NCBI GenBank assembly: GCA_002863125.1 | Contig: PKEB01000026.1 | Location: 1-64,000 of the forward strand | Direction of reading: 5' to 3' | Length of the DNA: 64,000 nt | Source: Flavobacteriales bacterium | GTDB taxonomy: Bacteria > Bacteroidota > Bacteroidia > Flavobacteriales_D > Sanyastnellaceae | Part shown: positions 1 through 64,000 of the stretch, piece by piece | Layout: each line of letters opens with the position of its first letter | Position numbering within the stretch: position 1 is the stretch's first letter | Translations under genes and position numbers: made by a program | The notes under the pieces: model-generated | What the model was told of the DNA's origin: nothing | Seen by the model: only the letters and a program-made list of their open reading frames with translations | The model's database searches: none

Positions 1-30
1 ACAATGACAACTATTGCGATTGAAGTGTAG
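1..30 (+). CDS. possible 3' end of an upstream gene (partial)
   Basis: Frame 1 is open from the window edge and reads TMTTIAIEV followed by TAG at 28-30. Only nine residues are visible, so this may be the tail of a gene that starts before the window or chance. The rest of 1-243 has many stops in all frames and I see no gene in it. It contains an imperfect hairpin at 157-181 (9 of 10 pairs, 5-nt loop) that has no T-run after it. Confidence 0.2.
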   Translation, partial: TMTTIAIEV

Positions 31-243
31 CCCCTCTTGAAAACGTACCGCAAACGGCTGTGCATCGCCGTAGTAACCATGGTCGCATATCGGCAGAATC
101 AGCGAAAATCAATTATGCTAGAAGCGCCACTTTTTTGAATAAAAACTCACTTTTCTAGCCATTTTCGAGTAGAAAAGGGCTGAAAAAGGACAAAAAGAGC
201 GAAAATAGCCGTAGTTAAAGAGAACGGAATATTCGACTAGTAG

Positions 244-387
244 TTACCCTTCGCTAAACTCATCACGTCCAAGATCATCTGGCGCTTTCCTACTCTGGGA
301 TGCGTGTGTCTGATTTATCATAGCGATATAGCCCCACATGTAGAGCACAAAAATTATCAGACCAACTATGAACATCAGGCTACTCAT
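244..387 (-). CDS. 47-aa single-span membrane miniprotein
   Basis: Reading from ATG at 387 down to TAA at 246-244 gives a 47-residue protein starting MSSLMFIVGLIIFVLYMW. Residues 4-24 form one hydrophobic span, followed by a polar, charged tail ending DDLGRDEFSEG. Its ATG overlaps the TGA of the upstream 80-aa gene as ATGA (387-384), which suggests translational coupling and supports both as real genes. The protein is short and sits in a stretch of about 40 % GC. Family and function are unknown; a small accessory subunit or membrane-stress peptide is possible, but that is a guess. Confidence 0.5.
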   Translation of the reverse strand: MSSLMFIVGLIIFVLYMWGYIAMINQTHASQSRKAPDDLGRDEFSEG

Positions 388-626
388 GACTGATGTTGTT
401 TTTTCTTTTCCTCTATTTGATTGATAACAGTTGTAAGGGACAAAATTGAAGGTACCCAGATGCCAACAAAAATGCCCTCCAGTTGACTCCCTGTGAACCA
501 GAGTGTTACCGAAAAGAGGAATGAAACGAAAGCTAGTATCAGAGGATAATACGTGCGGAAGAAATTAGCCATACATAAAAAATCCGTAAAAAGTAATTTT
601 TGTTCAATTGACGAGGTGTCGAGCAT
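384..626 (-). CDS. small two-span membrane protein, unknown
   Basis: The protein has 80 residues from ATG 626. ATG at 572 would give a 62-residue form beginning MANFFRTYYPLILAF, which may be the true start because it puts the membrane span directly at the N-terminus. Two hydrophobic segments are visible, roughly residues 27-44 (YYPLILAFVSFLFSVTLWF) and 50-66 (GIFVGIWVPSILSLTTV), followed by a basic, Gln-rich tail EEKKKQHQS. The last codon overlaps the next gene's start (ATGA), so the two form a two-gene unit. I recognise no family. The local GC content is much lower than in the rest of the window. Confidence 0.5.
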   Translation of the reverse strand: MLDTSSIEQKLLFTDFLCMANFFRTYYPLILAFVSFLFSVTLWFTGSQLEGIFVGIWVPSILSLTTVINQIEEKKKQHQS

Positions 627-799
627 CTTTAATTGATGATTAGACGACGGATTTATTTAACTTGACTACGTTCAACCTTGTTGGTTTTTTCAAATGAAGA
701 ACTGATTCTGCAAACTCCTGACAGTGAGCAATGAGATAGCACTAATTCGAAAACCCTTGGAATTAGCTGCAGGGCCATGCCGTGAGGCTCAATTTTGGC
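627..799. other. non-coding AT-rich spacer
   Basis: No plausible coding frame is visible between the small membrane-protein gene and the tRNA promoter. The stretch is AT-rich. It should hold the promoter of the minus-strand pair, but I cannot pick out a convincing TAnnTTTG box for it. Confidence 0.4.
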
Positions 800-831
800 T
801 TTGGCGCATCGCTTAAATCAGCGTATCTTTA
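800..831 (+). promoter_or_regulatory. Bacteroidota-type promoter of tRNA-Ala
   Basis: TTTG at 800-803 is followed, after exactly 20 bases, by TATCTTTA at 824-831. This matches the Bacteroidota housekeeping consensus (TTTG, 19-21 nt, TAnnTTTG) in spacing and nearly in sequence. Transcription would begin around 836-840, about 20 nt before the mature tRNA. The 12-mer CGTATCTTTACG around the -7 box recurs upstream of thrS. Confidence 0.6.
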
Positions 832-858
832 CGCTCGCTTCGAAGGAGGCGCAGCCAC

Positions 859-932
<74 letters not shown>

Positions 933-940
933 CGAAAAGA

Positions 941-969
941 ACGGCGCACCGATGGGTGCGCCGTTTTTT
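941..969 (+). terminator. intrinsic terminator after tRNA-Ala
   Basis: A ten-base perfect stem (ACGGCGCACC / GGTGCGCCGT) with a GAT-type tetraloop is followed by a run of T. It lies 9 nt after the tRNA and probably also helps end transcription of the convergent methyltransferase gene, since the minus strand has a T-rich stretch after the same stem. Confidence 0.9.
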
Positions 970-995
970 GTTGGCCTGAGAAATAGGAAGATCCC

Positions 996-1745
996 TCACC
1001 GTCCCTCCACGTGCAGCACGCGTGAGTAACGCTTGAGGCTGCGGAGTGTGAAGAACACGATGAACGTAGCAAGCAGCGTGTATTGCCAAAAGGGGACGAG
1101 GATGTCCACCCAGGCATCGGCGCCGCGCACCGCGTGTTTGGCGGCCGAGATGACTGCCAGGCTCACGAAGATGGCGAAAAAGCCGTTGTATTCGCGTTTC
1201 AGAACGTTACGCAGGGAGAACTCTACATCCGGAGCTGTCCAACGCAGGTTGCGCGGCCAAAACGACGGCACGTCCACCGACCAATCCAGGTAGGCTTGAG
1301 CGAATTTACCGCGCAGAAAAGCCTCCTCGGCGAACATGATGCGTTCGTAGTACAACCAGTAAATGAGGCTGCACACCACCACGAACCACACGTTGCCCAC
1401 GTAGACCATGATGCCCAGCCACATGAAGTAGTTACCGAGGTAGAGCGGATGGCGCACCAAGCTGTACATGCCCTGGGTGTTGAGGACTTCGGCGATTTGT
1501 CCGTCCTTGGTGTTGCGGCCCGACGTGCCGCGCGGCGTGTAGCCGATGGTCAGGGCGCGGATGAGTTGGCCAAACAGCGAGATCGTGATGCAGGCGACCG
1601 CCGAAACTGGGTCAAAGGTTTGGAAAAAGGGGTCGAGTTGGAAGCCGATGATGGCCGCCATGAAGACGTACAATAACAGGGGAAAGAAGGATCGGCCTTT
1701 GAAGAGCCAATTGCCGGTTTTCTCGAATTCTTCTATCAGCGCCAT
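996..1745 (-). CDS. ICMT/PEMT-like integral membrane methyltransferase
   Basis: This 249-residue membrane protein has about five hydrophobic spans. The diagnostic block is YSLVRHPLYLGNYFMWLG around residues 94-111, followed by YYERIMFAEEAFLRGKFAQAY (132-152). This RHP-x-Y-x-G plus E-R/E-E pattern is the SAM-binding signature of isoprenylcysteine carboxyl methyltransferase and phosphatidylethanolamine N-methyltransferase-like enzymes (PF04140/PF04191). The bacterial substrate cannot be read from sequence; a lipid or lipid-A headgroup is possible. Two extra C-terminal spans (about 190-240) follow the catalytic part. It is a single gene ending against the tRNA terminator. Confidence 0.8.
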   Translation of the reverse strand: MALIEEFEKTGNWLFKGRSFFPLLLYVFMAAIIGFQLDPFFQTFDPVSAVACITISLFGQLIRALTIGYTPRGTSGRNTKDGQIAEVLNTQGMYSLVRHPLYLGNYFMWLGIMVYVGNVWFVVVCSLIYWLYYERIMFAEEAFLRGKFAQAYLDWSVDVPSFWPRNLRWTAPDVEFSLRNVLKREYNGFFAIFVSLAVISAAKHAVRGADAWVDILVPFWQYTLLATFIVFFTLRSLKRYSRVLHVEGR

Positions 1746-1790
1746 GAGCGAACCAATGCATTGGAATTGGGCCGCAAGATAGCGTCCGAA

Positions 1791-3539
1791 TCAGTAACGG
1801 AAGATGACGCGCGAGCCGGTGCTTTCCTCCAGCGTTTCTGTGCTCAATACCGACATCCAATTCGCAGAGCCGCTCAAGGTGCCGTCTGCGCCGGGGTCAC
1901 CATTGAAGCATCCGTCACCTTGGCAACCGATGCACGCTCCAGTGCCTCCCAGGCCACCGCTGATTTCGGCAATCACTTCACCGTTGAGAAGCAGTTGGGT
2001 AGTTCCGGCGTTTGCACCGGATGAGGCCGGCCCGCAGTCCCAGTTGGTCCATCCGGTCAATCCGGGGTTGCAGGTGATCAGTTCGCCGCTGTCTGCTCCC
2101 GCAGCTGCTGGAACAAGGGTCAATACATCACCTTGGGCCAAATTGTAGACCATGCTCACAACCTTCAAGGCATGGCCACCTGCACCGCCGGTAGCGTCAC
2201 ATAGGTTGCAGGAAGATGCGCCCAAGGTTTGGCCGCAGATGTCGCCGCCTGAACCGCCTGAGGCTCCCCACAATTCGATGCTGACCGTGGCAATGGCCTC
2301 GGCAATTTCAAACGTGTTACCGTCGGACTCGCTGTCGAATACGCCGTGCACAGAAGGGGAGAACGCTGCGCCGCCGGACAGGTAGGCAATGAAGTCTTCT
2401 TCCGTACCGGTGTTCCCAAGTCCTAACCAAATTTCATAAGCGCTCAAACCTGCTGCACCGTCGGCGCCGTCAGTTCCAGCATCTCCTTGAGGGCCTTGTG
2501 GTCCCTCTGGTCCCTGCGGTCCTTGCGCTCCAGCTTCGCCTTGTTCGCCTGGCGCTCCGATCAAACTGGCAAGGAAGTCTGCTTCGTTGCCGGTGTTTCC
2601 AGCGGCCAACCAAATCTCAAACGCGCTCAGTCCGTCGGCACCGTCCGCGCCGTTGAGTCCGTCGGCACCGTCGGCACCGTTCAGTCCATCGAGGCCATTC
2701 ACGCCGTCCGCACCGTCCGCTCCATCGGCACCGTTTGCGCCGTCCGCGCCGTCTTGACCGACAAGGCTCGCGAGGAAGTCTGCTTCGTTGCCGGTGTTTC
2801 CAGCGGCCAACCAAATCTCATACGCGCTCAATCCGTCAGCCCCATCAGCTCCGTCGATGCCATTCGCGCCATCGGCACCATCCTGGCCAGCTGGCCCTTG
2901 TTGTCCCTCGGGACCCGTCAAGCTTTCAAAAAAGTCTTCTTCTGTGCCTTCATTGCCGTGTGCTAACCAAACTTCGTAAGCGCTCAATCCGTCAGCCCCA
3001 TCAGCTCCGTCCATTCCGTTGGCGCCGTCTTCTCCATCCGCGCCATTCTGGCCGACGAGACCCGCAAGGAAATCTTCAACTGATCCGGTATTGCTCGCTG
3101 CGAGCCAGAGATCGTAAGCGCTGAGTCCGTCCGCACCATCTGCACCGTCCATTCCGTCCGCTCCGTTCATCCCGTCAACGCCATCCGCTCCGCCGATGTA
3201 AACGGAACTGTAGATGGTCGAATCAGCAAGCAGCAAGTGCAGCGTGTCACCGTCAATAGCCAACCATTGCAACTCGTTCGTCGGGTCGGGATCCATGTAG
3301 TCAGGCAATGTCAACGAGTCGAAGTCCGCCGTGAATTCCAATCCGAACAACGCCGCAAAAGGCAAAAAATCAAATGTACCGATGACCCCATCGCAGTCAG
3401 CATCGGGGTTATACGGCAAGCCGTTGCAGGAGACAGTTTCAATCTGAGCATGAGCTGATCCGAGCGCAAGAAATCCGAGCAGAATCAGCGATGTTATCGA
3501 GTGAATGAGGCGCAAGACGTCTGGTTTAATTCCATGCAA
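1791..3539 (-). CDS. secreted modular collagen-like protein
   Basis: The protein has 582 residues. A signal peptide (hydrophobic SLILLGFLALG, cleavage after AHA) is followed by a short Asp-rich, EF-hand/dockerin-like segment (DADCDGVIGTFDFLPFAALF, about 46-70). The centre (about 125-395) has Gly-X-Y runs rich in GAD/GLN/GPQ triplets, interrupted by five copies of a 20-25-residue module, LSAYEIWLAxGNTGxExDFL. The C-terminal ~190 residues are Gly/Ser/Cys-rich and predicted beta, without a T9SS signature. A triple-helical, fibrous surface or adhesion role is inferred. Two modules share a 48-bp identical DNA block. It appears monocistronic. Confidence 0.8.
   Translation of the reverse strand: MHGIKPDVLRLIHSITSLILLGFLALGSAHAQIETVSCNGLPYNPDADCDGVIGTFDFLPFAALFGLEFTADFDSLTLPDYMDPDPTNELQWLAIDGDTLHLLLADSTIYSSVYIGGADGVDGMNGADGMDGADGADGLSAYDLWLAASNTGSVEDFLAGLVGQNGADGEDGANGMDGADGADGLSAYEVWLAHGNEGTEEDFFESLTGPEGQQGPAGQDGADGANGIDGADGADGLSAYEIWLAAGNTGNEADFLASLVGQDGADGANGADGADGADGVNGLDGLNGADGADGLNGADGADGLSAFEIWLAAGNTGNEADFLASLIGAPGEQGEAGAQGPQGPEGPQGPQGDAGTDGADGAAGLSAYEIWLGLGNTGTEEDFIAYLSGGAAFSPSVHGVFDSESDGNTFEIAEAIATVSIELWGASGGSGGDICGQTLGASSCNLCDATGGAGGHALKVVSMVYNLAQGDVLTLVPAAAGADSGELITCNPGLTGWTNWDCGPASSGANAGTTQLLLNGEVIAEISGGLGGTGACIGCQGDGCFNGDPGADGTLSGSANWMSVLSTETLEESTGSRVIFRY
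2572..2820. repeat. 48-bp exact direct repeat within the collagen-like gene
   Basis: Bases 2572-2619 and 2773-2820 are identical over 48 bases (beginning aggaagtctgcttcgttg). They encode the ...WLAAGNTGNEADFLAS part of two of the five non-collagen modules. Identity at the DNA level, including third positions, points to a recent internal duplication or gene conversion. Confidence 0.85.
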
Positions 3540-3582
3540 TATAAGTGATTTATGCTCTTTGTCGATTAATAGAGCCTATCAA

Positions 3583-4617
3583 CTATTTGTGAATGCTTTT
3601 TAGTCGATGATTTAAGGCGCGTTGTTTTGCGTTGTTTCTAATGTTCAGCCAGAACAGGTTGATGTCACCAACGTGCCAATTTTCACGGTGTAAAATGCCT
3701 GCGAACGGTACGTCGGGCTTGTGAACCTGCAGCACTCCCCGCTCCACGTGGGCCACTACCGCTTCGGGGTAGGCATACCGCATTTGCGACAAGACAACAC
3801 CTTGGTGATCCTCAATGGAATTGGTGCCTTCGAGTTGCCAGGTAATGGGGTGGGTACACATGGGCGTTTTCCCATTTGCTTCCAACCAATTCGGGAAATA
3901 CCCTTCGCCATAGGACATCCAAGCGCACACACAACCGGTTTCGTCAGCGTTGGCACAGTAGCGCACGTGCTCAAAATCGGTCGCGTAAAAATCAAATCCG
4001 GGTGCATAGGCCACGACCAAACGGTCTTGCAGCGGTTTGCCATCGAAGAATTCTTGCAGCAACCACCGGATGTGCCAGCTCCCTTGGCTGTGGCCCGCAA
4101 GGATGATCGGGCGACCGTTGTTCCAGTGGTCTAGGTAGTGTTCGAACGCAGCTTTCACATCTTCATAGGCCAACTCCAGCGCCTTCCAACTGGTGCTGTC
4201 TTGCCAGGTAAAGACGCCAATGTGTGCCTGGCGATAAGTCGGTGCATACAGTCGGCCGCCGACGTTAAAGGCACTTGCTTGCAGCCGCATGGGATACTTC
4301 GCATTCAGTGCGTTGACTTTGCGGTTGTCCATGTGAGCGTTCCAGTGCTCTCCCCGAAAGAATTGGGTGGGATGAACAAAAAAAACATCCACGTCAAGGC
4401 TGTCCATTGTCCGCTCAGCTTCAGGAAGGTTTTTGGGAACCGCATCGGATTCGTCCTCACGATTAGGTAGTGAGACCCAGGCTGAATTTGAGGTATAATC
4501 CGGCGTTGCGCCGGGGTCCCATGCCAGGCCTGCAGGGTCTTGAAGTCCAGCGCACCCCGTCAATCCGACCCCAATGACCAACGTCAGAAGCCAATTGGGA
4601 TGAAAAATTCGTCGCAT
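3583..4617 (-). CDS. DUF3089 alpha/beta-hydrolase lipoprotein
   Basis: I chose ATG 4617 because it gives a standard lipoprotein signal, LTLVIGVGLTGC, with Cys22 as the lipidated residue; upstream ATGs would bury it. The 344-residue protein carries DVFFVHPTQFF (about 76-87) and the nucleophile elbow GHSQGS (175-180, Ser177), typical of the DUF3089 family (PF11288), whose members are alpha/beta hydrolases of unassigned substrate. Downstream Asp and His candidates are present in the C-terminal third, but I cannot assign the triad with certainty. It should be anchored to a membrane facing the periplasm or the surface. It is divergent from the M36 protease gene with an ~80-bp shared promoter region. 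Confidence 0.8.
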   Translation of the reverse strand: MRRIFHPNWLLTLVIGVGLTGCAGLQDPAGLAWDPGATPDYTSNSAWVSLPNREDESDAVPKNLPEAERTMDSLDVDVFFVHPTQFFRGEHWNAHMDNRKVNALNAKYPMRLQASAFNVGGRLYAPTYRQAHIGVFTWQDSTSWKALELAYEDVKAAFEHYLDHWNNGRPIILAGHSQGSWHIRWLLQEFFDGKPLQDRLVVAYAPGFDFYATDFEHVRYCANADETGCVCAWMSYGEGYFPNWLEANGKTPMCTHPITWQLEGTNSIEDHQGVVLSQMRYAYPEAVVAHVERGVLQVHKPDVPFAGILHRENWHVGDINLFWLNIRNNAKQRALNHRLKSIHK

Positions 4618-4699
4618 AAGGCCGTAACAAAGTCGCATGGAGAATGTTGAATGAGAAGTTTTCGAAGCGTGATGTAAATTACCAACGAACAGAAGAACC

Positions 4700-7600
4700 A
4701 TGAAACCAATCTCCCTCACTTTTTTGGCGAGCCTTTTGGCGTTCGCCGCAGGCGCTCAGAATGACGCGCTTTACGACATCAGCGTGGCCATCGATCCCCT
4801 CGAAGTACGCATGCTGCCTTTGACCGATGATCCGCAGCCGGACGAGCAGCGCCTCCTGCGCGAAGCCTCTGGTTGGAATTCGTGGGCCGCGGACCATGCC
4901 AATTGGCGCTGCATCATGAGTGAAGCGACCGGACTTCCGCACCGCGCCTTTGGGCCGGCCATTGATGTTCCGGGCCTGACCATCGCGGATAAGGCCACTG
5001 CCTTCGCTGCAGGGGAATTGGACGCATTTGGCGTTGATGCTCCCCTCGCGTGGGACATCGAGTCGAAGATGGGACAACACACGTGGGCGCATGCCGAGCA
5101 AACATGGCAAGGCATCCCCGTCAAAGGTGGAAAGCTCGTGACCAAGTGGTGGAACGACCAGCTCATCATGTGGGGCGCGGATTGGTACCAGGGCATCCCC
5201 GAAGACGCCACCGAGTCTTTGTCACCCACGGCACAGCAAGAAGCGGCCACGGCAGGGGTCGTTTTTGACGAATGGGGCGAGACCGAAATGGGCGAGTTGG
5301 CCTGGACGCCCACGCGCGGTGAAGGCGACGAGTTGGATTGGCACTTGACCCGGACGTGGACGGTGGCGGGCCGCCAGGGAACCATCCCACGCCGCTACGA
5401 GACGGGGGTTGACGTTCAGACGGGTGAGGTGGTATGGCGTCGAAACCAAGTGATGCACATCGATGGAAAGTGGGGCATGCCTTCCATGAATGGCAAGCCC
5501 GAGCGCGCGGTGCTGCGCATGGGCATTGATCGCCCCAGTGCCACACCACCGCTGGTGATCAGCGGTGCCATTACTTCCGATGTTCACGAACTGTATCCTT
5601 ACCAGGATGCGGTCAACATGAGCCTGCCCGCTTTAGAAATTCCATTCGCTGGTCAAACGATTCACACCGACGCCGATGGCGGCTTCATCACCACGGTTGC
5701 CGGTCCGCAGTCCGTCGACGTCGACCTCGCCGGTCTTTGGAGCACGATTTACACCAACGGCAATACGCCGAGTGCCAGCGTCGATTTTGCCGATGGGTAC
5801 AATGCACTGGATTTGTCTAACCTTGGCAACTTGAAAGAGCGTTCAGCGTACCGCTCGACCATTCTCATTCACGAGCACATGAAGGAGCTGATGCCGAATT
5901 TCAACGACTTGGATTGGTCGCTTCCAACCAACATCGATGTGGCCGGCGAATGCAATGCGTTTTATGATGGCCAAAGCATCAACTTCTATGATGTGGGCGG
6001 CGGCTGCAATGCGACGTCATTGATCGCCGACGTGGTCTGGCACGAATACGGCCACGGCATCAATGGGTATTTCTATAACAGCCTCAACGCCGGCTTCAAC
6101 AACGGTGCCATGAACGAGGGCTACGCAGACCTGTGGGCCATGAGTTTGGGAGACATTGCAGAGATCGGCAAGGGATTCTACACGGACAACGAGGACGGCA
6201 TCCGCGTTTACGATGAAGACCCCAAGGTGTATCCAGAGGACCTGGTTGGTCAGGTGCACGCAGACGGAGAAATCATTTGTGGTGCGTGGTACGATACGCA
6301 CTTGCTCATGGGCGGCGATTGGGATGCTACGATGGCATTGTTCATCGATGCCTACCCCGGTTTGCAGGCCACTGCTCCCGACGGCAGCGAAGGACAGGCG
6401 TACACCGACGTTTTGCTTGATGTCTTGCAAGCGGACGATGACGACGGCGATTTGTCCAACGGCACCCCGAACGACCTCGCCATTATTGAGGGCTTCGACA
6501 TCCACGGCATTTCGATTTTCAGCTATGCCGAGATCGATCACGATTCCGAGGAATTCGTCGAGGCGGCTTCAACCATCGAAATCGAAGCTGAGACGTTCAT
6601 CGTGTTCCCGTACAATTTGTACTTCGATGCGGTGAACGTGTGGTACCGCACCGAGGCAGAAGGCGACTGGACGCAAGTGGCCATGGACAACCCCGATGGC
6701 AATGCGGTGTACACGGCTGAGATTCCTGCGCAGGAGCCGGGAACAGTGGTTTCCTACTACATGGGTATCTCGGACGATTTTGGTGGGCTGTCAGCTGTAA
6801 CTCCGTTCGCGGCTGCAAACGAGACGTACCCCAACCTGCCGTTCCATCTGCTGGTCGGGGTCGAGCCGGTCCTCATCAACGACTCGGATGAGTATTCTGA
6901 CTTCGGTGGCTGGACCACGGGTCTGCCTGGTCAAGACAACGCGACCACGGGCATCTGGGAAGAGGCCATTCCCGTGGGTTCGTATGCGGAAGTCAACGAC
7001 CCCAGTACGGTGGTGGCGCCAACGCAAGACCACACCTTGGGCACGGCCGGCTATGCGTTCATCACGGGGCAAAACCCCGGCGTGAACGATGGAATTGGCG
7101 TGAACGATGTCGATGCGGGCAAGACCACCTTGGTTTCACCGGTCATCGACTTGACCCCGTATGCCAATCCTGTGATGGCTTACTGGCGTTGGTACGTGAA
7201 TGCGCCTCCGAGCGGAGCGAACCCCGCGACGGACTGGTGGCAGGTGGAAATCTCCAACGATGGCGGCGACAGCTGGCAGTACCTGGAGAACACCCTTCAG
7301 CAGGATGTTTCATGGCGTCGAAACGCCTTCCGCGTCGCCGATGTGATTGAGCCGACAAGCGAATTCCAAATGCGCTTCATCGCCTCAGACAGCACCACCA
7401 TTGGGGAATACCTGGACGGCGGCTCCTTGATTGAGGCGGCTGTGGACGACATCATCTTGTATGATTTGGCGAGCGGTGAATCCGTGGATGAAGCAGGTGA
7501 ATCTTCCGTGGTGGGTTATCCCAACCCCGCGAGCGACCGCGTCGTGATGAACGGCTGGATGCCCGGAGCGACGTTGCGGTGTTTCCAGGTGGCGAGTGGC

Positions 7601-7738
7601 AAACTGGTATGGCAACAGCGCGCAGCCGGCGGTTCGACAGAATGGTCGGTTAAGGGCTGGGCTCCAGGCCTCTATGAAGTGGTAGGCGCAGACGCGGATG
7701 GTCGTCAGGCTCGCTGGACGCTCAACGTGGTCGAGTAA
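4700..7738 (+). CDS. secreted M36 (fungalysin-type) metalloprotease with T9SS signal
   Basis: This is a 1012-residue exported zinc protease. The Sec signal peptide (about 1-19, ends AFAAGA) precedes an FTP-like propeptide region (to about 280). The catalytic core has HEYGH (His448, Glu449, His452) and NEGYAD with the third zinc ligand Glu473, the M36/thermolysin-fold arrangement. Later regions (about 600-900) look like beta-sandwich domains. The end (about 930-1012, GYPNPASDRV ... GLYEVVG) is a type A T9SS sorting domain, so the protein should cross the outer membrane and be attached or released. Likely role: extracellular protein degradation for nutrition. It is convergent with batE. Confidence 0.9.
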   Translation: MKPISLTFLASLLAFAAGAQNDALYDISVAIDPLEVRMLPLTDDPQPDEQRLLREASGWNSWAADHANWRCIMSEATGLPHRAFGPAIDVPGLTIADKATAFAAGELDAFGVDAPLAWDIESKMGQHTWAHAEQTWQGIPVKGGKLVTKWWNDQLIMWGADWYQGIPEDATESLSPTAQQEAATAGVVFDEWGETEMGELAWTPTRGEGDELDWHLTRTWTVAGRQGTIPRRYETGVDVQTGEVVWRRNQVMHIDGKWGMPSMNGKPERAVLRMGIDRPSATPPLVISGAITSDVHELYPYQDAVNMSLPALEIPFAGQTIHTDADGGFITTVAGPQSVDVDLAGLWSTIYTNGNTPSASVDFADGYNALDLSNLGNLKERSAYRSTILIHEHMKELMPNFNDLDWSLPTNIDVAGECNAFYDGQSINFYDVGGGCNATSLIADVVWHEYGHGINGYFYNSLNAGFNNGAMNEGYADLWAMSLGDIAEIGKGFYTDNEDGIRVYDEDPKVYPEDLVGQVHADGEIICGAWYDTHLLMGGDWDATMALFIDAYPGLQATAPDGSEGQAYTDVLLDVLQADDDDGDLSNGTPNDLAIIEGFDIHGISIFSYAEIDHDSEEFVEAASTIEIEAETFIVFPYNLYFDAVNVWYRTEAEGDWTQVAMDNPDGNAVYTAEIPAQEPGTVVSYYMGISDDFGGLSAVTPFAAANETYPNLPFHLLVGVEPVLINDSDEYSDFGGWTTGLPGQDNATTGIWEEAIPVGSYAEVNDPSTVVAPTQDHTLGTAGYAFITGQNPGVNDGIGVNDVDAGKTTLVSPVIDLTPYANPVMAYWRWYVNAPPSGANPATDWWQVEISNDGGDSWQYLENTLQQDVSWRRNAFRVADVIEPTSEFQMRFIASDSTTIGEYLDGGSLIEAAVDDIILYDLASGESVDEAGESSVVGYPNPASDRVVMNGWMPGATLRCFQVASGKLVWQQRAAGGSTEWSVKGWAPGLYEVVGADADGRQARWTLNVVE

Positions 7739-7744
7739 GTTTAC

Positions 7745-8506
7745 TCAGACTTCGGTCAAATCTTCAGCGGCCATCCAACCGGTGTTGCCGTTGGCAAGCT
7801 GAATTTTCCAGTGGTTCGCGTTGCGCTCAACCACCGTTACTTTGGTGCCCTCGTGCAGCATGAACAGCGTCATGCCATTGCTTCCGGGTTCATTCCGTAC
7901 GGCGGATTCGAGGGCCATAACAACGGCCGATCGGCTCGATTCGATGCGCAGGGATGCGCTCCGCGCCAAGACCATCGCCGTCAATCCAACCGCGATCAAT
8001 GCTGCGGCGCACGACCCGAGCAACCGTCGGTTTTCGAAGCTGACAACCCACATGCGCCAGGCAAGAGCGCCGAAGCCCAATGTCCACGCTGCAATCATGA
8101 TGCGGGCCCACAGTGGGTATCGACCCGGTGCAGTGATGCGTTCCCAAATGTCGATAATGCCATTCGATGGCAGTGATTCGATGCGGTCCTTGATCTGGGC
8201 GTTTGCCAGCGTGAGGTTGGTCTTGACGTCTGCATTGGAAGGGGAGAGGAGTGCGGCCCGCTCGTAGTGAAGAATGGCCGGTCCCCACTGTTCCAATTTG
8301 TAGTGGGCATTGCCGAGGTTGTACTCACTGTCAAAATGCATGTGCTCTGCCAGGATCGATTCGTACGCTGCAATAGCGGCTTCATAGTCGCCGACGGCAT
8401 AGGCTGCATTGGCCGTTTCGAATTGGGCCTTTGCGTCTGTCTGTCCCCACGCTGCGGCGCAAACGGCCAGTGCAAACAGGAAGGATGAGAGAAGGGATTT
8501 CATCAT
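7745..8506 (-). CDS. batE: BatE: TPR and SH3-like membrane protein
   Basis: The 253-residue protein has a signal peptide (to about 21) and TPR repeats (about 27-105, including DSEYNLGNAHYKLEQW). Two membrane spans follow (about 132-152 and 165-182), then a C-terminal bacterial SH3-like domain (about 190-253, ending NGNTGWMAAEDL). This is the BatE layout of the Bacteroides aerotolerance operon. It is last in the operon and its ATG overlaps the batD stop as ATGA (8506-8503). Periplasmic scaffold function is inferred from the domains; the biochemical role of Bat proteins is not settled. Confidence 0.85.
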   Translation of the reverse strand: MMKSLLSSFLFALAVCAAAWGQTDAKAQFETANAAYAVGDYEAAIAAYESILAEHMHFDSEYNLGNAHYKLEQWGPAILHYERAALLSPSNADVKTNLTLANAQIKDRIESLPSNGIIDIWERITAPGRYPLWARIMIAAWTLGFGALAWRMWVVSFENRRLLGSCAAALIAVGLTAMVLARSASLRIESSRSAVVMALESAVRNEPGSNGMTLFMLHEGTKVTVVERNANHWKIQLANGNTGWMAAEDLTEV

Positions 8507-10227
8507 GCGTTCCAGGTTTTTTCCGTGGCGTCTACCAAGCGTTCGGCCTCGGCAATCATGGCATCAGGAGCGAGCACTTGGCCGGGTGCGTAGCGTGCCA
8601 TGTCCAAGTCGTCGAGCAGCGCATTCCACTTTCCTTTCAACTCGGGCACGTGTGTTTCCAATGCTTCGCTCAACGCTGAACGGGTTAATTGACTGGCGTT
8701 CCATTGAAGCTTGGCCATGAGGTAGGCTTCCAAGCCGGACCCCAAGGCCGGGTAAAACAACGCCGCATTGTTCATGTGCCTCTTGGCTTCCTTGAGTTCC
8801 TGACGTACCGCACTTTTGGCGCGTCGCTTGCGCACGTTCAGCGGATTCTTTTCGTCCTCTTCGCGCCGGCGCCGGGCAACAAATGAAAGCCCCAACGCCA
8901 GGGGGCCGATGGCCAATAAACCACCGGCAAGTTGACCGCGGTTGTCCCACCGGTTGCGCGGCAGGCACGGTCCGTTCCATTCGCTGTGGATGAAATTGAT
9001 GTCCTGGTTGAGGACTTGCACGTCCGTTTTGGAATTGTAATTCACTTGGCCGCCATCGTCTGAGGTGTTGGTGGCCACCGTAAGTTTTAACGGCGCGGCA
9101 TCGAGGTTGGCATAATCGCGAACCTTCGTGTTGAACCAGGCCCCTGTTGGAACGGGCAGTACGTATTGGCCGGGGGCACGCGGGATCACGACATACCGGA
9201 AAGTGCGGCTCCCGGATTCGCCACCGGCATTGACCCGGATTTGGTCAATGACTTCGGGGTCGAAGACTTCAAATTCTCCGGGCCACGTCAACGAAGGCTC
9301 TTGAATGAACTTGAGGTTGCCTTGCCCGCTGAACGTCAGGTCATAGGTGATGGCCTCATTGGTCCGGCATGCCTGCCCCGTCTGCTTGGGTGTAACCTGC
9401 AGCTGCCCGAAAGCACCGATGAAATCCGAGGGGATGGGCTCCGGCAGGGGCTTCACTTCAATTTTGACGGGATCGGCTTCGGCAGTTACGTTTTGTCCAT
9501 TGAAAAAACTGGTTCGCATGTACCCGACCAAATCAAACCCGTCAATGGTCAGGGTTCCTGTTTGTTGCGGGAACAAAACCAGTTTGCGCACAGTGGCGAC
9601 GTTGTAGCGCTGACCGGCAACAACCTGAGGCTCCCAACGGGGTTCGGGAATCTCCACATCCTCTTTCCAGAATCCCGGGGTCTCGGGGATGTTATATTTC
9701 CGTACATCGAGGTTGTTGGCGCGGTTGAAGATTTTGAACGAAACCACCAAGGGCTCACCGATGTGCACGGAGCGTTTCGAGGTTTCGATGACGCAGGCCA
9801 CGTTGCCGAGGTTGCCGGCATTGGGACCGGAGGGTTTGGCACCGCGGGCGGTGATGCGTAGGACGAACGGTTTGCTTTTGAGTTTGCTCTGGGTCCCCTG
9901 GATTTCAAATGCGGGTATTTGAACATTGGTTTTGGACACCACTTGATAGGTATACGTATAGCCCACTTCGCTGGTCCGCTTGCCGTTGTAGATGCTCGTG
10001 CTGTTGGATGTGCTGGGACCAAAAAGCAACTTGAGTCCCTCGATTTGTGGGCCATCCACACGGCCCGATACATTCTTGAGGGTGAACGTGAGCTGCACCT
10101 GTTCGCCTACGCGCACGGGGTTCCGGTTCACGCTCACTTCGAATACCTCTTGACTCCAAGCCGAACCCACGCTTAGCAAGCACAGCATCAGCCATTGGAC
10201 ACAGGATGTAAAAGTGAACTTGCCCAT
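8503..10227 (-). CDS. batD: BatD aerotolerance protein
   Basis: The protein has 574 residues with an N-terminal signal peptide and a long periplasmic beta-rich part ([20 protein letters not shown] onward). One membrane span lies near residue 430 ([15 protein letters not shown]), followed by a basic [10 protein letters not shown] stretch and a cytoplasmic helical domain. Length and order match BatD (oxygen tolerance family). In Bacteroides and other bacteria the Bat proteins form a membrane complex with VWA proteins and a MoxR ATPase. The ATG shares one base with the batC stop. Confidence 0.9.
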
Positions 10228-11114
10228 TACCAGTCCTTTTCGATTTTTTTCTTCTTGCCTTGACTCTTGGCCTTCATCAGCTTGGCTTGAACTTCTTCTT
10301 CACCTCGTTCTAGGCTCTCCAAGATACGCTCCATGTCTTCTTTGGAAATCTGACCTTCCACTTGTTGAGGCTGTTCCTGCTGCTGCTCTTGCTGATCCTG
10401 TTGGTCTTGCTGGTCCTGCTGGTCCTGCTGGTTTTGCTGCTGGTCTTGCTGATCCTGCTGGTCCTGTTGCTCTTGCTGCTCTTGTTGCTGGTCCTGCTGG
10501 TCCTGCTGGTCCTGTTGGTCTTGCTGGTCCTGTTGGTCCTGCTGGTCTTGCTGATCCTGTTGGTCTTCCTGGTCCTGTTGGTCCTTTTGGTCCTGCTGCT
10601 CTTGCTGGTCCTGCTGGTCTTGCTGATCCTGTTGGTCTTGCTGATCTTGCTGGTCCTGCTGCTGGCGGAGGGCATACGACAAGTTGTACCGGGCTGCTTC
10701 GTTTCGTGGGTTGGCTCGCAAGGCTGATTTGTACGCTTCAATGGCGTTTTCCAAATCTTGCTCCATCAACAAGGAGTTCCCGATGTTGTGCCAAGCGTCG
10801 GAGGTCAGCTGCTGATCGGATGCTGATTTGATGGCCCGTTGGAAGGCCTGCCGGGCTTCTTGTCCAGCTTCAGATTTTTCAAGCAACGAACGCCCAGCGT
10901 TGTAGGCCGATAGCCCGGCGAGATCGGAATGGCGCTCTCCCAGGACAAAAAGGCTGTCTGCACGGTCCTCACCGGCTTCAAATGCGCGGATGCCGTCGAT
11001 GATGCTGGCCTTTGCGGCATAGTCCTCTGATTGGCTCCAGGAGCAGTTGAAGCAAGTCACAAGCGCCAACATGGCGCATGCGAGCGAAACACGGGTTGCG
11101 GCGTGTTTCATCAT
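10227..11114 (-). CDS. batC: BatC: TPR protein with long Gln/Asp tract
   Basis: The protein has 295 residues. An N-terminal hydrophobic signal is followed by TPR-like helices (about 60-145, ending [16 protein letters not shown]). Residues 151-251 are almost pure Gln with Asp or Glu at every third position. The end is a short charged segment ([16 protein letters not shown] ... KKKKIEKDW). BatC proteins normally carry TPRs and a Q-rich low-complexity tail, so the tract is in character although long. It is probably exported or membrane-tethered. The start overlaps the batB stop as ATGA (11114-11111). Confidence 0.85.
10362..10664. repeat. 9-bp-period tandem repeat encoding (QQD)n
   Basis: About 303 bp consist of degenerate 9-mers of the type CTGCTGGTC on the plus strand, encoding Gln-Gln-Asp on the minus strand (residues 151-251 of BatC). 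Codons vary between CAG/CAA and GAC/GAT, with a few E, K, N or P substitutions. Two or three phase shifts (QQQE, QQQN) show that the array has been rearranged but always stays in frame. Confidence 0.95.
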
Positions 11115-12247
11115 GCCATGCGCGGTTTAAAGGTGAGGTTCAAGGCGCCTTCTGCCAAAATGAAGAACAGCGCAATCATGAAAAACCAATGAAAGTGGTG
11201 CGTGAAATCGGTGTACGCCACGGTGGAGGTCTCCGTTTGGTTGAGTGTGTTCATGGCGCCGATGATGGGAGCGATGTTCACGAAGCCGTTTCCTGCTTGA
11301 ACGTACGTGCCATTGCCCGCCTCGGCCACTTGTATAAGCGTCGCATCGTCCAGCGCCGTAACGATGGGATTGCCGTCGGCATCCGTTTTGAAACCTCGGC
11401 TTCTGCCGAACCGATCGTACAATGGGATGGGCGCGCCCGAAGTGCTGCCCATGCCCACGGTGTGCACTTCGATTCCTCGGTCAAGTGCGTCCTCTGCCAT
11501 GGCAACGGCATCGTCTTCGTGGTTTTCACCATCGGTAAAGACAACGACTATTTTGGAGGCCGGTGATTCCGGGTCAAAGCCCTGAGTGCAAACTTCGATG
11601 GCGCGACCTACCGCCGTGCCTTGCACCGGCACCAAGTCCGTCGTGACCCCATCCAGGAACAGTTTTAGCGCACCGTAATCCGTGGTGATGGGGCATTGAA
11701 CAAACGCATCTCCGGCGAAAATGACGAGGCCCATGCGGTCGCCGTCCAAGGCGTTCACAAGCCGTTGGATGCTTTGTTTTGCCAAATCAATCCGACTGCT
11801 GCCCGTGTCTTCGGCTTCCATGCTCGTTGAAACGTCGAGGGCCACCATCAGGTCAACGCCTTCGCTTTTGACCTCCTTCAGCCGTGCGCCCACTTTCAAG
11901 TCGAGCACGCCAATCAACATGGCCGCGAGGGCCATCCGCCAGCAGAAAAACCGCCAGCCGTGCAACTGAGGTCGCCATTGGGGGAGCAATTCGGGCCACA
12001 GGTCCTCATCGGCGAGGGCTTTGGCCCACTGCTGTTTCTGGCGCAATCCCCACATGAACACGGCCAATGAAAAGGGCAGCACGAGCAGAATCGCCCACCA
12101 GGCCTCGTTTTCCAATTGGACATTGGGGGCAATGCGCTTGATGCTGTAGTACCCGACGAAAAGGGCCACCCAGAAGATGACTTCAGCGAGTGCCAATGCG
12201 ACGCCATTCGCAAACACCTTGAATTTTCGTTGATGTCGAGTGTTCAT
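11111..12247 (-). CDS. batB: BatB: VWA-domain membrane protein
   Basis: The protein has 378 residues, two N-terminal membrane spans (about 15-33 and 50-67), a third near 105-118 and a C-terminal span (about 350-368) that bracket a von Willebrand A domain. The MIDAS motif DVSTS is at 138-142, with downstream TDGENHEDD completing the metal site. This matches BatB. The VWA domain should face the periplasm and bind partners through Mg2+. It overlaps batA by four bases (ATGA, 12247-12244). Confidence 0.9.
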   Translation of the reverse strand: MNTRHQRKFKVFANGVALALAEVIFWVALFVGYYSIKRIAPNVQLENEAWWAILLVLPFSLAVFMWGLRQKQQWAKALADEDLWPELLPQWRPQLHGWRFFCWRMALAAMLIGVLDLKVGARLKEVKSEGVDLMVALDVSTSMEAEDTGSSRIDLAKQSIQRLVNALDGDRMGLVIFAGDAFVQCPITTDYGALKLFLDGVTTDLVPVQGTAVGRAIEVCTQGFDPESPASKIVVVFTDGENHEDDAVAMAEDALDRGIEVHTVGMGSTSGAPIPLYDRFGRSRGFKTDADGNPIVTALDDATLIQVAEAGNGTYVQAGNGFVNIAPIIGAMNTLNQTETSTVAYTDFTHHFHWFFMIALFFILAEGALNLTFKPRMA

Positions 12248-13320
12248 ATCAGGGTGCGGATGGCGAATTGACGAAGGAGGAATTCGATGAAAAAGGCCAA
12301 AACGGCGGCGATGCCGTAAGGCAGGAATTCCTCGGTTTTCTGGTTGTAGCGAAGCACGTTGAACCGGGTTTTCTCCAATTCGTCGATTTCGGTGTAGATG
12401 CTCGCCAGCTTCTCGCCATTGGTGGCGCGGAAGTAGCGGCCGCCGGTGAGTTTGGCGATGTCGCGAAGGACGGTCTCATCGATTTCGACTTCCACCCAGT
12501 CGTACTGGAATTGGTTTCCCATTTTGGCGACGGGGCTGCGGGCTTTGCCGATGGTGCCAACGCCGATGGTGTAGACACGGATGTCATTCAATTTGGCCAG
12601 CTGAGCCGCATCAAGCGGTTCAATTTTCCCGGCGTTGTTGACGCCGTCGGTGAGCAGAATGACCACTTTGCTTTCGGCTTCAGAATCCTTGAGGCGGTTG
12701 ACTGCGGTGGCGAGCCCCATGCCGATGGCCGTTCCGCCTTCGAGCAAACCGGTCTGAAGTTCTCCAATGCCGTTCATTACCACGCGCTGGTCGGTGGTCA
12801 GGGGGATTTGTGTGAAGGCTTCCCCTTCGTAAGCCACCACACCGATTCGATCGTTGGGGCGGTCATTCACAAAATCCGTCGCGACGGTTTTGGAGGCTTC
12901 GAGGCGGTTGGGGTCGAAGTCCTTGCTCAACATGGAGGCCGATAAATCCATGCTCAACACAATGTCAATCCCTTCGCGCGTCAAATCCTCAACCGATGAA
13001 GACGATTGAGGGCGGGCGGCGGCAATGGTAAGCAAACCAATGGTCAGGGTGCGCAGCGCGTAGGGGATTTCAGGAATGCATTGAAACCCCATGGTTTTCC
13101 ATGTCAACTGGCTTTCCGGAGATTCCCAGCTCCACACCAATCCGGAAAACCGCTGTCCGGACTGCGCATGAAGCCGCAGGCCAATGTGCAAGGCAATCAG
13201 CGCGCCGAGCCAGAGCAGGGCGGGTGATTCAAATTCAAAATGCTGACTGGCATAAGACAGGCCAATCGCGTAGGTGACGACGGCAAGGATATGCGGTATG
13301 AGGGTAGCCAGATTGCGCAT
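12244..13320 (-). CDS. batA: BatA: VWA-domain membrane protein
   Basis: The protein has 358 residues with spans near 10-25, 36-50 and 90-102, a VWA domain with MIDAS DLSAS at 125-129 and LLTDGVNNAG later, and a C-terminal span (about 330-350) near FFIEFLL. This is the usual BatA architecture, paralogous to BatB next door. The ATG is coupled to the upstream stop as TAATG at 13322-13318. BatA and BatB probably form a heteromeric periplasmic VWA complex driven by the MoxR ATPase. Confidence 0.9.
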   Translation of the reverse strand: MRNLATLIPHILAVVTYAIGLSYASQHFEFESPALLWLGALIALHIGLRLHAQSGQRFSGLVWSWESPESQLTWKTMGFQCIPEIPYALRTLTIGLLTIAAARPQSSSSVEDLTREGIDIVLSMDLSASMLSKDFDPNRLEASKTVATDFVNDRPNDRIGVVAYEGEAFTQIPLTTDQRVVMNGIGELQTGLLEGGTAIGMGLATAVNRLKDSEAESKVVILLTDGVNNAGKIEPLDAAQLAKLNDIRVYTIGVGTIGKARSPVAKMGNQFQYDWVEVEIDETVLRDIAKLTGGRYFRATNGEKLASIYTEIDELEKTRFNVLRYNQKTEEFLPYGIAAVLAFFIEFLLRQFAIRTLI

Positions 13321-14276
13321 TATCCTTGACTGTTTTCGGGGGCAATGGTAGTGACTTCCACGAAGCGGATGCCCTGTTTAACGATGCGCTGGTGATCAGC
13401 TACCTGAGGCGACCATTTGGCAAATTTGACCAAGTCGGTCAAGCTCAACAATTCGAGGATCAGTTCTTTTTCGTGGGCGCGGATGGGCAAATTGACCAAC
13501 CCGCTCCGCAGCTCGTCAGTCGAACGTTCCATGGCCGGGTAGTTGTAGCGTCGTTCGAAATAGGTGCGGATTACTTTGCTTACGGCAGCGTGGTGCGCCT
13601 TGACCTGTCCTTGTTTCCAAACTGCTTCTTTTGCGATACGGTCCAGCTCACGAAGGGCAACAATGTGTGCGGGCTCAAGCGGGTCTGCAGGTGTAGATTC
13701 TACGACCTCCTCGACAGGACGATTGCGCCACCATCGCATGATGAAGAAGGCCAATCCGAGTGCTGCGGCCAAGGCCAAGATCCACGGCAGCCAGCGCTGC
13801 AGTTGCTCCTGCCACGACCACTGAACGCGCCGGATGTCAGCGTGTCCAGCGATTTGTCCGGGCTCGCCGGGCGGGGCGAGCAGTACGTTGAACAGCAGGG
13901 GGTTGGAGGCAATGGTGTCCGTGCCCCAGACCAGCAAAGCCGGGGGGATGGCGAGGTACCCGCTGTCCCATGCGGTGATTTCATACGCGCGTTCCACGCG
14001 GATAACGGGGTTGCCGTCTTCGCCTTCGATGGCCGTTGTGTCAGCACCCAATACCTGAAGGATTTCCAAGCCTCCCGGAATGGTGTCTTGCCATGCAGGC
14101 CACTCAAACGACCCACTGCCGGCGGTTACATCGCGGTCGGCTTGAACGCGCAGCACCGTTGGGTCACCAATGGCAATGACGGTTGTGTCCACGGTCATGC
14201 GCACCTGTTGCGCGTGCGCTTCCGGCGTGCCCCAGCCGCTCCATGCAGCGAGGATGCAAAGGCATATGCAACTCAT
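13320..14276 (-). CDS. Bat-operon signal-peptide and single-span protein
   Basis: I chose ATG 14276, which directly follows the DUF58 stop (TAG, one base, ATG); a GTG at 14285 is the alternative. The product of about 318 residues has a signal peptide (ends AHA), a periplasmic beta domain (about 25-155), one span (WILALAAALGLAFFIMRWW, about 162-182) and a cytoplasmic helical domain with FERRYNYPAMERSTDEL. Proteins of this layout sit between the DUF58 gene and batA in Bacteroidota and resemble DUF4381-type proteins. The exact role is unknown; it presumably belongs to the membrane complex. Confidence 0.7.
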   Translation of the reverse strand: MSCICLCILAAWSGWGTPEAHAQQVRMTVDTTVIAIGDPTVLRVQADRDVTAGSGSFEWPAWQDTIPGGLEILQVLGADTTAIEGEDGNPVIRVERAYEITAWDSGYLAIPPALLVWGTDTIASNPLLFNVLLAPPGEPGQIAGHADIRRVQWSWQEQLQRWLPWILALAAALGLAFFIMRWWRNRPVEEVVESTPADPLEPAHIVALRELDRIAKEAVWKQGQVKAHHAAVSKVIRTYFERRYNYPAMERSTDELRSGLVNLPIRAHEKELILELLSLTDLVKFAKWSPQVADHQRIVKQGIRFVEVTTIAPENSQG

Positions 14277-14277
14277 T

Positions 14278-15144
14278 CTACCCACGGCGATCGAACAGTT
14301 GCATCAAAGGTTGAACATAGGGTCGGTCGGTACACAGCACGGCCTGATCGACGCCCGAACGGGCAAACATGGCTTTCAGCTCGGCTTCGCGGACTTTTTC
14401 GCGCTTCGCATGGGTACTCCGTGTGGATTTTCGGCCGGTGAAGACCCATTTGGTCTGACCGGATTCGGGGTCTTGCACAGGAATCCAGCCGATGGAGGGC
14501 AGCTGCCGATCGAGTGGATCGGTCACGCGCAATGCCACGAGGTCGTGCCTCCGGCCCGCTTGGTGCAGCGTCTGGTCAAAACCTTCATCCCGGAAGTCGG
14601 AAATGAGGAATGCGATGGTCCGCTTTTTCATGGCGGAGAGGAAATGTTCGAGTGCCGAATTGATGTCGGTGCCTTTGCCCTCGGGTTCCACTTCGATGAT
14701 TTCCCGAATGATGCGCAAGATGTGGGAGCGGCCTTTTTTGGGCGGGATGAACCGTTCGATGCGGTCGCTGAATAGTACGGCGCCCACTTTGTCGTTATTC
14801 CCCATGGCGCTGAATGCCAACACTGCGCTGAGCTCCGTGATGAGGTCGCGTTTTGTTTGCTTGCGGGTGCCGGTTGCATTGGATCCACTGACATCGAGCA
14901 ACAGGAACACCGTGAGTTCGCGTTCTTCTTCAAACACCTTGACGTACGGGTGGCCCATCCGCGCCGTGACATTCCAATCGATGGTTCGGATTTCGTCGCC
15001 GTGCTGGTATTCGCGGTTTTCGGAGAAGGCCATGCCGCGTCCCTTAAACGCGCTGTGGTATTCGCCCGAAAAAATCCGGTCGCTCAGTCCGCGGGTTTTC
15101 AGTTCAACCCGCCGTACCCGTTGAATCAATTCGGTCGTGTCCAT
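14278..15144 (-). CDS. DUF58 domain protein
   Basis: The protein has 288 residues and is soluble. It shows the DUF58 block GDEIRTIDWNVTAR (about 49-62) and a degenerate VWA-like MIDAS, DVSGS, at 84-88. DUF58 proteins are encoded next to MoxR ATPases almost everywhere and are thought to be their VWA-like partners. It starts 3 nt after the moxR stop and its own stop abuts the next gene, so it is the second gene of the operon. Confidence 0.9.
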   Translation of the reverse strand: MDTTELIQRVRRVELKTRGLSDRIFSGEYHSAFKGRGMAFSENREYQHGDEIRTIDWNVTARMGHPYVKVFEEERELTVFLLLDVSGSNATGTRKQTKRDLITELSAVLAFSAMGNNDKVGAVLFSDRIERFIPPKKGRSHILRIIREIIEVEPEGKGTDINSALEHFLSAMKKRTIAFLISDFRDEGFDQTLHQAGRRHDLVALRVTDPLDRQLPSIGWIPVQDPESGQTKWVFTGRKSTRSTHAKREKVREAELKAMFARSGVDQAVLCTDRPYVQPLMQLFDRRG

Positions 15145-15147
15145 GCA

Positions 15148-16230
15148 TCAAGGCACCTGCACGTTGTCCATGATCTCGGTGATGATCTGTTCGGTGCTGA
15201 TGTTTTCAGCCTCCGCCTCGAAGGTCAGACCAACGCGGTGGCGCAACACGTCCAACGAGACCGCGCGCACATCTTCCGGTGTCACGTAACCGCGGTGATT
15301 GAGGAATGCGTGGGCCTTAGAAGCCACACCCAAGCCGATGCTGGCACGCGGAGAAGCGCCGAAGTTGATCAGTTGGGTGAGGTGCCCCATGCCGTATTGC
15401 CCGGGTTCGCGGGTGGCGAAAACGAGGTCTACGATGTAACGCTCAATTTTTTCGTCGAGGTAGATTTCCTTGACCAGTTTGCGCGCTTCGATGATGTCTT
15501 GTGGCTTCACCACTTGGGTGGGCTTGGGCAATCCACCCGGTGTCAAATTTGCTCGGACAATCTGTTGTTCCTCGGACTTGCTCGGGTAACCGATGACCAC
15601 CTTGAGCAGGAATCGGTCCACTTGTGCTTCTGGGAGGGGGTAGGTACCTTCTTGCTCCACCGGGTTCTGCGTGGCCAATACCAAGAAAGGCTCTGGCAAG
15701 GGATACGAATCCGGACCGATGGTGACCTGGCGTTCTTGCATCGCTTCGAGCAGGGCGCTTTGCACCTTGGCCGGAGCCCGGTTGATCTCGTCCGCCAGCA
15801 CGAAGTTGGCGAATACGGGCCCCTTCTTCACCGAGAATGCCTCGGACTTCTGGTTGTAAATCATCGTACCCACGAGGTCGGCGGGCAGCAGATCGGGCGT
15901 GAATTGGATGCGGCTGAAGTCGGCCGCGATGGATTCCGAGAGGCTCTTGATGGCCAGCGTCTTAGCCAGCCCGGGTACGCCTTCCAGCAACACGTGTCCG
16001 TTGCCGAGGAGGCCGATTAGCAACCGGTCGACCATGCCGGCTTGGCCGACAATGACCTTGCCCAATTCCATGCGCAGGAGGTCGACAAACTGACTCGCTT
16101 TGCCGATGCGTTCGTTCAGGGCGCGGATGTCGGGAGCTGCAGAGCTACTGCCCGCTGCCTCGGGTGTTTCGACCGGCGTTTCGACCGGAACGATGTCCGG
16201 GGTGATTTCAGGTGTGGATTCTTGGTCCAT
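15148..16230 (-). CDS. MoxR-family AAA+ ATPase
   Basis: The protein has 360 residues. After an acidic/Pro-rich tail (1-33), the AAA+ core has Walker A GVPGLAKT (84-91), Walker B FVLADEINRA (Asp147, Glu148), sensor 1 LATQNPVEQEG and the helical lid with the MoxR motif GASPRA. It is the first gene of the Bat operon and probably acts as the chaperone that remodels the VWA partners. A TATATTCG box on the minus strand at 16273-16266 could be the -7 element, giving a leader of about 30 nt; no TTTG element is visible. Confidence 0.92.
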   Translation of the reverse strand: MDQESTPEITPDIVPVETPVETPEAAGSSSAAPDIRALNERIGKASQFVDLLRMELGKVIVGQAGMVDRLLIGLLGNGHVLLEGVPGLAKTLAIKSLSESIAADFSRIQFTPDLLPADLVGTMIYNQKSEAFSVKKGPVFANFVLADEINRAPAKVQSALLEAMQERQVTIGPDSYPLPEPFLVLATQNPVEQEGTYPLPEAQVDRFLLKVVIGYPSKSEEQQIVRANLTPGGLPKPTQVVKPQDIIEARKLVKEIYLDEKIERYIVDLVFATREPGQYGMGHLTQLINFGASPRASIGLGVASKAHAFLNHRGYVTPEDVRAVSLDVLRHRVGLTFEAEAENISTEQIITEIMDNVQVP

Positions 16231-16328
16231 AAGATTCAGTCGGTTGGTTTGACGACGACGTCATGCGAATATACCTTTCGGTTGAGCCTCCGGTTGGGTG
16301 GACTTCATAAAATCATGTTAAAGAGCCA

Positions 16329-16745
16329 ATGAACACGAAAAAACACAACTTCGCCACGATCATCGATTGCGTGCGGGAATTCCACGATGCGTTTGGAATT
16401 GCCAATGGGAATTCGCCTCAGGGCCAATTGGATGAAGGTACCGTTCGCCTGCGTCATCGACTGATGGCCGAGGAGACGGAGGAATACCTCGAAGCGGCAT
16501 TGGCCGGTGACGCCGTTGAGGTCGCGGATGCCCTTGGCGACCAACTGTACATACTCTGCGGTACCATTTTGAGCCATGGGATGCAGCACGTCATCGAGGA
16601 AGTATTCATGGAAATTCAGTCCTCTAACATGAGCAAATTGGGGGCCGACGGCCAACCGATTTACCGCGAAGACGGCAAGGTCATGAAGGGCCCCAATTAT
16701 TTCCGGCCCAACATTGCAGCCATCCTCGAATCCGTCGAAGCCTGA
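16329..16745 (+). CDS. MazG/PRA-PH-like nucleotide pyrophosphohydrolase
   Basis: The all-alpha protein has 138 residues. The metal-binding pattern is visible as MAEETEEYLEA (about 46-56) and EVADALGDQLYIL (about 64-76), the ExxE ... ExxD arrangement of the MazG/HisE superfamily (PF01503). The C-terminal GKVMKGPNYFRPNI motif is shared by a Bacteroidota subgroup annotated as NTP pyrophosphohydrolase. Probable reaction: hydrolysis of an NTP or damaged nucleotide to NMP and PPi; the natural substrate is unknown. Its TGA overlaps the next ATG (TGATG). Confidence 0.8.
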   Translation: MNTKKHNFATIIDCVREFHDAFGIANGNSPQGQLDEGTVRLRHRLMAEETEEYLEAALAGDAVEVADALGDQLYILCGTILSHGMQHVIEEVFMEIQSSNMSKLGADGQPIYREDGKVMKGPNYFRPNIAAILESVEA

Positions 16746-17266
16746 TGCTGGACCGTTTTTTTTACCGTTCACTCGACGCGGCCAAACAGGGCAATGCCTT
16801 CTGGCTCAACGCGGTATTCAAAAGAATCCTGCCGTTCAACGCCCCGCATGGCATTCGCGTGCTCGCATTTAGCGATGAAGAAGTTCGGGTGGCGCTGCCC
16901 GACCGCCGCGCCAACCGCAACCACCTCAAAGGTACCCATGCGTGTGCCATCGCCACAGCGTGTGAGTTTTGCTCAGGGTTGGCGGTGCTCGCCCAATTTG
17001 ACATGAAGGATTACCGCCTCATCATGAACCGGTTGGAAGTGGACTACATGCGCCGGCCAGTGAAGGGCGGATGTGTGGCCAAAGCCGACATCTCGCCCAA
17101 TCTTAGAGAAGAGGTGCAGCAGTTGATTGAAAGCTCCGCCGATGGTGCAGCGCGTTTTGTCATGCCTTCTGTGCTGCTCGACGCCTCCGGCGAAACCGTG
17201 GCGCGTGCCACGGTTCACTGGCACGTGAAGGCGTGGGACGATGTAAAGTACAAGCCCACGGCTTGA
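16745..17266 (+). CDS. DUF4442 hot-dog-fold protein
   Basis: The 173-residue protein matches the DUF4442 family (PF14539): N-terminal FKRILPFNAPHGIRV, the central NHLKGTHACAIATACEF block (about 58-74), which forms the hot-dog helix, and C-terminal ARATVHWHVKAWDD. Such proteins are thioesterase-like, but no catalytic activity is established. It is translationally coupled to the preceding pyrophosphohydrolase (TGATG), so the two may share a function or just an mRNA. Confidence 0.8.
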   Translation: MLDRFFYRSLDAAKQGNAFWLNAVFKRILPFNAPHGIRVLAFSDEEVRVALPDRRANRNHLKGTHACAIATACEFCSGLAVLAQFDMKDYRLIMNRLEVDYMRRPVKGGCVAKADISPNLREEVQQLIESSADGAARFVMPSVLLDASGETVARATVHWHVKAWDDVKYKPTA

Positions 17267-17312
17267 GGTTGGAAACTCCTAATGGGCCTGACTTTCTGAG
17301 CCTTTCCGGTCG

Positions 17313-17320
17313 TATCTTTA
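17313..17320 (+). promoter_or_regulatory. -7 box upstream of thrS
   Basis: TATCTTTA at 17313-17320, within the 12-mer CGTATCTTTACG that also forms the tRNA-Ala promoter core. A TTTG element at the expected distance is not obvious. Transcription would start around 17325-17328. Confidence 0.45.
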
Positions 17321-17334
17321 CGGACGAAATTTAC

Positions 17335-17340
17335 AGGAGG
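17335..17340 (+). promoter_or_regulatory. canonical Shine-Dalgarno of thrS
   Basis: AGGAGG lies 5 nt before the thrS ATG. Most genes in this window, as is usual for Bacteroidota, have only A-rich leaders before the start codon, so a perfect SD is exceptional here. Confidence 0.7.
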
Positions 17341-17345
17341 CAGAC

Positions 17346-19280
17346 ATGATCAACATCACCCTACCGGATGGAACGGTAAAGCAAGTCGAAAACGGCACGA
17401 CCGCATTGGACGTAGCCATGGGCATCAGCGAGGGCCTCGCGCGTAACGTGTTGGCCGCTGAAGTCAACGGCGAAGTGTGGGATCCGCAGCGCAGTATCAA
17501 CGAAGATGCCACGCTCAACTTGCTGACCTGGCGCGACGACGAAGGCAAGCGCACGATGTGGCACAGTTCTGCCCACCTGATGGCCGAGGCGCTTGAGGCG
17601 CTGTACCCCGGTGTCAAGTTCTGGGTAGGGCCACCCATCGAAAACGGTTTTTACTACGACGTGGACTTCGGTGAGCACACCATCACGGACAAAGACTTTC
17701 CGGCCATCGAGTCCAAAATGATGGAATTGGCCAAGCAGAAGAATCCCTACATCCGCCGCGAAATGAGCAAGGCCGAAGCCTTGGCTTACTTCCAAGAAAA
17801 AGGGGATGAGTACAAATTGGACTTGCTGGACGGTCTCGAGGACGGGACCATCACGTTTTACGACCAAGGTAACTTCACGGATCTATGCCGCGGGCCACAC
17901 ATGCCCCACACGGGTTTTGTCAAGGCGTGCAAAGTCATGTCCATTGCCGGTGCCTACTGGAAAGGCGACGAGTCCCAGAAGCAATTGACCCGCGTGTACG
18001 GGATCACGTTCCCGAAAAAGCAAGAGCTGAAGGAATACCTCGAATTGCTCGAGCAGGCCAAGGCTCGGGACCACCGAAAGTTGGGCAAGGAGATGGACCT
18101 GTTCCACTTCTCCGAAAAGGTGGGCCAGGGTTTGCCGCTGTGGTTGCCAAAAGGCACCGAACTGCGGATGCGGCTCGAATCCTTTTTGAAGGAAGCCCAG
18201 CGCAAGGCCGGGTACGAAGGCGTGATCACACCGCACATCGGCAACAAAGAACTCTACATCACCAGTGGCCACTACGCCAAGTACGGGGAGGACAGTTTCC
18301 AGCCCATCAATACCCCGGCGGAAGGCGAGGAGTACTTGCTCAAGCCGATGAACTGTCCGCACCACTGCGAGATTTTTAAGTCGCGTCCCCGCAGCTACCG
18401 TGACCTGCCCATTCGGTTTGCGGAGTTTGGAACGGTTTACCGGTACGAGCAGTCCGGTGAATTGCACGGTTTGACCCGCGTACGGGGCTTCACCCAGGAC
18501 GACGCGCACATTTTCTGCACTGTCGACCAAGTAAAAGAAGAGGTGGGCAAGGTCATCGACCTCGTTTTGTACATCTTCCGCACGCTGCAATTCGAAGATT
18601 TCATCGCCCAAGTCAGCTTGCGCGACCCGGACAACCCGAGCAAGTACATTGGGGAAGATGCCAATTGGGACAAGGCCGAAAAAGCCATCCAAGAAGTGGC
18701 CGATGAGAAGGGCTTGACGACGGTGGTCGAACTCGGGGAAGCCGCATTCTACGGGCCCAAGCTCGACTTTATGGTGCGCGATGCGATCGGCCGAAAGTGG
18801 CAGCTCGGCACGGTGCAGATTGACTACAATTTGCCCGAGCGATTTGAGCTTGAATACGTCGGTGCAGACAACGCCAAGCACCGCCCGGTCATGATCCACC
18901 GAGCGCCGTTTGGATCCATGGAACGATTCGTGGCCATCCTCATCGAACACTGCGCCGGAAAGTTCCCGCTTTGGTTGACCCCAGAACAGGTCAAAATCCT
19001 GCCGATTTCCGACCGTTTCAATGAATATGCAGAAAGGGTTTCAAAAGTCCTTGAAAATCACGATATTCGCGCCCTCGTTGACGACCGGTCAGAGAAGGTG
19101 GGGAAAAAGATTCGGGATGCCGAATTGGAGAAGGTTCCCTACATGCTCATCCTGGGAGAAAACGAGGCCAACGAAGGAACCGTATCTGTGCGCAGGCAGG
19201 GAGAAGGCGACTTGGGAGGCATGAGCATCGAGGCATTCGCTGAGCACATTCGCTCGGAAATTGCGGAGATGTTGAAATGA
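17346..19280 (+). CDS. thrS: threonyl-tRNA synthetase
   Basis: Class II aminoacyl-tRNA synthetase charging tRNA-Thr in the cytoplasm, with 644 residues (E. coli 642). Order: TGS domain (1-62), editing SAD domain (about 65-225, with [11 protein letters not shown]), catalytic core with motif 2 [19 protein letters not shown] and zinc ligand Cys337 in MNCPHHC, motif 3 [11 protein letters not shown], and the anticodon domain at the C-terminus. It is the first gene of [16 protein letters not shown], a widespread translation operon. Nothing is missing. Confidence 0.98.
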
Positions 19281-19313
19281 CAGAAGTATCACTAAAACTG
19301 AAGCGTTATAGCG

Positions 19314-19862
19314 ATTAGAAGGAAAAGGACCCCTTACCGGGGCCGCGTTCGAAGAGAGGATCTTCACCGCATCAATGACAAGATTGAGGTGGCGCAGGTA
19401 CGTGTGGTGGGCGACAATGTTGAGCCCGCTGTCATGAGCACGCGCGATGCCATTCAACTGGCGCGGGAGATGGAATTGGACTTGGTGGAAATTTCCCCCA
19501 AGGCAGATCCGCCCGTTTGCCGCATCATTGAGTACAAGAAGTTCCTGTACGACCAGAAAAAGAAGCAAAAAGAAATCAAAGCGAAGCAGCAGAAGGTGGT
19601 AGTGAAGGAAATCCGGTTCGGACCGAACACGGACGACCACGACTTCCAATTCAAGCTGAAGCACGCCAAGAAATTTTTGCAAGAGGGCTCCAAGCTCAAG
19701 GCGTACGTTTTCTTTCGCGGTCGAACCATTGTGTTCAAGGAGCGCGGGGAAATTTTGCTTTTGAAATTTGCGCAGGAACTCGAGGAATACGGAACGGTTG
19801 AACAACTGCCGAAGCTCGAGGGAAAGCGCATGACGGTCATGTTCAATCCGAAGAAAAATTAA
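19314..19862 (+). CDS. infC: translation initiation factor IF-3, AUU start
   Basis: IF-3 binds the 30S subunit and checks the start codon. The C-domain and linker are clear ([35 protein letters not shown]). The frame is open from 19302 after a TGA, and before the GTG at 19389 it encodes the expected N-terminus [10 protein letters not shown] ... [18 protein letters not shown]. This stretch has no ATG, GTG or TTG. ATT at 19314 gives a 182-residue protein of normal length. An AUU start is the known autoregulatory start of infC in E. coli; here it is inferred. The gap to the thrS stop is 33 nt. Confidence 0.93.
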
Positions 19863-19882
19863 TAACCATAAAATCTAAGGCC

Positions 19883-20077
19883 ATGCCGAAGATGAAAACA
19901 AAAGGAAGCGCCAAAAAGCGCTTTAAGTTCACGGGGACTGGGAAGATCAAGCGGAAGCACGCCTTCAAGAGTCACATCTTGACCAAGAAGGGCACGAAGC
20001 AGAAGCGCAACTTGACGCACTCTACCACGGTTGACAAGACCAACGTAGCGAGCGTGAAGCGCCAACTTTGTGCATAA
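19883..20077 (+). CDS. rpmI: 50S ribosomal protein L35
   Basis: Basic 64-residue protein with the L35 pattern [20 protein letters not shown] and the central [19 protein letters not shown]. It lies 20 nt after infC, in the conserved [12 protein letters not shown] order. Confidence 0.97.
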
Positions 20078-20176
20078 GCACTCCAACTGATTCAATCACC
20101 CCTGGTACGTTTAACCCGGTAACCGGCTTTCAAGACTGGATTTCGCCAGCGCCGTCTACCAAAAAAACACTTTAAA
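20078..20176. other. rpmI-rplT spacer
   Basis: This 99-nt gap is longer than the other gaps in the operon. It contains a small CCGG-TAA-CCGG near-palindrome at about 20117-20127 and an A-rich run right before the rplT start. I see no clear L20 leader structure or terminator. Confidence 0.4.
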
Positions 20177-20521
20177 ATGCCAAGAGCAACCAATTCAGTC
20201 GCATCGAGGGCGCGACGTAAAAAAATCCTCAAGATGGCCAAAGGGTACTACGGTGCCCGCAAGAATGTTTGGACCGTCGCCAAGAACGCCGTAGAGAAAG
20301 GCTTGTTGTACGCTTACTCAGGACGTAAGCAGCGCAAGCGTCAATTCCGTTCATTGTGGATCCAGCGCATCAACGCCGGAGCGCGCCAGCACGGAATGTC
20401 CTACAGCGAATTTATGGGTAAGTGCTCAAAGAAAGGAATCGAACTGAACCGCAAGGTGTTGGCGGACCTCGCCATGAACCACCCAGACGCCTTCAAGGCG
20501 GTTGTGGATCAGGTCAAATAA
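20177..20521 (+). CDS. rplT: 50S ribosomal protein L20
   Basis: 114 residues with the family signature [18 protein letters not shown] near the N-terminus and [10 protein letters not shown] in the middle. L20 is an early 23S rRNA assembly protein. It is the last gene of the translation operon and is followed by a strong terminator. Confidence 0.98.
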
Positions 20522-20541
20522 AGCTGGAATCCCAGCACGAG

Positions 20542-20567
20542 AAAAGCCGGCACAAGCCGGCTTTTTT
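20542..20567 (+). terminator. intrinsic terminator of thrS-rplT operon
   Basis: Stem AAAGCCGGC / GCCGGCTTT with an ACAA loop and a T-run, 21 nt after the rplT stop. Confidence 0.9.
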
Positions 20568-20635
20568 GTTGCCATCGTGTTACGGATTTGGATGGCATGG
20601 AAATACGTTGTAACCTGCATCACAAACCCTTACGA

Positions 20636-21739
20636 ATGAAACACATCATGATCATCAGCGCTGCGTGCGCTGTTCTTTGGGGGTGTGCCGGAGGCGGTGC
20701 GCCATTGACCCAAGACGAAGTGACTGCCTTCGTCACCAACCACATCGAGAGCCAAGTGGGCTACGATGAAGCGGTTGAACCTTACATCGCTGGCCTTTCC
20801 GAGGAGATGAAGTACTTCCGTGCGGGGCAGGCTGAGCCGATGAACGCCGACCTGTCCAATGTCGATGGCGAATGGTTTTACGAAGATTCTGTTACCGTGG
20901 AGGTCCTGGATGTCCAGCTGTACGGAGCTGCAGCCAGCGTTATGGGCGTAGTGCACTTCTACAACTTTGGCGAAGCGGGTCACCGCTCGTTCCACGGCAC
21001 GGTGGTGCGCGATGGCGACCGCGTCCGTTGGGACCGCTGGTTCCACCAAGACCACGGCCAGCTCGCACGCAGCTACATCCCAATCGAATCGGAAGTGGAG
21101 GGTGCAGAAGCGCTCTGCAATTCCATGCTTTGGATGAGTTTGCAAGCCGACGGCAATGCTGCGGGCGCCTTGTCCGATTCATTGCTTGAGGTCGATCCGA
21201 CCATGGCGATGGCCCACGTCGGTCAGTTGTGGCGCGCCTGGTTCCAAAGCGATGTTGAAACGTGGAATGCCAACGTGACAGCGGCTGTGGCGAAAGCCAC
21301 GGACCCTGCAACCAAGCATTACTTGATGTCGCACTCTGAAGATTTTGGAGACCAACTTGAAAATGCGCGCATCGCGCACAACCTCGCTCCAGACTCGCCA
21401 CTCAACCAAGTTAACCTCGCTTGGCAATTGATGGGCAAGGATGCCGCCGCGGCACGCATCTTATTGGAGCGCGCAACAGAACGCTGGAGTTCATTGGGCG
21501 GACCACACAATTTGCTTGGTTATCTGAACATGAACGAAGGCGACATGGAAGCTGCAGAGCGGAGCTTCAAAATGTACGTGCGCTTGGCACCTGAAGTGGC
21601 CAATGCCCACGACAGCATGGGGGACTTTTACGCGAAGCAAGGTGACAACGACAGCGCGCGAGCGTGTTATGAGAAAGCCTTGGAATTGGATCCTTCCTTC
21701 TCCGCATCTCAAAAGAAAATCGACGAGCTAGATTCGTAA
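20636..21739 (+). CDS. TPR-containing lipoprotein
   Basis: I chose ATG 20636 because it gives MKHIMIISAACAVLWGC, a lipobox with Cys17; an upstream in-frame ATG would add 16 residues. The ~367-residue protein has an N-terminal half (about 25-160) of mixed alpha/beta character with VHFYNFGEAGHRSFHGTVVR, loosely like SnoaL/DUF4440 folds. The second half (about 165-367) is TPR-like, ending AKQGDNDSARACYEKALELD. Function is unknown; an envelope scaffold is likely. It is monocistronic between two terminators. Confidence 0.7.
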   Translation: MKHIMIISAACAVLWGCAGGGAPLTQDEVTAFVTNHIESQVGYDEAVEPYIAGLSEEMKYFRAGQAEPMNADLSNVDGEWFYEDSVTVEVLDVQLYGAAASVMGVVHFYNFGEAGHRSFHGTVVRDGDRVRWDRWFHQDHGQLARSYIPIESEVEGAEALCNSMLWMSLQADGNAAGALSDSLLEVDPTMAMAHVGQLWRAWFQSDVETWNANVTAAVAKATDPATKHYLMSHSEDFGDQLENARIAHNLAPDSPLNQVNLAWQLMGKDAAAARILLERATERWSSLGGPHNLLGYLNMNEGDMEAAERSFKMYVRLAPEVANAHDSMGDFYAKQGDNDSARACYEKALELDPSFSASQKKIDELDS

Positions 21740-21759
21740 TCAGCGATTTTCACGAAATG

Positions 21760-21789
21760 AAAAACCCCGGACGAATCCGGGGTTTTTTT
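21760..21789. terminator. bidirectional terminator between two TPR lipoprotein genes
   Basis: AAAAACCCCGG / CCGGGGTTTTTT with a 6-nt loop (acgaat). The arms are flanked by A on the left and T on the right, so it can act on both convergent genes. Confidence 0.9.
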
Positions 21790-21818
21790 ATGCGGTTGGG
21801 CCAAGGCGCAAGCAGAAA

Positions 21819-22853
21819 TCAGTTCGCTTTCAGCGCGCGGTCTTTGGCCAAGGCTGCGACAGTGTAGTCCGGCTTGATGCGCAGTGCCTCCGAATAATCC
21901 GAAATGGCACCCGATCGGTCGCCCAAACTCTCGCGAGCCAACCCACGATTGAAAAACGCCTGGTGGTAGTAGGGCAGTCGCTTGATGGCTTCGGTAAACC
22001 AATACGCAGCGCTGTCGTACTGGGCGTAGTACTCCAAATGGATGTAGCCTTGGTTGAAGGAAGCCGTCGCATTGGTGGAGTCGAGCGCTAAGATGGTGCG
22101 GTACGTATCCAAGGCTTCATCTAAGCGCTGTTCTTCCTGCAGGAACATCGCCAAATTGTAGTGGGCTTCCACGGAGAATGGTCGAAGCTCAATGGCCGAC
22201 CGGTAGAACTCCTCTGCAATGGGGTCCCCCAATTCAGCGAGGAAAAGGCCCAAGGAAATGAACCCGTCAAAGAAGGATGGATTGACTTCAATCGCCGTCT
22301 GGAGGGAGCTGATGGCCTTTTCTGTGTCGCCGTTGGCCGCATAGATTTTGCCTTTCATCCAGTAAGCCTCGTGGAGTTGATCGTCGATGCGAAGCGCTTG
22401 GTTCAAATCGTCAAAGGCCCGTTCGAACTGGTTCAAATGGATGTTGAATTCAGCTCGTCGCATCAAGCAGGGGGTGCTTTCAGGTGCGAACCGGATGCAC
22501 GCGTTGAGCTCCGTCAAGCACGCTTCCATGTTTTGCATGCGGTACAGCATGTCAACGCGGTTTTCCCAAGCAGGAGCGAAGGTGGAGTCGGCCTTCAAGG
22601 CCAAGCCCCAATCTTCAAAAGCACCCTGTGGGTTGCCTTGGCTCGCCTGGTATTGGGCGCGCGCGTGGTACGGTTCGGGTGTGTTGGGAGCTTCCAAGAT
22701 CGCGGCTTCCAAGGAGTCGACGCGGGAGGATACGGACACAGCCGTTTGTTCAGGGCCGCCCTCACCGCACGATGTCAACCCGAAGCAAAGCAAAACCAGG
22801 GCCCCGAATCCGAGAGCCCTGGTTGTCGCGTAGTTTCGAAAGAGTCGGTCCAT
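21819..22853 (-). CDS. TPR-repeat lipoprotein
   Basis: I chose ATG 22853 (MDRLFRNYATTRALGFG...), which gives a lipobox LTSC. The ~344-residue mature protein is nearly all TPR repeats, at least seven units being visible (for example AEFNIHLNQFERAFDDLNQA and AHYNLAMFLQEEQRLDEALD). The motifs indicate a protein-protein interaction scaffold on the periplasmic face of a membrane. It starts 10 nt after the recA stop and is probably cotranscribed with recA. Confidence 0.75.
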   Translation of the reverse strand: MDRLFRNYATTRALGFGALVLLCFGLTSCGEGGPEQTAVSVSSRVDSLEAAILEAPNTPEPYHARAQYQASQGNPQGAFEDWGLALKADSTFAPAWENRVDMLYRMQNMEACLTELNACIRFAPESTPCLMRRAEFNIHLNQFERAFDDLNQALRIDDQLHEAYWMKGKIYAANGDTEKAISSLQTAIEVNPSFFDGFISLGLFLAELGDPIAEEFYRSAIELRPFSVEAHYNLAMFLQEEQRLDEALDTYRTILALDSTNATASFNQGYIHLEYYAQYDSAAYWFTEAIKRLPYYHQAFFNRGLARESLGDRSGAISDYSEALRIKPDYTVAALAKDRALKAN

Positions 22854-22863
22854 GCTCACCGGT

Positions 22864-23898
22864 TTACACCGCTTCGACGGCCTCAACAGGTTCGGTGGCT
22901 TTGGGAGCCGGGGCCATCGCTTCTTTGATTTTGGTTTCGAGTTCCTCCATCAATTCGGGGTTGTCCTCGATGAGGGCGCGCACAGCATCGCGGCCTTGAC
23001 CCAATTTCGTGTCGCCGTAGCTGAACCAAGAGCCGGACTTGTTGATGATGTTCATCTCGACGCCGAGGTCAATGATCTCGCCTGATTTGGAAATTCCTTG
23101 ACCGTACAGGATGTCGAATTCGGCCCGTCGGAACGGCGGTGCTACTTTGTTCTTGACGATTTTGACCTTGGTGCGGTTGCCCATGACCTTGTCGCCGTCC
23201 TTGATTTGAGTCGAGCGGCGAATGTCGAGGCGAACAGACGAGTAGAATTTCAATGCGTTTCCACCGGTTGTGGTCTCGGGATTGCCGAACATGATGCCGA
23301 TTTTCTCGCGCAGCTGGTTGATGAAGATGCAGCAGCAGCCGGTTTTACTGATGGAGCCGGTCAGCTTGCGCAGGGCTTTTGACATCAGGCGTGCTTGGAG
23401 GCCGACGGAAGAGTCGGACATTTCACCTTCGATTTCAGCTCGGGGCGTGAGGGCGGCGACGGAGTCAATCACAATCAAGTCAATGGCGCCTGAGCGGATG
23501 AGGTTGTCAGCGATTTCGAGGCCTTGCTCACCGTTGTCCGGCTGGGAGATCAGCAGGTTTTCGGTGTCGACGCCGAGGTTTTCCGCGTAATACTTATCGA
23601 ACGCGTGTTCCGCGTCGATGATGGCGCAGATTCCGCCTTGTTTTTGAGCTTGTGCGATGGCGTGGATGGCGAGGGTCGTCTTACCCGAGCTTTCAGGGCC
23701 ATAGATTTCGACCACGCGACCTTTTGGGTAGCCTTGAATGCCCAACGCCAAGTCCAGCGTCAGCGATCCGGATGGGATGGCTTCGACTTTTTCAACGGCC
23801 TCGTCGCCGAGCTTCATAACGGTCCCTTTGCCGTAGGTCTTGTCCATGCGGTCCAGGGTCAACTGGAGTGCTTTGAGTTTTTGTGCTTCTGCAGACAT
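22864..23898 (-). CDS. recA: recombinase RecA
   Basis: The 344-residue RecA catalyses ATP-dependent strand exchange and LexA-type co-protease reactions. Walker A GPESSGKT lies near 65-72, Walker [13 protein letters not shown] near 140-150, loop 2 [15 protein letters not shown] near 200-214 and a short acidic C-terminus ends AVEAV. The [17 protein letters not shown] segment has three adjacent cysteines, a small deviation. A TACCTTCG -7-like box on the minus strand at 23922-23915 would give a short leader; no SOS box is recognisable. Confidence 0.98.
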
Positions 23899-24001
23899 TT
23901 TTTCGTGTTTTGAGCGAAGGTATTCTACCTACATCGTAATGAACTTACGGAGTGGGGTGTTTTTTGTCAACGAAGTACCCACGTTTGCCGTCGGGCTTGG
24001 T

Positions 24002-24478
24002 TTACAGGCCGAATCCGGCGATGACCTCAGCGGCGTGTTCTTTGGTCTTCGGTTTCAAAATGACCGAAGCGATGGAACCGTTTTCATCGATCAGGAAGGT
24101 CGTGCGGTGCGTGCCTTCGTATTCCTTTCCCATGAATTTTTTGAGTCCCCACACCCCGAATGCTTTGTGAAGGCTGAGGTCTTCATCGCATGCTAAGTCA
24201 AAAGCAATGTCGTACTTCTCGATGAACTTCAGGTGCTTCGCAGCGGGATCGGGGCTCACGCCGAGCACTTCGATTCCCGCCTCGCTGAGGCCGTTGTAGT
24301 GTTCAGTCAAATTGCACGCTTGCGCGGTGCAGCCGGGCGTCATGTCTCGGGGGTAGAAATAGAGCGCGAGTTTCTTGCCGGCATAATCAGCAAGGGAGCG
24401 CGTGCTTCCGTCCTGGAGGGTTGTTTCAAAAGCGGGGGCAGGGGTTCCTGCGGTCAGGGGGTTGGCGGTCATTGGCAT
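24002..24478 (-). CDS. bcp: thioredoxin-dependent peroxiredoxin (Bcp/PrxQ)
   Basis: The protein has about 158 residues and a thioredoxin fold. The peroxidatic site FYPRDMTPGCTAQAC has Cys50 and resolving Cys55 five residues later, the PrxQ arrangement. It reduces H2O2 and organic hydroperoxides using thioredoxin. The start could be ATG 24478 or 24472. It is divergent from priA with about 70 bp between them; recA follows 103 nt downstream on the same strand. Confidence 0.93.
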   Translation of the reverse strand: MPMTANPLTAGTPAPAFETTLQDGSTRSLADYAGKKLALYFYPRDMTPGCTAQACNLTEHYNGLSEAGIEVLGVSPDPAAKHLKFIEKYDIAFDLACDEDLSLHKAFGVWGLKKFMGKEYEGTHRTTFLIDENGSIASVILKPKTKEHAAEVIAGFGL

Positions 24479-24549
24479 ACCCAAATAACAGTTGTTTTTC
24501 CTTCAAGTTCGTTAGTTCCTCTGCATAATTCTTCCCAATTTGCGAACCC

Positions 24550-27036
24550 ATGATGCCGTTGCCTCCTTATGCCGATGTATTGGTGCCGCTTCCGTTGCCC
24601 AACCTCCTTACGTATGCGACGGAAGGTGTAGAGGACGCATTGGAAGTCGGCATGCGCGTGGTGGTGCAAGTGGGTGCGCGCAAACGGTACACAGGAGTTG
24701 TGTGCCGCTTGCATCAGGATGCCCCCAAGGGCTACGCAGCGCGCGCCATGGATGCTGTGGTGGATGACCGTCCGATGGTGACGCCGGGTCAATTGCGCAT
24801 GTGGGAATGGATGGCCGGGTATTACATGTGCACCCGCGGTGAAGTCATGGCGGCGGCACTTCCCAGTGGCTTGAAGCTGTCCAGTCAAACCCGCTTGGTG
24901 GTCCACCCGGAGGCCAAGGTCGACGATTTGCGCAGCATGGCGCCCCAAGCGCAGGTACTCTTCGATGCCATCGAATTGCGCAAGGGCCTCCAACTTTCCG
25001 AAGCGGCCGAAGTGCTGGACGTGAAGCACCCACAGCGATGGGTCAATCAACTCGTCCAAGCGCAATTGATTGTCTCCGAAGAGGAATGGAAGGAACGGTA
25101 CAAACCCAAGACAGAACGCACCCTCCAATTGCCAGAGCCGCTGCGCGACGAAGCAGCATTGGGTGCGGCCTTGGATGAATTGGACCGCCGGGCACCGAAG
25201 CAAGCGCGCATTCTGACCGCGTTTCTCCAGTTGGTGGAGGAGCAAGGCGGCGAGCGCCTTGCCATCGTGTCCGAGAAGGAAGTATTGGTGCGCGCAGATG
25301 CCGATGCGGCGGCGGTCAAACGCATGGAAGCCAAAGGGCTGTGGGAACGGGGCGAACGCGTGGTGGATGCCAGCGAGCAAATGGATGCCAATCGGCCTGT
25401 TCCTTTGCCGGTGTTGAATGCCCATCAATCGGAGGCCTACGGTGCATTGCGGGCGAGCCAGCAGGCCGGGCGCATGGCGTTGCTGCACGGCGTCACCGGA
25501 TCCGGTAAGACCGAGGTGTACATTCACCTCATAGCGGATGCCCTGGAACGCGGCGATACGGTGCTCTTTCTCGTTCCAGAAATCGCTTTGACCACCCAGC
25601 TTATCCAGCGGCTTTCCCATCACTTCGCCGCCTTCTTGCACGTCTACCACAGCCGATTCACGCGCCGCGAGCAAACAGAAACCTGGCTTGAGGTACTTGG
25701 CAAAGGCCGGCCTGCGCCCAAGCTGATCGTGGGGCCTCGGTCCGCCTTGTTCTTGCCTATGCAGCAACTTGGTTTGGTCATTGTGGACGAGGAGCACGAG
25801 CCCAGTTTCAAGCAATACGATCCCGCACCGCGCTACCAAGCCCGAGACGTGGCAATGTGGATGGCCGCTCGCGACGAGGCGTTTTGCGTGTTGGGTTCAG
25901 CGACGCCTTCCGTGGAGACGCATTGGCTCACGACCCAAGGGCGCATCGACCGCGTGGAGATGAACGAGCGCTATGGCGGCGTGATGTTGCCGGAAATTTG
26001 GTGCGCCGACCTGCGCAAGGCCCACCGGCAACGCGCCATGTTCGGCCATTTTACGCGCTTGTTGAAGTTGGAGATGGAGTCGGTGCTCGAATCCGGTCGT
26101 CAGGTCATTTTGTTCCAAAACCGGCGTGGCTACAGCCCGATGTGGCAGTGCGAGACCTGCGCGTGGATTCCGGAATGCGAGCGCTGCGACGTCCCGTTGA
26201 CCGTCCACAAATGGAAAAACGAACTGAACTGCCACCACTGCGGCTACGTCGTGGATCCACCGCCTCCGGTGTGCGTTTCCTGTGGCAAATCCACCATGAA
26301 ACCCAAGGGCCTCGGCACCGAGCGCATTGAGGAAGAGTTGGCGGAACATTTCCCCGATGCCCGTGTGTCCCGCATGGACGCCGACACCACCCGCAGCCGC
26401 TACGGTCACCAACGACTCGTCCGGGCATTTGCAAACCGCGAGTTTGACATCTTGGTGGGTACGCAAATGGTGACCAAAGGATTGGATTTTGCCCACGTCG
26501 GGCTGGTGGGCGTATTGAGTGCTGACCGCATGCTCAATTTCCCGGATTTCCGGAGTTTTGAGCGGGCCTACCAGATGCTGACCCAGGTGGCGGGGCGCGC
26601 GGGCCGTTCGGGGGAGCGGGGCAAGGTCATCCTACAGACCTACAACCCAGACCACTGGGTGATGACCAAGGTCATGGCGAACGATTACATGGGGTTGGTT
26701 CAGCAGGAATTGATTGAACGTAAGAATTACCGGTACCCGCCGTTTGTGCGGTTGGTGCGATTGACCTTAAAGCACACCGATGTACAGCGGTTGGAGGCGG
26801 CTGCGGAGGTGCTGGCTGCGCGGCTTACCCAGCGGTTTATGGCCCGGGTTATCGGTCCGGAAACGCCAATGATCAGCCGCATCAACGACTTGCACCACCG
26901 CGTGCTCCTGCTCAAATTTGAACGGGAATTGCGCCCGGATGCGTACAAGGAGTTGCTCCAGGCTGACCTCGATGCATTTCAGGCGGATGAGCGCTTCAAG
27001 CGCATTCGCCTTATTGTTGACGTTGATCCGGCCTAA
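24550..27036 (+). CDS. priA: primosomal helicase PriA
   Basis: The protein has 828 residues, longer than E. coli PriA (732) but normal for Bacteroidota. It has an N-terminal 3'-DNA-binding domain (1-110), SF2 helicase Walker A GVTGSGKTEVY (near 315), DEEH box VIVDEEHEPSFKQYD (near 417), eight zinc-binding cysteines (CETCAWIPECERC, CHHCGY, CVSCGK) and helicase motifs GTQMVTKGLDF and QVAGRAGR. It restarts stalled replication forks. Its last 26 bases overlap the convergent beta-propeller gene. Confidence 0.97.
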   Translation: MMPLPPYADVLVPLPLPNLLTYATEGVEDALEVGMRVVVQVGARKRYTGVVCRLHQDAPKGYAARAMDAVVDDRPMVTPGQLRMWEWMAGYYMCTRGEVMAAALPSGLKLSSQTRLVVHPEAKVDDLRSMAPQAQVLFDAIELRKGLQLSEAAEVLDVKHPQRWVNQLVQAQLIVSEEEWKERYKPKTERTLQLPEPLRDEAALGAALDELDRRAPKQARILTAFLQLVEEQGGERLAIVSEKEVLVRADADAAAVKRMEAKGLWERGERVVDASEQMDANRPVPLPVLNAHQSEAYGALRASQQAGRMALLHGVTGSGKTEVYIHLIADALERGDTVLFLVPEIALTTQLIQRLSHHFAAFLHVYHSRFTRREQTETWLEVLGKGRPAPKLIVGPRSALFLPMQQLGLVIVDEEHEPSFKQYDPAPRYQARDVAMWMAARDEAFCVLGSATPSVETHWLTTQGRIDRVEMNERYGGVMLPEIWCADLRKAHRQRAMFGHFTRLLKLEMESVLESGRQVILFQNRRGYSPMWQCETCAWIPECERCDVPLTVHKWKNELNCHHCGYVVDPPPPVCVSCGKSTMKPKGLGTERIEEELAEHFPDARVSRMDADTTRSRYGHQRLVRAFANREFDILVGTQMVTKGLDFAHVGLVGVLSADRMLNFPDFRSFERAYQMLTQVAGRAGRSGERGKVILQTYNPDHWVMTKVMANDYMGLVQQELIERKNYRYPPFVRLVRLTLKHTDVQRLEAAAEVLAARLTQRFMARVIGPETPMISRINDLHHRVLLLKFERELRPDAYKELLQADLDAFQADERFKRIRLIVDVDPA

Positions 27037-28081
27037 CGCTCATCTGCCGGCCTGAGGGCGCGGTGATCTGCCAGATTTGCTGCAAAGAAGCGTCCCAATT
27101 CAAGCGCTCAAAGGGAATGAGCGTGGGTGCATTGGGCAAGTCGATGCGCTGGGAGTCGAGAAGTTGCCCCGCATAATTGAACGCCTGTATGTGCCAAGTA
27201 CCGGCCATGGGCGAGGAGAGGGAGAGGCCTCCGGCTGTCCAGCAGACGAACTCCTCGGCGTCCAGCCGTTCAACGGCATTGGCGGTTCCGAAATAATGGA
27301 ACGACGGCGCATCGTTGCCGCTGTTGGCCACGCCGAGCGTGTCCGTCTCGATGGAGTAGCTGATGTCAGCAGGACTGGACAGCCCTGATGCGGCGCCTTG
27401 AACCACGGTTTCCGATGAGGAGAAGTCATTGCTGTATCGGGTGATGCGGGCGGGCGACCACGAGCTAACGTAGAATTGACCGGCTCCGTCCATGTCGATG
27501 CCGTCCAAGTTCCCGAGTCCCGAATTGAGCAAGGTGCTGAATTCACCCGTAGCGAGGTCCACCTCGAGGATGGGGGCATTGCCGCCCCAGTTGACCACGA
27601 TGGCGCGGTTGTTGGCTTCGTCGATGACCACGCCGTTGGGGGTTGTGCCGGTGGAATTGACCAGCACCTCCGTCGCCATGTTGGCGGGGTCGGTGACGTC
27701 GATGCGGTGCAGTTTTCCGCTCGAAAAATCGCTGATGACCAACTCGCCGCTCCGGCTGCCCATTCCATTGAGGAACGCCGCACCGGGAATGGAGAGGGAA
27801 CCGATGAGGTCGGCAGTTGCCAAGTCGTAGGCGCGAACGACGTTGTTGCCGATGGCAAACAGGTGACCGTCGACCACTTCCATGCCATGCGTGGCCGACC
27901 CCGACCCGAAGTAGGCATAGCTCGCTCCACCATCGAAGGTTTCCAGGATGCTCGATCCGTTGGAAATGAACCACCGGTTGGCCGTTGGGTCGTATTCAGC
28001 GGCCTCAATGTTGTTGGGCGTTTGGGCGTAAAGTGCTCCAGCTAGTGTGAGGCAGAGGGCGAGGGGAATGAGGCGGGTCAT
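27011..28081 (-). CDS. secreted beta-propeller (SMP-30/NHL-like) protein
   Basis: I chose ATG 28081 because it yields a signal peptide (MTRLIPLALCLTLAGALYAQ) and overlaps the previous gene's stop as ATGA; the longer frame has no start with a signal. The ~356-residue protein has repeated blades (for example GELVISDFSSGKLHRIDVTD and NGVVIDEANNRAIVVNWGG), a six-bladed propeller pattern with unknown ligand. The last ~75 residues (SPMAGTWHIQAFNYAGQLL) vaguely resemble a T9SS type A tail, but the motif is too weak to call. It is the last gene of the serC-led run. Confidence 0.7.
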   Translation of the reverse strand: MTRLIPLALCLTLAGALYAQTPNNIEAAEYDPTANRWFISNGSSILETFDGGASYAYFGSGSATHGMEVVDGHLFAIGNNVVRAYDLATADLIGSLSIPGAAFLNGMGSRSGELVISDFSSGKLHRIDVTDPANMATEVLVNSTGTTPNGVVIDEANNRAIVVNWGGNAPILEVDLATGEFSTLLNSGLGNLDGIDMDGAGQFYVSSWSPARITRYSNDFSSSETVVQGAASGLSSPADISYSIETDTLGVANSGNDAPSFHYFGTANAVERLDAEEFVCWTAGGLSLSSPMAGTWHIQAFNYAGQLLDSQRIDLPNAPTLIPFERLNWDASLQQIWQITAPSGRQMSVRPDQRQQ

Positions 28082-28356
28082 GGGTTCGATTTTGGGGCTT
28101 GAGATTTGACGTACAGTTTGGCTACGCCAGCCCAGAATACCGTAAAGATCAGGGCCGCGGCTATGGCGTAAAGTACGAAGGATGGCGGCTCGGCGACATT
28201 TGGTACAGAAGGGGCGTCCCACACGCTACCGGCATTTCCTTGCATGATGTCACGGATGCGACGCCACGCATTTCGCATGAGGTAATAACTGCCGAATCCG
28301 ACAAGCGGCGCCAAGATGAGCCACGCCCGAAACCAAGGTTCATACAAGCGATTCAT
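28078..28356 (-). CDS. 92-aa two-span membrane protein
   Basis: ATG 28356 overlaps the yggS stop (ATGA), and the stop overlaps the next start (ATGA), so both ends are fixed by coupling. The product, beginning MNRLYEPWFRAWLILAP, has a hydrophobic span at about 9-27, a polar loop, and a second span at about 62-82 (FVLYAIAAALIFTVFWAGVA) with a basic tail. No family is recognised. It sits between a PLP-homeostasis gene and a secreted beta-propeller gene. Confidence 0.65.
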   Translation of the reverse strand: MNRLYEPWFRAWLILAPLVGFGSYYLMRNAWRRIRDIMQGNAGSVWDAPSVPNVAEPPSFVLYAIAAALIFTVFWAGVAKLYVKSQAPKSNP

Positions 28357-29012
28357 CTGCTTCCAAAAATTGCACTGCCCACACGGACCAGGGTCGACCC
28401 TTCGTCGACAGCGATGCGCCAATCCCCACTCATGCCCATGGAACACGTGTCCCAATGTCCCGGATTGTAGCGGTTATACAGCGTGCGCAACGATTTGAAT
28501 TCGCGTCTCACTTGCTCGGTGTCGTCCGTGAAGGTCGCCATGCCCATCAAACCGCAGATCTCCGTGTTGCCCAATGGCGTGTCGACGATGGCATTTAAGG
28601 TGGCGTCCAGTTCCGCTTCGGTCATGCCGTGTTTCTGCGCTTCTTGTGCAATGTGCAGCTGGAGCAATACACGGGATTGAATCCCGGCGTTTAGGCTCCG
28701 CTTGTCGATTTCGGCAAGCAACCGGTCGCTGTCCACAGCATGGATGAGGTGGACGTGCCGGATGGCTTGTTTGACTTTGTTGGTTTGCAAGTGGCCGATG
28801 TGGTGCCAACGGACCGGCTGTCCGTTGAAATGCTCGGCTTTGGCATTCATCTCCTGCACCCGGTTTTCACCAAGGTCCACCTGTCCTGCATCCAGCGCCG
28901 CTTGGAGGAGTTCAACGGGTTTGGTTTTGCTCACAGCGACGAGCGTGACGTGCTCGGGCAGAGCGGCTTTCAGTTGATGCAGCCGGTCGGAAATGGAAGA
29001 AGCTTCGGTCAT
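28353..29012 (-). CDS. PLP-binding protein, YggS/PLPBP family
   Basis: The protein has 219 residues and an alanine-racemase-like barrel. The PLP lysine is Lys29 in VAVSKTKP; GENRVQEMNAKAE, HHIGHLQTNKVK and the C-terminal phosphate-binding SMGMSGDWRIAV are all intact. Family members buffer free pyridoxal phosphate and influence amino-acid and PLP homeostasis rather than performing a known reaction. It is coupled by ATGA to the gene on each side, in an operon with the PLP enzyme SerC. Confidence 0.95.
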   Translation of the reverse strand: MTEASSISDRLHQLKAALPEHVTLVAVSKTKPVELLQAALDAGQVDLGENRVQEMNAKAEHFNGQPVRWHHIGHLQTNKVKQAIRHVHLIHAVDSDRLLAEIDKRSLNAGIQSRVLLQLHIAQEAQKHGMTEAELDATLNAIVDTPLGNTEICGLMGMATFTDDTEQVRREFKSLRTLYNRYNPGHWDTCSMGMSGDWRIAVDEGSTLVRVGSAIFGSR

Positions 29013-30238
29013 TGGATCTCATGGATAAACAATCCACTGCGCAGTTTTGGTTCAATCCACGTGCTTTTGGGTGGTAAAAAGCCACCGCGGTCCGCTGTTT
29101 GCATCAGCTGTTCCGGTGTCACGGAATGCAATTCGAACAGGGCTTGTTCGGGTTGACCAGCGTACTCGGCCTTCAGTCCAGCTGAATCGAGGGTTCCCGG
29201 GGCGTACTTCAGGCGGGGATCGTTTCGGGCATCCGAAATACCGAAAATTCGCTGAAACAGGTGCTCCTGCAACAAATCTGCATCGACCGCTCCGGCGGTC
29301 TGCAGGCCTTTATTCCATGCCAACGCCCACGATTGTTCGGCCGTGTGCACATGAACGTGACCAACGGAAGAAGGAGCGGGTGTGCCGGCTTCGATCCGCT
29401 GCCAACTGAGGCAGTCGCTTACCGTGTCAAACGCCTCCTCCCATCGCGCGACATCCCAGCCGGGGTGCCGCAAAACGCGGTGGTAGGGGCGGATGGCCAG
29501 TTGGGAGGCAGGAACGGCATACGCCAATACGTGTTGTTTGGAGGGCGCATCGGGGTATTTCTCAGCCAGACGAAGGCTCGAAGCGATGCGGTGGTGGCCG
29601 TCCGCCAAGTACATCGCTGGGATGGCGTTGAGCAAGGGTTCTAAATCGCTGGATTCACCCGCGCGAACCAACCACACCGTGTGGCGGATGCGGTCGGTGG
29701 TGCTGAAGTCCATGTCCGGGCGATGCGCCACAGTCCATGCTTCCATCCAGGTCGCTGCATCCGTGCCCTGCGCATCCCCATCGGGATACATGCACAGAAC
29801 GGGCTCGGCATGGCAGCCGACGGTGTCGAGGTACTTGGCAAAAAGTTTTTCCCGCTTTTCGAGCGTCTGCTCATGCAGTTTTAGGCGGCCTTGTCGGATG
29901 CCATCCACATTCAAAATTCCCACTACGCCCGTGCACGTGTGGTGTTCAGATGCCTGTCGGTAAATCGCGAAAGACGGTTCGTCATCGGCCGTGAGCCATC
30001 CCTTCGCAACGAAGGATTCGAACCGTTCACGGACCAAGCCGTAGAAGGCTTCCGACCCGCGTTTGACAGGCGCTTTGCCTGTTCCAGCCGGGTTGATTAC
30101 GTGCAGGTACGAATACGGATTGCGGTCGAGTTTATCCTGCAATTCTGCCTTCCCGTAGCTCACATAGGAGCGGGAGGCGACCAGATGGGGTTTGTCCTTG
30201 GAAGGGACGAGGATGCGGAACGGATTGAACCAGGTCAA
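29009..30238 (-). CDS. DUF1015 family protein
   Basis: The protein has 409 residues and matches DUF1015 (PF06245) throughout: N-terminal PFRILVPSKDKPHLVASRSY, central YLADGHHRIASSL (about 215-227) and C-terminal GGFLPPKSTWIEPKLRSGLF. The family is commonly encoded with serA and serC in Bacteroidota; a ParB/serine-kinase-like fold has been noted for relatives, and a role in serine metabolism is inferred from context. The DGHHR motif, which is SerK-like, would be the catalytic or phosphate-binding part. It is linked to serA by an ATGA overlap. Confidence 0.9.
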   Translation of the reverse strand: MTWFNPFRILVPSKDKPHLVASRSYVSYGKAELQDKLDRNPYSYLHVINPAGTGKAPVKRGSEAFYGLVRERFESFVAKGWLTADDEPSFAIYRQASEHHTCTGVVGILNVDGIRQGRLKLHEQTLEKREKLFAKYLDTVGCHAEPVLCMYPDGDAQGTDAATWMEAWTVAHRPDMDFSTTDRIRHTVWLVRAGESSDLEPLLNAIPAMYLADGHHRIASSLRLAEKYPDAPSKQHVLAYAVPASQLAIRPYHRVLRHPGWDVARWEEAFDTVSDCLSWQRIEAGTPAPSSVGHVHVHTAEQSWALAWNKGLQTAGAVDADLLQEHLFQRIFGISDARNDPRLKYAPGTLDSAGLKAEYAGQPEQALFELHSVTPEQLMQTADRGGFLPPKSTWIEPKLRSGLFIHEIQ

Positions 30239-31200
30239 GCGGGTTGTTTTGCGCTAATTTCTTGCACAATCTGGGCAATTTCCAAACCGATGCGCTCCTG
30301 CGCAGCACCGGTGGCAGCACCGACGTGGGGAGTCAGCGAAACGCGTGGATGGCGAATCACATCCAATCGAGGCTTAGGCTCACCGACGAATACGTCAACA
30401 CCTGCGCCTCCCAATTGGCCCGAATCCAGGGCTTCCAGCATGGCGTCTTCGTCCACGACGCCGCCGCGAGCAGCATTCAAGAGGAGCGCTCCAGGCTTCA
30501 TTTTGGCGATGGCTTCAGCATCGATGACGGCTTGGCCATCGGCTTGAGCCGGAATGTGCAAGCTCATGGCATCCGCTGCTGCGAGGGCTTCATCCAAGGT
30601 GACGAGGGGAATGTCAACGCTAACCTGCTGCCCGGCAACGTCGACCGTGAGAGCGTGTGTTCCGGTGGTTTGGTCCACACCGATCACCTTCATTCCGCAG
30701 CCGATCGCGTATTGGGCGAGCGATTGGCCGATGCGTCCGAAGCCGACCACGGCCAAGGTCATGCCGCGCAATTCCCGGCCCTTGCCGTATGCTTTTTTCA
30801 AGGCCTTGAATTGTTCACCGCCTTCCACCGGCATGCGGCGGTTGCTGTCGTGCAAAAAGCGACTCAAGGTGAAAAGGTGGCCCATGACCAATTCTGCGAC
30901 GCTCTGTGAACTGGCTGCGGGCGTGTTGTTGACCTGCACGCCTTTCGACCGTGCGTACGCAACGTCGATGTTGTCCATACCTACCCCGCCTCGGATGATG
31001 AATTTGAGGTTTGGACACGCGTCAATGAGCGGCTCGCGAACCTTGGTAGCACTGCGGACCAGCAGGCCATCTACCTGTTCTGAATTGATGAATTCTGCGA
31101 GTTCTTCAGCGGGAACAAAGTCCGTCCAAACGCGGTGTCCGGCAGTTTCGAGTGCGGCAAGCCCAGTGGGGCTGATGCCGTCGTTGGCCAAAATATTCAT
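30235..31200 (-). CDS. serA: D-3-phosphoglycerate dehydrogenase (short form)
   Basis: The protein has 321 residues and belongs to the D-2-hydroxyacid dehydrogenase family. NAD site VVGFGRIGQSLA (about 152-163), catalytic Arg in NAARGGVVDE, and catalytic His in SLTPHVGAAT near the end. It lacks the C-terminal ACT/ASB domains of E. coli SerA, so it should not be serine-inhibited through an ACT domain. It catalyses the first step of serine synthesis; serC lies 25 nt upstream, which supports the assignment over other hydroxyacid dehydrogenases. Confidence 0.92.
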   Translation of the reverse strand: MNILANDGISPTGLAALETAGHRVWTDFVPAEELAEFINSEQVDGLLVRSATKVREPLIDACPNLKFIIRGGVGMDNIDVAYARSKGVQVNNTPAASSQSVAELVMGHLFTLSRFLHDSNRRMPVEGGEQFKALKKAYGKGRELRGMTLAVVGFGRIGQSLAQYAIGCGMKVIGVDQTTGTHALTVDVAGQQVSVDIPLVTLDEALAAADAMSLHIPAQADGQAVIDAEAIAKMKPGALLLNAARGGVVDEDAMLEALDSGQLGGAGVDVFVGEPKPRLDVIRHPRVSLTPHVGAATGAAQERIGLEIAQIVQEISAKQPA

Positions 31201-31225
31201 GGGGTGGGGAGTTCTTTAAGTGTGG

Positions 31226-32293
31226 TTATCCTTCGGATTCGAGGGCTTGCATTACGTCAACAAGCGTCTGGACTGAATCAAGGGGGAGCGCGTTGTACAT
31301 GGAAGCGCGGTAGCCGCCTACGCTGCGGTGTCCTTTCAAACCGCTGATGCCAGCGGACTGCCACAAGGCGTCAAAGCGTTCGGCTTTGGTTTCATCCGTC
31401 AAACGGAATGTGGCATTCATGTGCGAACGGCTATCGACGTGAGCGTGGCCTTCAAACAGCGGATTGCGGTCAATTTCTGCGTAGATCAAGGAGGACTTGG
31501 CCTCGTTGCGTTGCTGCATCGCCGCGACCCCGCCGTTGGCTTTCATCCAGCGCAGGGTGAGCAAGGTGACGTAGACGGGGAAGACCGGTGGCGTGTTGAA
31601 CATGCTGTCTTTCCCCGCATGGACCGTCAAATCGAGGTAGGACGGAATGGTGCGGCCGGTGCGGCCCATGGCTTCGCGGTCAAAGGCGTACATCACCGTG
31701 CCTGCAGGACCCATGTTCTTCTGGGCCCCGGCATAGATGAGGTGAAAGGGATTGGCGTCGAATGTGCGCGAGAAAATGTCCGAACTCATGTCGGCGACGA
31801 GCGGAACACCGGTTTCGGGTGTGCCCGAGAATTGGGTGCCGAAAATGGTGTTGTTCGAGGTGTAATGCAGGTAGCTCGCGTCAGAGCCTGGGGCCTCAAA
31901 CGCGGGGATGCAATCGTAATTGGATTCCTTGGACGAGCCGACCACATCGATGGTGCCAAGGTGTTTGGCTTCCTTGATGGCTTTGGCCGACCACGTGCCG
32001 GAGTCAAGGTATGCAGCTTTCCCTCCCTCCGGCAGCAAGTTCATAGCTGCCGTATAAAATCCAAGGCTCGCTCCACCTTGAAGAAACAGCACATCGAACC
32101 GTTCGGGCAGGTTCAAGAGCTCCTTTACCAATGCGCGAGCTTCTTCCATCACCGCAACGAAGTCCTTACTTCGGTGGGAAATTTCGATCAGTGAGAGGCC
32201 CAGTCCGTTGAAATCGTTGACTGCAGCCGAAGCCTCCTGGAGTACCTCAGGGGGCAAGATGCACGGCCCCGCGGAGAAGTTGTGGATTTTCAT
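31226..32293 (-). CDS. serC: phosphoserine aminotransferase
   Basis: ATG 32293 starts the typical MKIHNFSAGPCILP. The protein has 355 residues, with the PLP lysine Lys192 in YAGAQKNMGPAG and the phosphate-binding QGGASLGF block near 72-79. It converts 3-phosphohydroxypyruvate to phosphoserine (and acts in PLP synthesis in some bacteria). It heads the serC-serA-DUF1015-yggS run. Confidence 0.97.
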   Translation of the reverse strand: MKIHNFSAGPCILPPEVLQEASAAVNDFNGLGLSLIEISHRSKDFVAVMEEARALVKELLNLPERFDVLFLQGGASLGFYTAAMNLLPEGGKAAYLDSGTWSAKAIKEAKHLGTIDVVGSSKESNYDCIPAFEAPGSDASYLHYTSNNTIFGTQFSGTPETGVPLVADMSSDIFSRTFDANPFHLIYAGAQKNMGPAGTVMYAFDREAMGRTGRTIPSYLDLTVHAGKDSMFNTPPVFPVYVTLLTLRWMKANGGVAAMQQRNEAKSSLIYAEIDRNPLFEGHAHVDSRSHMNATFRLTDETKAERFDALWQSAGISGLKGHRSVGGYRASMYNALPLDSVQTLVDVMQALESEG

Positions 32294-32346
32294 GCCGCAA
32301 AGTTCCGGCGCACGATTGTGAAAACCGTCAAATCCAGGTCGATTTT

Positions 32347-33048
32347 TCAACGCTTTGCGAACCTTTTCAACGCCCGCTCGAGGATGAAGTTCAATTGGAA
32401 CAACTCCCGCAATTCGGGTTCTGTCCATTCGGTGTCCGACCGGGAGATGCGCTCCATGGTTTCGAGCCTGCGGTCTTCACTCGGAATGAGGCTCAGGGCT
32501 TGACGCATTTGAGAACGGGTCAAGCATAATCTTGCGCTTGCCTCACCGAGGACAGCGCATTTTTCTGATTCAAAAACAGCGCCCTCCATCGCCGCCAGTA
32601 GCTGTGCAAATTCGGCGGATGAAGCAGGAGGGAAGCAGCTTGTTGCGACGAGCTTGCGTCCCATGGCTTCCAGGTCGATGCGGGCGATCGATGCTTGCCC
32701 GGTCCACGCTTGCCGTTGAGTACCGCCGCCGACAGCAGCTGTCAGGGGAGCATTGAGGCCGGTCGGTTGCATTGCTTCCAGCGCACACGGGAAATCCACC
32801 CGGCAATACGTGCTGTCGGGAAATTCAAATCGAAATGAACGCACAGCACCGTCGCACGGTCCGTTCCAGACCCACAAGGAATCTGACCAAAGCGAGTCCA
32901 CGAGGCTGGCTTCAGCGAAACTTCGGACGCGCAGAGCGGGCACAGGCACCACACTATCTACGCGCAGCGTATCGGATTGGGCCAGCGCCATCGCTGGCAG
33001 CAAAAAGGCAATCCATGCAGTCGTCCAACGGGACAGCGGGGCCGTCAT
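32347..33048 (-). CDS. exported DUF4476-domain protein
   Basis: ATG 33048 overlaps the flippase stop (ATGA) and gives a signal peptide (WIAFLLPAMALAQ). The ~233-residue protein has an N-terminal beta domain with two Cys pairs (GPCDGAV, YCRVDFPC) and a C-terminal helical DUF4476 domain (about 148-228; FAQLLAAMEGAVFESEK ... FNFIL-like LNFILERALKRF). DUF4476 is a Bacteroidota/eukaryote domain of unknown function. Envelope localisation is inferred. Confidence 0.7.
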   Translation of the reverse strand: MTAPLSRWTTAWIAFLLPAMALAQSDTLRVDSVVPVPALRVRSFAEASLVDSLWSDSLWVWNGPCDGAVRSFRFEFPDSTYCRVDFPCALEAMQPTGLNAPLTAAVGGGTQRQAWTGQASIARIDLEAMGRKLVATSCFPPASSAEFAQLLAAMEGAVFESEKCAVLGEASARLCLTRSQMRQALSLIPSEDRRLETMERISRSDTEWTEPELRELFQLNFILERALKRFAKR

Positions 33049-34589
33049 TTCGCGATGTGCTTTCCGAGCCATTTGGGAAGATAAGCGGTCCACGTTGCGC
33101 GAAGTTCAAGGTCCCCCCCGTCGACAACAGCAGGGGATCTCAGGGCGACAGCGACCCAAACACAAGCCGTCCATGCGGCAATCATGAGCACCTTCAGAAT
33201 CAAGCTCCAACGGTCGACGCCGTCCACCAGCCAATCCGGCATGAACCAGTCGATGGCGATGTATCCGGGCACCGCGACCAGCGCCGCGATCCAGCCGGCG
33301 CCTGTTGCGCGAAACGCCGCGAGCCGTTTCCATCTCAGGGCGCTGCCAAGCCAGGCGTAGAACACCAGAAATTGGAGCACCGTGCAGGCCGTTACCGCCC
33401 ACGCGACACCTTCCAGTCCACCGCCCGTGCGCAAGACACTCGAAATGGCTACGATGAGTCCCGTTAGGTAGGCGACCTTGATGGCGATGGCGGGAATGAG
33501 TTGGTCGGTGGCGCGAACCACGGCATCGGCCAACTTGATGAGGGAACGGAAGGCGACCCCGATGAACAAGATGCGCACAATTGGTCCGGCATCTGCGTAT
33601 TCGGCCCCGAGCAACAGGACCGCCACTTCGGTGGCGAACCACGCCAGCGCCAAGCTGCCGGGGATCACGAGCCACGCAATGAGCGCGATGCCACGGGACA
33701 CCACGCGCTGCAACGCCTGCCATTCGGTTTGCAGGGCCGCCATGCCGCTGAAGAGGACGCTGTCCCCGAGTTTTCCCAAGATGGTGATGGGAAGGGACAT
33801 CAAATGCGCCGAGCGATCATACAGACCAGTCGCTGTCCAGCCGCCTCCAGTCGAAGGGTTGGCCTGAGCAAATTCTCCCACAAGCACCGTGTCGGCTTTG
33901 GTCGCTGCGTAGTTGAACCAATTGAAAACCGTCGACCGGCCTCCATAGGCCAACATTTCCCGCAGGTCGGTCCATTGCCAGCGGCCCCACAGGCCTTCTG
34001 TGCTTGGTGGGCGCATCCACCAGAAGCACAGGCCGAGAAGGGCATTCTGGCTGAGCAAGGCGGCGACATAGGCCCAAACGCCATACCCGGCATACGCCAG
34101 CCCCAATCCGATGCCCAGGTTGCCGATGACCATGGCGACCATGGCCGCAGCGAACAACCGCTTGAAATCCATGTGGCGCACAAGCAAACTGCGCGGGACC
34201 AAAGCGATGCTCGACAGGATAAAACTGAACGCGACCCACCGCAAGACTTCCACGAGGGCATCGCTGTTGAACCAGATGCCGATTTGCGGGGCGGTACCGT
34301 ACATCAACGCGAAAAACGCGACGCCCAAGCCCAGCGAGAACTGCAGGGCTGCTCGGATGTGCCGAGGCTGCAGGTCCTTGCGCTGTACGAGGGATGGGCC
34401 GATTCCGATTTGGGCGAAGATTTCTACAAATCCGACCACGACCAGCGCGATGGACATTACGCCAAAGTCGGCTTTGGAAATCAGCCGAGCCAGCACCATG
34501 ATGAAGAACAATTGGAGCAATACCTGGCTCACCACATTTGCCGATTGCCATCGGATGGATGATGCAAAAGCAGGTGTCCGGCGCTCCAT
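33045..34589 (-). CDS. polysaccharide flippase (Wzx/MOP-type)
   Basis: 514-residue protein with about 12-14 membrane spans beginning WQSANVVSQVLLQLFFIMVLARLI, matching the Polysacc_synt family (PF13440) of lipid-linked oligosaccharide flippases. The conserved SKADFGVMSIALVVVGF follows the first span. It probably flips an undecaprenyl-linked glycan for LPS or exopolysaccharide, but no glycosyltransferases surround it. It lies 7 nt downstream of rny and overlaps the DUF4476 gene. Confidence 0.88.
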   Translation of the reverse strand: MERRTPAFASSIRWQSANVVSQVLLQLFFIMVLARLISKADFGVMSIALVVVGFVEIFAQIGIGPSLVQRKDLQPRHIRAALQFSLGLGVAFFALMYGTAPQIGIWFNSDALVEVLRWVAFSFILSSIALVPRSLLVRHMDFKRLFAAAMVAMVIGNLGIGLGLAYAGYGVWAYVAALLSQNALLGLCFWWMRPPSTEGLWGRWQWTDLREMLAYGGRSTVFNWFNYAATKADTVLVGEFAQANPSTGGGWTATGLYDRSAHLMSLPITILGKLGDSVLFSGMAALQTEWQALQRVVSRGIALIAWLVIPGSLALAWFATEVAVLLLGAEYADAGPIVRILFIGVAFRSLIKLADAVVRATDQLIPAIAIKVAYLTGLIVAISSVLRTGGGLEGVAWAVTACTVLQFLVFYAWLGSALRWKRLAAFRATGAGWIAALVAVPGYIAIDWFMPDWLVDGVDRWSLILKVLMIAAWTACVWVAVALRSPAVVDGGDLELRATWTAYLPKWLGKHIAK

Positions 34590-34596
34590 GGGGTGT

Positions 34597-36138
34597 TTAT
34601 CGGGCGATGCTCACGGAACGCTTTTCCCGGATGACCGTGACCTTCACTTGACCGGGGTAGGTCATTTCGTTCATGATGCGCTGCGAGAGGTCGAGTGACA
34701 GCTGGTCGGCTTGGTCGTCCGATACCTGGTCGCTTTCGACCATCACGCGCAACTCACGTCCGGCTTGGATGGCGAAGGACTTGGTAACCCCTGGGAATTC
34801 GAGAGCGAGGTTTTCGAGATCGCGAAGGCGCTGGATGTACGCTTCGACCATCTCGCGCCGCGCGCCGGGTCGTGCGCCGGAGATGGCATCACAGACTTGC
34901 ACAATGGGCGACAACAGGGTGGTCATTTCGATTTCGTCGTGGTGGGCACCGATGGCGTTGAGTACATCGGGCTTTTCCCCACAGCGCTCGGCGATCTTCA
35001 TGCCGAGCAGTGCGTGAGGCAATTCGCTTTCCTCGTCGCTGACCTTTCCGATGTCGTGGAGGAGGCCGGCGCGCTTCGCTGCTTTGGTGTCTAGTCCCAG
35101 TTCCGCGGCCATCGTGGCGCAGAGGTTGGCCACCTCACGCGAGTGCTGCAGCAGGTTCTGGCCGTAGGAAGAGCGGTATTTCATGCGGCCCACCATGCGG
35201 GTGAGCTCGCCCTTCATGTTGTGAATGCCGAGGTCGATGCAGGTGCGCTTTCCGATCTCGAGGATTTCCTCTTCGAGTTTCTTGGTCACCTTGGCCACCA
35301 CCTCTTCGATGCGGGCCGGGTGAATGCGGCCGTCGGTCACCAACTGGTGCAAAGACAACCGCGCAATCTCGCGGCGTACTGGATCAAAGCAGCTCAGGAT
35401 GATGGCCTCGGGTGTGTCGTCCACGATGAATTCAACACCGGTTGAAGCCTCAAGAGCACGGATGTTCCGTCCCTCCCGGCCGATGATCCGGCCTTTGACA
35501 TCGTCGTTCTTGATGTTGAAGACCGAAACCGAATTCTCGACGCTGTGCTCGGTGGCGACGCGTTGGATGGTCTGGATGACGATTTTTTTGGCTTCGTGGT
35601 TGGCCTTTTGCTTGGCGTCGTCCAAAATGTCTTGAACCTGGGTGGCGGCGATGGACTTGGCGTCAGTAAGGAGCTGTTCTTTCAGGGCCTCCTGCGCTTC
35701 TCCGGCTGACATGTTGCTGATTTTTTCCAGCAGCTCCACAGCACGCTGGCGCTCTTTGTCCAGGTCCTTGCCCTTGTTTTCGAGGGCGTCCAAGCGCTGT
35801 TGAACTTTCTCTTGTTCCTTATCGATGTAGCGCTCTTTGGACTTGACGCGGTCTTGTTCCTTCTTGAGTTTGTTGAACTCGTTGCGCACCTTGTCCTCTT
35901 TCGATTGAAGGTTGGAATTGCGCTCCTTGATTTCGGAGTTGTGCTTCTCCTTCATCTGGATGAAGCGCTCTTTCGCCTGGAGGATTTTTTTCTCCTTGAT
36001 GTTCTCGCCCTGTTGCTCTGCCTTTGCGAGAATTTCATCCTTCTGGCTCGAAAGCAGGCGGTTGAACAACACGTAGCCAAGGCCACCTCCTGCGACCAAG
36101 CCACCCAGTGCGCCAATTAAAATTGATATGGTATCCAT
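34597..36138 (-). CDS. rny: ribonuclease Y
   Basis: The protein has 513 residues. An N-terminal membrane anchor (about 3-25, [17 protein letters not shown]) precedes a long Lys/Glu coiled coil (about 30-195). The KH domain ([19 protein letters not shown]) follows, then an HD domain ([13 protein letters not shown] near 365). It is an endoribonuclease that initiates mRNA decay at the membrane. The length matches the family (about 520). It follows zapA by 16 nt. Confidence 0.97.
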
Positions 36139-36154
36139 GTGATGCGGGTGTGCA

Positions 36155-36451
36155 TCAGACTTCCAGCAGGCGTTCCAAGTGAGTAGAGATTTCGGCCATG
36201 CGTTCTCGGGCTTCTTCAGGAAGCGAATCGGTGGACGCTGCTGTGACCTGTGCCTTCGGTTGACTTTCTGTAGCCAGGTGCAAGGCGGTCATGGCGAGCA
36301 GATCCACGGGGTCTTCCACGTTGAACTGCGCCTTGAATGCATCGAACTGATTGTTGATTGTCGCTGCGGCGCGCCGGAGGTTTTCGACCTCGGAGGCGGG
36401 CGCTCGCAATGGGTATTCCCTTCCGGCTATGTTGAGTCGTACGGTTTCCAT
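36155..36451 (-). CDS. zapA: cell division protein ZapA
   Basis: ATG 36451 ([15 protein letters not shown]) overlaps the upstream stop by one base (TGATG). The 98-residue protein has the ZapA N-terminal beta strand, [11 protein letters not shown], and the helical [16 protein letters not shown], followed by a coiled coil. ZapA cross-links FtsZ filaments at the division site. It is encoded between a coiled-coil protein and rny, as often seen in Bacteroidota. Confidence 0.9.
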
Positions 36452-36801
36452 CAAGATTCCAAGATTGCGATGCATTCCTCTATATCACTCAAAAGCGCTT
36501 GAACCGCCTGGCGGTCAATGCTTGGGGAGTCTGATTGATGTGATTGGGGTAAAAAAGTAGGGGTTGAGTCCTCCACAACATTCAACTGCAATTGCCCAAC
36601 TTCCACGGGGGGTCGTGCCTCGATTTGGGACGTCAGCTTCTCGTTTTCAAGCCGGAGCGCCGCCACTTCTTCCTTCAGGCGTTGCAACGTTGCATTTTGG
36701 GTTTCGTACGCCGCCATCAGCTGCTGCACACGGTGCATGAACTGCTCAAGCTGGACTTGTGCGGTTTGCGGTGCAGGGGGTGAGGTGGGCGTATCGAACA
36801 T
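36451..36801 (-). CDS. ZapB-like coiled-coil protein
   Basis: The protein has 116 residues. Residues 18-62 form a coiled coil (QLMAAYETQNATLQRLKEEV, LENEKLTSQIE), with a Pro/Ser-rich linker and a short acidic C-terminal helix (LLSDIEECIAILES). There is no membrane segment. Position directly before zapA with a one-base overlap suggests a division-associated partner similar in style to ZapB, but the sequence alone does not prove homology. Confidence 0.65.
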   Translation of the reverse strand: MFDTPTSPPAPQTAQVQLEQFMHRVQQLMAAYETQNATLQRLKEEVAALRLENEKLTSQIEARPPVEVGQLQLNVVEDSTPTFLPQSHQSDSPSIDRQAVQALLSDIEECIAILES

Positions 36802-36872
36802 TGTGCAGGGTTCATGACAAACTTACGGATTGCGGGCGCTAAATCATAGGCATTCGCGTTGGGTTCCTATGT

Positions 36873-36880
36873 TAGTTTTG
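36873..36880 (+). promoter_or_regulatory. -7 box TAGTTTTG of the M23 peptidase gene
   Basis: TAGTTTTG is a perfect match to TAnnTTTG. It ends 8 nt before ATG 36889 and 14 nt before ATG 36895, so the leader would be a few bases or absent. A TTTG element at the usual distance is missing. Confidence 0.35.
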
Positions 36881-36888
36881 CAGCCCTC

Positions 36889-38610
36889 ATGTTGATGAAC
36901 GTTCAAAACCTCCGTTTTCGTTTGTGGATGGCCTTCTTCCTGGCTCTCGGAGCTGTGGGTATGACGGAGCGCGCACAAGCGCAGGAGGATCGGAGAGGAT
37001 GGCATGGGCAACGCGATGGGTTGATTGCGCCGCTGAAAATTCCGTTGGTTTTGGCGGGAAATTTTGGCGAGCTGAGGGAAAATCACTTCCACACCGGTCT
37101 GGATTTTAAGACCGAGGGACGGGAGGGATTGCCCGTTATTGCGGCGCACGATGGCGTCATAGCGCGGGTCAAGGTTTCTCCATTCGGCTATGGCCGAGCG
37201 CTTTATCTGTCGGGGCCAACCGGCATTACAACAGTGTATGCACACCTTCAGCGGTTTGCTCCGAATGTTGAGCAATGGACACGCGAACGGCAATATGAAC
37301 GCGAGAAATTTGCAGTAGATGAGGCGCCGGAGCGTCCGTTCGCATTTCAACAAGGTGACACCCTCGGCTGGTCGGGTAATTCAGGGGGCAGTTCGGGCCC
37401 GCACCTGCACTTCGAAGTGCGTGAGACCGCAACGCAGCGTCCGGTAAACCCGCTGTTCTGGGGGTTTGACGTTCCCGATTCGGTGGCACCGGAATTGTCC
37501 GGGTTGTGGGTGCTTCCCACCGGAGGAAGCCGCGTCAACGGCAGTTCCCGTCCACAGCTCATTTCGCCGGCAGCGGGAGCGGTACGCATTGCGGGCCAGG
37601 CGCGCTTTGGCATAGAGGCGCTGGATCGGCTGGACGGCGCGCGCAACCGCTGTGGCATTTACCGCGCAGAGTTGTGGATTGACGACGAGCGCCTGCACGC
37701 TTGGGAGTTGGATACGTTGGATTTTTCCGTCAATCGGGACATGAATGCCTTCGCGTACTACGAAGCGTGGGAGCGGACAGGCAACCAAACGTACCGGATG
37801 CACCGCCTCCCTGGTAGCCGTTTACCCGTGCACGATGCAGCGTGGTCCACCGTCAGCATGACGCGCCACGACACGGTTCCCGTTCGGATTGAATTGTGGG
37901 ACGTGCATGGCAACACACGGTCCATCGAATGGATAGCCGCTTGGAGTGCGGCCCAGGAGGGGGACGCGCCGCGGCAAGGTTACGCTTACGATCGGGACAA
38001 TACCGTTGAGCAGAATGGCGCGCGCGTGCTCATCCCGCGCAACACGTTTTACGAGGATTTTGATTTTCCGCTCGAGCGACTGGAAAGCGCGGATCGCTGG
38101 GTCGTTGGAGATCGCAGCCTGCCTGCCTCAAAGTCCATGGTGGTTTCGCTTTCCGTTGCGGTTCCAGATTCGTTGCAGCAATCGACGCTGGTAACCCGCC
38201 ACGATCGAAACGGTGACATCGATGGAGCCCTCACAGGTAAATGGACGCCAGAGAGGGCTTTCGAATTCACGACCAAAGCCTGCGGGCAATTTGGACTCGC
38301 CGTGGATACTGTGCCGCCTTCCATCCGCCCGCACCGACGCCACCGCACTGCACAGGAAAGGGAAGTCGTTGTTCAAAAGTGTGGGGAATTGCGCTTTAAC
38401 CTCGCGGACGACCTCGCGGGCATTCAGTCGTGGGAAGCGCGCTTGGATAGGGATTGGATTCTGTTTCGCTGGGATCCTAAGCGCGAACGCATTTGGTATG
38501 AATTGGCCGATGGCCGGCATGCCGTGAATCGCACCCAGCGGCTCGAAATTCGGGCGCGAGATGAGGTGGGCAACGAGGCGGTGTGGAGTGGCACCGTGCG
38601 GTTTGAATGA
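36889..38610 (+). CDS. M23-family murein endopeptidase
   Basis: The start is ATG 36889 or 36895 (MNVQNLRFRLWMAFFLALGAVG, then signal cleavage after AQA). The ~570-residue exported protein has an LytM/M23 domain: zinc ligands in HFHTGLDFKT and the GPHLHFEVR motif, all present. It probably cuts peptidoglycan cross-links. The C-terminal ~380 residues form beta-rich domains without a T9SS tail (end: VGNEAVWSGTVRFE) and might help localise it. It is divergent from the zapB-like gene. Confidence 0.9.
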   Translation: MLMNVQNLRFRLWMAFFLALGAVGMTERAQAQEDRRGWHGQRDGLIAPLKIPLVLAGNFGELRENHFHTGLDFKTEGREGLPVIAAHDGVIARVKVSPFGYGRALYLSGPTGITTVYAHLQRFAPNVEQWTRERQYEREKFAVDEAPERPFAFQQGDTLGWSGNSGGSSGPHLHFEVRETATQRPVNPLFWGFDVPDSVAPELSGLWVLPTGGSRVNGSSRPQLISPAAGAVRIAGQARFGIEALDRLDGARNRCGIYRAELWIDDERLHAWELDTLDFSVNRDMNAFAYYEAWERTGNQTYRMHRLPGSRLPVHDAAWSTVSMTRHDTVPVRIELWDVHGNTRSIEWIAAWSAAQEGDAPRQGYAYDRDNTVEQNGARVLIPRNTFYEDFDFPLERLESADRWVVGDRSLPASKSMVVSLSVAVPDSLQQSTLVTRHDRNGDIDGALTGKWTPERAFEFTTKACGQFGLAVDTVPPSIRPHRRHRTAQEREVVVQKCGELRFNLADDLAGIQSWEARLDRDWILFRWDPKRERIWYELADGRHAVNRTQRLEIRARDEVGNEAVWSGTVRFE

Positions 38611-38619
38611 GGATTGATG

Positions 38620-40992
38620 CTATTTCTCGAAACCGCGTAACCCCTGCTTTAAACGACTGTAGTCAATAAATGATATAAACCTGATAGACAGGCTGTTAAA
38701 GAATCCTGACTCAACCATTTGATTGAAGTTTTCACTGTACGAAATGGGCAGTGCGTATGCTTGGAAATCACCCAGTCGCGTCTCCTGGAATAATTGGTTT
38801 TTCCAGACGATGTTCAACTCAGAACCCGGGGCAAAATTCCATCGATAGACCATGTCAATGCTCCACGCATTGAAGTTCAAGTCTTCGCGGTCGGCGTTGC
38901 CACTGGCCGTGTAGGGTGTTTCTGAAATCACCCCGGTTTCCAGCAACGGGTAGAGGGCGTCATACCGGACTTGGCTCCAAGCATGGCGGACCCGAGTGGA
39001 CAGGCTCATGCGGTTAGTGAAAATGTAGTTGACATTGAGCACCTGCGTGTATTCACGGTTGCGGCGCTTGCCGAAAATGCTCACATTCGTCCCGTCTTCA
39101 AGGCTGTCCAGAAAGGCCCATCCGCGCTCGTTCCGCCGATCGATGATTTTCCATACATACCGAATCATCAAGCGGTCGTTGACTCGGATGCGAGGAGCGA
39201 CGCGGTAAGTACCCTCTTTCCAGTCCCTGTACATGGCCCCTCCTGCGTGCCAATACCCTATATCCACAGCAATGCGCTTGCGGTAATCGCTGCTGTACCA
39301 TCCGTTGACGCTGTACCATGCCGGTTCGCGCCAGACCAAACCGTCGATTCGGGAAGCGAAGATGTTGTTGCCATCAGTTGGTTGGCTGTTGAATTCGAGG
39401 TTCCACGTGTTGAAGGCGAGGGTGGTTGCGCGGCAACTGGCGGAGAGAAACACGTTGTTGAACATCCGCGGCGTTTCCACTTGGTTGACGAAGGCGTTGA
39501 ACGAGCTGGTGATGCGGTTCCATCGGCCCCGAGGCTCGAACACACGGTAATCGACATTCAAGAAGGTTCCAATTTCATTGGGGGCCTGCAGGAAGCCCAG
39601 GTCGTTGGGGTCGTAGGTCGCAGATTCCAACAGATGCCCGACGCTGAAGGTCAGGTTGCCCGCCATTTTGCTCAGGGCCACATTGTACGTATGCCCTTCG
39701 TCGCCGCTGGCTTCATCCGCGCCGAATTTTCGGTTGACGCTCCCGCTCGCTTGAACGCTCCACGTATTGTCTGGATTGCGCAGTTCGAGGCTGCCGGATT
39801 GCACCAAGGCATCGTAGCCTGCGCCTTCCCGCATAACCATCGAAGTGGTGGAAGTCACGTATCCGTTGTTGGGCAGGTTTTGATCGGCAACGGCGACGGT
39901 GTACGAGGTGAGGGACGAGTCTTCGCTGGCCGTTGCGAACGCCTGCAACACCCCCAATCCCAAGCCGTTAGCGAGCCGCCCCGAAACTTTTGATGCATTG
40001 ATCAAGCGTCCATTTTCCCCGATTCTACGCGAGTAGAATGTGCCGTTTTTATTGAACAATTCCGTGCCTTCCTGAAAGAACTGGCGGTTTTCATTGAATT
40101 GGATTTCAAACGGGGACAAATTCAAAACCAAATTGTCGGTGACCACCTGACCAAAATCCGGTATGAGGGTCATGTCCAAGGTGAACGCATTGCCCAAACC
40201 CACTTTCATGTCCATGCCTCCGTTGTAGGCGTTGTACCGGTCACCGCCTTCCCAGTTTTGGTAGGCGCTCAGGTAGGGGAAAAGGCTGATACGCGGGGGC
40301 GGCGTGATGCCTTCGATTCCGAGCAATACCCCGCCCTGGTTCAAGAGCCGTTGCCTGGGATCCATGGGGTTCCATACGTCGTCTTCACGCAATCGGCGAA
40401 TGCCGCGGTACATGTTCATGCCCCACCGCTGTTCGGCCTTCTCGGGAAAGCGGAATGCCATCCAGGGAATGCGAAACTCGGCGACCCAACCAGCTGAGTC
40501 GATGCTGCAGACTACGTCCCAGACAGCGTCCCACGAGGAATCTTCTCCATTGGGGCTGATCTGTTCGTCGATTTGGATGCCGTCTGGCGTGGTTCGAAAG
40601 CGGACAGCATTCAAGCCGTCGTTGAACGGGCTGAACCAAATGCCAAATTCGTCGGTGTTGTCCGCCCGATCGCGCTCGCTCAGCTGATGCAAAATGGAGT
40701 CGGGTGCGGTATCCCACATCCGGGCACCGATGTACAAGGCGTTGTCGTCATACCCAAATCGGACTTCGGTGCGTTGGCTGGGCCGCCCGCCCGGGTCGGG
40801 TGAAAACTGTTGGAAATCGCTCTGGGCTGGGATGCGCTGCCAGGCGTCCTCGTCGAGGTTCCCATTGAGGTCAATCGGTGCACTCAACCGCTCTCCGAAT
40901 GCCACCCGCGGCGCTGCTGTCTGGCCCCACGCCGTTGCGCTTGTCCACACGCAAGCCACAGCAATCCAACTCCTCCACCATCCTTTGCTCAT
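38620..40992 (-). CDS. DUF5916 outer-membrane protein
   Basis: The ~790-residue protein has a signal peptide (ends TAWGQ) followed by a CBM9-like domain (about 30-200; DGNLDEDAWQRI-type block LNGNLDEDAWQ and EFRIPWMAFRFP). The C-terminal DUF5916 region of ~570 residues has many alternating beta strands and ends in an aromatic residue two positions before the stop (GLRGFEK). The domains are typical for Bacteroidota; substrate unknown, sugar binding possible. ATG 40992 starts 4 nt after the mltG stop. Confidence 0.85.
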   Translation of the reverse strand: MSKGWWRSWIAVACVWTSATAWGQTAAPRVAFGERLSAPIDLNGNLDEDAWQRIPAQSDFQQFSPDPGGRPSQRTEVRFGYDDNALYIGARMWDTAPDSILHQLSERDRADNTDEFGIWFSPFNDGLNAVRFRTTPDGIQIDEQISPNGEDSSWDAVWDVVCSIDSAGWVAEFRIPWMAFRFPEKAEQRWGMNMYRGIRRLREDDVWNPMDPRQRLLNQGGVLLGIEGITPPPRISLFPYLSAYQNWEGGDRYNAYNGGMDMKVGLGNAFTLDMTLIPDFGQVVTDNLVLNLSPFEIQFNENRQFFQEGTELFNKNGTFYSRRIGENGRLINASKVSGRLANGLGLGVLQAFATASEDSSLTSYTVAVADQNLPNNGYVTSTTSMVMREGAGYDALVQSGSLELRNPDNTWSVQASGSVNRKFGADEASGDEGHTYNVALSKMAGNLTFSVGHLLESATYDPNDLGFLQAPNEIGTFLNVDYRVFEPRGRWNRITSSFNAFVNQVETPRMFNNVFLSASCRATTLAFNTWNLEFNSQPTDGNNIFASRIDGLVWREPAWYSVNGWYSSDYRKRIAVDIGYWHAGGAMYRDWKEGTYRVAPRIRVNDRLMIRYVWKIIDRRNERGWAFLDSLEDGTNVSIFGKRRNREYTQVLNVNYIFTNRMSLSTRVRHAWSQVRYDALYPLLETGVISETPYTASGNADREDLNFNAWSIDMVYRWNFAPGSELNIVWKNQLFQETRLGDFQAYALPISYSENFNQMVESGFFNSLSIRFISFIDYSRLKQGLRGFEK

Positions 40993-40996
40993 CAAT

Positions 40997-41962
40997 CTAA
41001 CGGTATATGCGTTCGCGGTTTAGCATGTTCTGGTAGGCCCGTGCATTGCGCAGGTGCTGATTGTACGTACGGGCAAATGCGTGGGTTCCGGACCCATCGG
41101 GCTTGGCGCACATGTACAAGTAGCCGTGTTGCTCGGCGTTCAAGACCGCATCGATGTAAACCAATTCCGGAATGCGTATTGGGCCGGGCGGAAGGCCGGG
41201 ATTTCGATAGGTGTTGTACGGCGAGTCCACTTTTTTGTCCTCATCGAGCAGGCGCTGAATGGACCAATCGCCCAAGGCGTACTTGAGCGTGGGATCCGCT
41301 TGCAATAGCATCTTTTTTTTCAATCGATTCAGGTACAACCCCGCTACGGTGGGCGCTTCCGCAATCGTCGCCGTCTCTTCTTGGACAATGGCTGCCAATG
41401 TCACCACTTCACGCTGCGACAGCCCCAACGCCCAGGATTTCTTGAGTCGGTCTGCATTCCACCAGGCTTGGCTTTCGGCGCGCAACCGACGGGCCAATTC
41501 TTCGGCAGATGTTTCCCAGTACACGCGGTACGTATTGGGGGGGATTTGCCAGCGCATGCTGTCGGTTCCCAAGGCGGCTGCGAGGGATGCGCTGTCCGCC
41601 CAAATTCGCGGAGCCAGGGCCTGTGCGATTTCGGCCACACTTCGTTTTGAAGGAACGGGCACGCTGATCTCCTCACGCTGGCCGGTGGCAATCCGACGCG
41701 CCACCGCATGGGCCGGCTGTTGGCCGTACTCGCAGTATTTGCCGGGGTAGACGCTCCAGCCGCGCCAATCAATGACTGCGGCGATGTCCGGATGGTTGGC
41801 CGCGAGAAAATCACGGGCGCTGCCATCCGGTGGCAGGGTGATGCACCAGTTCGCATCGGTGCCGACGGGCTGCTTCCACATGGCGTATTTGCCCGCGGCG
41901 TATCCAGCTGCCGCAACGGCAACCACCACGAGGGTCAATCCAATTTTTGCGGAATGCTTCAT
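40997..41962 (-). CDS. mltG: endolytic transglycosylase MltG
   Basis: The ~321-residue protein (ATG 41962, MKHSAKIGLTLVVVAVAAAG) has an N-terminal membrane anchor and a YceG/MltG domain: LAAIVQEETATIAEAPTVAG with the catalytic Glu in the xxE position, YLNRLKKKMLLQADPTLKYAL, and YNTYRNPGLPPGPI. It cleaves nascent glycan strands and may set their length. It begins one base after the stop of the acetyltransferase gene. The Q in VQEE instead of E is usual for relatives and not a defect. Confidence 0.95.
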   Translation of the reverse strand: MKHSAKIGLTLVVVAVAAAGYAAGKYAMWKQPVGTDANWCITLPPDGSARDFLAANHPDIAAVIDWRGWSVYPGKYCEYGQQPAHAVARRIATGQREEISVPVPSKRSVAEIAQALAPRIWADSASLAAALGTDSMRWQIPPNTYRVYWETSAEELARRLRAESQAWWNADRLKKSWALGLSQREVVTLAAIVQEETATIAEAPTVAGLYLNRLKKKMLLQADPTLKYALGDWSIQRLLDEDKKVDSPYNTYRNPGLPPGPIRIPELVYIDAVLNAEQHGYLYMCAKPDGSGTHAFARTYNQHLRNARAYQNMLNRERIYR

Positions 41963-41963
41963 C

Positions 41964-42476
41964 TCAATGATTGCGGGCTTGAACCAACACGGCATCTTCC
42001 CAATGCGGTGCCCGCCAAATCCAATCCTTCAAGTACCCAGATTGTTCAAAACCTTCAGCCTCAAAAAGATGGATGGTCTCCGCGTTGCAAGCGGGAATCT
42101 CCGCCCACACTTGATGCAGACCGAGGTGCTGAAATGCATAATCGCGCATCAACGCCAGCCCCGCGCGGGCATGGCCTTGTCGCCTGTACTGCTTCAAAAT
42201 TGCAATGCCGACACCGGCGCGGCGGTTTCGGGGCTCGTATTGGTACAAGTCAACGGTTCCCACCGTGGTCCCGTCGGCCGTGGTAATCATCAACCGCAGT
42301 TGCAGGTCGCGATACAAGTCGTGCTGTCCACTTGCGTATTGTTCCAGCGTTGCGCGGCCCAGCGGTGCGATGGTCGCTCCGAGCCACCATTCATCGGAGG
42401 CGTTTTCCAATTGAAAGAGAAACGCACTGTCAGAAGGCTCCAGCGCACGGAGCGCATGGGTGTCGGTTTTCAGCAT
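41964..42476 (-). CDS. GNAT N-acetyltransferase (RimJ/SpeG type)
   Basis: 170 residues: LRALEPSDSAFLFQLEN at the start, VGTVDLYQYEPRNRRAGVGI as the beta-4 strand, and the acetyl-CoA loop QYRRQGHARAGL (about 108-119). FEAEGFEQSGYLKD ends the fold. It transfers acetyl from acetyl-CoA to an amine or protein N-terminus; substrate unknown. It is the first gene of the GNAT-mltG-DUF5916 run. Confidence 0.88.
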   Translation of the reverse strand: MLKTDTHALRALEPSDSAFLFQLENASDEWWLGATIAPLGRATLEQYASGQHDLYRDLQLRLMITTADGTTVGTVDLYQYEPRNRRAGVGIAILKQYRRQGHARAGLALMRDYAFQHLGLHQVWAEIPACNAETIHLFEAEGFEQSGYLKDWIWRAPHWEDAVLVQARNH

Positions 42477-42531
42477 GGGTGCAAAGATACCGTTCTTGCT
42501 TCGGGGAGTGGCATGGATGCCATTTCATTGG

Positions 42532-42539
42532 TATTTTGG
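42532..42539 (+). promoter_or_regulatory. -7 box TATTTTGG of the export lipoprotein gene
   Basis: TATTTTGG resembles TAnnTTTG and lies 23 nt before ATG 42563. No TTTG element is obvious at -33. Confidence 0.3.
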
Positions 42540-42562
42540 GCACGCATTCACAACGGCAATCC

Positions 42563-43369
42563 ATGTCTTTCATTCAGGCACCTGTTCGCGTTTCAATCCT
42601 TTTCCTCAGTATGGCGGTTCTGTGGAGCGGCTGCACCATCAACCGCGACATCATGTTCCGAACCGGGGATGATTTCGATTTCGCTCCTTTGGAAGAGATG
42701 GTTTCCCAAGGGTACCGTATTGCGCCGAATGACGTTCTCCAATTCCGCCTTTTCTCTAACAAAGGCCAGCGGTTGAACCAAATGACCGCCGGTGGGGTTG
42801 GTTCCGGAAATGTTAACAGCAACCAGCAATTGAACAACATGCTGAACCAGCAAGGCGGGGTTACTTATTTGGTCAAGCCAGACGGACTAGTCGAGTTGCC
42901 TGAACTCGGAGATATCCGGCTTGAGGGGCTGACCATTGAGGAGGCCGAAGTGCTGTTGGAAGAGGCCTATGCCAGTTTCTATAAAGATCCCTTCGTCATT
43001 TTGCGCGTGCAGAATAACCGTGTCTACATTTTTCCAGGCGAAACGGGAAAAGCCTCTGTTGTGACCCTTCGGAACATGAACACCACCTTACTCGAAGTGC
43101 TTGCGTTGTCCGGCGGAATTGGCAACCGCGCCAATGCTTCGAAAGTCAAGCTCATCCGCCGAACGGAGCAGGGGAACGAGGTATACAAAATGGACCTATC
43201 CACGATTGAAGGACTGGATGCAGCGAACACAGTGGTACAGGCTTATGACATCATTTATGTGGAGCCTCTGCCTCAGTTGGTGCGGGAAACCACGGAAAGC
43301 CTGACGCCGATTACGTCGTTGATTTCGACCTTGACGTTTTTCTACGCGTTTATCGTGAACCCCAATTGA
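42563..43369 (+). CDS. Wza-like polysaccharide export lipoprotein
   Basis: ATG 42563 gives MSFIQAPVRVSILFL... with lipobox LWSGC; 268 residues. The poly_export domain (GYRIAPNDVLQFRLFSNK) and SLBB-like part (VYIFPGETGKASVVTLRN) follow, and a C-terminal hydrophobic span (TSLISTLTFFYAFIV) resembles the Wza outer-membrane helix. It probably forms a polysaccharide export channel, but no tyrosine kinase (Wzc) is next to it. RfbC follows one base later. Confidence 0.88.
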   Translation: MSFIQAPVRVSILFLSMAVLWSGCTINRDIMFRTGDDFDFAPLEEMVSQGYRIAPNDVLQFRLFSNKGQRLNQMTAGGVGSGNVNSNQQLNNMLNQQGGVTYLVKPDGLVELPELGDIRLEGLTIEEAEVLLEEAYASFYKDPFVILRVQNNRVYIFPGETGKASVVTLRNMNTTLLEVLALSGGIGNRANASKVKLIRRTEQGNEVYKMDLSTIEGLDAANTVVQAYDIIYVEPLPQLVRETTESLTPITSLISTLTFFYAFIVNPN

Positions 43370-43370
43370 G

Positions 43371-43940
43371 ATGGAAGTAACAGCGCTGCATCTGAGTGGA
43401 TTGGTGAAGTTGACGCCCCGTCAGTTTCGGGATGATCGCGGTGCGTTCTGGGAAACGTGGCGGCAAGGCATGCTGGATGGCCACACCGATGTTCCGCTCG
43501 AATTTGTCCAAGAAAACTTTTCCGTTTCCAAAGCCGGAACGTTGCGCGGTTTGCATTTTCAGCGGGATCCCCATGCACAAGGCAAACTCGTTCGGTGTGC
43601 GGCAGGTCGTGTGTTCGACGTAGCCGTTGACGTCCGTGCATCCTCCCCAACACGTGGCCAATGGTTCGGTTGCGAACTGTCTTCCGATAACGGCTGCCAA
43701 TTGTGGATTCCTGCGGGTTTTGCGCACGGTTTCTTGGCCCTCTGTGACGACGCAGCTGTGGAGTACCGGTGCACGGCTTACTACCATCCGGAATCTGAGG
43801 GGTGCATTCGCTGGGACGACCCCGACGTCAACATTGATTGGAACGCAGCTGATTTCAACATGCCGGAAGGTGGGCCGCTGCTCTCGCCCAAAGATGCCGC
43901 TGCTCCGTCGTTGAAGGTGGCCGGATGGCCCTTTGCATGA
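43371..43940 (+). CDS. rfbC: dTDP-4-dehydrorhamnose 3,5-epimerase
   Basis: The protein has 189 residues and a cupin-like fold. Catalytic His62 lies in GTLRGLHFQ, and the FDVAVDVRASSPTRGQW and PAGFAHGFLAL motifs are intact. It converts dTDP-4-keto-6-deoxyglucose to dTDP-4-keto-rhamnose in dTDP-rhamnose synthesis. The rfbA, rfbB and rfbD partners are not in this window. Confidence 0.95.
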   Translation: MEVTALHLSGLVKLTPRQFRDDRGAFWETWRQGMLDGHTDVPLEFVQENFSVSKAGTLRGLHFQRDPHAQGKLVRCAAGRVFDVAVDVRASSPTRGQWFGCELSSDNGCQLWIPAGFAHGFLALCDDAAVEYRCTAYYHPESEGCIRWDDPDVNIDWNAADFNMPEGGPLLSPKDAAAPSLKVAGWPFA

Positions 43941-44013
43941 AGGGCTGTAAAAGGGTGTGGAAAAATCACAAAAAGCGACCGATGTCGCCCCGGGCTGGCC
44001 AATAGACGTGCGG

Positions 44014-44021
44014 TAAATTCG
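44014..44021 (+). promoter_or_regulatory. -7 box TAAATTCG of the transglycosylase gene
   Basis: TAAATTCG resembles TAnnTTTG, with about 32 nt to ATG 44054. No clear TTTG element upstream. Confidence 0.3.
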
Positions 44022-44053
44022 TTGTTCTCACAGCACGATACAAACGCCGCCCC

Positions 44054-44971
44054 ATGGACATCAAACGCCCCAAGCAAGGATTCATCTGGAAACTGACTTT
44101 TCTGATTGCGGGGGCACTGCTGCTCACGGCGTCGGTTTCCAATCCGGGTGATCCCACTGCGGTTGTCGGTGAACCCGTCGTGTGGGTGCAAAACAAAGCT
44201 CCCAAGGTGCCAAGCCAGGACGACCTCGCCGGCGAACCGGTGCCGTTCGACTGGTTTGGTGTCCGCGAGCAATTGGACCGGGAAATGGTCGTCAACACCT
44301 ACCACCACAGCTCGACCATGCTGTATTTCAAGCGTGCATCGCGCTGGTTCCCGGTCATCGAGCCCATCCTCGCTGAAAAGGGCTTGCCGGATGATTTCAA
44401 GTACCTCGCGATCATTGAAAGCGGGTTGGCGCAAGTGGTGTCTCCAGCAGGGGCCGCGGGGTTTTGGCAATTCATGAAAGGCACCGCTCCACAGTACGGC
44501 CTGCGAGTAACGAAAGAAATCGATGAGCGCTATCACGTCGCCAAAGCCACTTACGCCGCGTGCGACTACCTGTTGGAAGCCAAAGAAGAATTCGGTTCAT
44601 GGGCGTTGGCGGCAGCGTCATACAACATGGGCAAAGCCGGTGTTCGACGTGATTTGGAGGAGCAGGGCGTTGATACGTATTGGGAGCTGCACCTCAATTC
44701 TGAAACGGCGCGTTATGTCTACCGCCTCCTCGCAATCAAAGCCATCTTCGAAAATCCCAAAACGTTTGGTTTTTCTATTCAAGCTGATGCGCTCTACCAG
44801 CCCTATGCAACGCGCACCGTATGGGTCACCTCGCCTATTGAGGACCTGGCGGCGTTTGCCCTTGAAGAAGGAGCCAATTTGAAGGCTCTGAAAACCCTGA
44901 ACCCCTGGCTACGCTCCAGCCGATTGACGGTGGTAAATGGCGACTCGATTGCGGTTGAAATGCCTGCGTAA
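44054..44971 (+). CDS. lytic transglycosylase (MltD-like, SLT domain)
   Basis: The protein has 305 residues. An N-terminal hydrophobic signal/anchor (LTFLIAGALLLTASV) is followed by an SLT domain (about 85-230): IIESGLAQVVSPAGAAGFWQ with the catalytic Glu and PAGAAG loop, and ALAAASYNMGKAGV. The remainder (about 240-305) ends VVNGDSIAVEMPA, where relatives usually carry LysM repeats; only a short LysM-like remnant is visible. It cleaves peptidoglycan glycan strands. CysQ begins 4 nt later. Confidence 0.9.
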   Translation: MDIKRPKQGFIWKLTFLIAGALLLTASVSNPGDPTAVVGEPVVWVQNKAPKVPSQDDLAGEPVPFDWFGVREQLDREMVVNTYHHSSTMLYFKRASRWFPVIEPILAEKGLPDDFKYLAIIESGLAQVVSPAGAAGFWQFMKGTAPQYGLRVTKEIDERYHVAKATYAACDYLLEAKEEFGSWALAAASYNMGKAGVRRDLEEQGVDTYWELHLNSETARYVYRLLAIKAIFENPKTFGFSIQADALYQPYATRTVWVTSPIEDLAAFALEEGANLKALKTLNPWLRSSRLTVVNGDSIAVEMPA

Positions 44972-44975
44972 AGAG

Positions 44976-45794
44976 ATGCAGGACCTGTTGAACATCGCTG
45001 TTAAAGCGTCCCTCGCTGCGGGGCGGCACATCATGGAAATCTACGCCTCGGGTGATTTTAATGTTGAATTGAAGGGGGATGACAGCCCCCTCACCCGAGC
45101 CGATGTGGCGTCGCACCTTGCCATCATGGCTCACCTCGAATCCACAGGAATCCCCGTGCTCTCAGAGGAGGGACGTTCAATCCCTTATGCGGAACGTGCC
45201 GCATGGTCGAAGCTTTGGATTGTCGACCCCATTGACGGGACCAAGGAATTCATCAAGCGCAACGGTGAATTCACGGTGAACATTGCCTTGGTCGAAGCGG
45301 GCATCCCAACAATAGGAGTGGTGTACGTACCGGCCAAGCAGGAGCTGTTCGTCGGAGTTTCCGCAGGGGACGAGGCCCGCGCCACGCGGACGGTTGGCGG
45401 CGAAGACGACTGGTCCGTTGAAACTTGGCTCGAAGAAGGGAAGCCGATCCCTGCTCGCGCGGAAAACCGCCCTTTTACCGTAGTGGCCAGCCGGAGCCAC
45501 ATGTCGCCGGAGACGGCCCACTACATCGATGAACTCAAGGCGGTTCACGGCGAAGTCGAGACTCTTTCGAAAGGAAGTTCGTTGAAGCTGTGCATGGTAG
45601 CCGCTGGGGAAGCGGACTGCTACCCCCGTTTTGCGCCGACCATGGAATGGGACACGGCGGCGGGGCAGGGGGTGTGCCTCGCGGCTGGCTGCGATGTATT
45701 GAATTGGGAGACGAGAGCGCCTTTGACCTACAACCGAGAGGAATTGCTCAATCCCTGGTTTTTGGTGCGCGGCCCGCGCATGGCAGCCATTTAA
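44976..45794 (+). CDS. cysQ: 3'(2'),5'-bisphosphate nucleotidase CysQ
   Basis: 272 residues from ATG 44976 (MQDLLNIAVKASLAAGRHIM). Inositol-monophosphatase fold with metal motifs DSPLTRADVASH (about 27-38), LSEEGRSIPY and DPIDGTKEFIKRNGEFTVN (about 84-102), and a C-terminal WDTAAGQGV. It hydrolyses PAP to AMP, relieving PAP toxicity from sulfate assimilation. Its stop overlaps the convergent CoA-transferase gene by four bases. Confidence 0.95.
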   Translation: MQDLLNIAVKASLAAGRHIMEIYASGDFNVELKGDDSPLTRADVASHLAIMAHLESTGIPVLSEEGRSIPYAERAAWSKLWIVDPIDGTKEFIKRNGEFTVNIALVEAGIPTIGVVYVPAKQELFVGVSAGDEARATRTVGGEDDWSVETWLEEGKPIPARAENRPFTVVASRSHMSPETAHYIDELKAVHGEVETLSKGSSLKLCMVAAGEADCYPRFAPTMEWDTAAGQGVCLAAGCDVLNWETRAPLTYNREELLNPWFLVRGPRMAAI

Positions 45795-46849
45795 TCCAAG
45801 TACTGCACGCGGTAGGCTACTGCACGTGTTCGCCTTGCGCCGGATGGATTCTGTACCGTCCAGCGATGGTCTGATTCCTCGAACACTTCGTCGAGCGCGC
45901 GGACCACTCCGGCTGGGGTGCCGACTTCTCGCAGCGCTTGTTCAAGCGCCGCCTTGTGCCAATCACTGGCTGCCCTGTTCAAATCCATCACCAATGCGTC
46001 GCGGTGGATGACGCGCTGCTGGTTCGAAGCGAATCGCTCATCGGTCGGGAGTTCAGGAATGCTCAGCACACGGCATAGCCCCTCGAATTGACGATCGTTG
46101 CCCACTGCGAGGACCACATGGCCGTCCGCGCATGCCAAAACGTCGCCGTAGGGGGCGATGTTGGGGTGTTGCCCGCCATTTCGGACGGGCGTATGGCCGT
46201 TGACCAGTTGGTTCGTGGCTTGATTGACAAGAGCGGTAATTCCACTGCCTTCTAACGATACTTCGGCAAAGAATCCGCACTTGCCGCCTGCGCGTGCGAG
46301 AAGCCCTTCCAACGCAGCCATCCGGATTTGGTGCGATGCCAAAACGTCCATCAGTGCCACGGGCATGCGTACGGGCGGACGGTCCTCAAATCCGTTCATG
46401 CCCATAAAACCCGTCTCCGCTTGAACGACGACGTCGTAGGCAAGGCGCTCGGGTGCGTCGTCGAATCCGACGAGTCGCACCCGGACGAGGTGGGGGTGCC
46501 GCGCTGCCAAATCCTCAGGCTCGAGGTTGAATTTGGTCAAATCCGACTGCTTGAAATTTTCGATAAGGACGTCGTGCGAGGCCAAGGCTTGTTCGAGCCA
46601 AACCTGTCCGGCAGCGGTCGCTAAATCCTGCCAGACAACCTCCTTTTCTCCGTTGGCCCCCTCGTAATAGGCCGAGGATGCGTTCTCGGCATTTTCGTGC
46701 TTGGTTTTCCAGCTGCGGGTGACATCACCGTGCGGCGGTCGTTCGACTTTGGTGACGTGTGCACCGCGTTCGGCCAGTGCCGTCCCCGCCAGCGGGCCGG
46801 CGAGGACGCTCGCCAATTCCAATACGCGCACGGATTCCAGTGGCCCCAT
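45791..46849 (-). CDS. family III CoA-transferase (CaiB/BaiF)
   Basis: The protein has 352 residues. N-terminal LELASVLAGPLAGTALAERGA and the catalytic Asp in MPVALMDVLASHQ (Asp near residue 168) match the family that moves CoA between acyl groups or racemises methylacyl-CoA. Central GNDRQFEGLCRVL and C-terminal VRALDEVFEE parts are intact. The substrate is unknown. It lies just downstream of the photolyase gene on the same strand. Confidence 0.9.
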   Translation of the reverse strand: MGPLESVRVLELASVLAGPLAGTALAERGAHVTKVERPPHGDVTRSWKTKHENAENASSAYYEGANGEKEVVWQDLATAAGQVWLEQALASHDVLIENFKQSDLTKFNLEPEDLAARHPHLVRVRLVGFDDAPERLAYDVVVQAETGFMGMNGFEDRPPVRMPVALMDVLASHQIRMAALEGLLARAGGKCGFFAEVSLEGSGITALVNQATNQLVNGHTPVRNGGQHPNIAPYGDVLACADGHVVLAVGNDRQFEGLCRVLSIPELPTDERFASNQQRVIHRDALVMDLNRAASDWHKAALEQALREVGTPAGVVRALDEVFEESDHRWTVQNPSGARRTRAVAYRVQYLD

Positions 46850-46858
46850 GGCGCTAAA

Positions 46859-48208
46859 TTACGCGCTGGGCTTCAACACAGATTGGTAGGTGTCGATGGC
46901 CCGTAGCCGCGCGGTTTTGTGGTCGACAATGGGGTTCGGATAGGCGGACGTACCATATTCAGGAACCCACTTGCGCACGTACCGCAATTCTTTGTCGAAT
47001 TTTTCGAGCTGGGAGGTGGGGTTGAAAACCCGGAAGTAGGGAGCCGCATCGCAGCCTGATCCCGAGGCCCACTGCCATCCGCCCACGTTTGAGGCGAGGT
47101 CAAAATCGAGAAGCTTCGCCGCAAAGTAGCGTTCGCCCCAGCGCCAATCCGTCAGCAGATGCTTGCACAGGAATGAGGCCACGACCATGCGCACACGGTT
47201 GTGCATGAAACCCGTGGCATTAAGTTCGCGCATGCCGGCGTCGACGAGGGGGTAGCCTGTTTTGCCCGCACACCAGGCCGCAAAATGCGCTTCGTTGTTG
47301 TCCCATGGTATGGCATCGTACGCCGGCCGGAAAGACCCTTCCACCGAGTGCGGGAAATGGTAGATGATCATTTGGTAGAAATCGCGCCAGATCAACTCGG
47401 TCGTCCATTTTTCGCTGTGCTGCAATCCTGCTCGCAGGGCTTGGCGAATGCCGATGGTGCCGAAGCGGAGGTGGAGGGAGAGGCGAGAGGTGCCGGGGAT
47501 GGCGGGGAAGTCCCGCTTGGCACCGTAGGCATCCAGCACCTCCGTTTCGATGTTCCGAGGCGGAACCAATTCATCCAATTCCGGACACGCTTCAAATCCC
47601 ATTTCGGCCAGCGATGGCACTTCTGCGTCGGTCACAGCGAGCCATGCTGCTGATTGCGCCTGCTCCAACGAGGGCGCTTCCGCATAATCCATGGCAGATA
47701 GGATTTTGCGCCACTTACGGCTGTACGGGGTGAACACCGTGTAAGGCTTCCCATCATCCTTCGTCACTTCATTTTTTTCCAGAATGACGCTGTCCTTGAC
47801 GCCTTTGAAGGTCACGTTGCGGCTGGCGAAAAAATCCGCCATGGCCCGGTCCCGCTCTTGGGCGTAGGGCTCATAATCTCGCCCAACGTGGACCGATGCT
47901 AGCGACATTCCTTGTACGTGCCACGTGTCCATCCACTCGTTCCATACGGTTTGTGGATTACCGTACCCTATTAATAGCTGCCCGCCAAAGGATTTTAACC
48001 GTTCACTGATGGCGTGCAGCTCACGGTGGAGAAACGCAACACGGCGATCGGATGGGTGTTCCAAGCGTTCCAAGATGTTCTGGTCAAAAATGAATGCGAT
48101 GGCCACGCGATCCGTTGAGGCGGCTTGTTCAAGAGCAGATAGAAGGGCCCGGTTATCCGCCAACCGCAAGTCTCGGCGCATCCAGTGTATGTGTAAGGAA
48201 GTTGACAA
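46859..48208 (-). CDS. phr: deoxyribodipyrimidine photolyase / cryptochrome
   Basis: The conserved start block is LHIHWMRRDLRLADNRALL. I chose TTG 48208 (MSTSLHIHWMRRDL); ATG 48271 adds 21 residues without homology, and ATG 48181 would cut into the conserved block. The ~449-residue protein has an N-terminal antenna domain (to about 180) and the FAD domain with NATGFMHNRVRMVVASF, WRWGERYFAAKLLDFD and SNVGGWQWASGSGCDA. It repairs UV pyrimidine dimers using blue light and fits a sunlit habitat. It is divergent from the cupredoxin gene. Confidence 0.93.
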   Translation of the reverse strand: MSTSLHIHWMRRDLRLADNRALLSALEQAASTDRVAIAFIFDQNILERLEHPSDRRVAFLHRELHAISERLKSFGGQLLIGYGNPQTVWNEWMDTWHVQGMSLASVHVGRDYEPYAQERDRAMADFFASRNVTFKGVKDSVILEKNEVTKDDGKPYTVFTPYSRKWRKILSAMDYAEAPSLEQAQSAAWLAVTDAEVPSLAEMGFEACPELDELVPPRNIETEVLDAYGAKRDFPAIPGTSRLSLHLRFGTIGIRQALRAGLQHSEKWTTELIWRDFYQMIIYHFPHSVEGSFRPAYDAIPWDNNEAHFAAWCAGKTGYPLVDAGMRELNATGFMHNRVRMVVASFLCKHLLTDWRWGERYFAAKLLDFDLASNVGGWQWASGSGCDAAPYFRVFNPTSQLEKFDKELRYVRKWVPEYGTSAYPNPIVDHKTARLRAIDTYQSVLKPSA

Positions 48209-48283
48209 ATTTTTCAAGCTGAAAGTGGAGCGAGCGTGAACCTTCTGAACTCCACACGGTTCTGTTCTCATAACCTTGTTAAA

Positions 48284-50179
48284 ATGAAAAAAGTTTTTTA
48301 CCTCTTTGGGCTAATGGCCCTCTTTTATGGGAACCAGTTGGTTGCCCAAGACAATCCCTGCGGTGTCGAAGGCGTCGTCGTAGAAGCGTCCAATTATCAA
48401 TACGCTCCGGCGGCTCTCGAAATTGAGGCTGGACAGACCGTTGCGTGGGTAAACGTCGGCGGTTTTCACGACGTGAACGGTGTTGAAAGCTCGATTGGCG
48501 AAAACTGGAATAATCCAGAAACATTTTCGACCGGAGCGGTAACGGGGAATATGGAGGGAGTCTGCATCGGCACGCACACGTTTACCGTTGAAGGAACCTA
48601 CGACTACGATTGTTCAATTGGGAATCACGCCGCAAATGGTATGGTTGCTACCATCACGGTCAACCCCGCACAGATGAACACCACGGTTGTGGATATAATC
48701 GTCAATAGCGAAGATCACACCTTGCTGGAAGCGGCTGTTGTTGCAGCAGGTTTGGCTGATGCTTTGAGCGGTGAGGGACCTTTCACAGTATTCGCCCCGA
48801 CCGATGCAGCCATCGTTGCGTTGACAGAAGCGCTTGAAATCACCGCAGACGAGTTGTTGGCATTGCCAAACCTCGGCGACATTCTCCAGTACCACGTTGT
48901 CGGCGCTGAGGCGTATTCAACCGATCTGAGCGACGGACAAGAAATCGAGACCCTCTTGGGAGAAAACGTAACCGTGAACATCACAGCCGATGGAGTTTTC
49001 ATCAACAACGCCCAAGTCACCGCTGCGGATGTGGCCGCTGACAATGGGGTGGTGCACGTAATCGACGCGGTTTTGTTGCCGCCCGCACCGCCGACCAACA
49101 CCGTGGTTGATATCATCGTGAACAGCGAAGACCACACGTTGCTCGAAGCAGCCGTTGGTGCAGTTGGTTTGGCTGACGCGTTGAGCGCAGAAGGTCCTTT
49201 TACTGTGTTCGCACCAACCGATGATGCGTTCACCGCTTTAACGGAGGCCTTGGATGTGACGGTCGACGAACTGTTGGCTTACCCCTTGTTGCCAGCAGTA
49301 TTGCAGTATCACGTTGTGGGTGCTGAGGCCTACTCGACTGATTTGACGGATGGTCAGGAAATTGAGACCTTGCTCGGAGAAGACGTGACGGTTAGTATCA
49401 CTACGGACGGTGTCTTCATCAACAACGCTCAGGTCATTGTCGCGGATCTTGCCGCCGATAACGGTGTGGTGCATGTCATCGATGCTGTACTGTTGCCCGA
49501 GCTCGAGGAAGAAACCACGGTTGTGGACATCATCGTTGAAAGCGAAGATCACACCTTGCTCGAAGCAGCTGTAGTAACAGCGGGCTTGGTTGACGCGTTA
49601 AGCGGTGAGGGTCCTTTCACGGTCTTTGCCCCGACCGATGCAGCCGTCGTCGCTTTGACAGAAGCGCTTGAAATCACAGCCGATGACTTGTTGGCATTGC
49701 CCAACCTCGCGGACATTCTCAAGTACCACGTGGTGGGCGCTGAAGCCTTCGCTGCTGACTTGACCGATGGTCAGTTGATTGAGACGCTGGAAGGCAGTAA
49801 CGTAACAGTAAGCATCACTGCTGATGGCGTCTTCATCAACGACGCACAGGTCACGGTTGCCGACTTGGAAGCGGACAACGGAGTGGTGCACGTCATCAAC
49901 GCAGTTTTGTTGCCTCCAACGACGGACGTAACCGAATTGACTTCGTTTGAATTGAGCATTTACCCCAACCCGGTACACGGAGGGACATTCACAGTATGCG
50001 GAGCATGGGAATCCGGCGCGAGCATTGAGGTGTTCGAGTTGACCGGCCGAAAAGTGTTTGAAACCACTTCTACGCAAACTACAGTAATCGTTTCCACCGA
50101 TGGATGGGAAGCGGGCTCCTATGCCGTACGCATCACGGATGGCGCTCGTACGGCAACACGATTGTTTCTGGTTGATTGA
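48284..50179 (+). CDS. secreted cupredoxin and triple FAS1 protein with T9SS signal
   Basis: ATG 48284 (MKKVFYLFGLMALFYGN) gives a signal peptide ending VAQ. Residues 20-130 are a cupredoxin with candidate copper ligands His62, Cys110, His115, Met120; the C-x4-H-x4-M loop is auracyanin-like. Three FAS1 domains start at residues 134, 273 and 412 (TVVDIIV...; GPFTVFAPTD; NGVVHVIDAVLLP), each exactly 139 residues apart. Residues ~555-631 (SIYPNPVHGG ... GSYAVRI) are a type A T9SS domain. A surface copper protein with adhesive or matrix-binding modules is inferred. A TAACCTTG box ends 5 nt before the ATG. Confidence 0.9.
   Translation: MKKVFYLFGLMALFYGNQLVAQDNPCGVEGVVVEASNYQYAPAALEIEAGQTVAWVNVGGFHDVNGVESSIGENWNNPETFSTGAVTGNMEGVCIGTHTFTVEGTYDYDCSIGNHAANGMVATITVNPAQMNTTVVDIIVNSEDHTLLEAAVVAAGLADALSGEGPFTVFAPTDAAIVALTEALEITADELLALPNLGDILQYHVVGAEAYSTDLSDGQEIETLLGENVTVNITADGVFINNAQVTAADVAADNGVVHVIDAVLLPPAPPTNTVVDIIVNSEDHTLLEAAVGAVGLADALSAEGPFTVFAPTDDAFTALTEALDVTVDELLAYPLLPAVLQYHVVGAEAYSTDLTDGQEIETLLGEDVTVSITTDGVFINNAQVIVADLAADNGVVHVIDAVLLPELEEETTVVDIIVESEDHTLLEAAVVTAGLVDALSGEGPFTVFAPTDAAVVALTEALEITADDLLALPNLADILKYHVVGAEAFAADLTDGQLIETLEGSNVTVSITADGVFINDAQVTVADLEADNGVVHVINAVLLPPTTDVTELTSFELSIYPNPVHGGTFTVCGAWESGASIEVFELTGRKVFETTSTQTTVIVSTDGWEAGSYAVRITDGARTATRLFLVD
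48683..49933. repeat. three 417-bp tandem repeats (FAS1 domains)
   Basis: Units start at 48683, 49100 and 49517, with an exact period of 417 bp (139 codons). Units 1 and 3 are closest (shared runs such as gcgaagatcacaccttgct); unit 2 has diverged in its N-terminal half (TALTEALDVTVDELLAYPLL). The pattern indicates duplication within the gene. Confidence 0.9.
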
Positions 50180-50200
50180 TTCTCAGACCGATTGACTAGC

Positions 50201-50232
50201 AGCGGGCCGGCCCTCAGGGTTGGCCCGCTTTT
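50201..50232. terminator. terminator after the cupredoxin-FAS1 gene
   Basis: Stem AGCGGGCC / GGCCCGCT around a GC-rich loop, followed by TTTTATTT. It separates the two convergent genes and lies 22 nt after the stop of the plus-strand gene. Confidence 0.85.
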
Positions 50233-50234
50233 AT

Positions 50235-51143
50235 TTATACCAAATCGGCTAAGGCCTCGTCGAGGTCTGTGTATTGAAAAGCGAATCCGTCATTCGTGAT
50301 GCGCTCCGCGGCCACTCGCTGCGAGGAAAGCACAACGGAGGCCATTTCGCCATAGACGAGCTTCAAGGCAAGTGGCGGCACGCGCGGCGCCCAAAAAGGC
50401 CGATGGCACGCTTTGGCAATTGCTTGAGAAAGAGCCTTGTTGGTCACAGGCTGAGGTGCCACCACATTGTACGCGCCTGCAGCCTTCGGTTCGTTGAGGG
50501 CCCATGAAAACGCACGTTGCACATCGATTTCGTGCACCCAGGATTGCCACTGTTCGCCACTGCCCACGGCTGATCCAAGTCCGAGTTGAAAGATGGGCAA
50601 CAGCTTACCCAGCATCCCGCCGCGGGGCGATAACACCAAACCAATGCGCAGGGACACCGTACGCAATCCGAGTGCCCCGAGCTCGGCCACGCCGGACTCC
50701 CATGCACGAACGACGTCGGCCAGAAAGCCCTCATCCGCGGGGCTCTCCTCGTCATGCCAATCCTGCCCACTGGGGTAGAGACCAATGGCACTCGCGCCAA
50801 CGCAAACCGCCGGCCGCTCGTCCTCCGGAAGCGCGGCAATTGCTTGGGCCAGGAGTGCCGTCGACTGAGTGCGACTGTTGAGGATCGCCTTCTTGGCAGT
50901 GGCCGTCCAGCGTTGAGCGACCGGAGCACCAGCGAGATGCAGAATTCCACTCACGTTGGTCACCGCGTCCGGGGCGATTTCCATGGTACTTGGGTTCCAC
51001 CGCACGAACTCGAGCAACGGGTTCGCGCTGGGTTGTGGGTTGCGGGTCAGCACCTTGACAGGCTGGTTCTGACGCACCAACGCGTCGACAATGGGTTGGC
51101 CGATCAAACCTGTTCCCCCTGTGACGAGAATGAATCTCTTCAT
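50235..51143 (-). CDS. TIGR01777 (YfcH/SDR39U1) epimerase
   Basis: ATG 51143 gives MKRFILVTGGTGLIGQPIVD with the NAD(P) motif TGGTGLIG; 302 residues. The family pattern continues with VGASAIGLYPSGQD, the WESGVAEL region and the C-terminal PFWAPRVPPLALKLVYGEMA. It is an atypical short-chain dehydrogenase of unknown substrate, widespread and conserved. The 58 bp upstream separate it from the divergent LVIVD gene. Confidence 0.92.
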   Translation of the reverse strand: MKRFILVTGGTGLIGQPIVDALVRQNQPVKVLTRNPQPSANPLLEFVRWNPSTMEIAPDAVTNVSGILHLAGAPVAQRWTATAKKAILNSRTQSTALLAQAIAALPEDERPAVCVGASAIGLYPSGQDWHDEESPADEGFLADVVRAWESGVAELGALGLRTVSLRIGLVLSPRGGMLGKLLPIFQLGLGSAVGSGEQWQSWVHEIDVQRAFSWALNEPKAAGAYNVVAPQPVTNKALSQAIAKACHRPFWAPRVPPLALKLVYGEMASVVLSSQRVAAERITNDGFAFQYTDLDEALADLV

Positions 51144-51201
51144 AGAAATCAAACAAGCCGCGGTGGCTATTTGTTGTAATTTCGAAGAAGAACTCCCTGC
51201 C

Positions 51202-53085
51202 ATGCTGACCTCGTTTTTTACCTGCACATTAAGTGTTTTACGTCACGTTCAAACCGGCACCTTAACCGCCGGTATTTTAGTTGTCACTGGTACCACCTGT
51301 TGTTCTGTTGTTGCTTGGGGCCAAACCCCCTGCGAGGGAGGCTATGCCGATGGATTTCCGTGTGACAGAATGACGCTGTTGTCCTCGATGAGCAATGCCG
51401 AATTAAATGGAACGGGCGCCAATGACGTCTGGGGCTGGACCGACCCGGTGACGGGCGTGGAGTATGCTTTGGTGGGTGAGCGTCAAGGCTTGGCCATAGT
51501 CGATTTGAGTGACCCGACAGCGCCCTTCTTAGCGGCTTTTATGCCAACGCAGACCATTTCGAGCACATGGCGTGACATGAAAGTCTACGACGACCATGCC
51601 TACGTCGTGTCCGAGGCCAATGGGCATGGATTGCAGATCTTGGATTTGAATCAACTGCGTGAATTATCGGAATTCCCTGCGACCTTGGAGCCGACCAACT
51701 GGCTAGACACCTTTTCTGACGCACACAACGTTGTCATCGACGAAGGATCTGGGCTGCTTTACGCCGTGGGTACTAATCTTGCCGGTGGCGGTATCGTAGC
51801 GTTTGATCTATCAGATCCGGCATCGCCGATTTTGGTCGGGGACTACAGCGAGGCAGGATACACGCACGACGCGCAAGGAGTTGTCTACAATGGGCCCGAT
51901 AGCGACTTTGCTGGTAAATCCATCATATTCGGAGCCAACGCCAACAAGCTTGCCATCTTGGATGCCACGGATCCGAGCGACATTGCCACGGTGAGCATCA
52001 CGAATTATGATTATTCTTACACCCACCAATGCTGGTTGACCGAGGATCACAAATACTTGCTGCTCGGCGATGAACTCGATGAGCAGAACCAGGGGATAAA
52101 CACGCGAACCTTGATTTTTGATGTTCAGGACCTGAGTGATCCAGTGTTGATTGGCGAACATTTTTCGGATTTAACAGCTATCGATCACAACCAATATGTG
52201 GTTGGGAATTTGCTCTTCCAAGCCAATTATAGCGCTGGCTTACGAATGCTATCGTTGACAGATGTCGCCGCTGGAGAATTGACTGAAATAGGATATTTTG
52301 ATGTCGACCCCATGACCGACGCGGCACAGTGCACAGGTTCTTGGTCAACATATCCTTACTTCGAGTCTGGTACCGTGGTTGTTACATCTATTGAAGATGG
52401 CATTTACGTCGTTCGTCCGAAATTCATCGATGTCGAAGTGGTGAATCCATCAATCTGTCAAGGGGAGGATTTGTTCGTGTTCATCGAATTACTGTCCGGA
52501 CTCTTGCCACCTTTTGAGTTAAGTATCCCTAATCTACCTACTGGAGCGAACGTGGAGAACTTTCAATTCGAGTTAGATGAGCCGGGTAGTTTCGTTTGCA
52601 CGGTGACGGGTCTGACTGAGTGGACTGGAGATCAATCGCTGACTGTGCAGGTGGATTCGCCGCTGAATCAAGTCCGCGAATCGTTTGAGTTCTCACTCGA
52701 GCCTAGTACTATCTGGTACGCCGATGCGGATGGAGACGGCTACGGCGATACCGCTGTGACTACCTTGGCGTGCTCTGAGCCTGTGGGGTACACATCGGAT
52801 GCAACCGATTGCAACGACGCCTCGGCTGTGGTATACCCAGGTGCACCTGGCACTGAACAGGGGCTGGACAACAACTGCGATGGGTTCATCACTGGAAATG
52901 AGGAAGTGGGGTGTCCGGGCGACTTCAATTCCGATGGTGTTATCTCCGTGGCCGATCTGCTGATCTACCTCGGGGAATTCGGATGCGAGGAGAATTGTAC
53001 GGCTGACTTTGACCTGGACGGGCTGGTCAACATCGGGGATTTGCTGGGCTTTCTGTCCGTCTTCGGGGCGCCGTGTCCCAGCTGA
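51202..53085 (+). CDS. LVIVD-repeat secreted protein with MopE and dockerin-like tail
   Basis: ATG 51202 gives a long signal sequence (GILVVTGTTCCSVVAWGQ). The 627-residue protein has a beta-propeller of LVIVD type (about 45-410; GLAIVDLSDPTAPFLAAF, GIVAFDLSDPASPILVGDY), as in choice-of-anchor B proteins. An Ig-like linker follows, then a MopE-type Cys/Asp motif (DADGDGYGD ... DCNDASAVVYPG) and two EF-hand/dockerin-like loops (DFNSDGVISVADLLIYL, DFDLDGLVNIGDLLGFL). There is no T9SS domain. Calcium-dependent anchoring is inferred. GC content is lower (about 45-50 %) than in neighbours. Confidence 0.8.
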   Translation: MLTSFFTCTLSVLRHVQTGTLTAGILVVTGTTCCSVVAWGQTPCEGGYADGFPCDRMTLLSSMSNAELNGTGANDVWGWTDPVTGVEYALVGERQGLAIVDLSDPTAPFLAAFMPTQTISSTWRDMKVYDDHAYVVSEANGHGLQILDLNQLRELSEFPATLEPTNWLDTFSDAHNVVIDEGSGLLYAVGTNLAGGGIVAFDLSDPASPILVGDYSEAGYTHDAQGVVYNGPDSDFAGKSIIFGANANKLAILDATDPSDIATVSITNYDYSYTHQCWLTEDHKYLLLGDELDEQNQGINTRTLIFDVQDLSDPVLIGEHFSDLTAIDHNQYVVGNLLFQANYSAGLRMLSLTDVAAGELTEIGYFDVDPMTDAAQCTGSWSTYPYFESGTVVVTSIEDGIYVVRPKFIDVEVVNPSICQGEDLFVFIELLSGLLPPFELSIPNLPTGANVENFQFELDEPGSFVCTVTGLTEWTGDQSLTVQVDSPLNQVRESFEFSLEPSTIWYADADGDGYGDTAVTTLACSEPVGYTSDATDCNDASAVVYPGAPGTEQGLDNNCDGFITGNEEVGCPGDFNSDGVISVADLLIYLGEFGCEENCTADFDLDGLVNIGDLLGFLSVFGAPCPS

Positions 53086-53091
53086 GGGGCG

Positions 53092-54996
53092 TCAGACCGG
53101 CTCCGTCTGTTGTTCGACCATGCGGGCGTAGAGCCCACCGGCCTTGGCTAAATCGCTTGGTGCCCCGGATTCCACGACCCGTCCCGCATCGAGCACCACC
53201 ACCTGATCGGCACCGCGGATGCTGCTGATGCGGTGCGAGATGAGCAAGACGGCCGCTTCGTTGCCGCGTTCGCGGATGGACTTGAGAATGACCTCTTCGG
53301 TTTCTGTGTCCACCGCGGAAAGGCAGTCGTCCAAGATGAGCAATGGCGGCTTCCTCAAAAATGCCCGGGCAATGGAGATGCGCTGCTTCTGTCCGCCGCT
53401 GAGGTTAACACCGCGTTCACCCAAAACCGTTTCGTAGCCGTTTTCGAACCCTTCGATGTTGTGCGCAACGTGCGCCTCGACTGCTGCGCCTTGGATGGAT
53501 GCCAAGTCCGCCTCTTCGTCCGCCAACCCAAAGGCGATGTTCCCCGCGATGGAATCGGAGAACAAGAATACGTCCTGCGGGACGTAGCCCGTCAATTGGC
53601 GAAAAGCGTCCAGGTTCCATTCGGTCAACGACCGCCCATTGAGTTTGACCTGTCCTGAAGAAGGGTCCACGATGCGCATGGCCAGTTGAGCGATGGTGGA
53701 CTTGCCGCTGCCGGTGCGTCCTGTGATGGCCACGACCTGACCTGGCTGGACCGAGAAGTTGACTCCTTGCAGTGCCTCGATTCCAGTCTCGGGATACCGG
53801 TAGCTGACGTTGTCAAACACCAGTGATTCCAATGCAGTCGAAGGGGCTGAGTCGGTAGTCGCTGGCGATTGAATCAGCGGTGCGGCTTCCATGAAGTCGT
53901 TGATGCGTTCCATGGAGGCTTCCGCTTTTTGCACGAGGGAGGTGACCCAACCGACCGACGCAAAGGGCCACGTCAACAGGTTGACGTAAAAAACAAATTG
54001 GAAGATGTGCCCGACTTCCAACTCACCGGCGATGACCCGTTGGCCACCGATGTAGATGGTCAAAATGGTGCTCAGACCGACGAGCAGGACAATGATTGGC
54101 ATGAACAGCGCCTCCGTCTTCACGAGGTCCAGTGCACTCGCTTTGTAGCGATCGGCTTCCTTGGAAAAACGCGTGGCTGCGTCGTTTTCCCGCTGGAATG
54201 ATTTCAACACACGGATGCCGGCGATGTGCTGCTGAACGAACGTGCTCAAGCCGCTTTGTTGCCGCTGAACCGCTTCGCTTTGTCGGTTGATGCGCGAGCT
54301 GACAAAGTAGATGCCCACGGACATCAGCGGCAGCGGCAGCAGGGCGTAGAGCGTCAGTTTCCAATCGATGTACACCATCACACTTACCACCAAAAGGATG
54401 AGCATGGTCAGATTCAGGGTGTACATGATGGCCGGACCGAGGTACATCCGAACCTTGCTGACGTCCTCGCTGATTCGGTTCATTAAATCGCCCGTGTCTT
54501 GCACCTTGTAAAACGTTGCATCGAGGCGTTGGTATTGATCGAAGATGGTGCCTTTGAGATCGTACTCAATCCGCCGGGACATGACGATGATGGTCTGCCG
54601 GGTGAAGAAGAGAAAAATGCCTTTGAGCAGGTAGGCCAGCAGGAACAGCCCCGCTTGCCAAAATGCGAGGCGCTTCATCCAAGCCAGTGCGTCTTGTTTG
54701 CCATTCAGCACCGGGGCCCATTCCGCGACGCCTCCCTCGAACCGCGTGCGGATCCATTCCAGCGTGCGCGGGAATTCAGGGGCAGCGGCCTGTGCAAACA
54801 CTTCGGCCTCCGATTGCCCTTCGCGCAAGGGAGCGAGGAACGCCTCATCCACGGCTTTCATGGCGTTGACACCCTCTCCGATGAGGCTCGGCGCGTAGAC
54901 CGCAAAGACGTTGGTGAAAAAAATGAAGACGATGCCGCCCAGCAGCAGATGCGGATACTTCGCGATGTAAGGATTCAGTTTCCAGAGCTCACGCAT
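53092..54996 (-). CDS. ABC exporter (fused permease-ATPase, MdlB/MsbA type)
   Basis: 634 residues: six membrane spans (about 18-330), then an ATPase domain with Walker A GRTGSGKST (near 415), Q-loop GYVPQDVFLF, signature LSGGQKQ, Walker B LLILDDCLSAVD and H-loop SHRISSI. The residue after the Walker B Asp is Asp instead of the catalytic Glu, as in the degenerate half of heterodimeric exporters such as BmrC/YheI. No partner gene is adjacent. Probable substrates: lipids or drugs. It is downstream of the TonB-dependent receptor by 6 nt. Confidence 0.9.
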   Translation of the reverse strand: MRELWKLNPYIAKYPHLLLGGIVFIFFTNVFAVYAPSLIGEGVNAMKAVDEAFLAPLREGQSEAEVFAQAAAPEFPRTLEWIRTRFEGGVAEWAPVLNGKQDALAWMKRLAFWQAGLFLLAYLLKGIFLFFTRQTIIVMSRRIEYDLKGTIFDQYQRLDATFYKVQDTGDLMNRISEDVSKVRMYLGPAIMYTLNLTMLILLVVSVMVYIDWKLTLYALLPLPLMSVGIYFVSSRINRQSEAVQRQQSGLSTFVQQHIAGIRVLKSFQRENDAATRFSKEADRYKASALDLVKTEALFMPIIVLLVGLSTILTIYIGGQRVIAGELEVGHIFQFVFYVNLLTWPFASVGWVTSLVQKAEASMERINDFMEAAPLIQSPATTDSAPSTALESLVFDNVSYRYPETGIEALQGVNFSVQPGQVVAITGRTGSGKSTIAQLAMRIVDPSSGQVKLNGRSLTEWNLDAFRQLTGYVPQDVFLFSDSIAGNIAFGLADEEADLASIQGAAVEAHVAHNIEGFENGYETVLGERGVNLSGGQKQRISIARAFLRKPPLLILDDCLSAVDTETEEVILKSIRERGNEAAVLLISHRISSIRGADQVVVLDAGRVVESGAPSDLAKAGGLYARMVEQQTEPV

Positions 54997-55002
54997 GCCG
55001 CA

Positions 55003-57375
55003 TCAAAACTTGAAATTCCAGGTGACCGATGGAATGATGGGAAACAAACTCACTTGGTTTGCTTGCAAATCCAACGTGCCTGAAGTCAAGTCCCCTTCGT
55101 TGCTGAAGTAGATGAAGTAGGGGTTCAAACGGTTGTAGAGGTTGTACACGCCAAACGTCCAGCTGGATTCCCTGCGAATGTCGCGTTTTTTCTTGGATTT
55201 GGCGGGGTCCCGGGTGTAGGTCGCGCTGATATCGGCCCGGTGATAGGTCGCCATGCGGTAGCCGTTGCGTGAACCGTAGACGTCGGTAATGCGGCCTTCG
55301 AAAATGTAGCGCTGTACGGGAAGGGTGAGGGAGTTTCCGGTTGCGTAAACAAAGGCCCCGCCAAAGCGCCATTGCTTCGACAGGGCATAATCCAACACCA
55401 CGCTCAAGTCGTGCCGGCGGTCGTATTTGGCGGGGAAAATCAACCCCATGTTCAGATCGTCAAATTGACGCTCGGTCTTGCTCCACGTATATCCAATCCA
55501 TCCGGTAAACTTGCCTTGGCGCTTTTTGAGGAAGGTCTCTATCCCGTACGACCAGCCGTCCCCAAAAATCAGGTTGTTGTCCACGTTGTCTCCGATATTG
55601 TCTTCAGGGCTGGTGTTTTCGGCGTAGGCAACGAGGTTTTCCAATTCCTTCCAATACCCCTCAATGGAAGCTTCCCAGTTTTCTTCTTTGCCCAAGGTCT
55701 TGAAGAAGCCCAGACTCACTTGGCGGCCCCATTGTGGTTTGACGCGGTCGGAACTGGGGATCCAGATGTCGCCGGGCAATGAACTCGTACCCAAGGAGGT
55801 GAGGTGGACGTACTGGTAGTTCTCGCTGTAGCCGGCTTTGATGCTGGATTGGGGACCCGTGTTCACCCGCAGCGCCAAGCGAGGCTCCCAGCCACCGTAG
55901 AATTGCACCAGTTCACCCGGGGCGAACTGTGTGGTGTCCTGGTTGTCCAGAATCGGGTACCGCGTGAACGGTCCCACGTGCCAGAACCCACTCCACCGCA
56001 GGCCGGCATGCAGGCGGACCGCTTCGGTAATGTCGAAGTCATCTTGCAGGTACACGCCTCCCTCGTGGCTGAACGTCTGTTCTGAGGTCCCCGTGTCGAA
56101 CTCGATGTCTCCGCTGCGCGCGTTGAAATCCGTGGGGATGAAGTCGTGGTGCACGTAGTCGATGCCGCCTTTGATGACGTGGCGCGGGTTGGGGTAGAAG
56201 CTCCATTCGGTACGTCCGGCGAGGTCCTTGATGCCGCTTTCAAATCCGAATTCAAACTCCTCTTGTCCGGCGAGGAAGGAGAAGGAGTATTCGGAATACG
56301 TTGCGCCCACGTTGAGGAACATGCGGTCATTCAGGATGCGGTTCCAACGCAAGGAGCCCATGGAGTTGCCCCAAGGGATGGAGGTGTTGAAACCGGCCTC
56401 TGCGCTGTTAAAGCTGAATACGTCTTTGCCGAAGTATCCCGATAAGAACAGCTGGTCCCGGTCACTCAGGCGGTAGTTGATTTTGGCGTTGAAATCATAG
56501 AAGAAATACCCCGTCCCCTCAAACGCAGAGCCCTTGATGAACGGCCGCGTCAAGATGTCGAGGTAGGTTCTGCGTCCGGACAAAATCAAGCTGCACGTGT
56601 CCTTGATGATTGGCCCTTCCACGGTGAGCCGAGAGCTGATCAACCCCAAACCGCCCGTTGTTTTCCACTTTTTGGCGTTGCCTTCTTTCAGCCCGATGTT
56701 GAGCACGGAACTCACGCGACCGCCGTATTCCGCGGGCATGGACCCTTTGATGAGGTCGATGTTTTTGATGGCGTCGACGTTGAATACGCTGAAGAATCCA
56801 AACAAATGCGAGGCGTTGTACACCGTCGCGTCGTCGAGGAGAATGAGGTTCTGGTCCGGGCCTCCACCGCGGACGTAAAATCCGCTGTTGCCCTCACCGG
56901 CGCTGGAGACGCCAGGCAAGAATTGCAGCACTTTCAATACGTCCACTTCACCCAGCAGCGCAGGCAGCGCTTTGATCTGCTCTACCTCAACGGATGCCCG
57001 CCCCACGTCGGTGCTGGCGGTGTGGTCCGTCCGTTCGCCGACCACCGTGGCCTCTTCAAAAGCGATGACAGCCGGTTCGAGCCCGACGTTGTACACGGAC
57101 TGCCCGGGGGTGAGCTGAATCTCCTTGGTTTGGAAGCCGATGAAGCTCACAGCAACGGCGTTGGCATCATCGGTAAGGGTCAGGCTGTAGAAACCGTAGA
57201 GGTTGGTGGAAGTGCCTCGGCCGTTGTTGACCGGGACGACGCTGGCTCCGAGAATCTGTTCCCCGCTCGACGCGTCCGTCACCGTGCCGCTGATGGTCCG
57301 TTGTGCGTGTGCCACAAACGAGGCGAGAAGGATGCCCGAAGCGAGCAAGACACTTTTTCGAAAGGAGCGGCTCAT
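55003..57375 (-). CDS. TonB-dependent outer-membrane receptor
   Basis: ATG 57375 gives MSRSFRKSVLLASGILLASFVAHAQ, a signal peptide, and 790 residues. A carboxypeptidase-regulatory-like domain (about 27-110, ISGTVTDASSGEQILGASVV) precedes the plug (about 120-240; GNSGFYVRGGGPDQNLILLD) and a 22-strand barrel ending in aromatic SVTWNFKF. There is no SusD gene, so it is not a SusC-type glycan importer; siderophore, vitamin or peptide uptake is possible. The ABC exporter gene follows 6 nt downstream, and the SBP lipoprotein gene is divergent. Confidence 0.92.
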   Translation of the reverse strand: MSRSFRKSVLLASGILLASFVAHAQRTISGTVTDASSGEQILGASVVPVNNGRGTSTNLYGFYSLTLTDDANAVAVSFIGFQTKEIQLTPGQSVYNVGLEPAVIAFEEATVVGERTDHTASTDVGRASVEVEQIKALPALLGEVDVLKVLQFLPGVSSAGEGNSGFYVRGGGPDQNLILLDDATVYNASHLFGFFSVFNVDAIKNIDLIKGSMPAEYGGRVSSVLNIGLKEGNAKKWKTTGGLGLISSRLTVEGPIIKDTCSLILSGRRTYLDILTRPFIKGSAFEGTGYFFYDFNAKINYRLSDRDQLFLSGYFGKDVFSFNSAEAGFNTSIPWGNSMGSLRWNRILNDRMFLNVGATYSEYSFSFLAGQEEFEFGFESGIKDLAGRTEWSFYPNPRHVIKGGIDYVHHDFIPTDFNARSGDIEFDTGTSEQTFSHEGGVYLQDDFDITEAVRLHAGLRWSGFWHVGPFTRYPILDNQDTTQFAPGELVQFYGGWEPRLALRVNTGPQSSIKAGYSENYQYVHLTSLGTSSLPGDIWIPSSDRVKPQWGRQVSLGFFKTLGKEENWEASIEGYWKELENLVAYAENTSPEDNIGDNVDNNLIFGDGWSYGIETFLKKRQGKFTGWIGYTWSKTERQFDDLNMGLIFPAKYDRRHDLSVVLDYALSKQWRFGGAFVYATGNSLTLPVQRYIFEGRITDVYGSRNGYRMATYHRADISATYTRDPAKSKKKRDIRRESSWTFGVYNLYNRLNPYFIYFSNEGDLTSGTLDLQANQVSLFPIIPSVTWNFKF

Positions 57376-57463
57376 GATGCTTACAAAAGTATTGGGCACT
57401 GTGGCCCCCCTGCCCAGATAACAACTGGTTTTAGCATTTGTTGGACACTACCTTGTGCGGGGA

Positions 57464-59113
57464 ATGAAAGCGCGACGACCATCCATGATTCAGCCGGTGC
57501 TTTGGTGCGCCTTATTGGCTGCCTTTGCCGGATGCAATTCAATCGATTATGATGCGTCCCGCGTCTTCCGCTACAACGAAAGCGCCAACCTCACATCGCT
57601 GGACCCCGCGTTTGCACGCACCCTCGAACCGATGTGGGTAGTGGATCAACTGTACGACGGCTTGGTGGAATTGGATGCCAACTTGAACGTGCAGCCGCTC
57701 ATTGCCGAGTCCTACTACGCGGAGGAGGAAGGGACCAAGTGGGTGTTTGTGCTGCGCGATGACGTGCGTTTTGCTGCCCATCCCGATGTTCCTGGATTGG
57801 CAACGGGCCGGAGACTCACCGCAGCAGATGTCGTGTTCAGCTTGAACCGGCTTCGTGATCCGCAGGTCGCTTCGAGCGGTCGTTGGATTTTGGATGCCCT
57901 CGACACCTCAAGCGAAGGGGAGGGCTTGGTCGCCCGCGGCGTGGACACGGTTGAGTTTCAACTCAAGCAGCCGTTTCCGCCGTTTTTGGGCCTTCTTGCC
58001 ACGGCATACGCCAACGTGGTTGCCCCCGAGGCGGTCGAACACTTCGGTGCGGAATTCCGCCGGAATCCGGTGGGTTCGGGGCCGTTTCAATTGGCGTGGT
58101 GGTTGGAAGACGTAGCGTGCGTTCTGCAACGGAACGAGGGCTACTGGGAGCGTGATGATGCCGGCGAGCAATTGCCGTACATGGATGCGGTTCATATTTC
58201 ATTTGCCTCGGACATGGGAGCTGAATACCAGGGGCTGCTGCAGGGAAAATTTGACTTCATGAGTGGCCTGCACCCGGCGTACATGGAAGAATTGCTCGAG
58301 GTTGATGGAACGTTACGTGAGGAACACGCCCCCAGAGTACGCATGGAGACTACGCCGTTTTTAAAGACGGACTACATCGGGTTTTTTGTGGAGCCGAGCG
58401 CTCAGGGCTGGCACCCCTGGCAGGACGAAGCCGTCCGCAACGCGCTTTCGCTGGCCATTGACCGGGAAGGCATCGCTCGTTCCCTGCGACGCGGGACCGT
58501 GGTTCCGACCCGGGATTTTGTGCCGCCTGCCCTTGTGGGGCGGTCTGCCCCCAGGCCTTCCGTATACGATGTCGAACGCGCCCGGGCGGTGATTGATTCT
58601 GTGGCCGCTGAGCATCCCCGTCCCTGGCCGGAATTGGTGCTATCGACCACGAGTGAGTACACCGATTTGTGCGCGGCGCTGCAATTCCAATGGGAATCCA
58701 TCGGGCTGGAGGTGGGCATCGACGTGGTGGCGCCGGCGACCCACCGGGAGCGCGTGGCCAACGGAAAGGCCATGGCGTTTCGCAAGTCGTGGTTGGCGGA
58801 TTATCCGGATGCTGAAAATTTCTTGTCGCTTTTCCGGACGGCCAATCACGCCCCGAGCGGTCCGAACTACACGCATTATTCGGATGCTGGATTCGACGCC
58901 CGCCTGGACTCGGCTTTGGCAGAACCAGATGCCTCCAAGCGGCTCGCGCTTTATGACGACTTGAATGGAATGGTCTCGCAGGCATTGCCGTTGATTCCGC
59001 TTTTTCATGACCAAGTGACGCATTTTGTGCGGCATGACGTCCAAGGATGGGAAATCAATTCCGTTAATCGATTGGATTTGAGGCGGGTAAGGAAAACGCC
59101 AGCGCTCAACTGA
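57464..59113 (+). CDS. oligopeptide-type ABC substrate-binding lipoprotein
   Basis: ATG 57464 gives MKARRPSMIQPVLWCALLAAFAGC, lipobox FAGC. The ~549-residue protein belongs to SBP_bac_5: N-terminal SLDPAFARTLEPMWVVDQLYDGLVEL, KWVFVLRDDVRFAAHPD, and the C-terminal YPDAENFLSLF region. It would bind peptides or nickel-like ligands, but no permease or ATPase genes are near. A TACCTTGT box ends 7 nt before the ATG. It lies opposite the TonB-dependent receptor, which suggests a linked uptake route. Confidence 0.9.
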   Translation: MKARRPSMIQPVLWCALLAAFAGCNSIDYDASRVFRYNESANLTSLDPAFARTLEPMWVVDQLYDGLVELDANLNVQPLIAESYYAEEEGTKWVFVLRDDVRFAAHPDVPGLATGRRLTAADVVFSLNRLRDPQVASSGRWILDALDTSSEGEGLVARGVDTVEFQLKQPFPPFLGLLATAYANVVAPEAVEHFGAEFRRNPVGSGPFQLAWWLEDVACVLQRNEGYWERDDAGEQLPYMDAVHISFASDMGAEYQGLLQGKFDFMSGLHPAYMEELLEVDGTLREEHAPRVRMETTPFLKTDYIGFFVEPSAQGWHPWQDEAVRNALSLAIDREGIARSLRRGTVVPTRDFVPPALVGRSAPRPSVYDVERARAVIDSVAAEHPRPWPELVLSTTSEYTDLCAALQFQWESIGLEVGIDVVAPATHRERVANGKAMAFRKSWLADYPDAENFLSLFRTANHAPSGPNYTHYSDAGFDARLDSALAEPDASKRLALYDDLNGMVSQALPLIPLFHDQVTHFVRHDVQGWEINSVNRLDLRRVRKTPALN

Positions 59114-59174
59114 GGCGTGCGTGCTCGATTTGTGCCACAAACCGTAAATTGGAAGGCACGAACCCTTGCTTTCT

Positions 59175-60188
59175 ATGCTCAGAATTGATTGCCATACCCA
59201 CATTCTACCCCGCGAAATGCCCAAGTGGACCGAGCGGTTTGGGGGAGGCCAGTACATCCACTTGGAGCCAAGTGAGCGAGCGGGATTTGCACGCATAATG
59301 CAAGGCAGCCAATTCTTTCGTGAAATCGGCGAAAACTGCTGGGATGCGGAGGTGCGCAAACGGGAATATGCAGCGCTTGAGACCCAAGTCCAAGTGGTGT
59401 GCACCATCCCCGTGATGTTCAATTATGACGCACCGCTGGCGCATGCGCAGGACATCGCGGTCTTCCTCAACGACCACATCAGTGCGTTGGTCGCCAACGA
59501 TCCGAGGCATTACGCGGGCCTGTGCACCGTGCCCATGCAGGACACCGACGCGGCCATCCGTGAATTGGAGCGGGCCAAGGATGCCGGTCATCTCGGGGTC
59601 CAGATTGGCTCCAACATCAACGGGCTCAACCTCTCGGAGGAACGCTTCTTTCCATTCTTTGAAACGTGCCAGCGCTTGGGGATGGCGGTCATGATTCACC
59701 CGTGGGACATGATGGGCAAGGAGCAAATGGAAAAGTACTGGTTGCCATGGTTGGTGGGCATGCCCGCGGAAACAGCCCGTGCGGCAAGTTCGATGATCTT
59801 CGGTGGGGTATTGGAACGGCTGCCCAATTTGCGGGTCATGTTCAGCCACGCCGGCGGTTCATTCCTCACCACGTTGGGACGGTTTGAGCATGGCTTCAAT
59901 TGCCGACCGGATTTGGTGGCCGTCGACAACGATGTCAACCCCCGTGACTACCTCGGAAAGTTCTGGATCGACAGCATCACGCACGATGCCGATTTGTTGA
60001 AATACGTGTTGAAGCTGCAAGGGGCCAATCGGATTTGCATGGGGTCGGATTACCCTTTCCCGCTTGGTGACCTCGAGCTCGGCGCCTACATGCTCGACAT
60101 GGGACTCGAAGAAGACCAGTTGAGCCAATTGTTCTCCGGAGCGGCCCTAGAATGGCTCGGTGTGCCGGCGTCGTATTTTGAATCGTAA
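59175..60188 (+). CDS. aminocarboxymuconate-semialdehyde decarboxylase (ACMSD)
   Basis: ATG 59175 (MLRIDCHTHILP) gives 337 residues. The amidohydrolase zinc ligands match those of ACMSD: His7, His9, His175 (MIHPWDM), His225 (SHAGG) and Asp292 (GSDYPFPLG). The signature YWLPWLVGMPAETARA is shared with the human enzyme. It decarboxylates 2-amino-3-carboxymuconate-6-semialdehyde in tryptophan catabolism by the kynurenine route. No other kynurenine genes are in the window. Confidence 0.93.
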   Translation: MLRIDCHTHILPREMPKWTERFGGGQYIHLEPSERAGFARIMQGSQFFREIGENCWDAEVRKREYAALETQVQVVCTIPVMFNYDAPLAHAQDIAVFLNDHISALVANDPRHYAGLCTVPMQDTDAAIRELERAKDAGHLGVQIGSNINGLNLSEERFFPFFETCQRLGMAVMIHPWDMMGKEQMEKYWLPWLVGMPAETARAASSMIFGGVLERLPNLRVMFSHAGGSFLTTLGRFEHGFNCRPDLVAVDNDVNPRDYLGKFWIDSITHDADLLKYVLKLQGANRICMGSDYPFPLGDLELGAYMLDMGLEEDQLSQLFSGAALEWLGVPASYFES

Positions 60189-60255
60189 GCCACGTCTTGA
60201 ATTTGCTGCAACCAATTGAAGCCTAAACGGGTTTTACCTACTTACCACCGGATTC

Positions 60256-60810
60256 ATGGAAGCGGCTGACATCAACCTCATTGAAGCGTGCAAGCGGGGC
60301 AAGCCCAGCGCGCAACGGGAGGTGTACACGCGCTTCAGCCCCATGATGTTTGCCGTGGCGCTCCGGTACACGAACGGTCGGGCCGATGCGGAAGACATTT
60401 TGCAAGAGGCGTGGATCAAGGTGTTCCGCCACATCAAGTCGTTCAGCGAGCACAACAGTTTTGAAGGTTGGCTGCGGCGAATCGTCGTCAACACCGCGAT
60501 TACGCACTACCGCCGGAACCAAAAACACGCTTTTCAGCTCGATGTGGATGAGGTCCATGCAACCCCTGCAGACTTGGAAGCGTTCAAGGAATTGGATTTC
60601 ACTCGAGAAGAATTGGCGACTGCCATTGCGCAGCTGCCCAAAGGATATGGAATGGTGTTCAACATGTATGTAATCGAAGGGTACAAGCACAAAGAGATTG
60701 CCGAGCAATTGGGAATCGATTTGAATACGTCCAAGAGCCAGTTGAGTCGGGCGAGGAAGTATTTGCAAGGCATCCTCGGGAACATGTCAAAGCGAGCACA
60801 GAAGGCATAA
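60256..60810 (+). CDS. ECF RNA polymerase sigma factor
   Basis: The 184-residue protein has region 2 (DAEDILQEAWIKVFRHIKSF, about 48-67), FEGWLRRIVVNTAITHYRR (2.4) and region 4 (GYKHKEIAEQLGIDLNTSKS, about 140-165, followed by QLSRARKYL). It directs transcription of a specific regulon, probably envelope stress-related. The next gene starts 11 nt later and encodes a membrane protein that may be its regulator. Confidence 0.95.
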   Translation: MEAADINLIEACKRGKPSAQREVYTRFSPMMFAVALRYTNGRADAEDILQEAWIKVFRHIKSFSEHNSFEGWLRRIVVNTAITHYRRNQKHAFQLDVDEVHATPADLEAFKELDFTREELATAIAQLPKGYGMVFNMYVIEGYKHKEIAEQLGIDLNTSKSQLSRARKYLQGILGNMSKRAQKA

Positions 60811-60820
60811 AGCAGAAGCG

Positions 60821-61342
60821 ATGAAAGCAGAAGAATTTGATCAGTACGTCCGCGCTCAGTTCGAAAACGAAACGGTTGCGCCACGCGCCGAAGTTGAAGA
60901 CGCCGTCTTCGCTTCCCTGAGCGCTGCGACCCGAAAGCGCCGTGGCATTGCTGCCGCAGCCATTCTTTTGGTTGCGACGTCAGCGACGGCCTTGTGGCTA
61001 AATGCACCTGCACCTGCACCTGCACAGCCTGATGCACCAGCTCCAGCATCCACCGAAGTGGCTGTTCCTGTTGCCGTGGCGCCCGCCATACCTGCAGATC
61101 AACCTGCAGAAGGGGTAGCTCCGGTCGCGTCCACACCGAGCGATGAACCCGAGCGCACTGCCCCCAAGTCCAAGGAAACACCGGCAATGGACGAGCACGC
61201 AACATCGGCACCTGTAATTATGGATGAAGTGGCGTCTCGTGGGCTGTCCGGTGTGGAATTGCACGCAACATCCGAGCCTCAGCTCCAGCAGTTGGAAGGC
61301 GAGAAATGGGTGTTGCCAGCCACCGTCGAGGTGAAAGATTAA
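60821..61342 (+). CDS. single-span protein after the ECF sigma gene, possible anti-sigma
   Basis: The protein has 173 residues. The N-terminal cytoplasmic part (about 1-43) has helices EFDQYVRAQFENETV and a basic end TRKRRG; one span follows (about 44-62, AAAAILLVATSATALWL), then an Ala/Pro-rich periplasmic part and a tail EGEKWVLPATVEVKD. There is no HxxxCxxC zinc motif, so it is not a classic ZAS anti-sigma. An anti-sigma-like role comes only from the position 11 nt after the sigma gene. Confidence 0.7.
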   Translation: MKAEEFDQYVRAQFENETVAPRAEVEDAVFASLSAATRKRRGIAAAAILLVATSATALWLNAPAPAPAQPDAPAPASTEVAVPVAVAPAIPADQPAEGVAPVASTPSDEPERTAPKSKETPAMDEHATSAPVIMDEVASRGLSGVELHATSEPQLQQLEGEKWVLPATVEVKD

Positions 61343-61351
61343 CTTTCGGGC

Positions 61352-62176
61352 ATGCGCCTGGTCCGTTTCCTGACTTTCTTGCCTGCTGTGCTTGCTCCGC
61401 TTTGGGCGGTTGCTCACGACTCAGGAATACAAGATTCCATTCTCATCGATGGGGTGATCCTCGATGTAGAAGCGCAGGTGCGATTCGATAGCATTGCGGC
61501 CGACCCACGAAACACCACTGCGGAGTTTCAAGCCGCATGGACTGTCATCGGCCTCGTGGGGGGTGGAAACCCTTCGACAGGCTGGTGGCACTGGAGCAGA
61601 CGTCCCGATGTGAGCCTTCAATGTTCAGCGGAGCTTTTGCGGTTGCCAGCTCGGTTGGATCGACGTAAGCGCTTTCAAGGGCAAGCGCACGTGGATGCCG
61701 GATTCATATTCACTTCGTTGGTTTCCATTGACGCCGCTGCATTTCCCGATTCCCTTATTGGCTTTTTGCCGGCCTCTGCGACGGCCCCCCTCCGCTTGGT
61801 GACCTCTCAGCAATTCGACATCGGTGTCGAGTCAGATACCCTCGAAGCGGTTATGGGCCGAACGACAGCGACGGTGCCGTTCGTTTCCATTGGATGGGAT
61901 GGTGTGTTGGGTGAATGGATTGGTGGAGTTGCCGGAGGCGTGGGGTACCGCATGCGTGCTTCACAGGACCGACCCACGTTGAATGCACCGTCCTTGGATG
62001 GAACAGCGTACGTCCCAGGGGTGCAGCGAAACCCAGGTTTTGTCCCCATGGTTCAAGCCCGAATTGGCTACCGAAAAGTACGTTCTCCATGGATGGTTCA
62101 GTTCACTGGGCTGTGGATGCCTTTGGCTGCTCAGAACCATTGGTGGGGAGTTGGGGTTAAATACGATGCATGGTGA
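61352..62176 (+). CDS. exported protein, probable small outer-membrane beta protein
   Basis: The 274-residue protein has a signal peptide (FLTFLPAVLAPLWAVAH) and mostly beta-strand content with aromatic girdles (WWHWSRRPD, GWDGVLGEWIGGVAGGVGYR, LWMPLAAQNHWWGVGVKYD). It ends in an aromatic residue, a common signal of outer-membrane barrels. No family is recognised. It begins 9 nt after the putative anti-sigma gene, so it may be part of the sigma operon. Confidence 0.65.
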   Translation: MRLVRFLTFLPAVLAPLWAVAHDSGIQDSILIDGVILDVEAQVRFDSIAADPRNTTAEFQAAWTVIGLVGGGNPSTGWWHWSRRPDVSLQCSAELLRLPARLDRRKRFQGQAHVDAGFIFTSLVSIDAAAFPDSLIGFLPASATAPLRLVTSQQFDIGVESDTLEAVMGRTTATVPFVSIGWDGVLGEWIGGVAGGVGYRMRASQDRPTLNAPSLDGTAYVPGVQRNPGFVPMVQARIGYRKVRSPWMVQFTGLWMPLAAQNHWWGVGVKYDAW

Positions 62177-62180
62177 GAAG

Positions 62181-62211
62181 TTTGTCAGCCCAAAGCATTG
62201 CAGTATCTTGT
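62181..62211 (+). promoter_or_regulatory. promoter of the type B T9SS cargo gene
   Basis: TTTG at 62181-62184, 19 bases, then TATCTTGT at 62204-62211, close to the TTTG-N19-TAnnTTTG consensus. The box ends 5 nt before the ATG at 62217, so the transcript should have almost no leader. Confidence 0.5.
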
Positions 62212-62216
62212 AACAC

Positions 62217-63275
62217 ATGAAGTCCCGCTCATTCCTTGATTCCACCCATTTGTTGCCACTTTTGCTCTTGTGCGCATGGGCCATTCCGGTGACAGGGCAG
62301 CAGGTCGTGAACGGCAGTTTTGAATCGCTCACCGCCTTGCCCAGCACCACAGGCCAATGGAATTTAGTGCCAGGTTGGTTGGGCACCGGGAGTTCGGAAA
62401 ACACCCCCGATGCATTTCACATTCAAGGCTCTGGCGGCGGAGACTTGCCGGAGACTCCGGTCGCGATGGTTTCGCCGGATCAGGGCATGGCCATTGCGGG
62501 CTTCATGGCGACGGGTGCCGCCGGGACCAACCGCAGGGAATACATCACAGGTACTTTCTCGCAACCGCTTGAACCGGGCGCGACGTACCGATTCACCTTC
62601 CGCATGACGAACGGAGAGCGCACCGCGTTTTCGCAGGCTGGCCTCGAAGTAAGCAAGCTGGGCATGCATTTTTCGATGGGCCCATTGCAGCAAGTGGCGG
62701 CGAACCCTTTGAATGAAATTCCGCAGTTTGAATTGACCCCTGCTTTCTACAGCCGTGAATGGGAAACGATTTCCTTCAGTTTTGTGGCGCAAGGGCCGTG
62801 GACGTGTTTCACGTGGGGAGCATTTGGTCCTGACGACGGGCGAAGCATCGCCGTCAACGAAGGCGACGCACCGACCATGGCGTATTGTTTTGTCGATGCG
62901 TTTGAGATTGCGTTGGACGATGAAGGCATCGCAGTGGATGAGGAAGAAGTGAAAGGCCCCATGAGCAAACCAACAACGGTCAATTTGGACGAGGATCCTT
63001 CGTGGTTTGTGCCGAATGCTTTTACGCCCAATAACGATGGTGACAACGATGTCTTTGTTCCAGTGTGGAATAACGTGGAAATGAAACGATTCGAGGTTTT
63101 TTCGCGGTGGGGAGAAAAGGTGTTTGCTTTGACTGACAACACCACTGATGGATGGGATGGAACCACCACCAGTGGGAAAGACGCAGAACCTGGAACGTAC
63201 GTCTGGCAGGTGGACCTCGTGGATGCCGACGGCAAGACCATCTCCAAGTCCGGTGCCATCACCTTGATTCGCTGA
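62217..63275 (+). CDS. secreted protein with type B T9SS domain
   Basis: The protein has 352 residues. After a signal peptide (HLLPLLLLCAWAIPVTG), residues ~25-240 form a carbohydrate/lectin-like beta domain (VVNGSFESLTALPSTTGQW, GTSSENTPDAFHI-type patterns). The last ~85 residues (VPNAFTPNNDGDNDVFVPVW, RWGEKVFAL, DGKTISKSGAITLIR) are a gliding-motility/T9SS type B C-terminal domain. It should be exported by T9SS and, as type B cargo, exposed at the surface. Confidence 0.9.
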   Translation: MKSRSFLDSTHLLPLLLLCAWAIPVTGQQVVNGSFESLTALPSTTGQWNLVPGWLGTGSSENTPDAFHIQGSGGGDLPETPVAMVSPDQGMAIAGFMATGAAGTNRREYITGTFSQPLEPGATYRFTFRMTNGERTAFSQAGLEVSKLGMHFSMGPLQQVAANPLNEIPQFELTPAFYSREWETISFSFVAQGPWTCFTWGAFGPDDGRSIAVNEGDAPTMAYCFVDAFEIALDDEGIAVDEEEVKGPMSKPTTVNLDEDPSWFVPNAFTPNNDGDNDVFVPVWNNVEMKRFEVFSRWGEKVFALTDNTTDGWDGTTTSGKDAEPGTYVWQVDLVDADGKTISKSGAITLIR

Positions 63276-63287
63276 TTGGTTCAAACC

Positions 63288-64000
63288 ATGGTGCACAGCC
63301 ATCCCCAGCGTGACATCCTCCCGGCCGGCAGCTCGGCTTCTGACTGGTGCACCCACCCTGAAACGCTTCAAGCCTTCTGGCCTTTTGCCGGGAATACAAC
63401 GGGCATCGCTGCGGCCATTGCCGCCCGCGGTTCGGTCGACCTGCAGCGCCGAAAACACACGGCGGATTGCATCCTGGGCCAATACGCCAAAGCGGGCATG
63501 AGCCCACCACAGGCATTGATCGAGTTTGCTGAAGGAGCTGAGGTGGTCTCCGTAGGGCATCAACTGCAGGCCGGCGGAGGTCCGGCATTTTTTCATTACA
63601 AAATCCTGTCGGCCTTGCGCTGGGCAGCTCAACTTCGGGCCTCAGGTACGCCGGCAGTAGCGGTGTTTTGGATGGCATCGGAAGACCACGATTTTGAAGA
63701 GATCGCTCGGACACATGGTCCGGGTGGTCCCACCTTTGAGTGGACTCCCGAACGCTTGGATGAAGCCCCGGTCGGTCGCATCACATGGGATGCCGATGCC
63801 GAAAATGCCTGGCAGGCCTGGTGCCAATCGGTTTCACAATCCACGGGGACGGTCGACGACATCCCCATGCCGCTGGCCCATCGGGTGCGGCATTGGTTGG
63901 AAGAGTGGTTTGGCCAAGAGAACCTGTTGGTGATCGACGGTGATGATGCCGAGTTGAAAGCGTCGGCTCGCGGCATCTTGGAGCCTGAGTGGAGTGGGGA
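63288..64000 (+). CDS. bshC: bacillithiol biosynthesis cysteine-adding enzyme BshC (5' part)
   Basis: The frame from ATG 63288 is open to the window end (at least 237 codons, no stop). It contains GHQLQAGGGPAFFHYKILSA (about 91-110) and VFWMASEDHDFEEI (about 129-142), the BshC signatures. BshC joins cysteine to GlcN-malate in the last step of bacillithiol synthesis. It begins 12 nt after the type B cargo gene. The C-terminal coiled-coil part lies beyond the window. Confidence 0.92.
   Translation, partial: MVHSHPQRDILPAGSSASDWCTHPETLQAFWPFAGNTTGIAAAIAARGSVDLQRRKHTADCILGQYAKAGMSPPQALIEFAEGAEVVSVGHQLQAGGGPAFFHYKILSALRWAAQLRASGTPAVAVFWMASEDHDFEEIARTHGPGGPTFEWTPERLDEAPVGRITWDADAENAWQAWCQSVSQSTGTVDDIPMPLAHRVRHWLEEWFGQENLLVIDGDDAELKASARGILEPEWSG

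Follow-up and report, generated by a model that had tools for sequence, protein, structure and literature searches.

A cupredoxin fused to fasciclin repeats and a type IX sorting tail in a family of marine Flavobacteriales

An uncultured marine Flavobacteriales bacterium with a genome of 2.27 Mb encodes a protein of 631 residues that joins a cupredoxin domain to three FAS1 domains and a T9SS sorting tail, and its gene lies head to head with a DNA photolyase gene. Both genes are located in the 64,000-nucleotide stretch of contig PKEB01000026.1 that was analysed here (the window). This raises the question of whether the protein is a copper protein of the cell surface or an adhesin in which the cupredoxin domain persists for structural reasons, and whether the neighbouring photolyase gene has anything to do with its function.

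Domains and predicted export of the fused protein

Analysis of the open reading frames agrees with the strand and coordinates given in a preliminary description of this DNA, and all four copper ligands named there were confirmed in the sequence (Table 1). An in-frame GTG at 48236 is an alternative start; the ATG at 48284 yields a putative signal peptide of typical form, which, as read by eye, consists of MKK, a hydrophobic stretch and AQ, and the Gln that would form the N-terminus after cleavage agrees with the Bacteroidetes 'Q-rule'. Pfam profiles matched PF00127 (Copper-bind) at residues 33-127 (E 6.7e-8, 33.3 bits versus a gathering cut-off of 21.2), PF02469 (Fasciclin) in three stretches (E 3.1e-94, 312 bits for the whole protein, above the cut-off) and PF18962 (Por_Secre_tail, E 1.6e-7), and TIGR04183 matched the C-terminus (E 1.6e-9, 37.6 bits versus a cut-off of 23). 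The proposed export via the T9SS is supported by this type A tail, which scores above the cut-off, and by the presence of the gene for the translocon protein SprA in the genome (SprA_N, E 1.5e-159).

Table 1. Positions of the features at the cupredoxin-FAS1 locus, numbered along the window
Feature	Position	Strand	Basis
DNA photolyase, divergent, head-to-head partner; true start probably downstream of the first ATG of the ORF	46859..48271	-	
TGAAC-N16-GGTTC, candidate ECF-sigma-type promoter, ends 21 bp before the ATG	48237..48262	+	
Cupredoxin-FAS1x3-T9SS tail protein, 631 aa	48284..50179	+	ORF and domain profiles
Putative signal peptide; cleavage probably before Gln (LVA/QDNPC)	48284..48346	+	Read by eye, inferred
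Cupredoxin domain (PF00127); ligands His62, Cys110, His115, Met120; extra Cys94, and Cys26 just N-terminal of the domain	48380..48664	+	
FAS1 repeat 1 and linker (residues 134-272)	48683..49099	+	
FAS1 repeat 2 and linker (residues 273-411)	49100..49516	+	
FAS1 repeat 3 (residues 412-545)	49517..49918	+	
Type A T9SS sorting domain (residues 559-628)	49958..50167	+	PF18962, TIGR04183

The AlphaFold model of the cupredoxin domain (pLDDT 89) was compared with solved folds using Foldseek and matched plastocyanin, amicyanin and pseudoazurin (E of about 1e-7 to 1e-6, probability 1.00, TM of about 0.57-0.67), whereas the model of the full-length protein (pLDDT 48) was too low in confidence for use. 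Amicyanin and plastocyanin were the closest folds, and auracyanin (6kol) followed at rank 42 with 19% identity. Thus, of the 'auracyanin-like' copper loop proposed earlier, only the C-x4-H-x4-M spacing stands, which is also that of auracyanin and rusticyanin, while fold and sequence are nearer to other cupredoxins. The protein scores lower than every NCBIfam equivalog cut-off, among them those for plastocyanin, pseudoazurin and amicyanin (27.5 versus 87.85, 25.9 versus 109.85 and 14.6 versus 110.2 bits, respectively). The protein therefore shares the predicted fold and the four type 1 ligands with the PF00127 cupredoxins (amicyanin, plastocyanin, pseudoazurin, auracyanin), but differs from them by the T9SS tail, the fusion to FAS1 and two extra conserved cysteines.

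The FAS1 domains follow one another at intervals of exactly 139 residues, as had been noted, and the spacing is explained by a domain of about 134 residues plus a linker of five. The period is trivial, however, and exists at the protein level only: it ranges from 137 to 141 residues in orthologues, and the 139-codon units are 74-82% identical in residues and 69-77% in bases (76-84% and 70-79%, respectively, for the first 135 codons). Together with the output of Tandem Repeats Finder, which reported nothing, these values rule out a DNA-level tandem-repeat origin of the 417-bp period. The low base identity, with only 37-53% identity at third positions, marks the repeats as duplicates of long standing under constraint rather than a recent expansion. 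Across species, and also within the genus, the number of units varies from one to four (some of the copies counted end at contig ends), while unit length is nearly constant.

Distribution of the fusion and of the cupredoxin module

A protein search found relatives in 113 of the 114 genomes of the GTDB family, many of them via FAS1 alone, and the cupredoxin module is present in 82 of the 114. The fusion to FAS1 was seen in six of the 21 genera (g1, g7, g14, g18, g20 and g21), and the architecture cupredoxin-(FAS1)1-4-T9SS tail is conserved within this one family of marine Flavobacteriales. Among the matches listed for 395 genomes of the phylum, none from outside the family aligned across both domains, and the cupredoxin ORFs retrieved from outside the family, most of which comprise a cupredoxin and a T9SS tail, contained no FAS1. 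A fusion that is general in Bacteroidota was rejected, since it was seen in no sampled genome outside the family. The view that the combination is unusual is borne out by this restriction and by the open-licence PMC literature, in which no description of a cupredoxin-FAS1 fusion was found; the architecture is clade-restricted, built from known parts and apparently undescribed.

Two kinds of proteins come close to the fusion. The relative that occurs class-wide is a plain cupredoxin of about 200 residues with a T9SS tail; such proteins have the cupredoxin and the type A tail in common with the fusion, but lack FAS1 and usually carry Trp instead of Cys at the position of Cys94. FAS1 repeat proteins of Bacteroidota share the tandem FAS1 domains and the T9SS tail, but not the cupredoxin; one of these, a second FAS1x3-T9SS protein, is encoded in the same genome (L042, G000:C1:8152-10251, +). 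In a simple reading, the fusion arose in the family, either by insertion of FAS1 into a T9SS cupredoxin or by recruitment of the cupredoxin module into FAS1 proteins. Monophyly of the fused proteins is borderline (AU p 0.041).

The cupredoxin module is a reusable part of the family's secretome, because it is also found on starch-binding, LTD or PKD proteins. A cupredoxin is also inserted into long LTD proteins (L220:3864-7859, +; L226:550-5181, -; G000:C18:1-1224, -), one of which has a weak OB-fold match; proteins of this kind occur in many genomes of the family, with frames of about 1330-1550 residues. In two other proteins (L231:3119-8260, +; L227:104-4756, -) a cupredoxin is combined with arrays of starch/glycogen-binding modules (CBM48, CBM20, AMPK1_CBM), and a short protein (L045, G000:C23:352-933, +) has intact ligands and a dockerin-like end instead of the T9SS tail. 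A same-genus FAS1-fused paralogue of 1046 residues (L180:1706-4843, -) begins with a thioredoxin-like domain (WCPPC), followed by an intact cupredoxin, two FAS1 domains, an LTD and a dockerin-like C-terminus; its thioredoxin-like domain and intact ligands would lean towards redox chemistry.

These observations bear on the possibility that the protein carries electrons in respiration as auracyanin does, operating between Alternative Complex III, or a chain energised by rhodopsin, and an oxidase. The C-x4-H-x4-M loop is consistent with such a role, and the genome contains a microbial rhodopsin gene (G000:C19:22386-23036, +; PF01036, E 2.2e-38). In Roseiflexus, auracyanin takes electrons from Alternative Complex III (PMC8552683). 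However, the type A tail would direct the protein beyond the outer membrane and thus away from periplasmic chains, and the related cupredoxin modules, of which a genome may contain as many as six, including some on CBM, LTD and PKD proteins, have the look of an extracellular module, so that a respiratory carrier is highly improbable.

Copper ligands beside the photolyase gene and elsewhere

The copper ligands differ between genomic locations. In a non-random set of related sequences picked from search matches, in which the counts do not represent independent events, the four ligands (H/C/H/M) are present in 24 of 24 FAS1-fused copies beside a photolyase gene (genera g1, g7 and g18), including one copy less than 50% identical to the window protein, and in 33 of 33 cupredoxin domains of the family without FAS1, whereas FAS1-fused copies elsewhere are complete in two of 23 cases (L180 and L181) and have lost one to three ligands in the other 21. 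The losses are C-to-S together with H115-to-Q (12 copies), H115-to-N (four), C-to-D together with H-to-N (three) and a deletion of the loop (two). In the tree, the paralogues with lost ligands form two well-supported groups, also when the ligand-loop columns are left out; parsimony requires two changes, and one origin is not rejected (AU p 0.435).

Two cysteines that are not ligands behave differently: counterparts of Cys26 and Cys94 are present in 47 of 47 fused proteins, including all 21 that have lost ligands, whereas sequences from beyond the family mostly carry Trp in place of Cys94. From this conservation we infer that the two residues form a structural disulfide.

Copper thus appears to be under selection at the photolyase locus and dispensable in the duplicates. 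It should be noted that the architecture alone implies no copper function, because most FAS1-fused copies elsewhere are without full ligands. The cupredoxin might do no more than cap a FAS1 adhesin with a stable beta-sandwich, with copper being incidental at the photolyase locus as well, and the paralogues that lost their ligands but kept both extra cysteines fit such a role. Nevertheless, neutral drift should have broken some of the sites beside the photolyase gene, including that of the diverged copy, and all of them are complete; a purely structural adhesin is therefore considered unlikely.

The photolyase locus and the putative role of the protein

The proximity to a light-dependent repair gene, which had been pointed out before, was found again as a head-to-head pair that is conserved across the orthologues wherever contigs reach. 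The pair is part of a block of eight genes, in the order lytic-transglycosylase-like, inositol-phosphatase-like, CoA transferase, photolyase (divergent), cupredoxin-FAS1, epimerase, choice-of-anchor B and ABC transporter (the names of the transglycosylase and the ABC transporter are our reading of the ORFs, the others follow Pfam profiles). Within the genus this order is retained, g18 has it with some genes missing, and a short contig in g7 contains only the photolyase pair. The cupredoxin-FAS1 gene is an old resident of the locus, and because the whole block is conserved, the adjacency to the photolyase gene is in itself weak evidence for a link to light. No obvious copper-homeostasis gene was found among the neighbours examined. 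The choice-of-anchor B protein (TIGR04312), encoded two genes away at 51196-53085 (+), has a MopE-type putative metal-binding motif and a GC-type dockerin.

Upstream of the gene, the element GAAC-N16/17-GTT, which we take to resemble promoters of ECF sigma factors, is present in 17 of 23 orthologous upstream regions, which are related by descent, versus 0.25 expected from mononucleotide shuffles. It is located 41-61 bp before the ATG, in most cases at 46, is near-palindromic in the closest species, and is present even where the rest of the upstream region aligns poorly. An ECF sigma factor may thus regulate the cupredoxin-FAS1 gene. The exact element occurs ten times in the genome versus 19 for the control and is not enriched, and no pattern that would indicate a regulon was seen among the ten matches.

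The conserved pair and the frequent element are compatible with a protein of light or photo-oxidative stress that is co-regulated with the photolyase from a common ECF-type promoter and deals at the surface with reactive oxygen or with oxidation driven by copper. In proteobacteria, ECF sigma factors are reported to connect photolyase and singlet-oxygen responses. However, the pairing may be plain synteny within a conserved block, the upstream sequences share their descent, and the nine other copies of the exact element are tied to no regulon, so that this role is doubtful.

On balance, we favour the reading that an adhesive FAS1 stalk presents a copper-binding head that serves redox chemistry or copper capture at the surface, with copper being functional at the photolyase locus and lost in duplicates. 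Judged from the type A tail and SprA, the T9SS cargo would cross the outer membrane and become attached to the cell surface, where the N-terminal cupredoxin would bind copper at a His2-Cys-Met type 1 site and the extensible FAS1 stalk would hold it outward and provide adhesion or spacing. Gain or loss of whole units would alter how many FAS1 domains the stalk contains. In the photolyase-linked copy, functional copper would form a redox or copper-capture centre at the surface, and electron exchange with something extracellular and the capture of scarce copper would both fit, whereas in the duplicates elsewhere the cupredoxin would persist as a structural domain without copper. A more elaborate version, in which an adjustable fasciclin stalk displays a blue-copper centre outside the cell for redox chemistry or copper acquisition, expression is driven by an ECF-type promoter common with the photolyase, and the duplicates drop the metal and become plain adhesins, is distinctly unlikely in its entirety.

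The literature that was searchable here says little about surface-exposed copper proteins of marine Bacteroidota. The same architecture with a copper site that is kept at one locus and lost elsewhere represents a natural experiment on the role of the metal, and this contrast is the part that is most worth pursuing.
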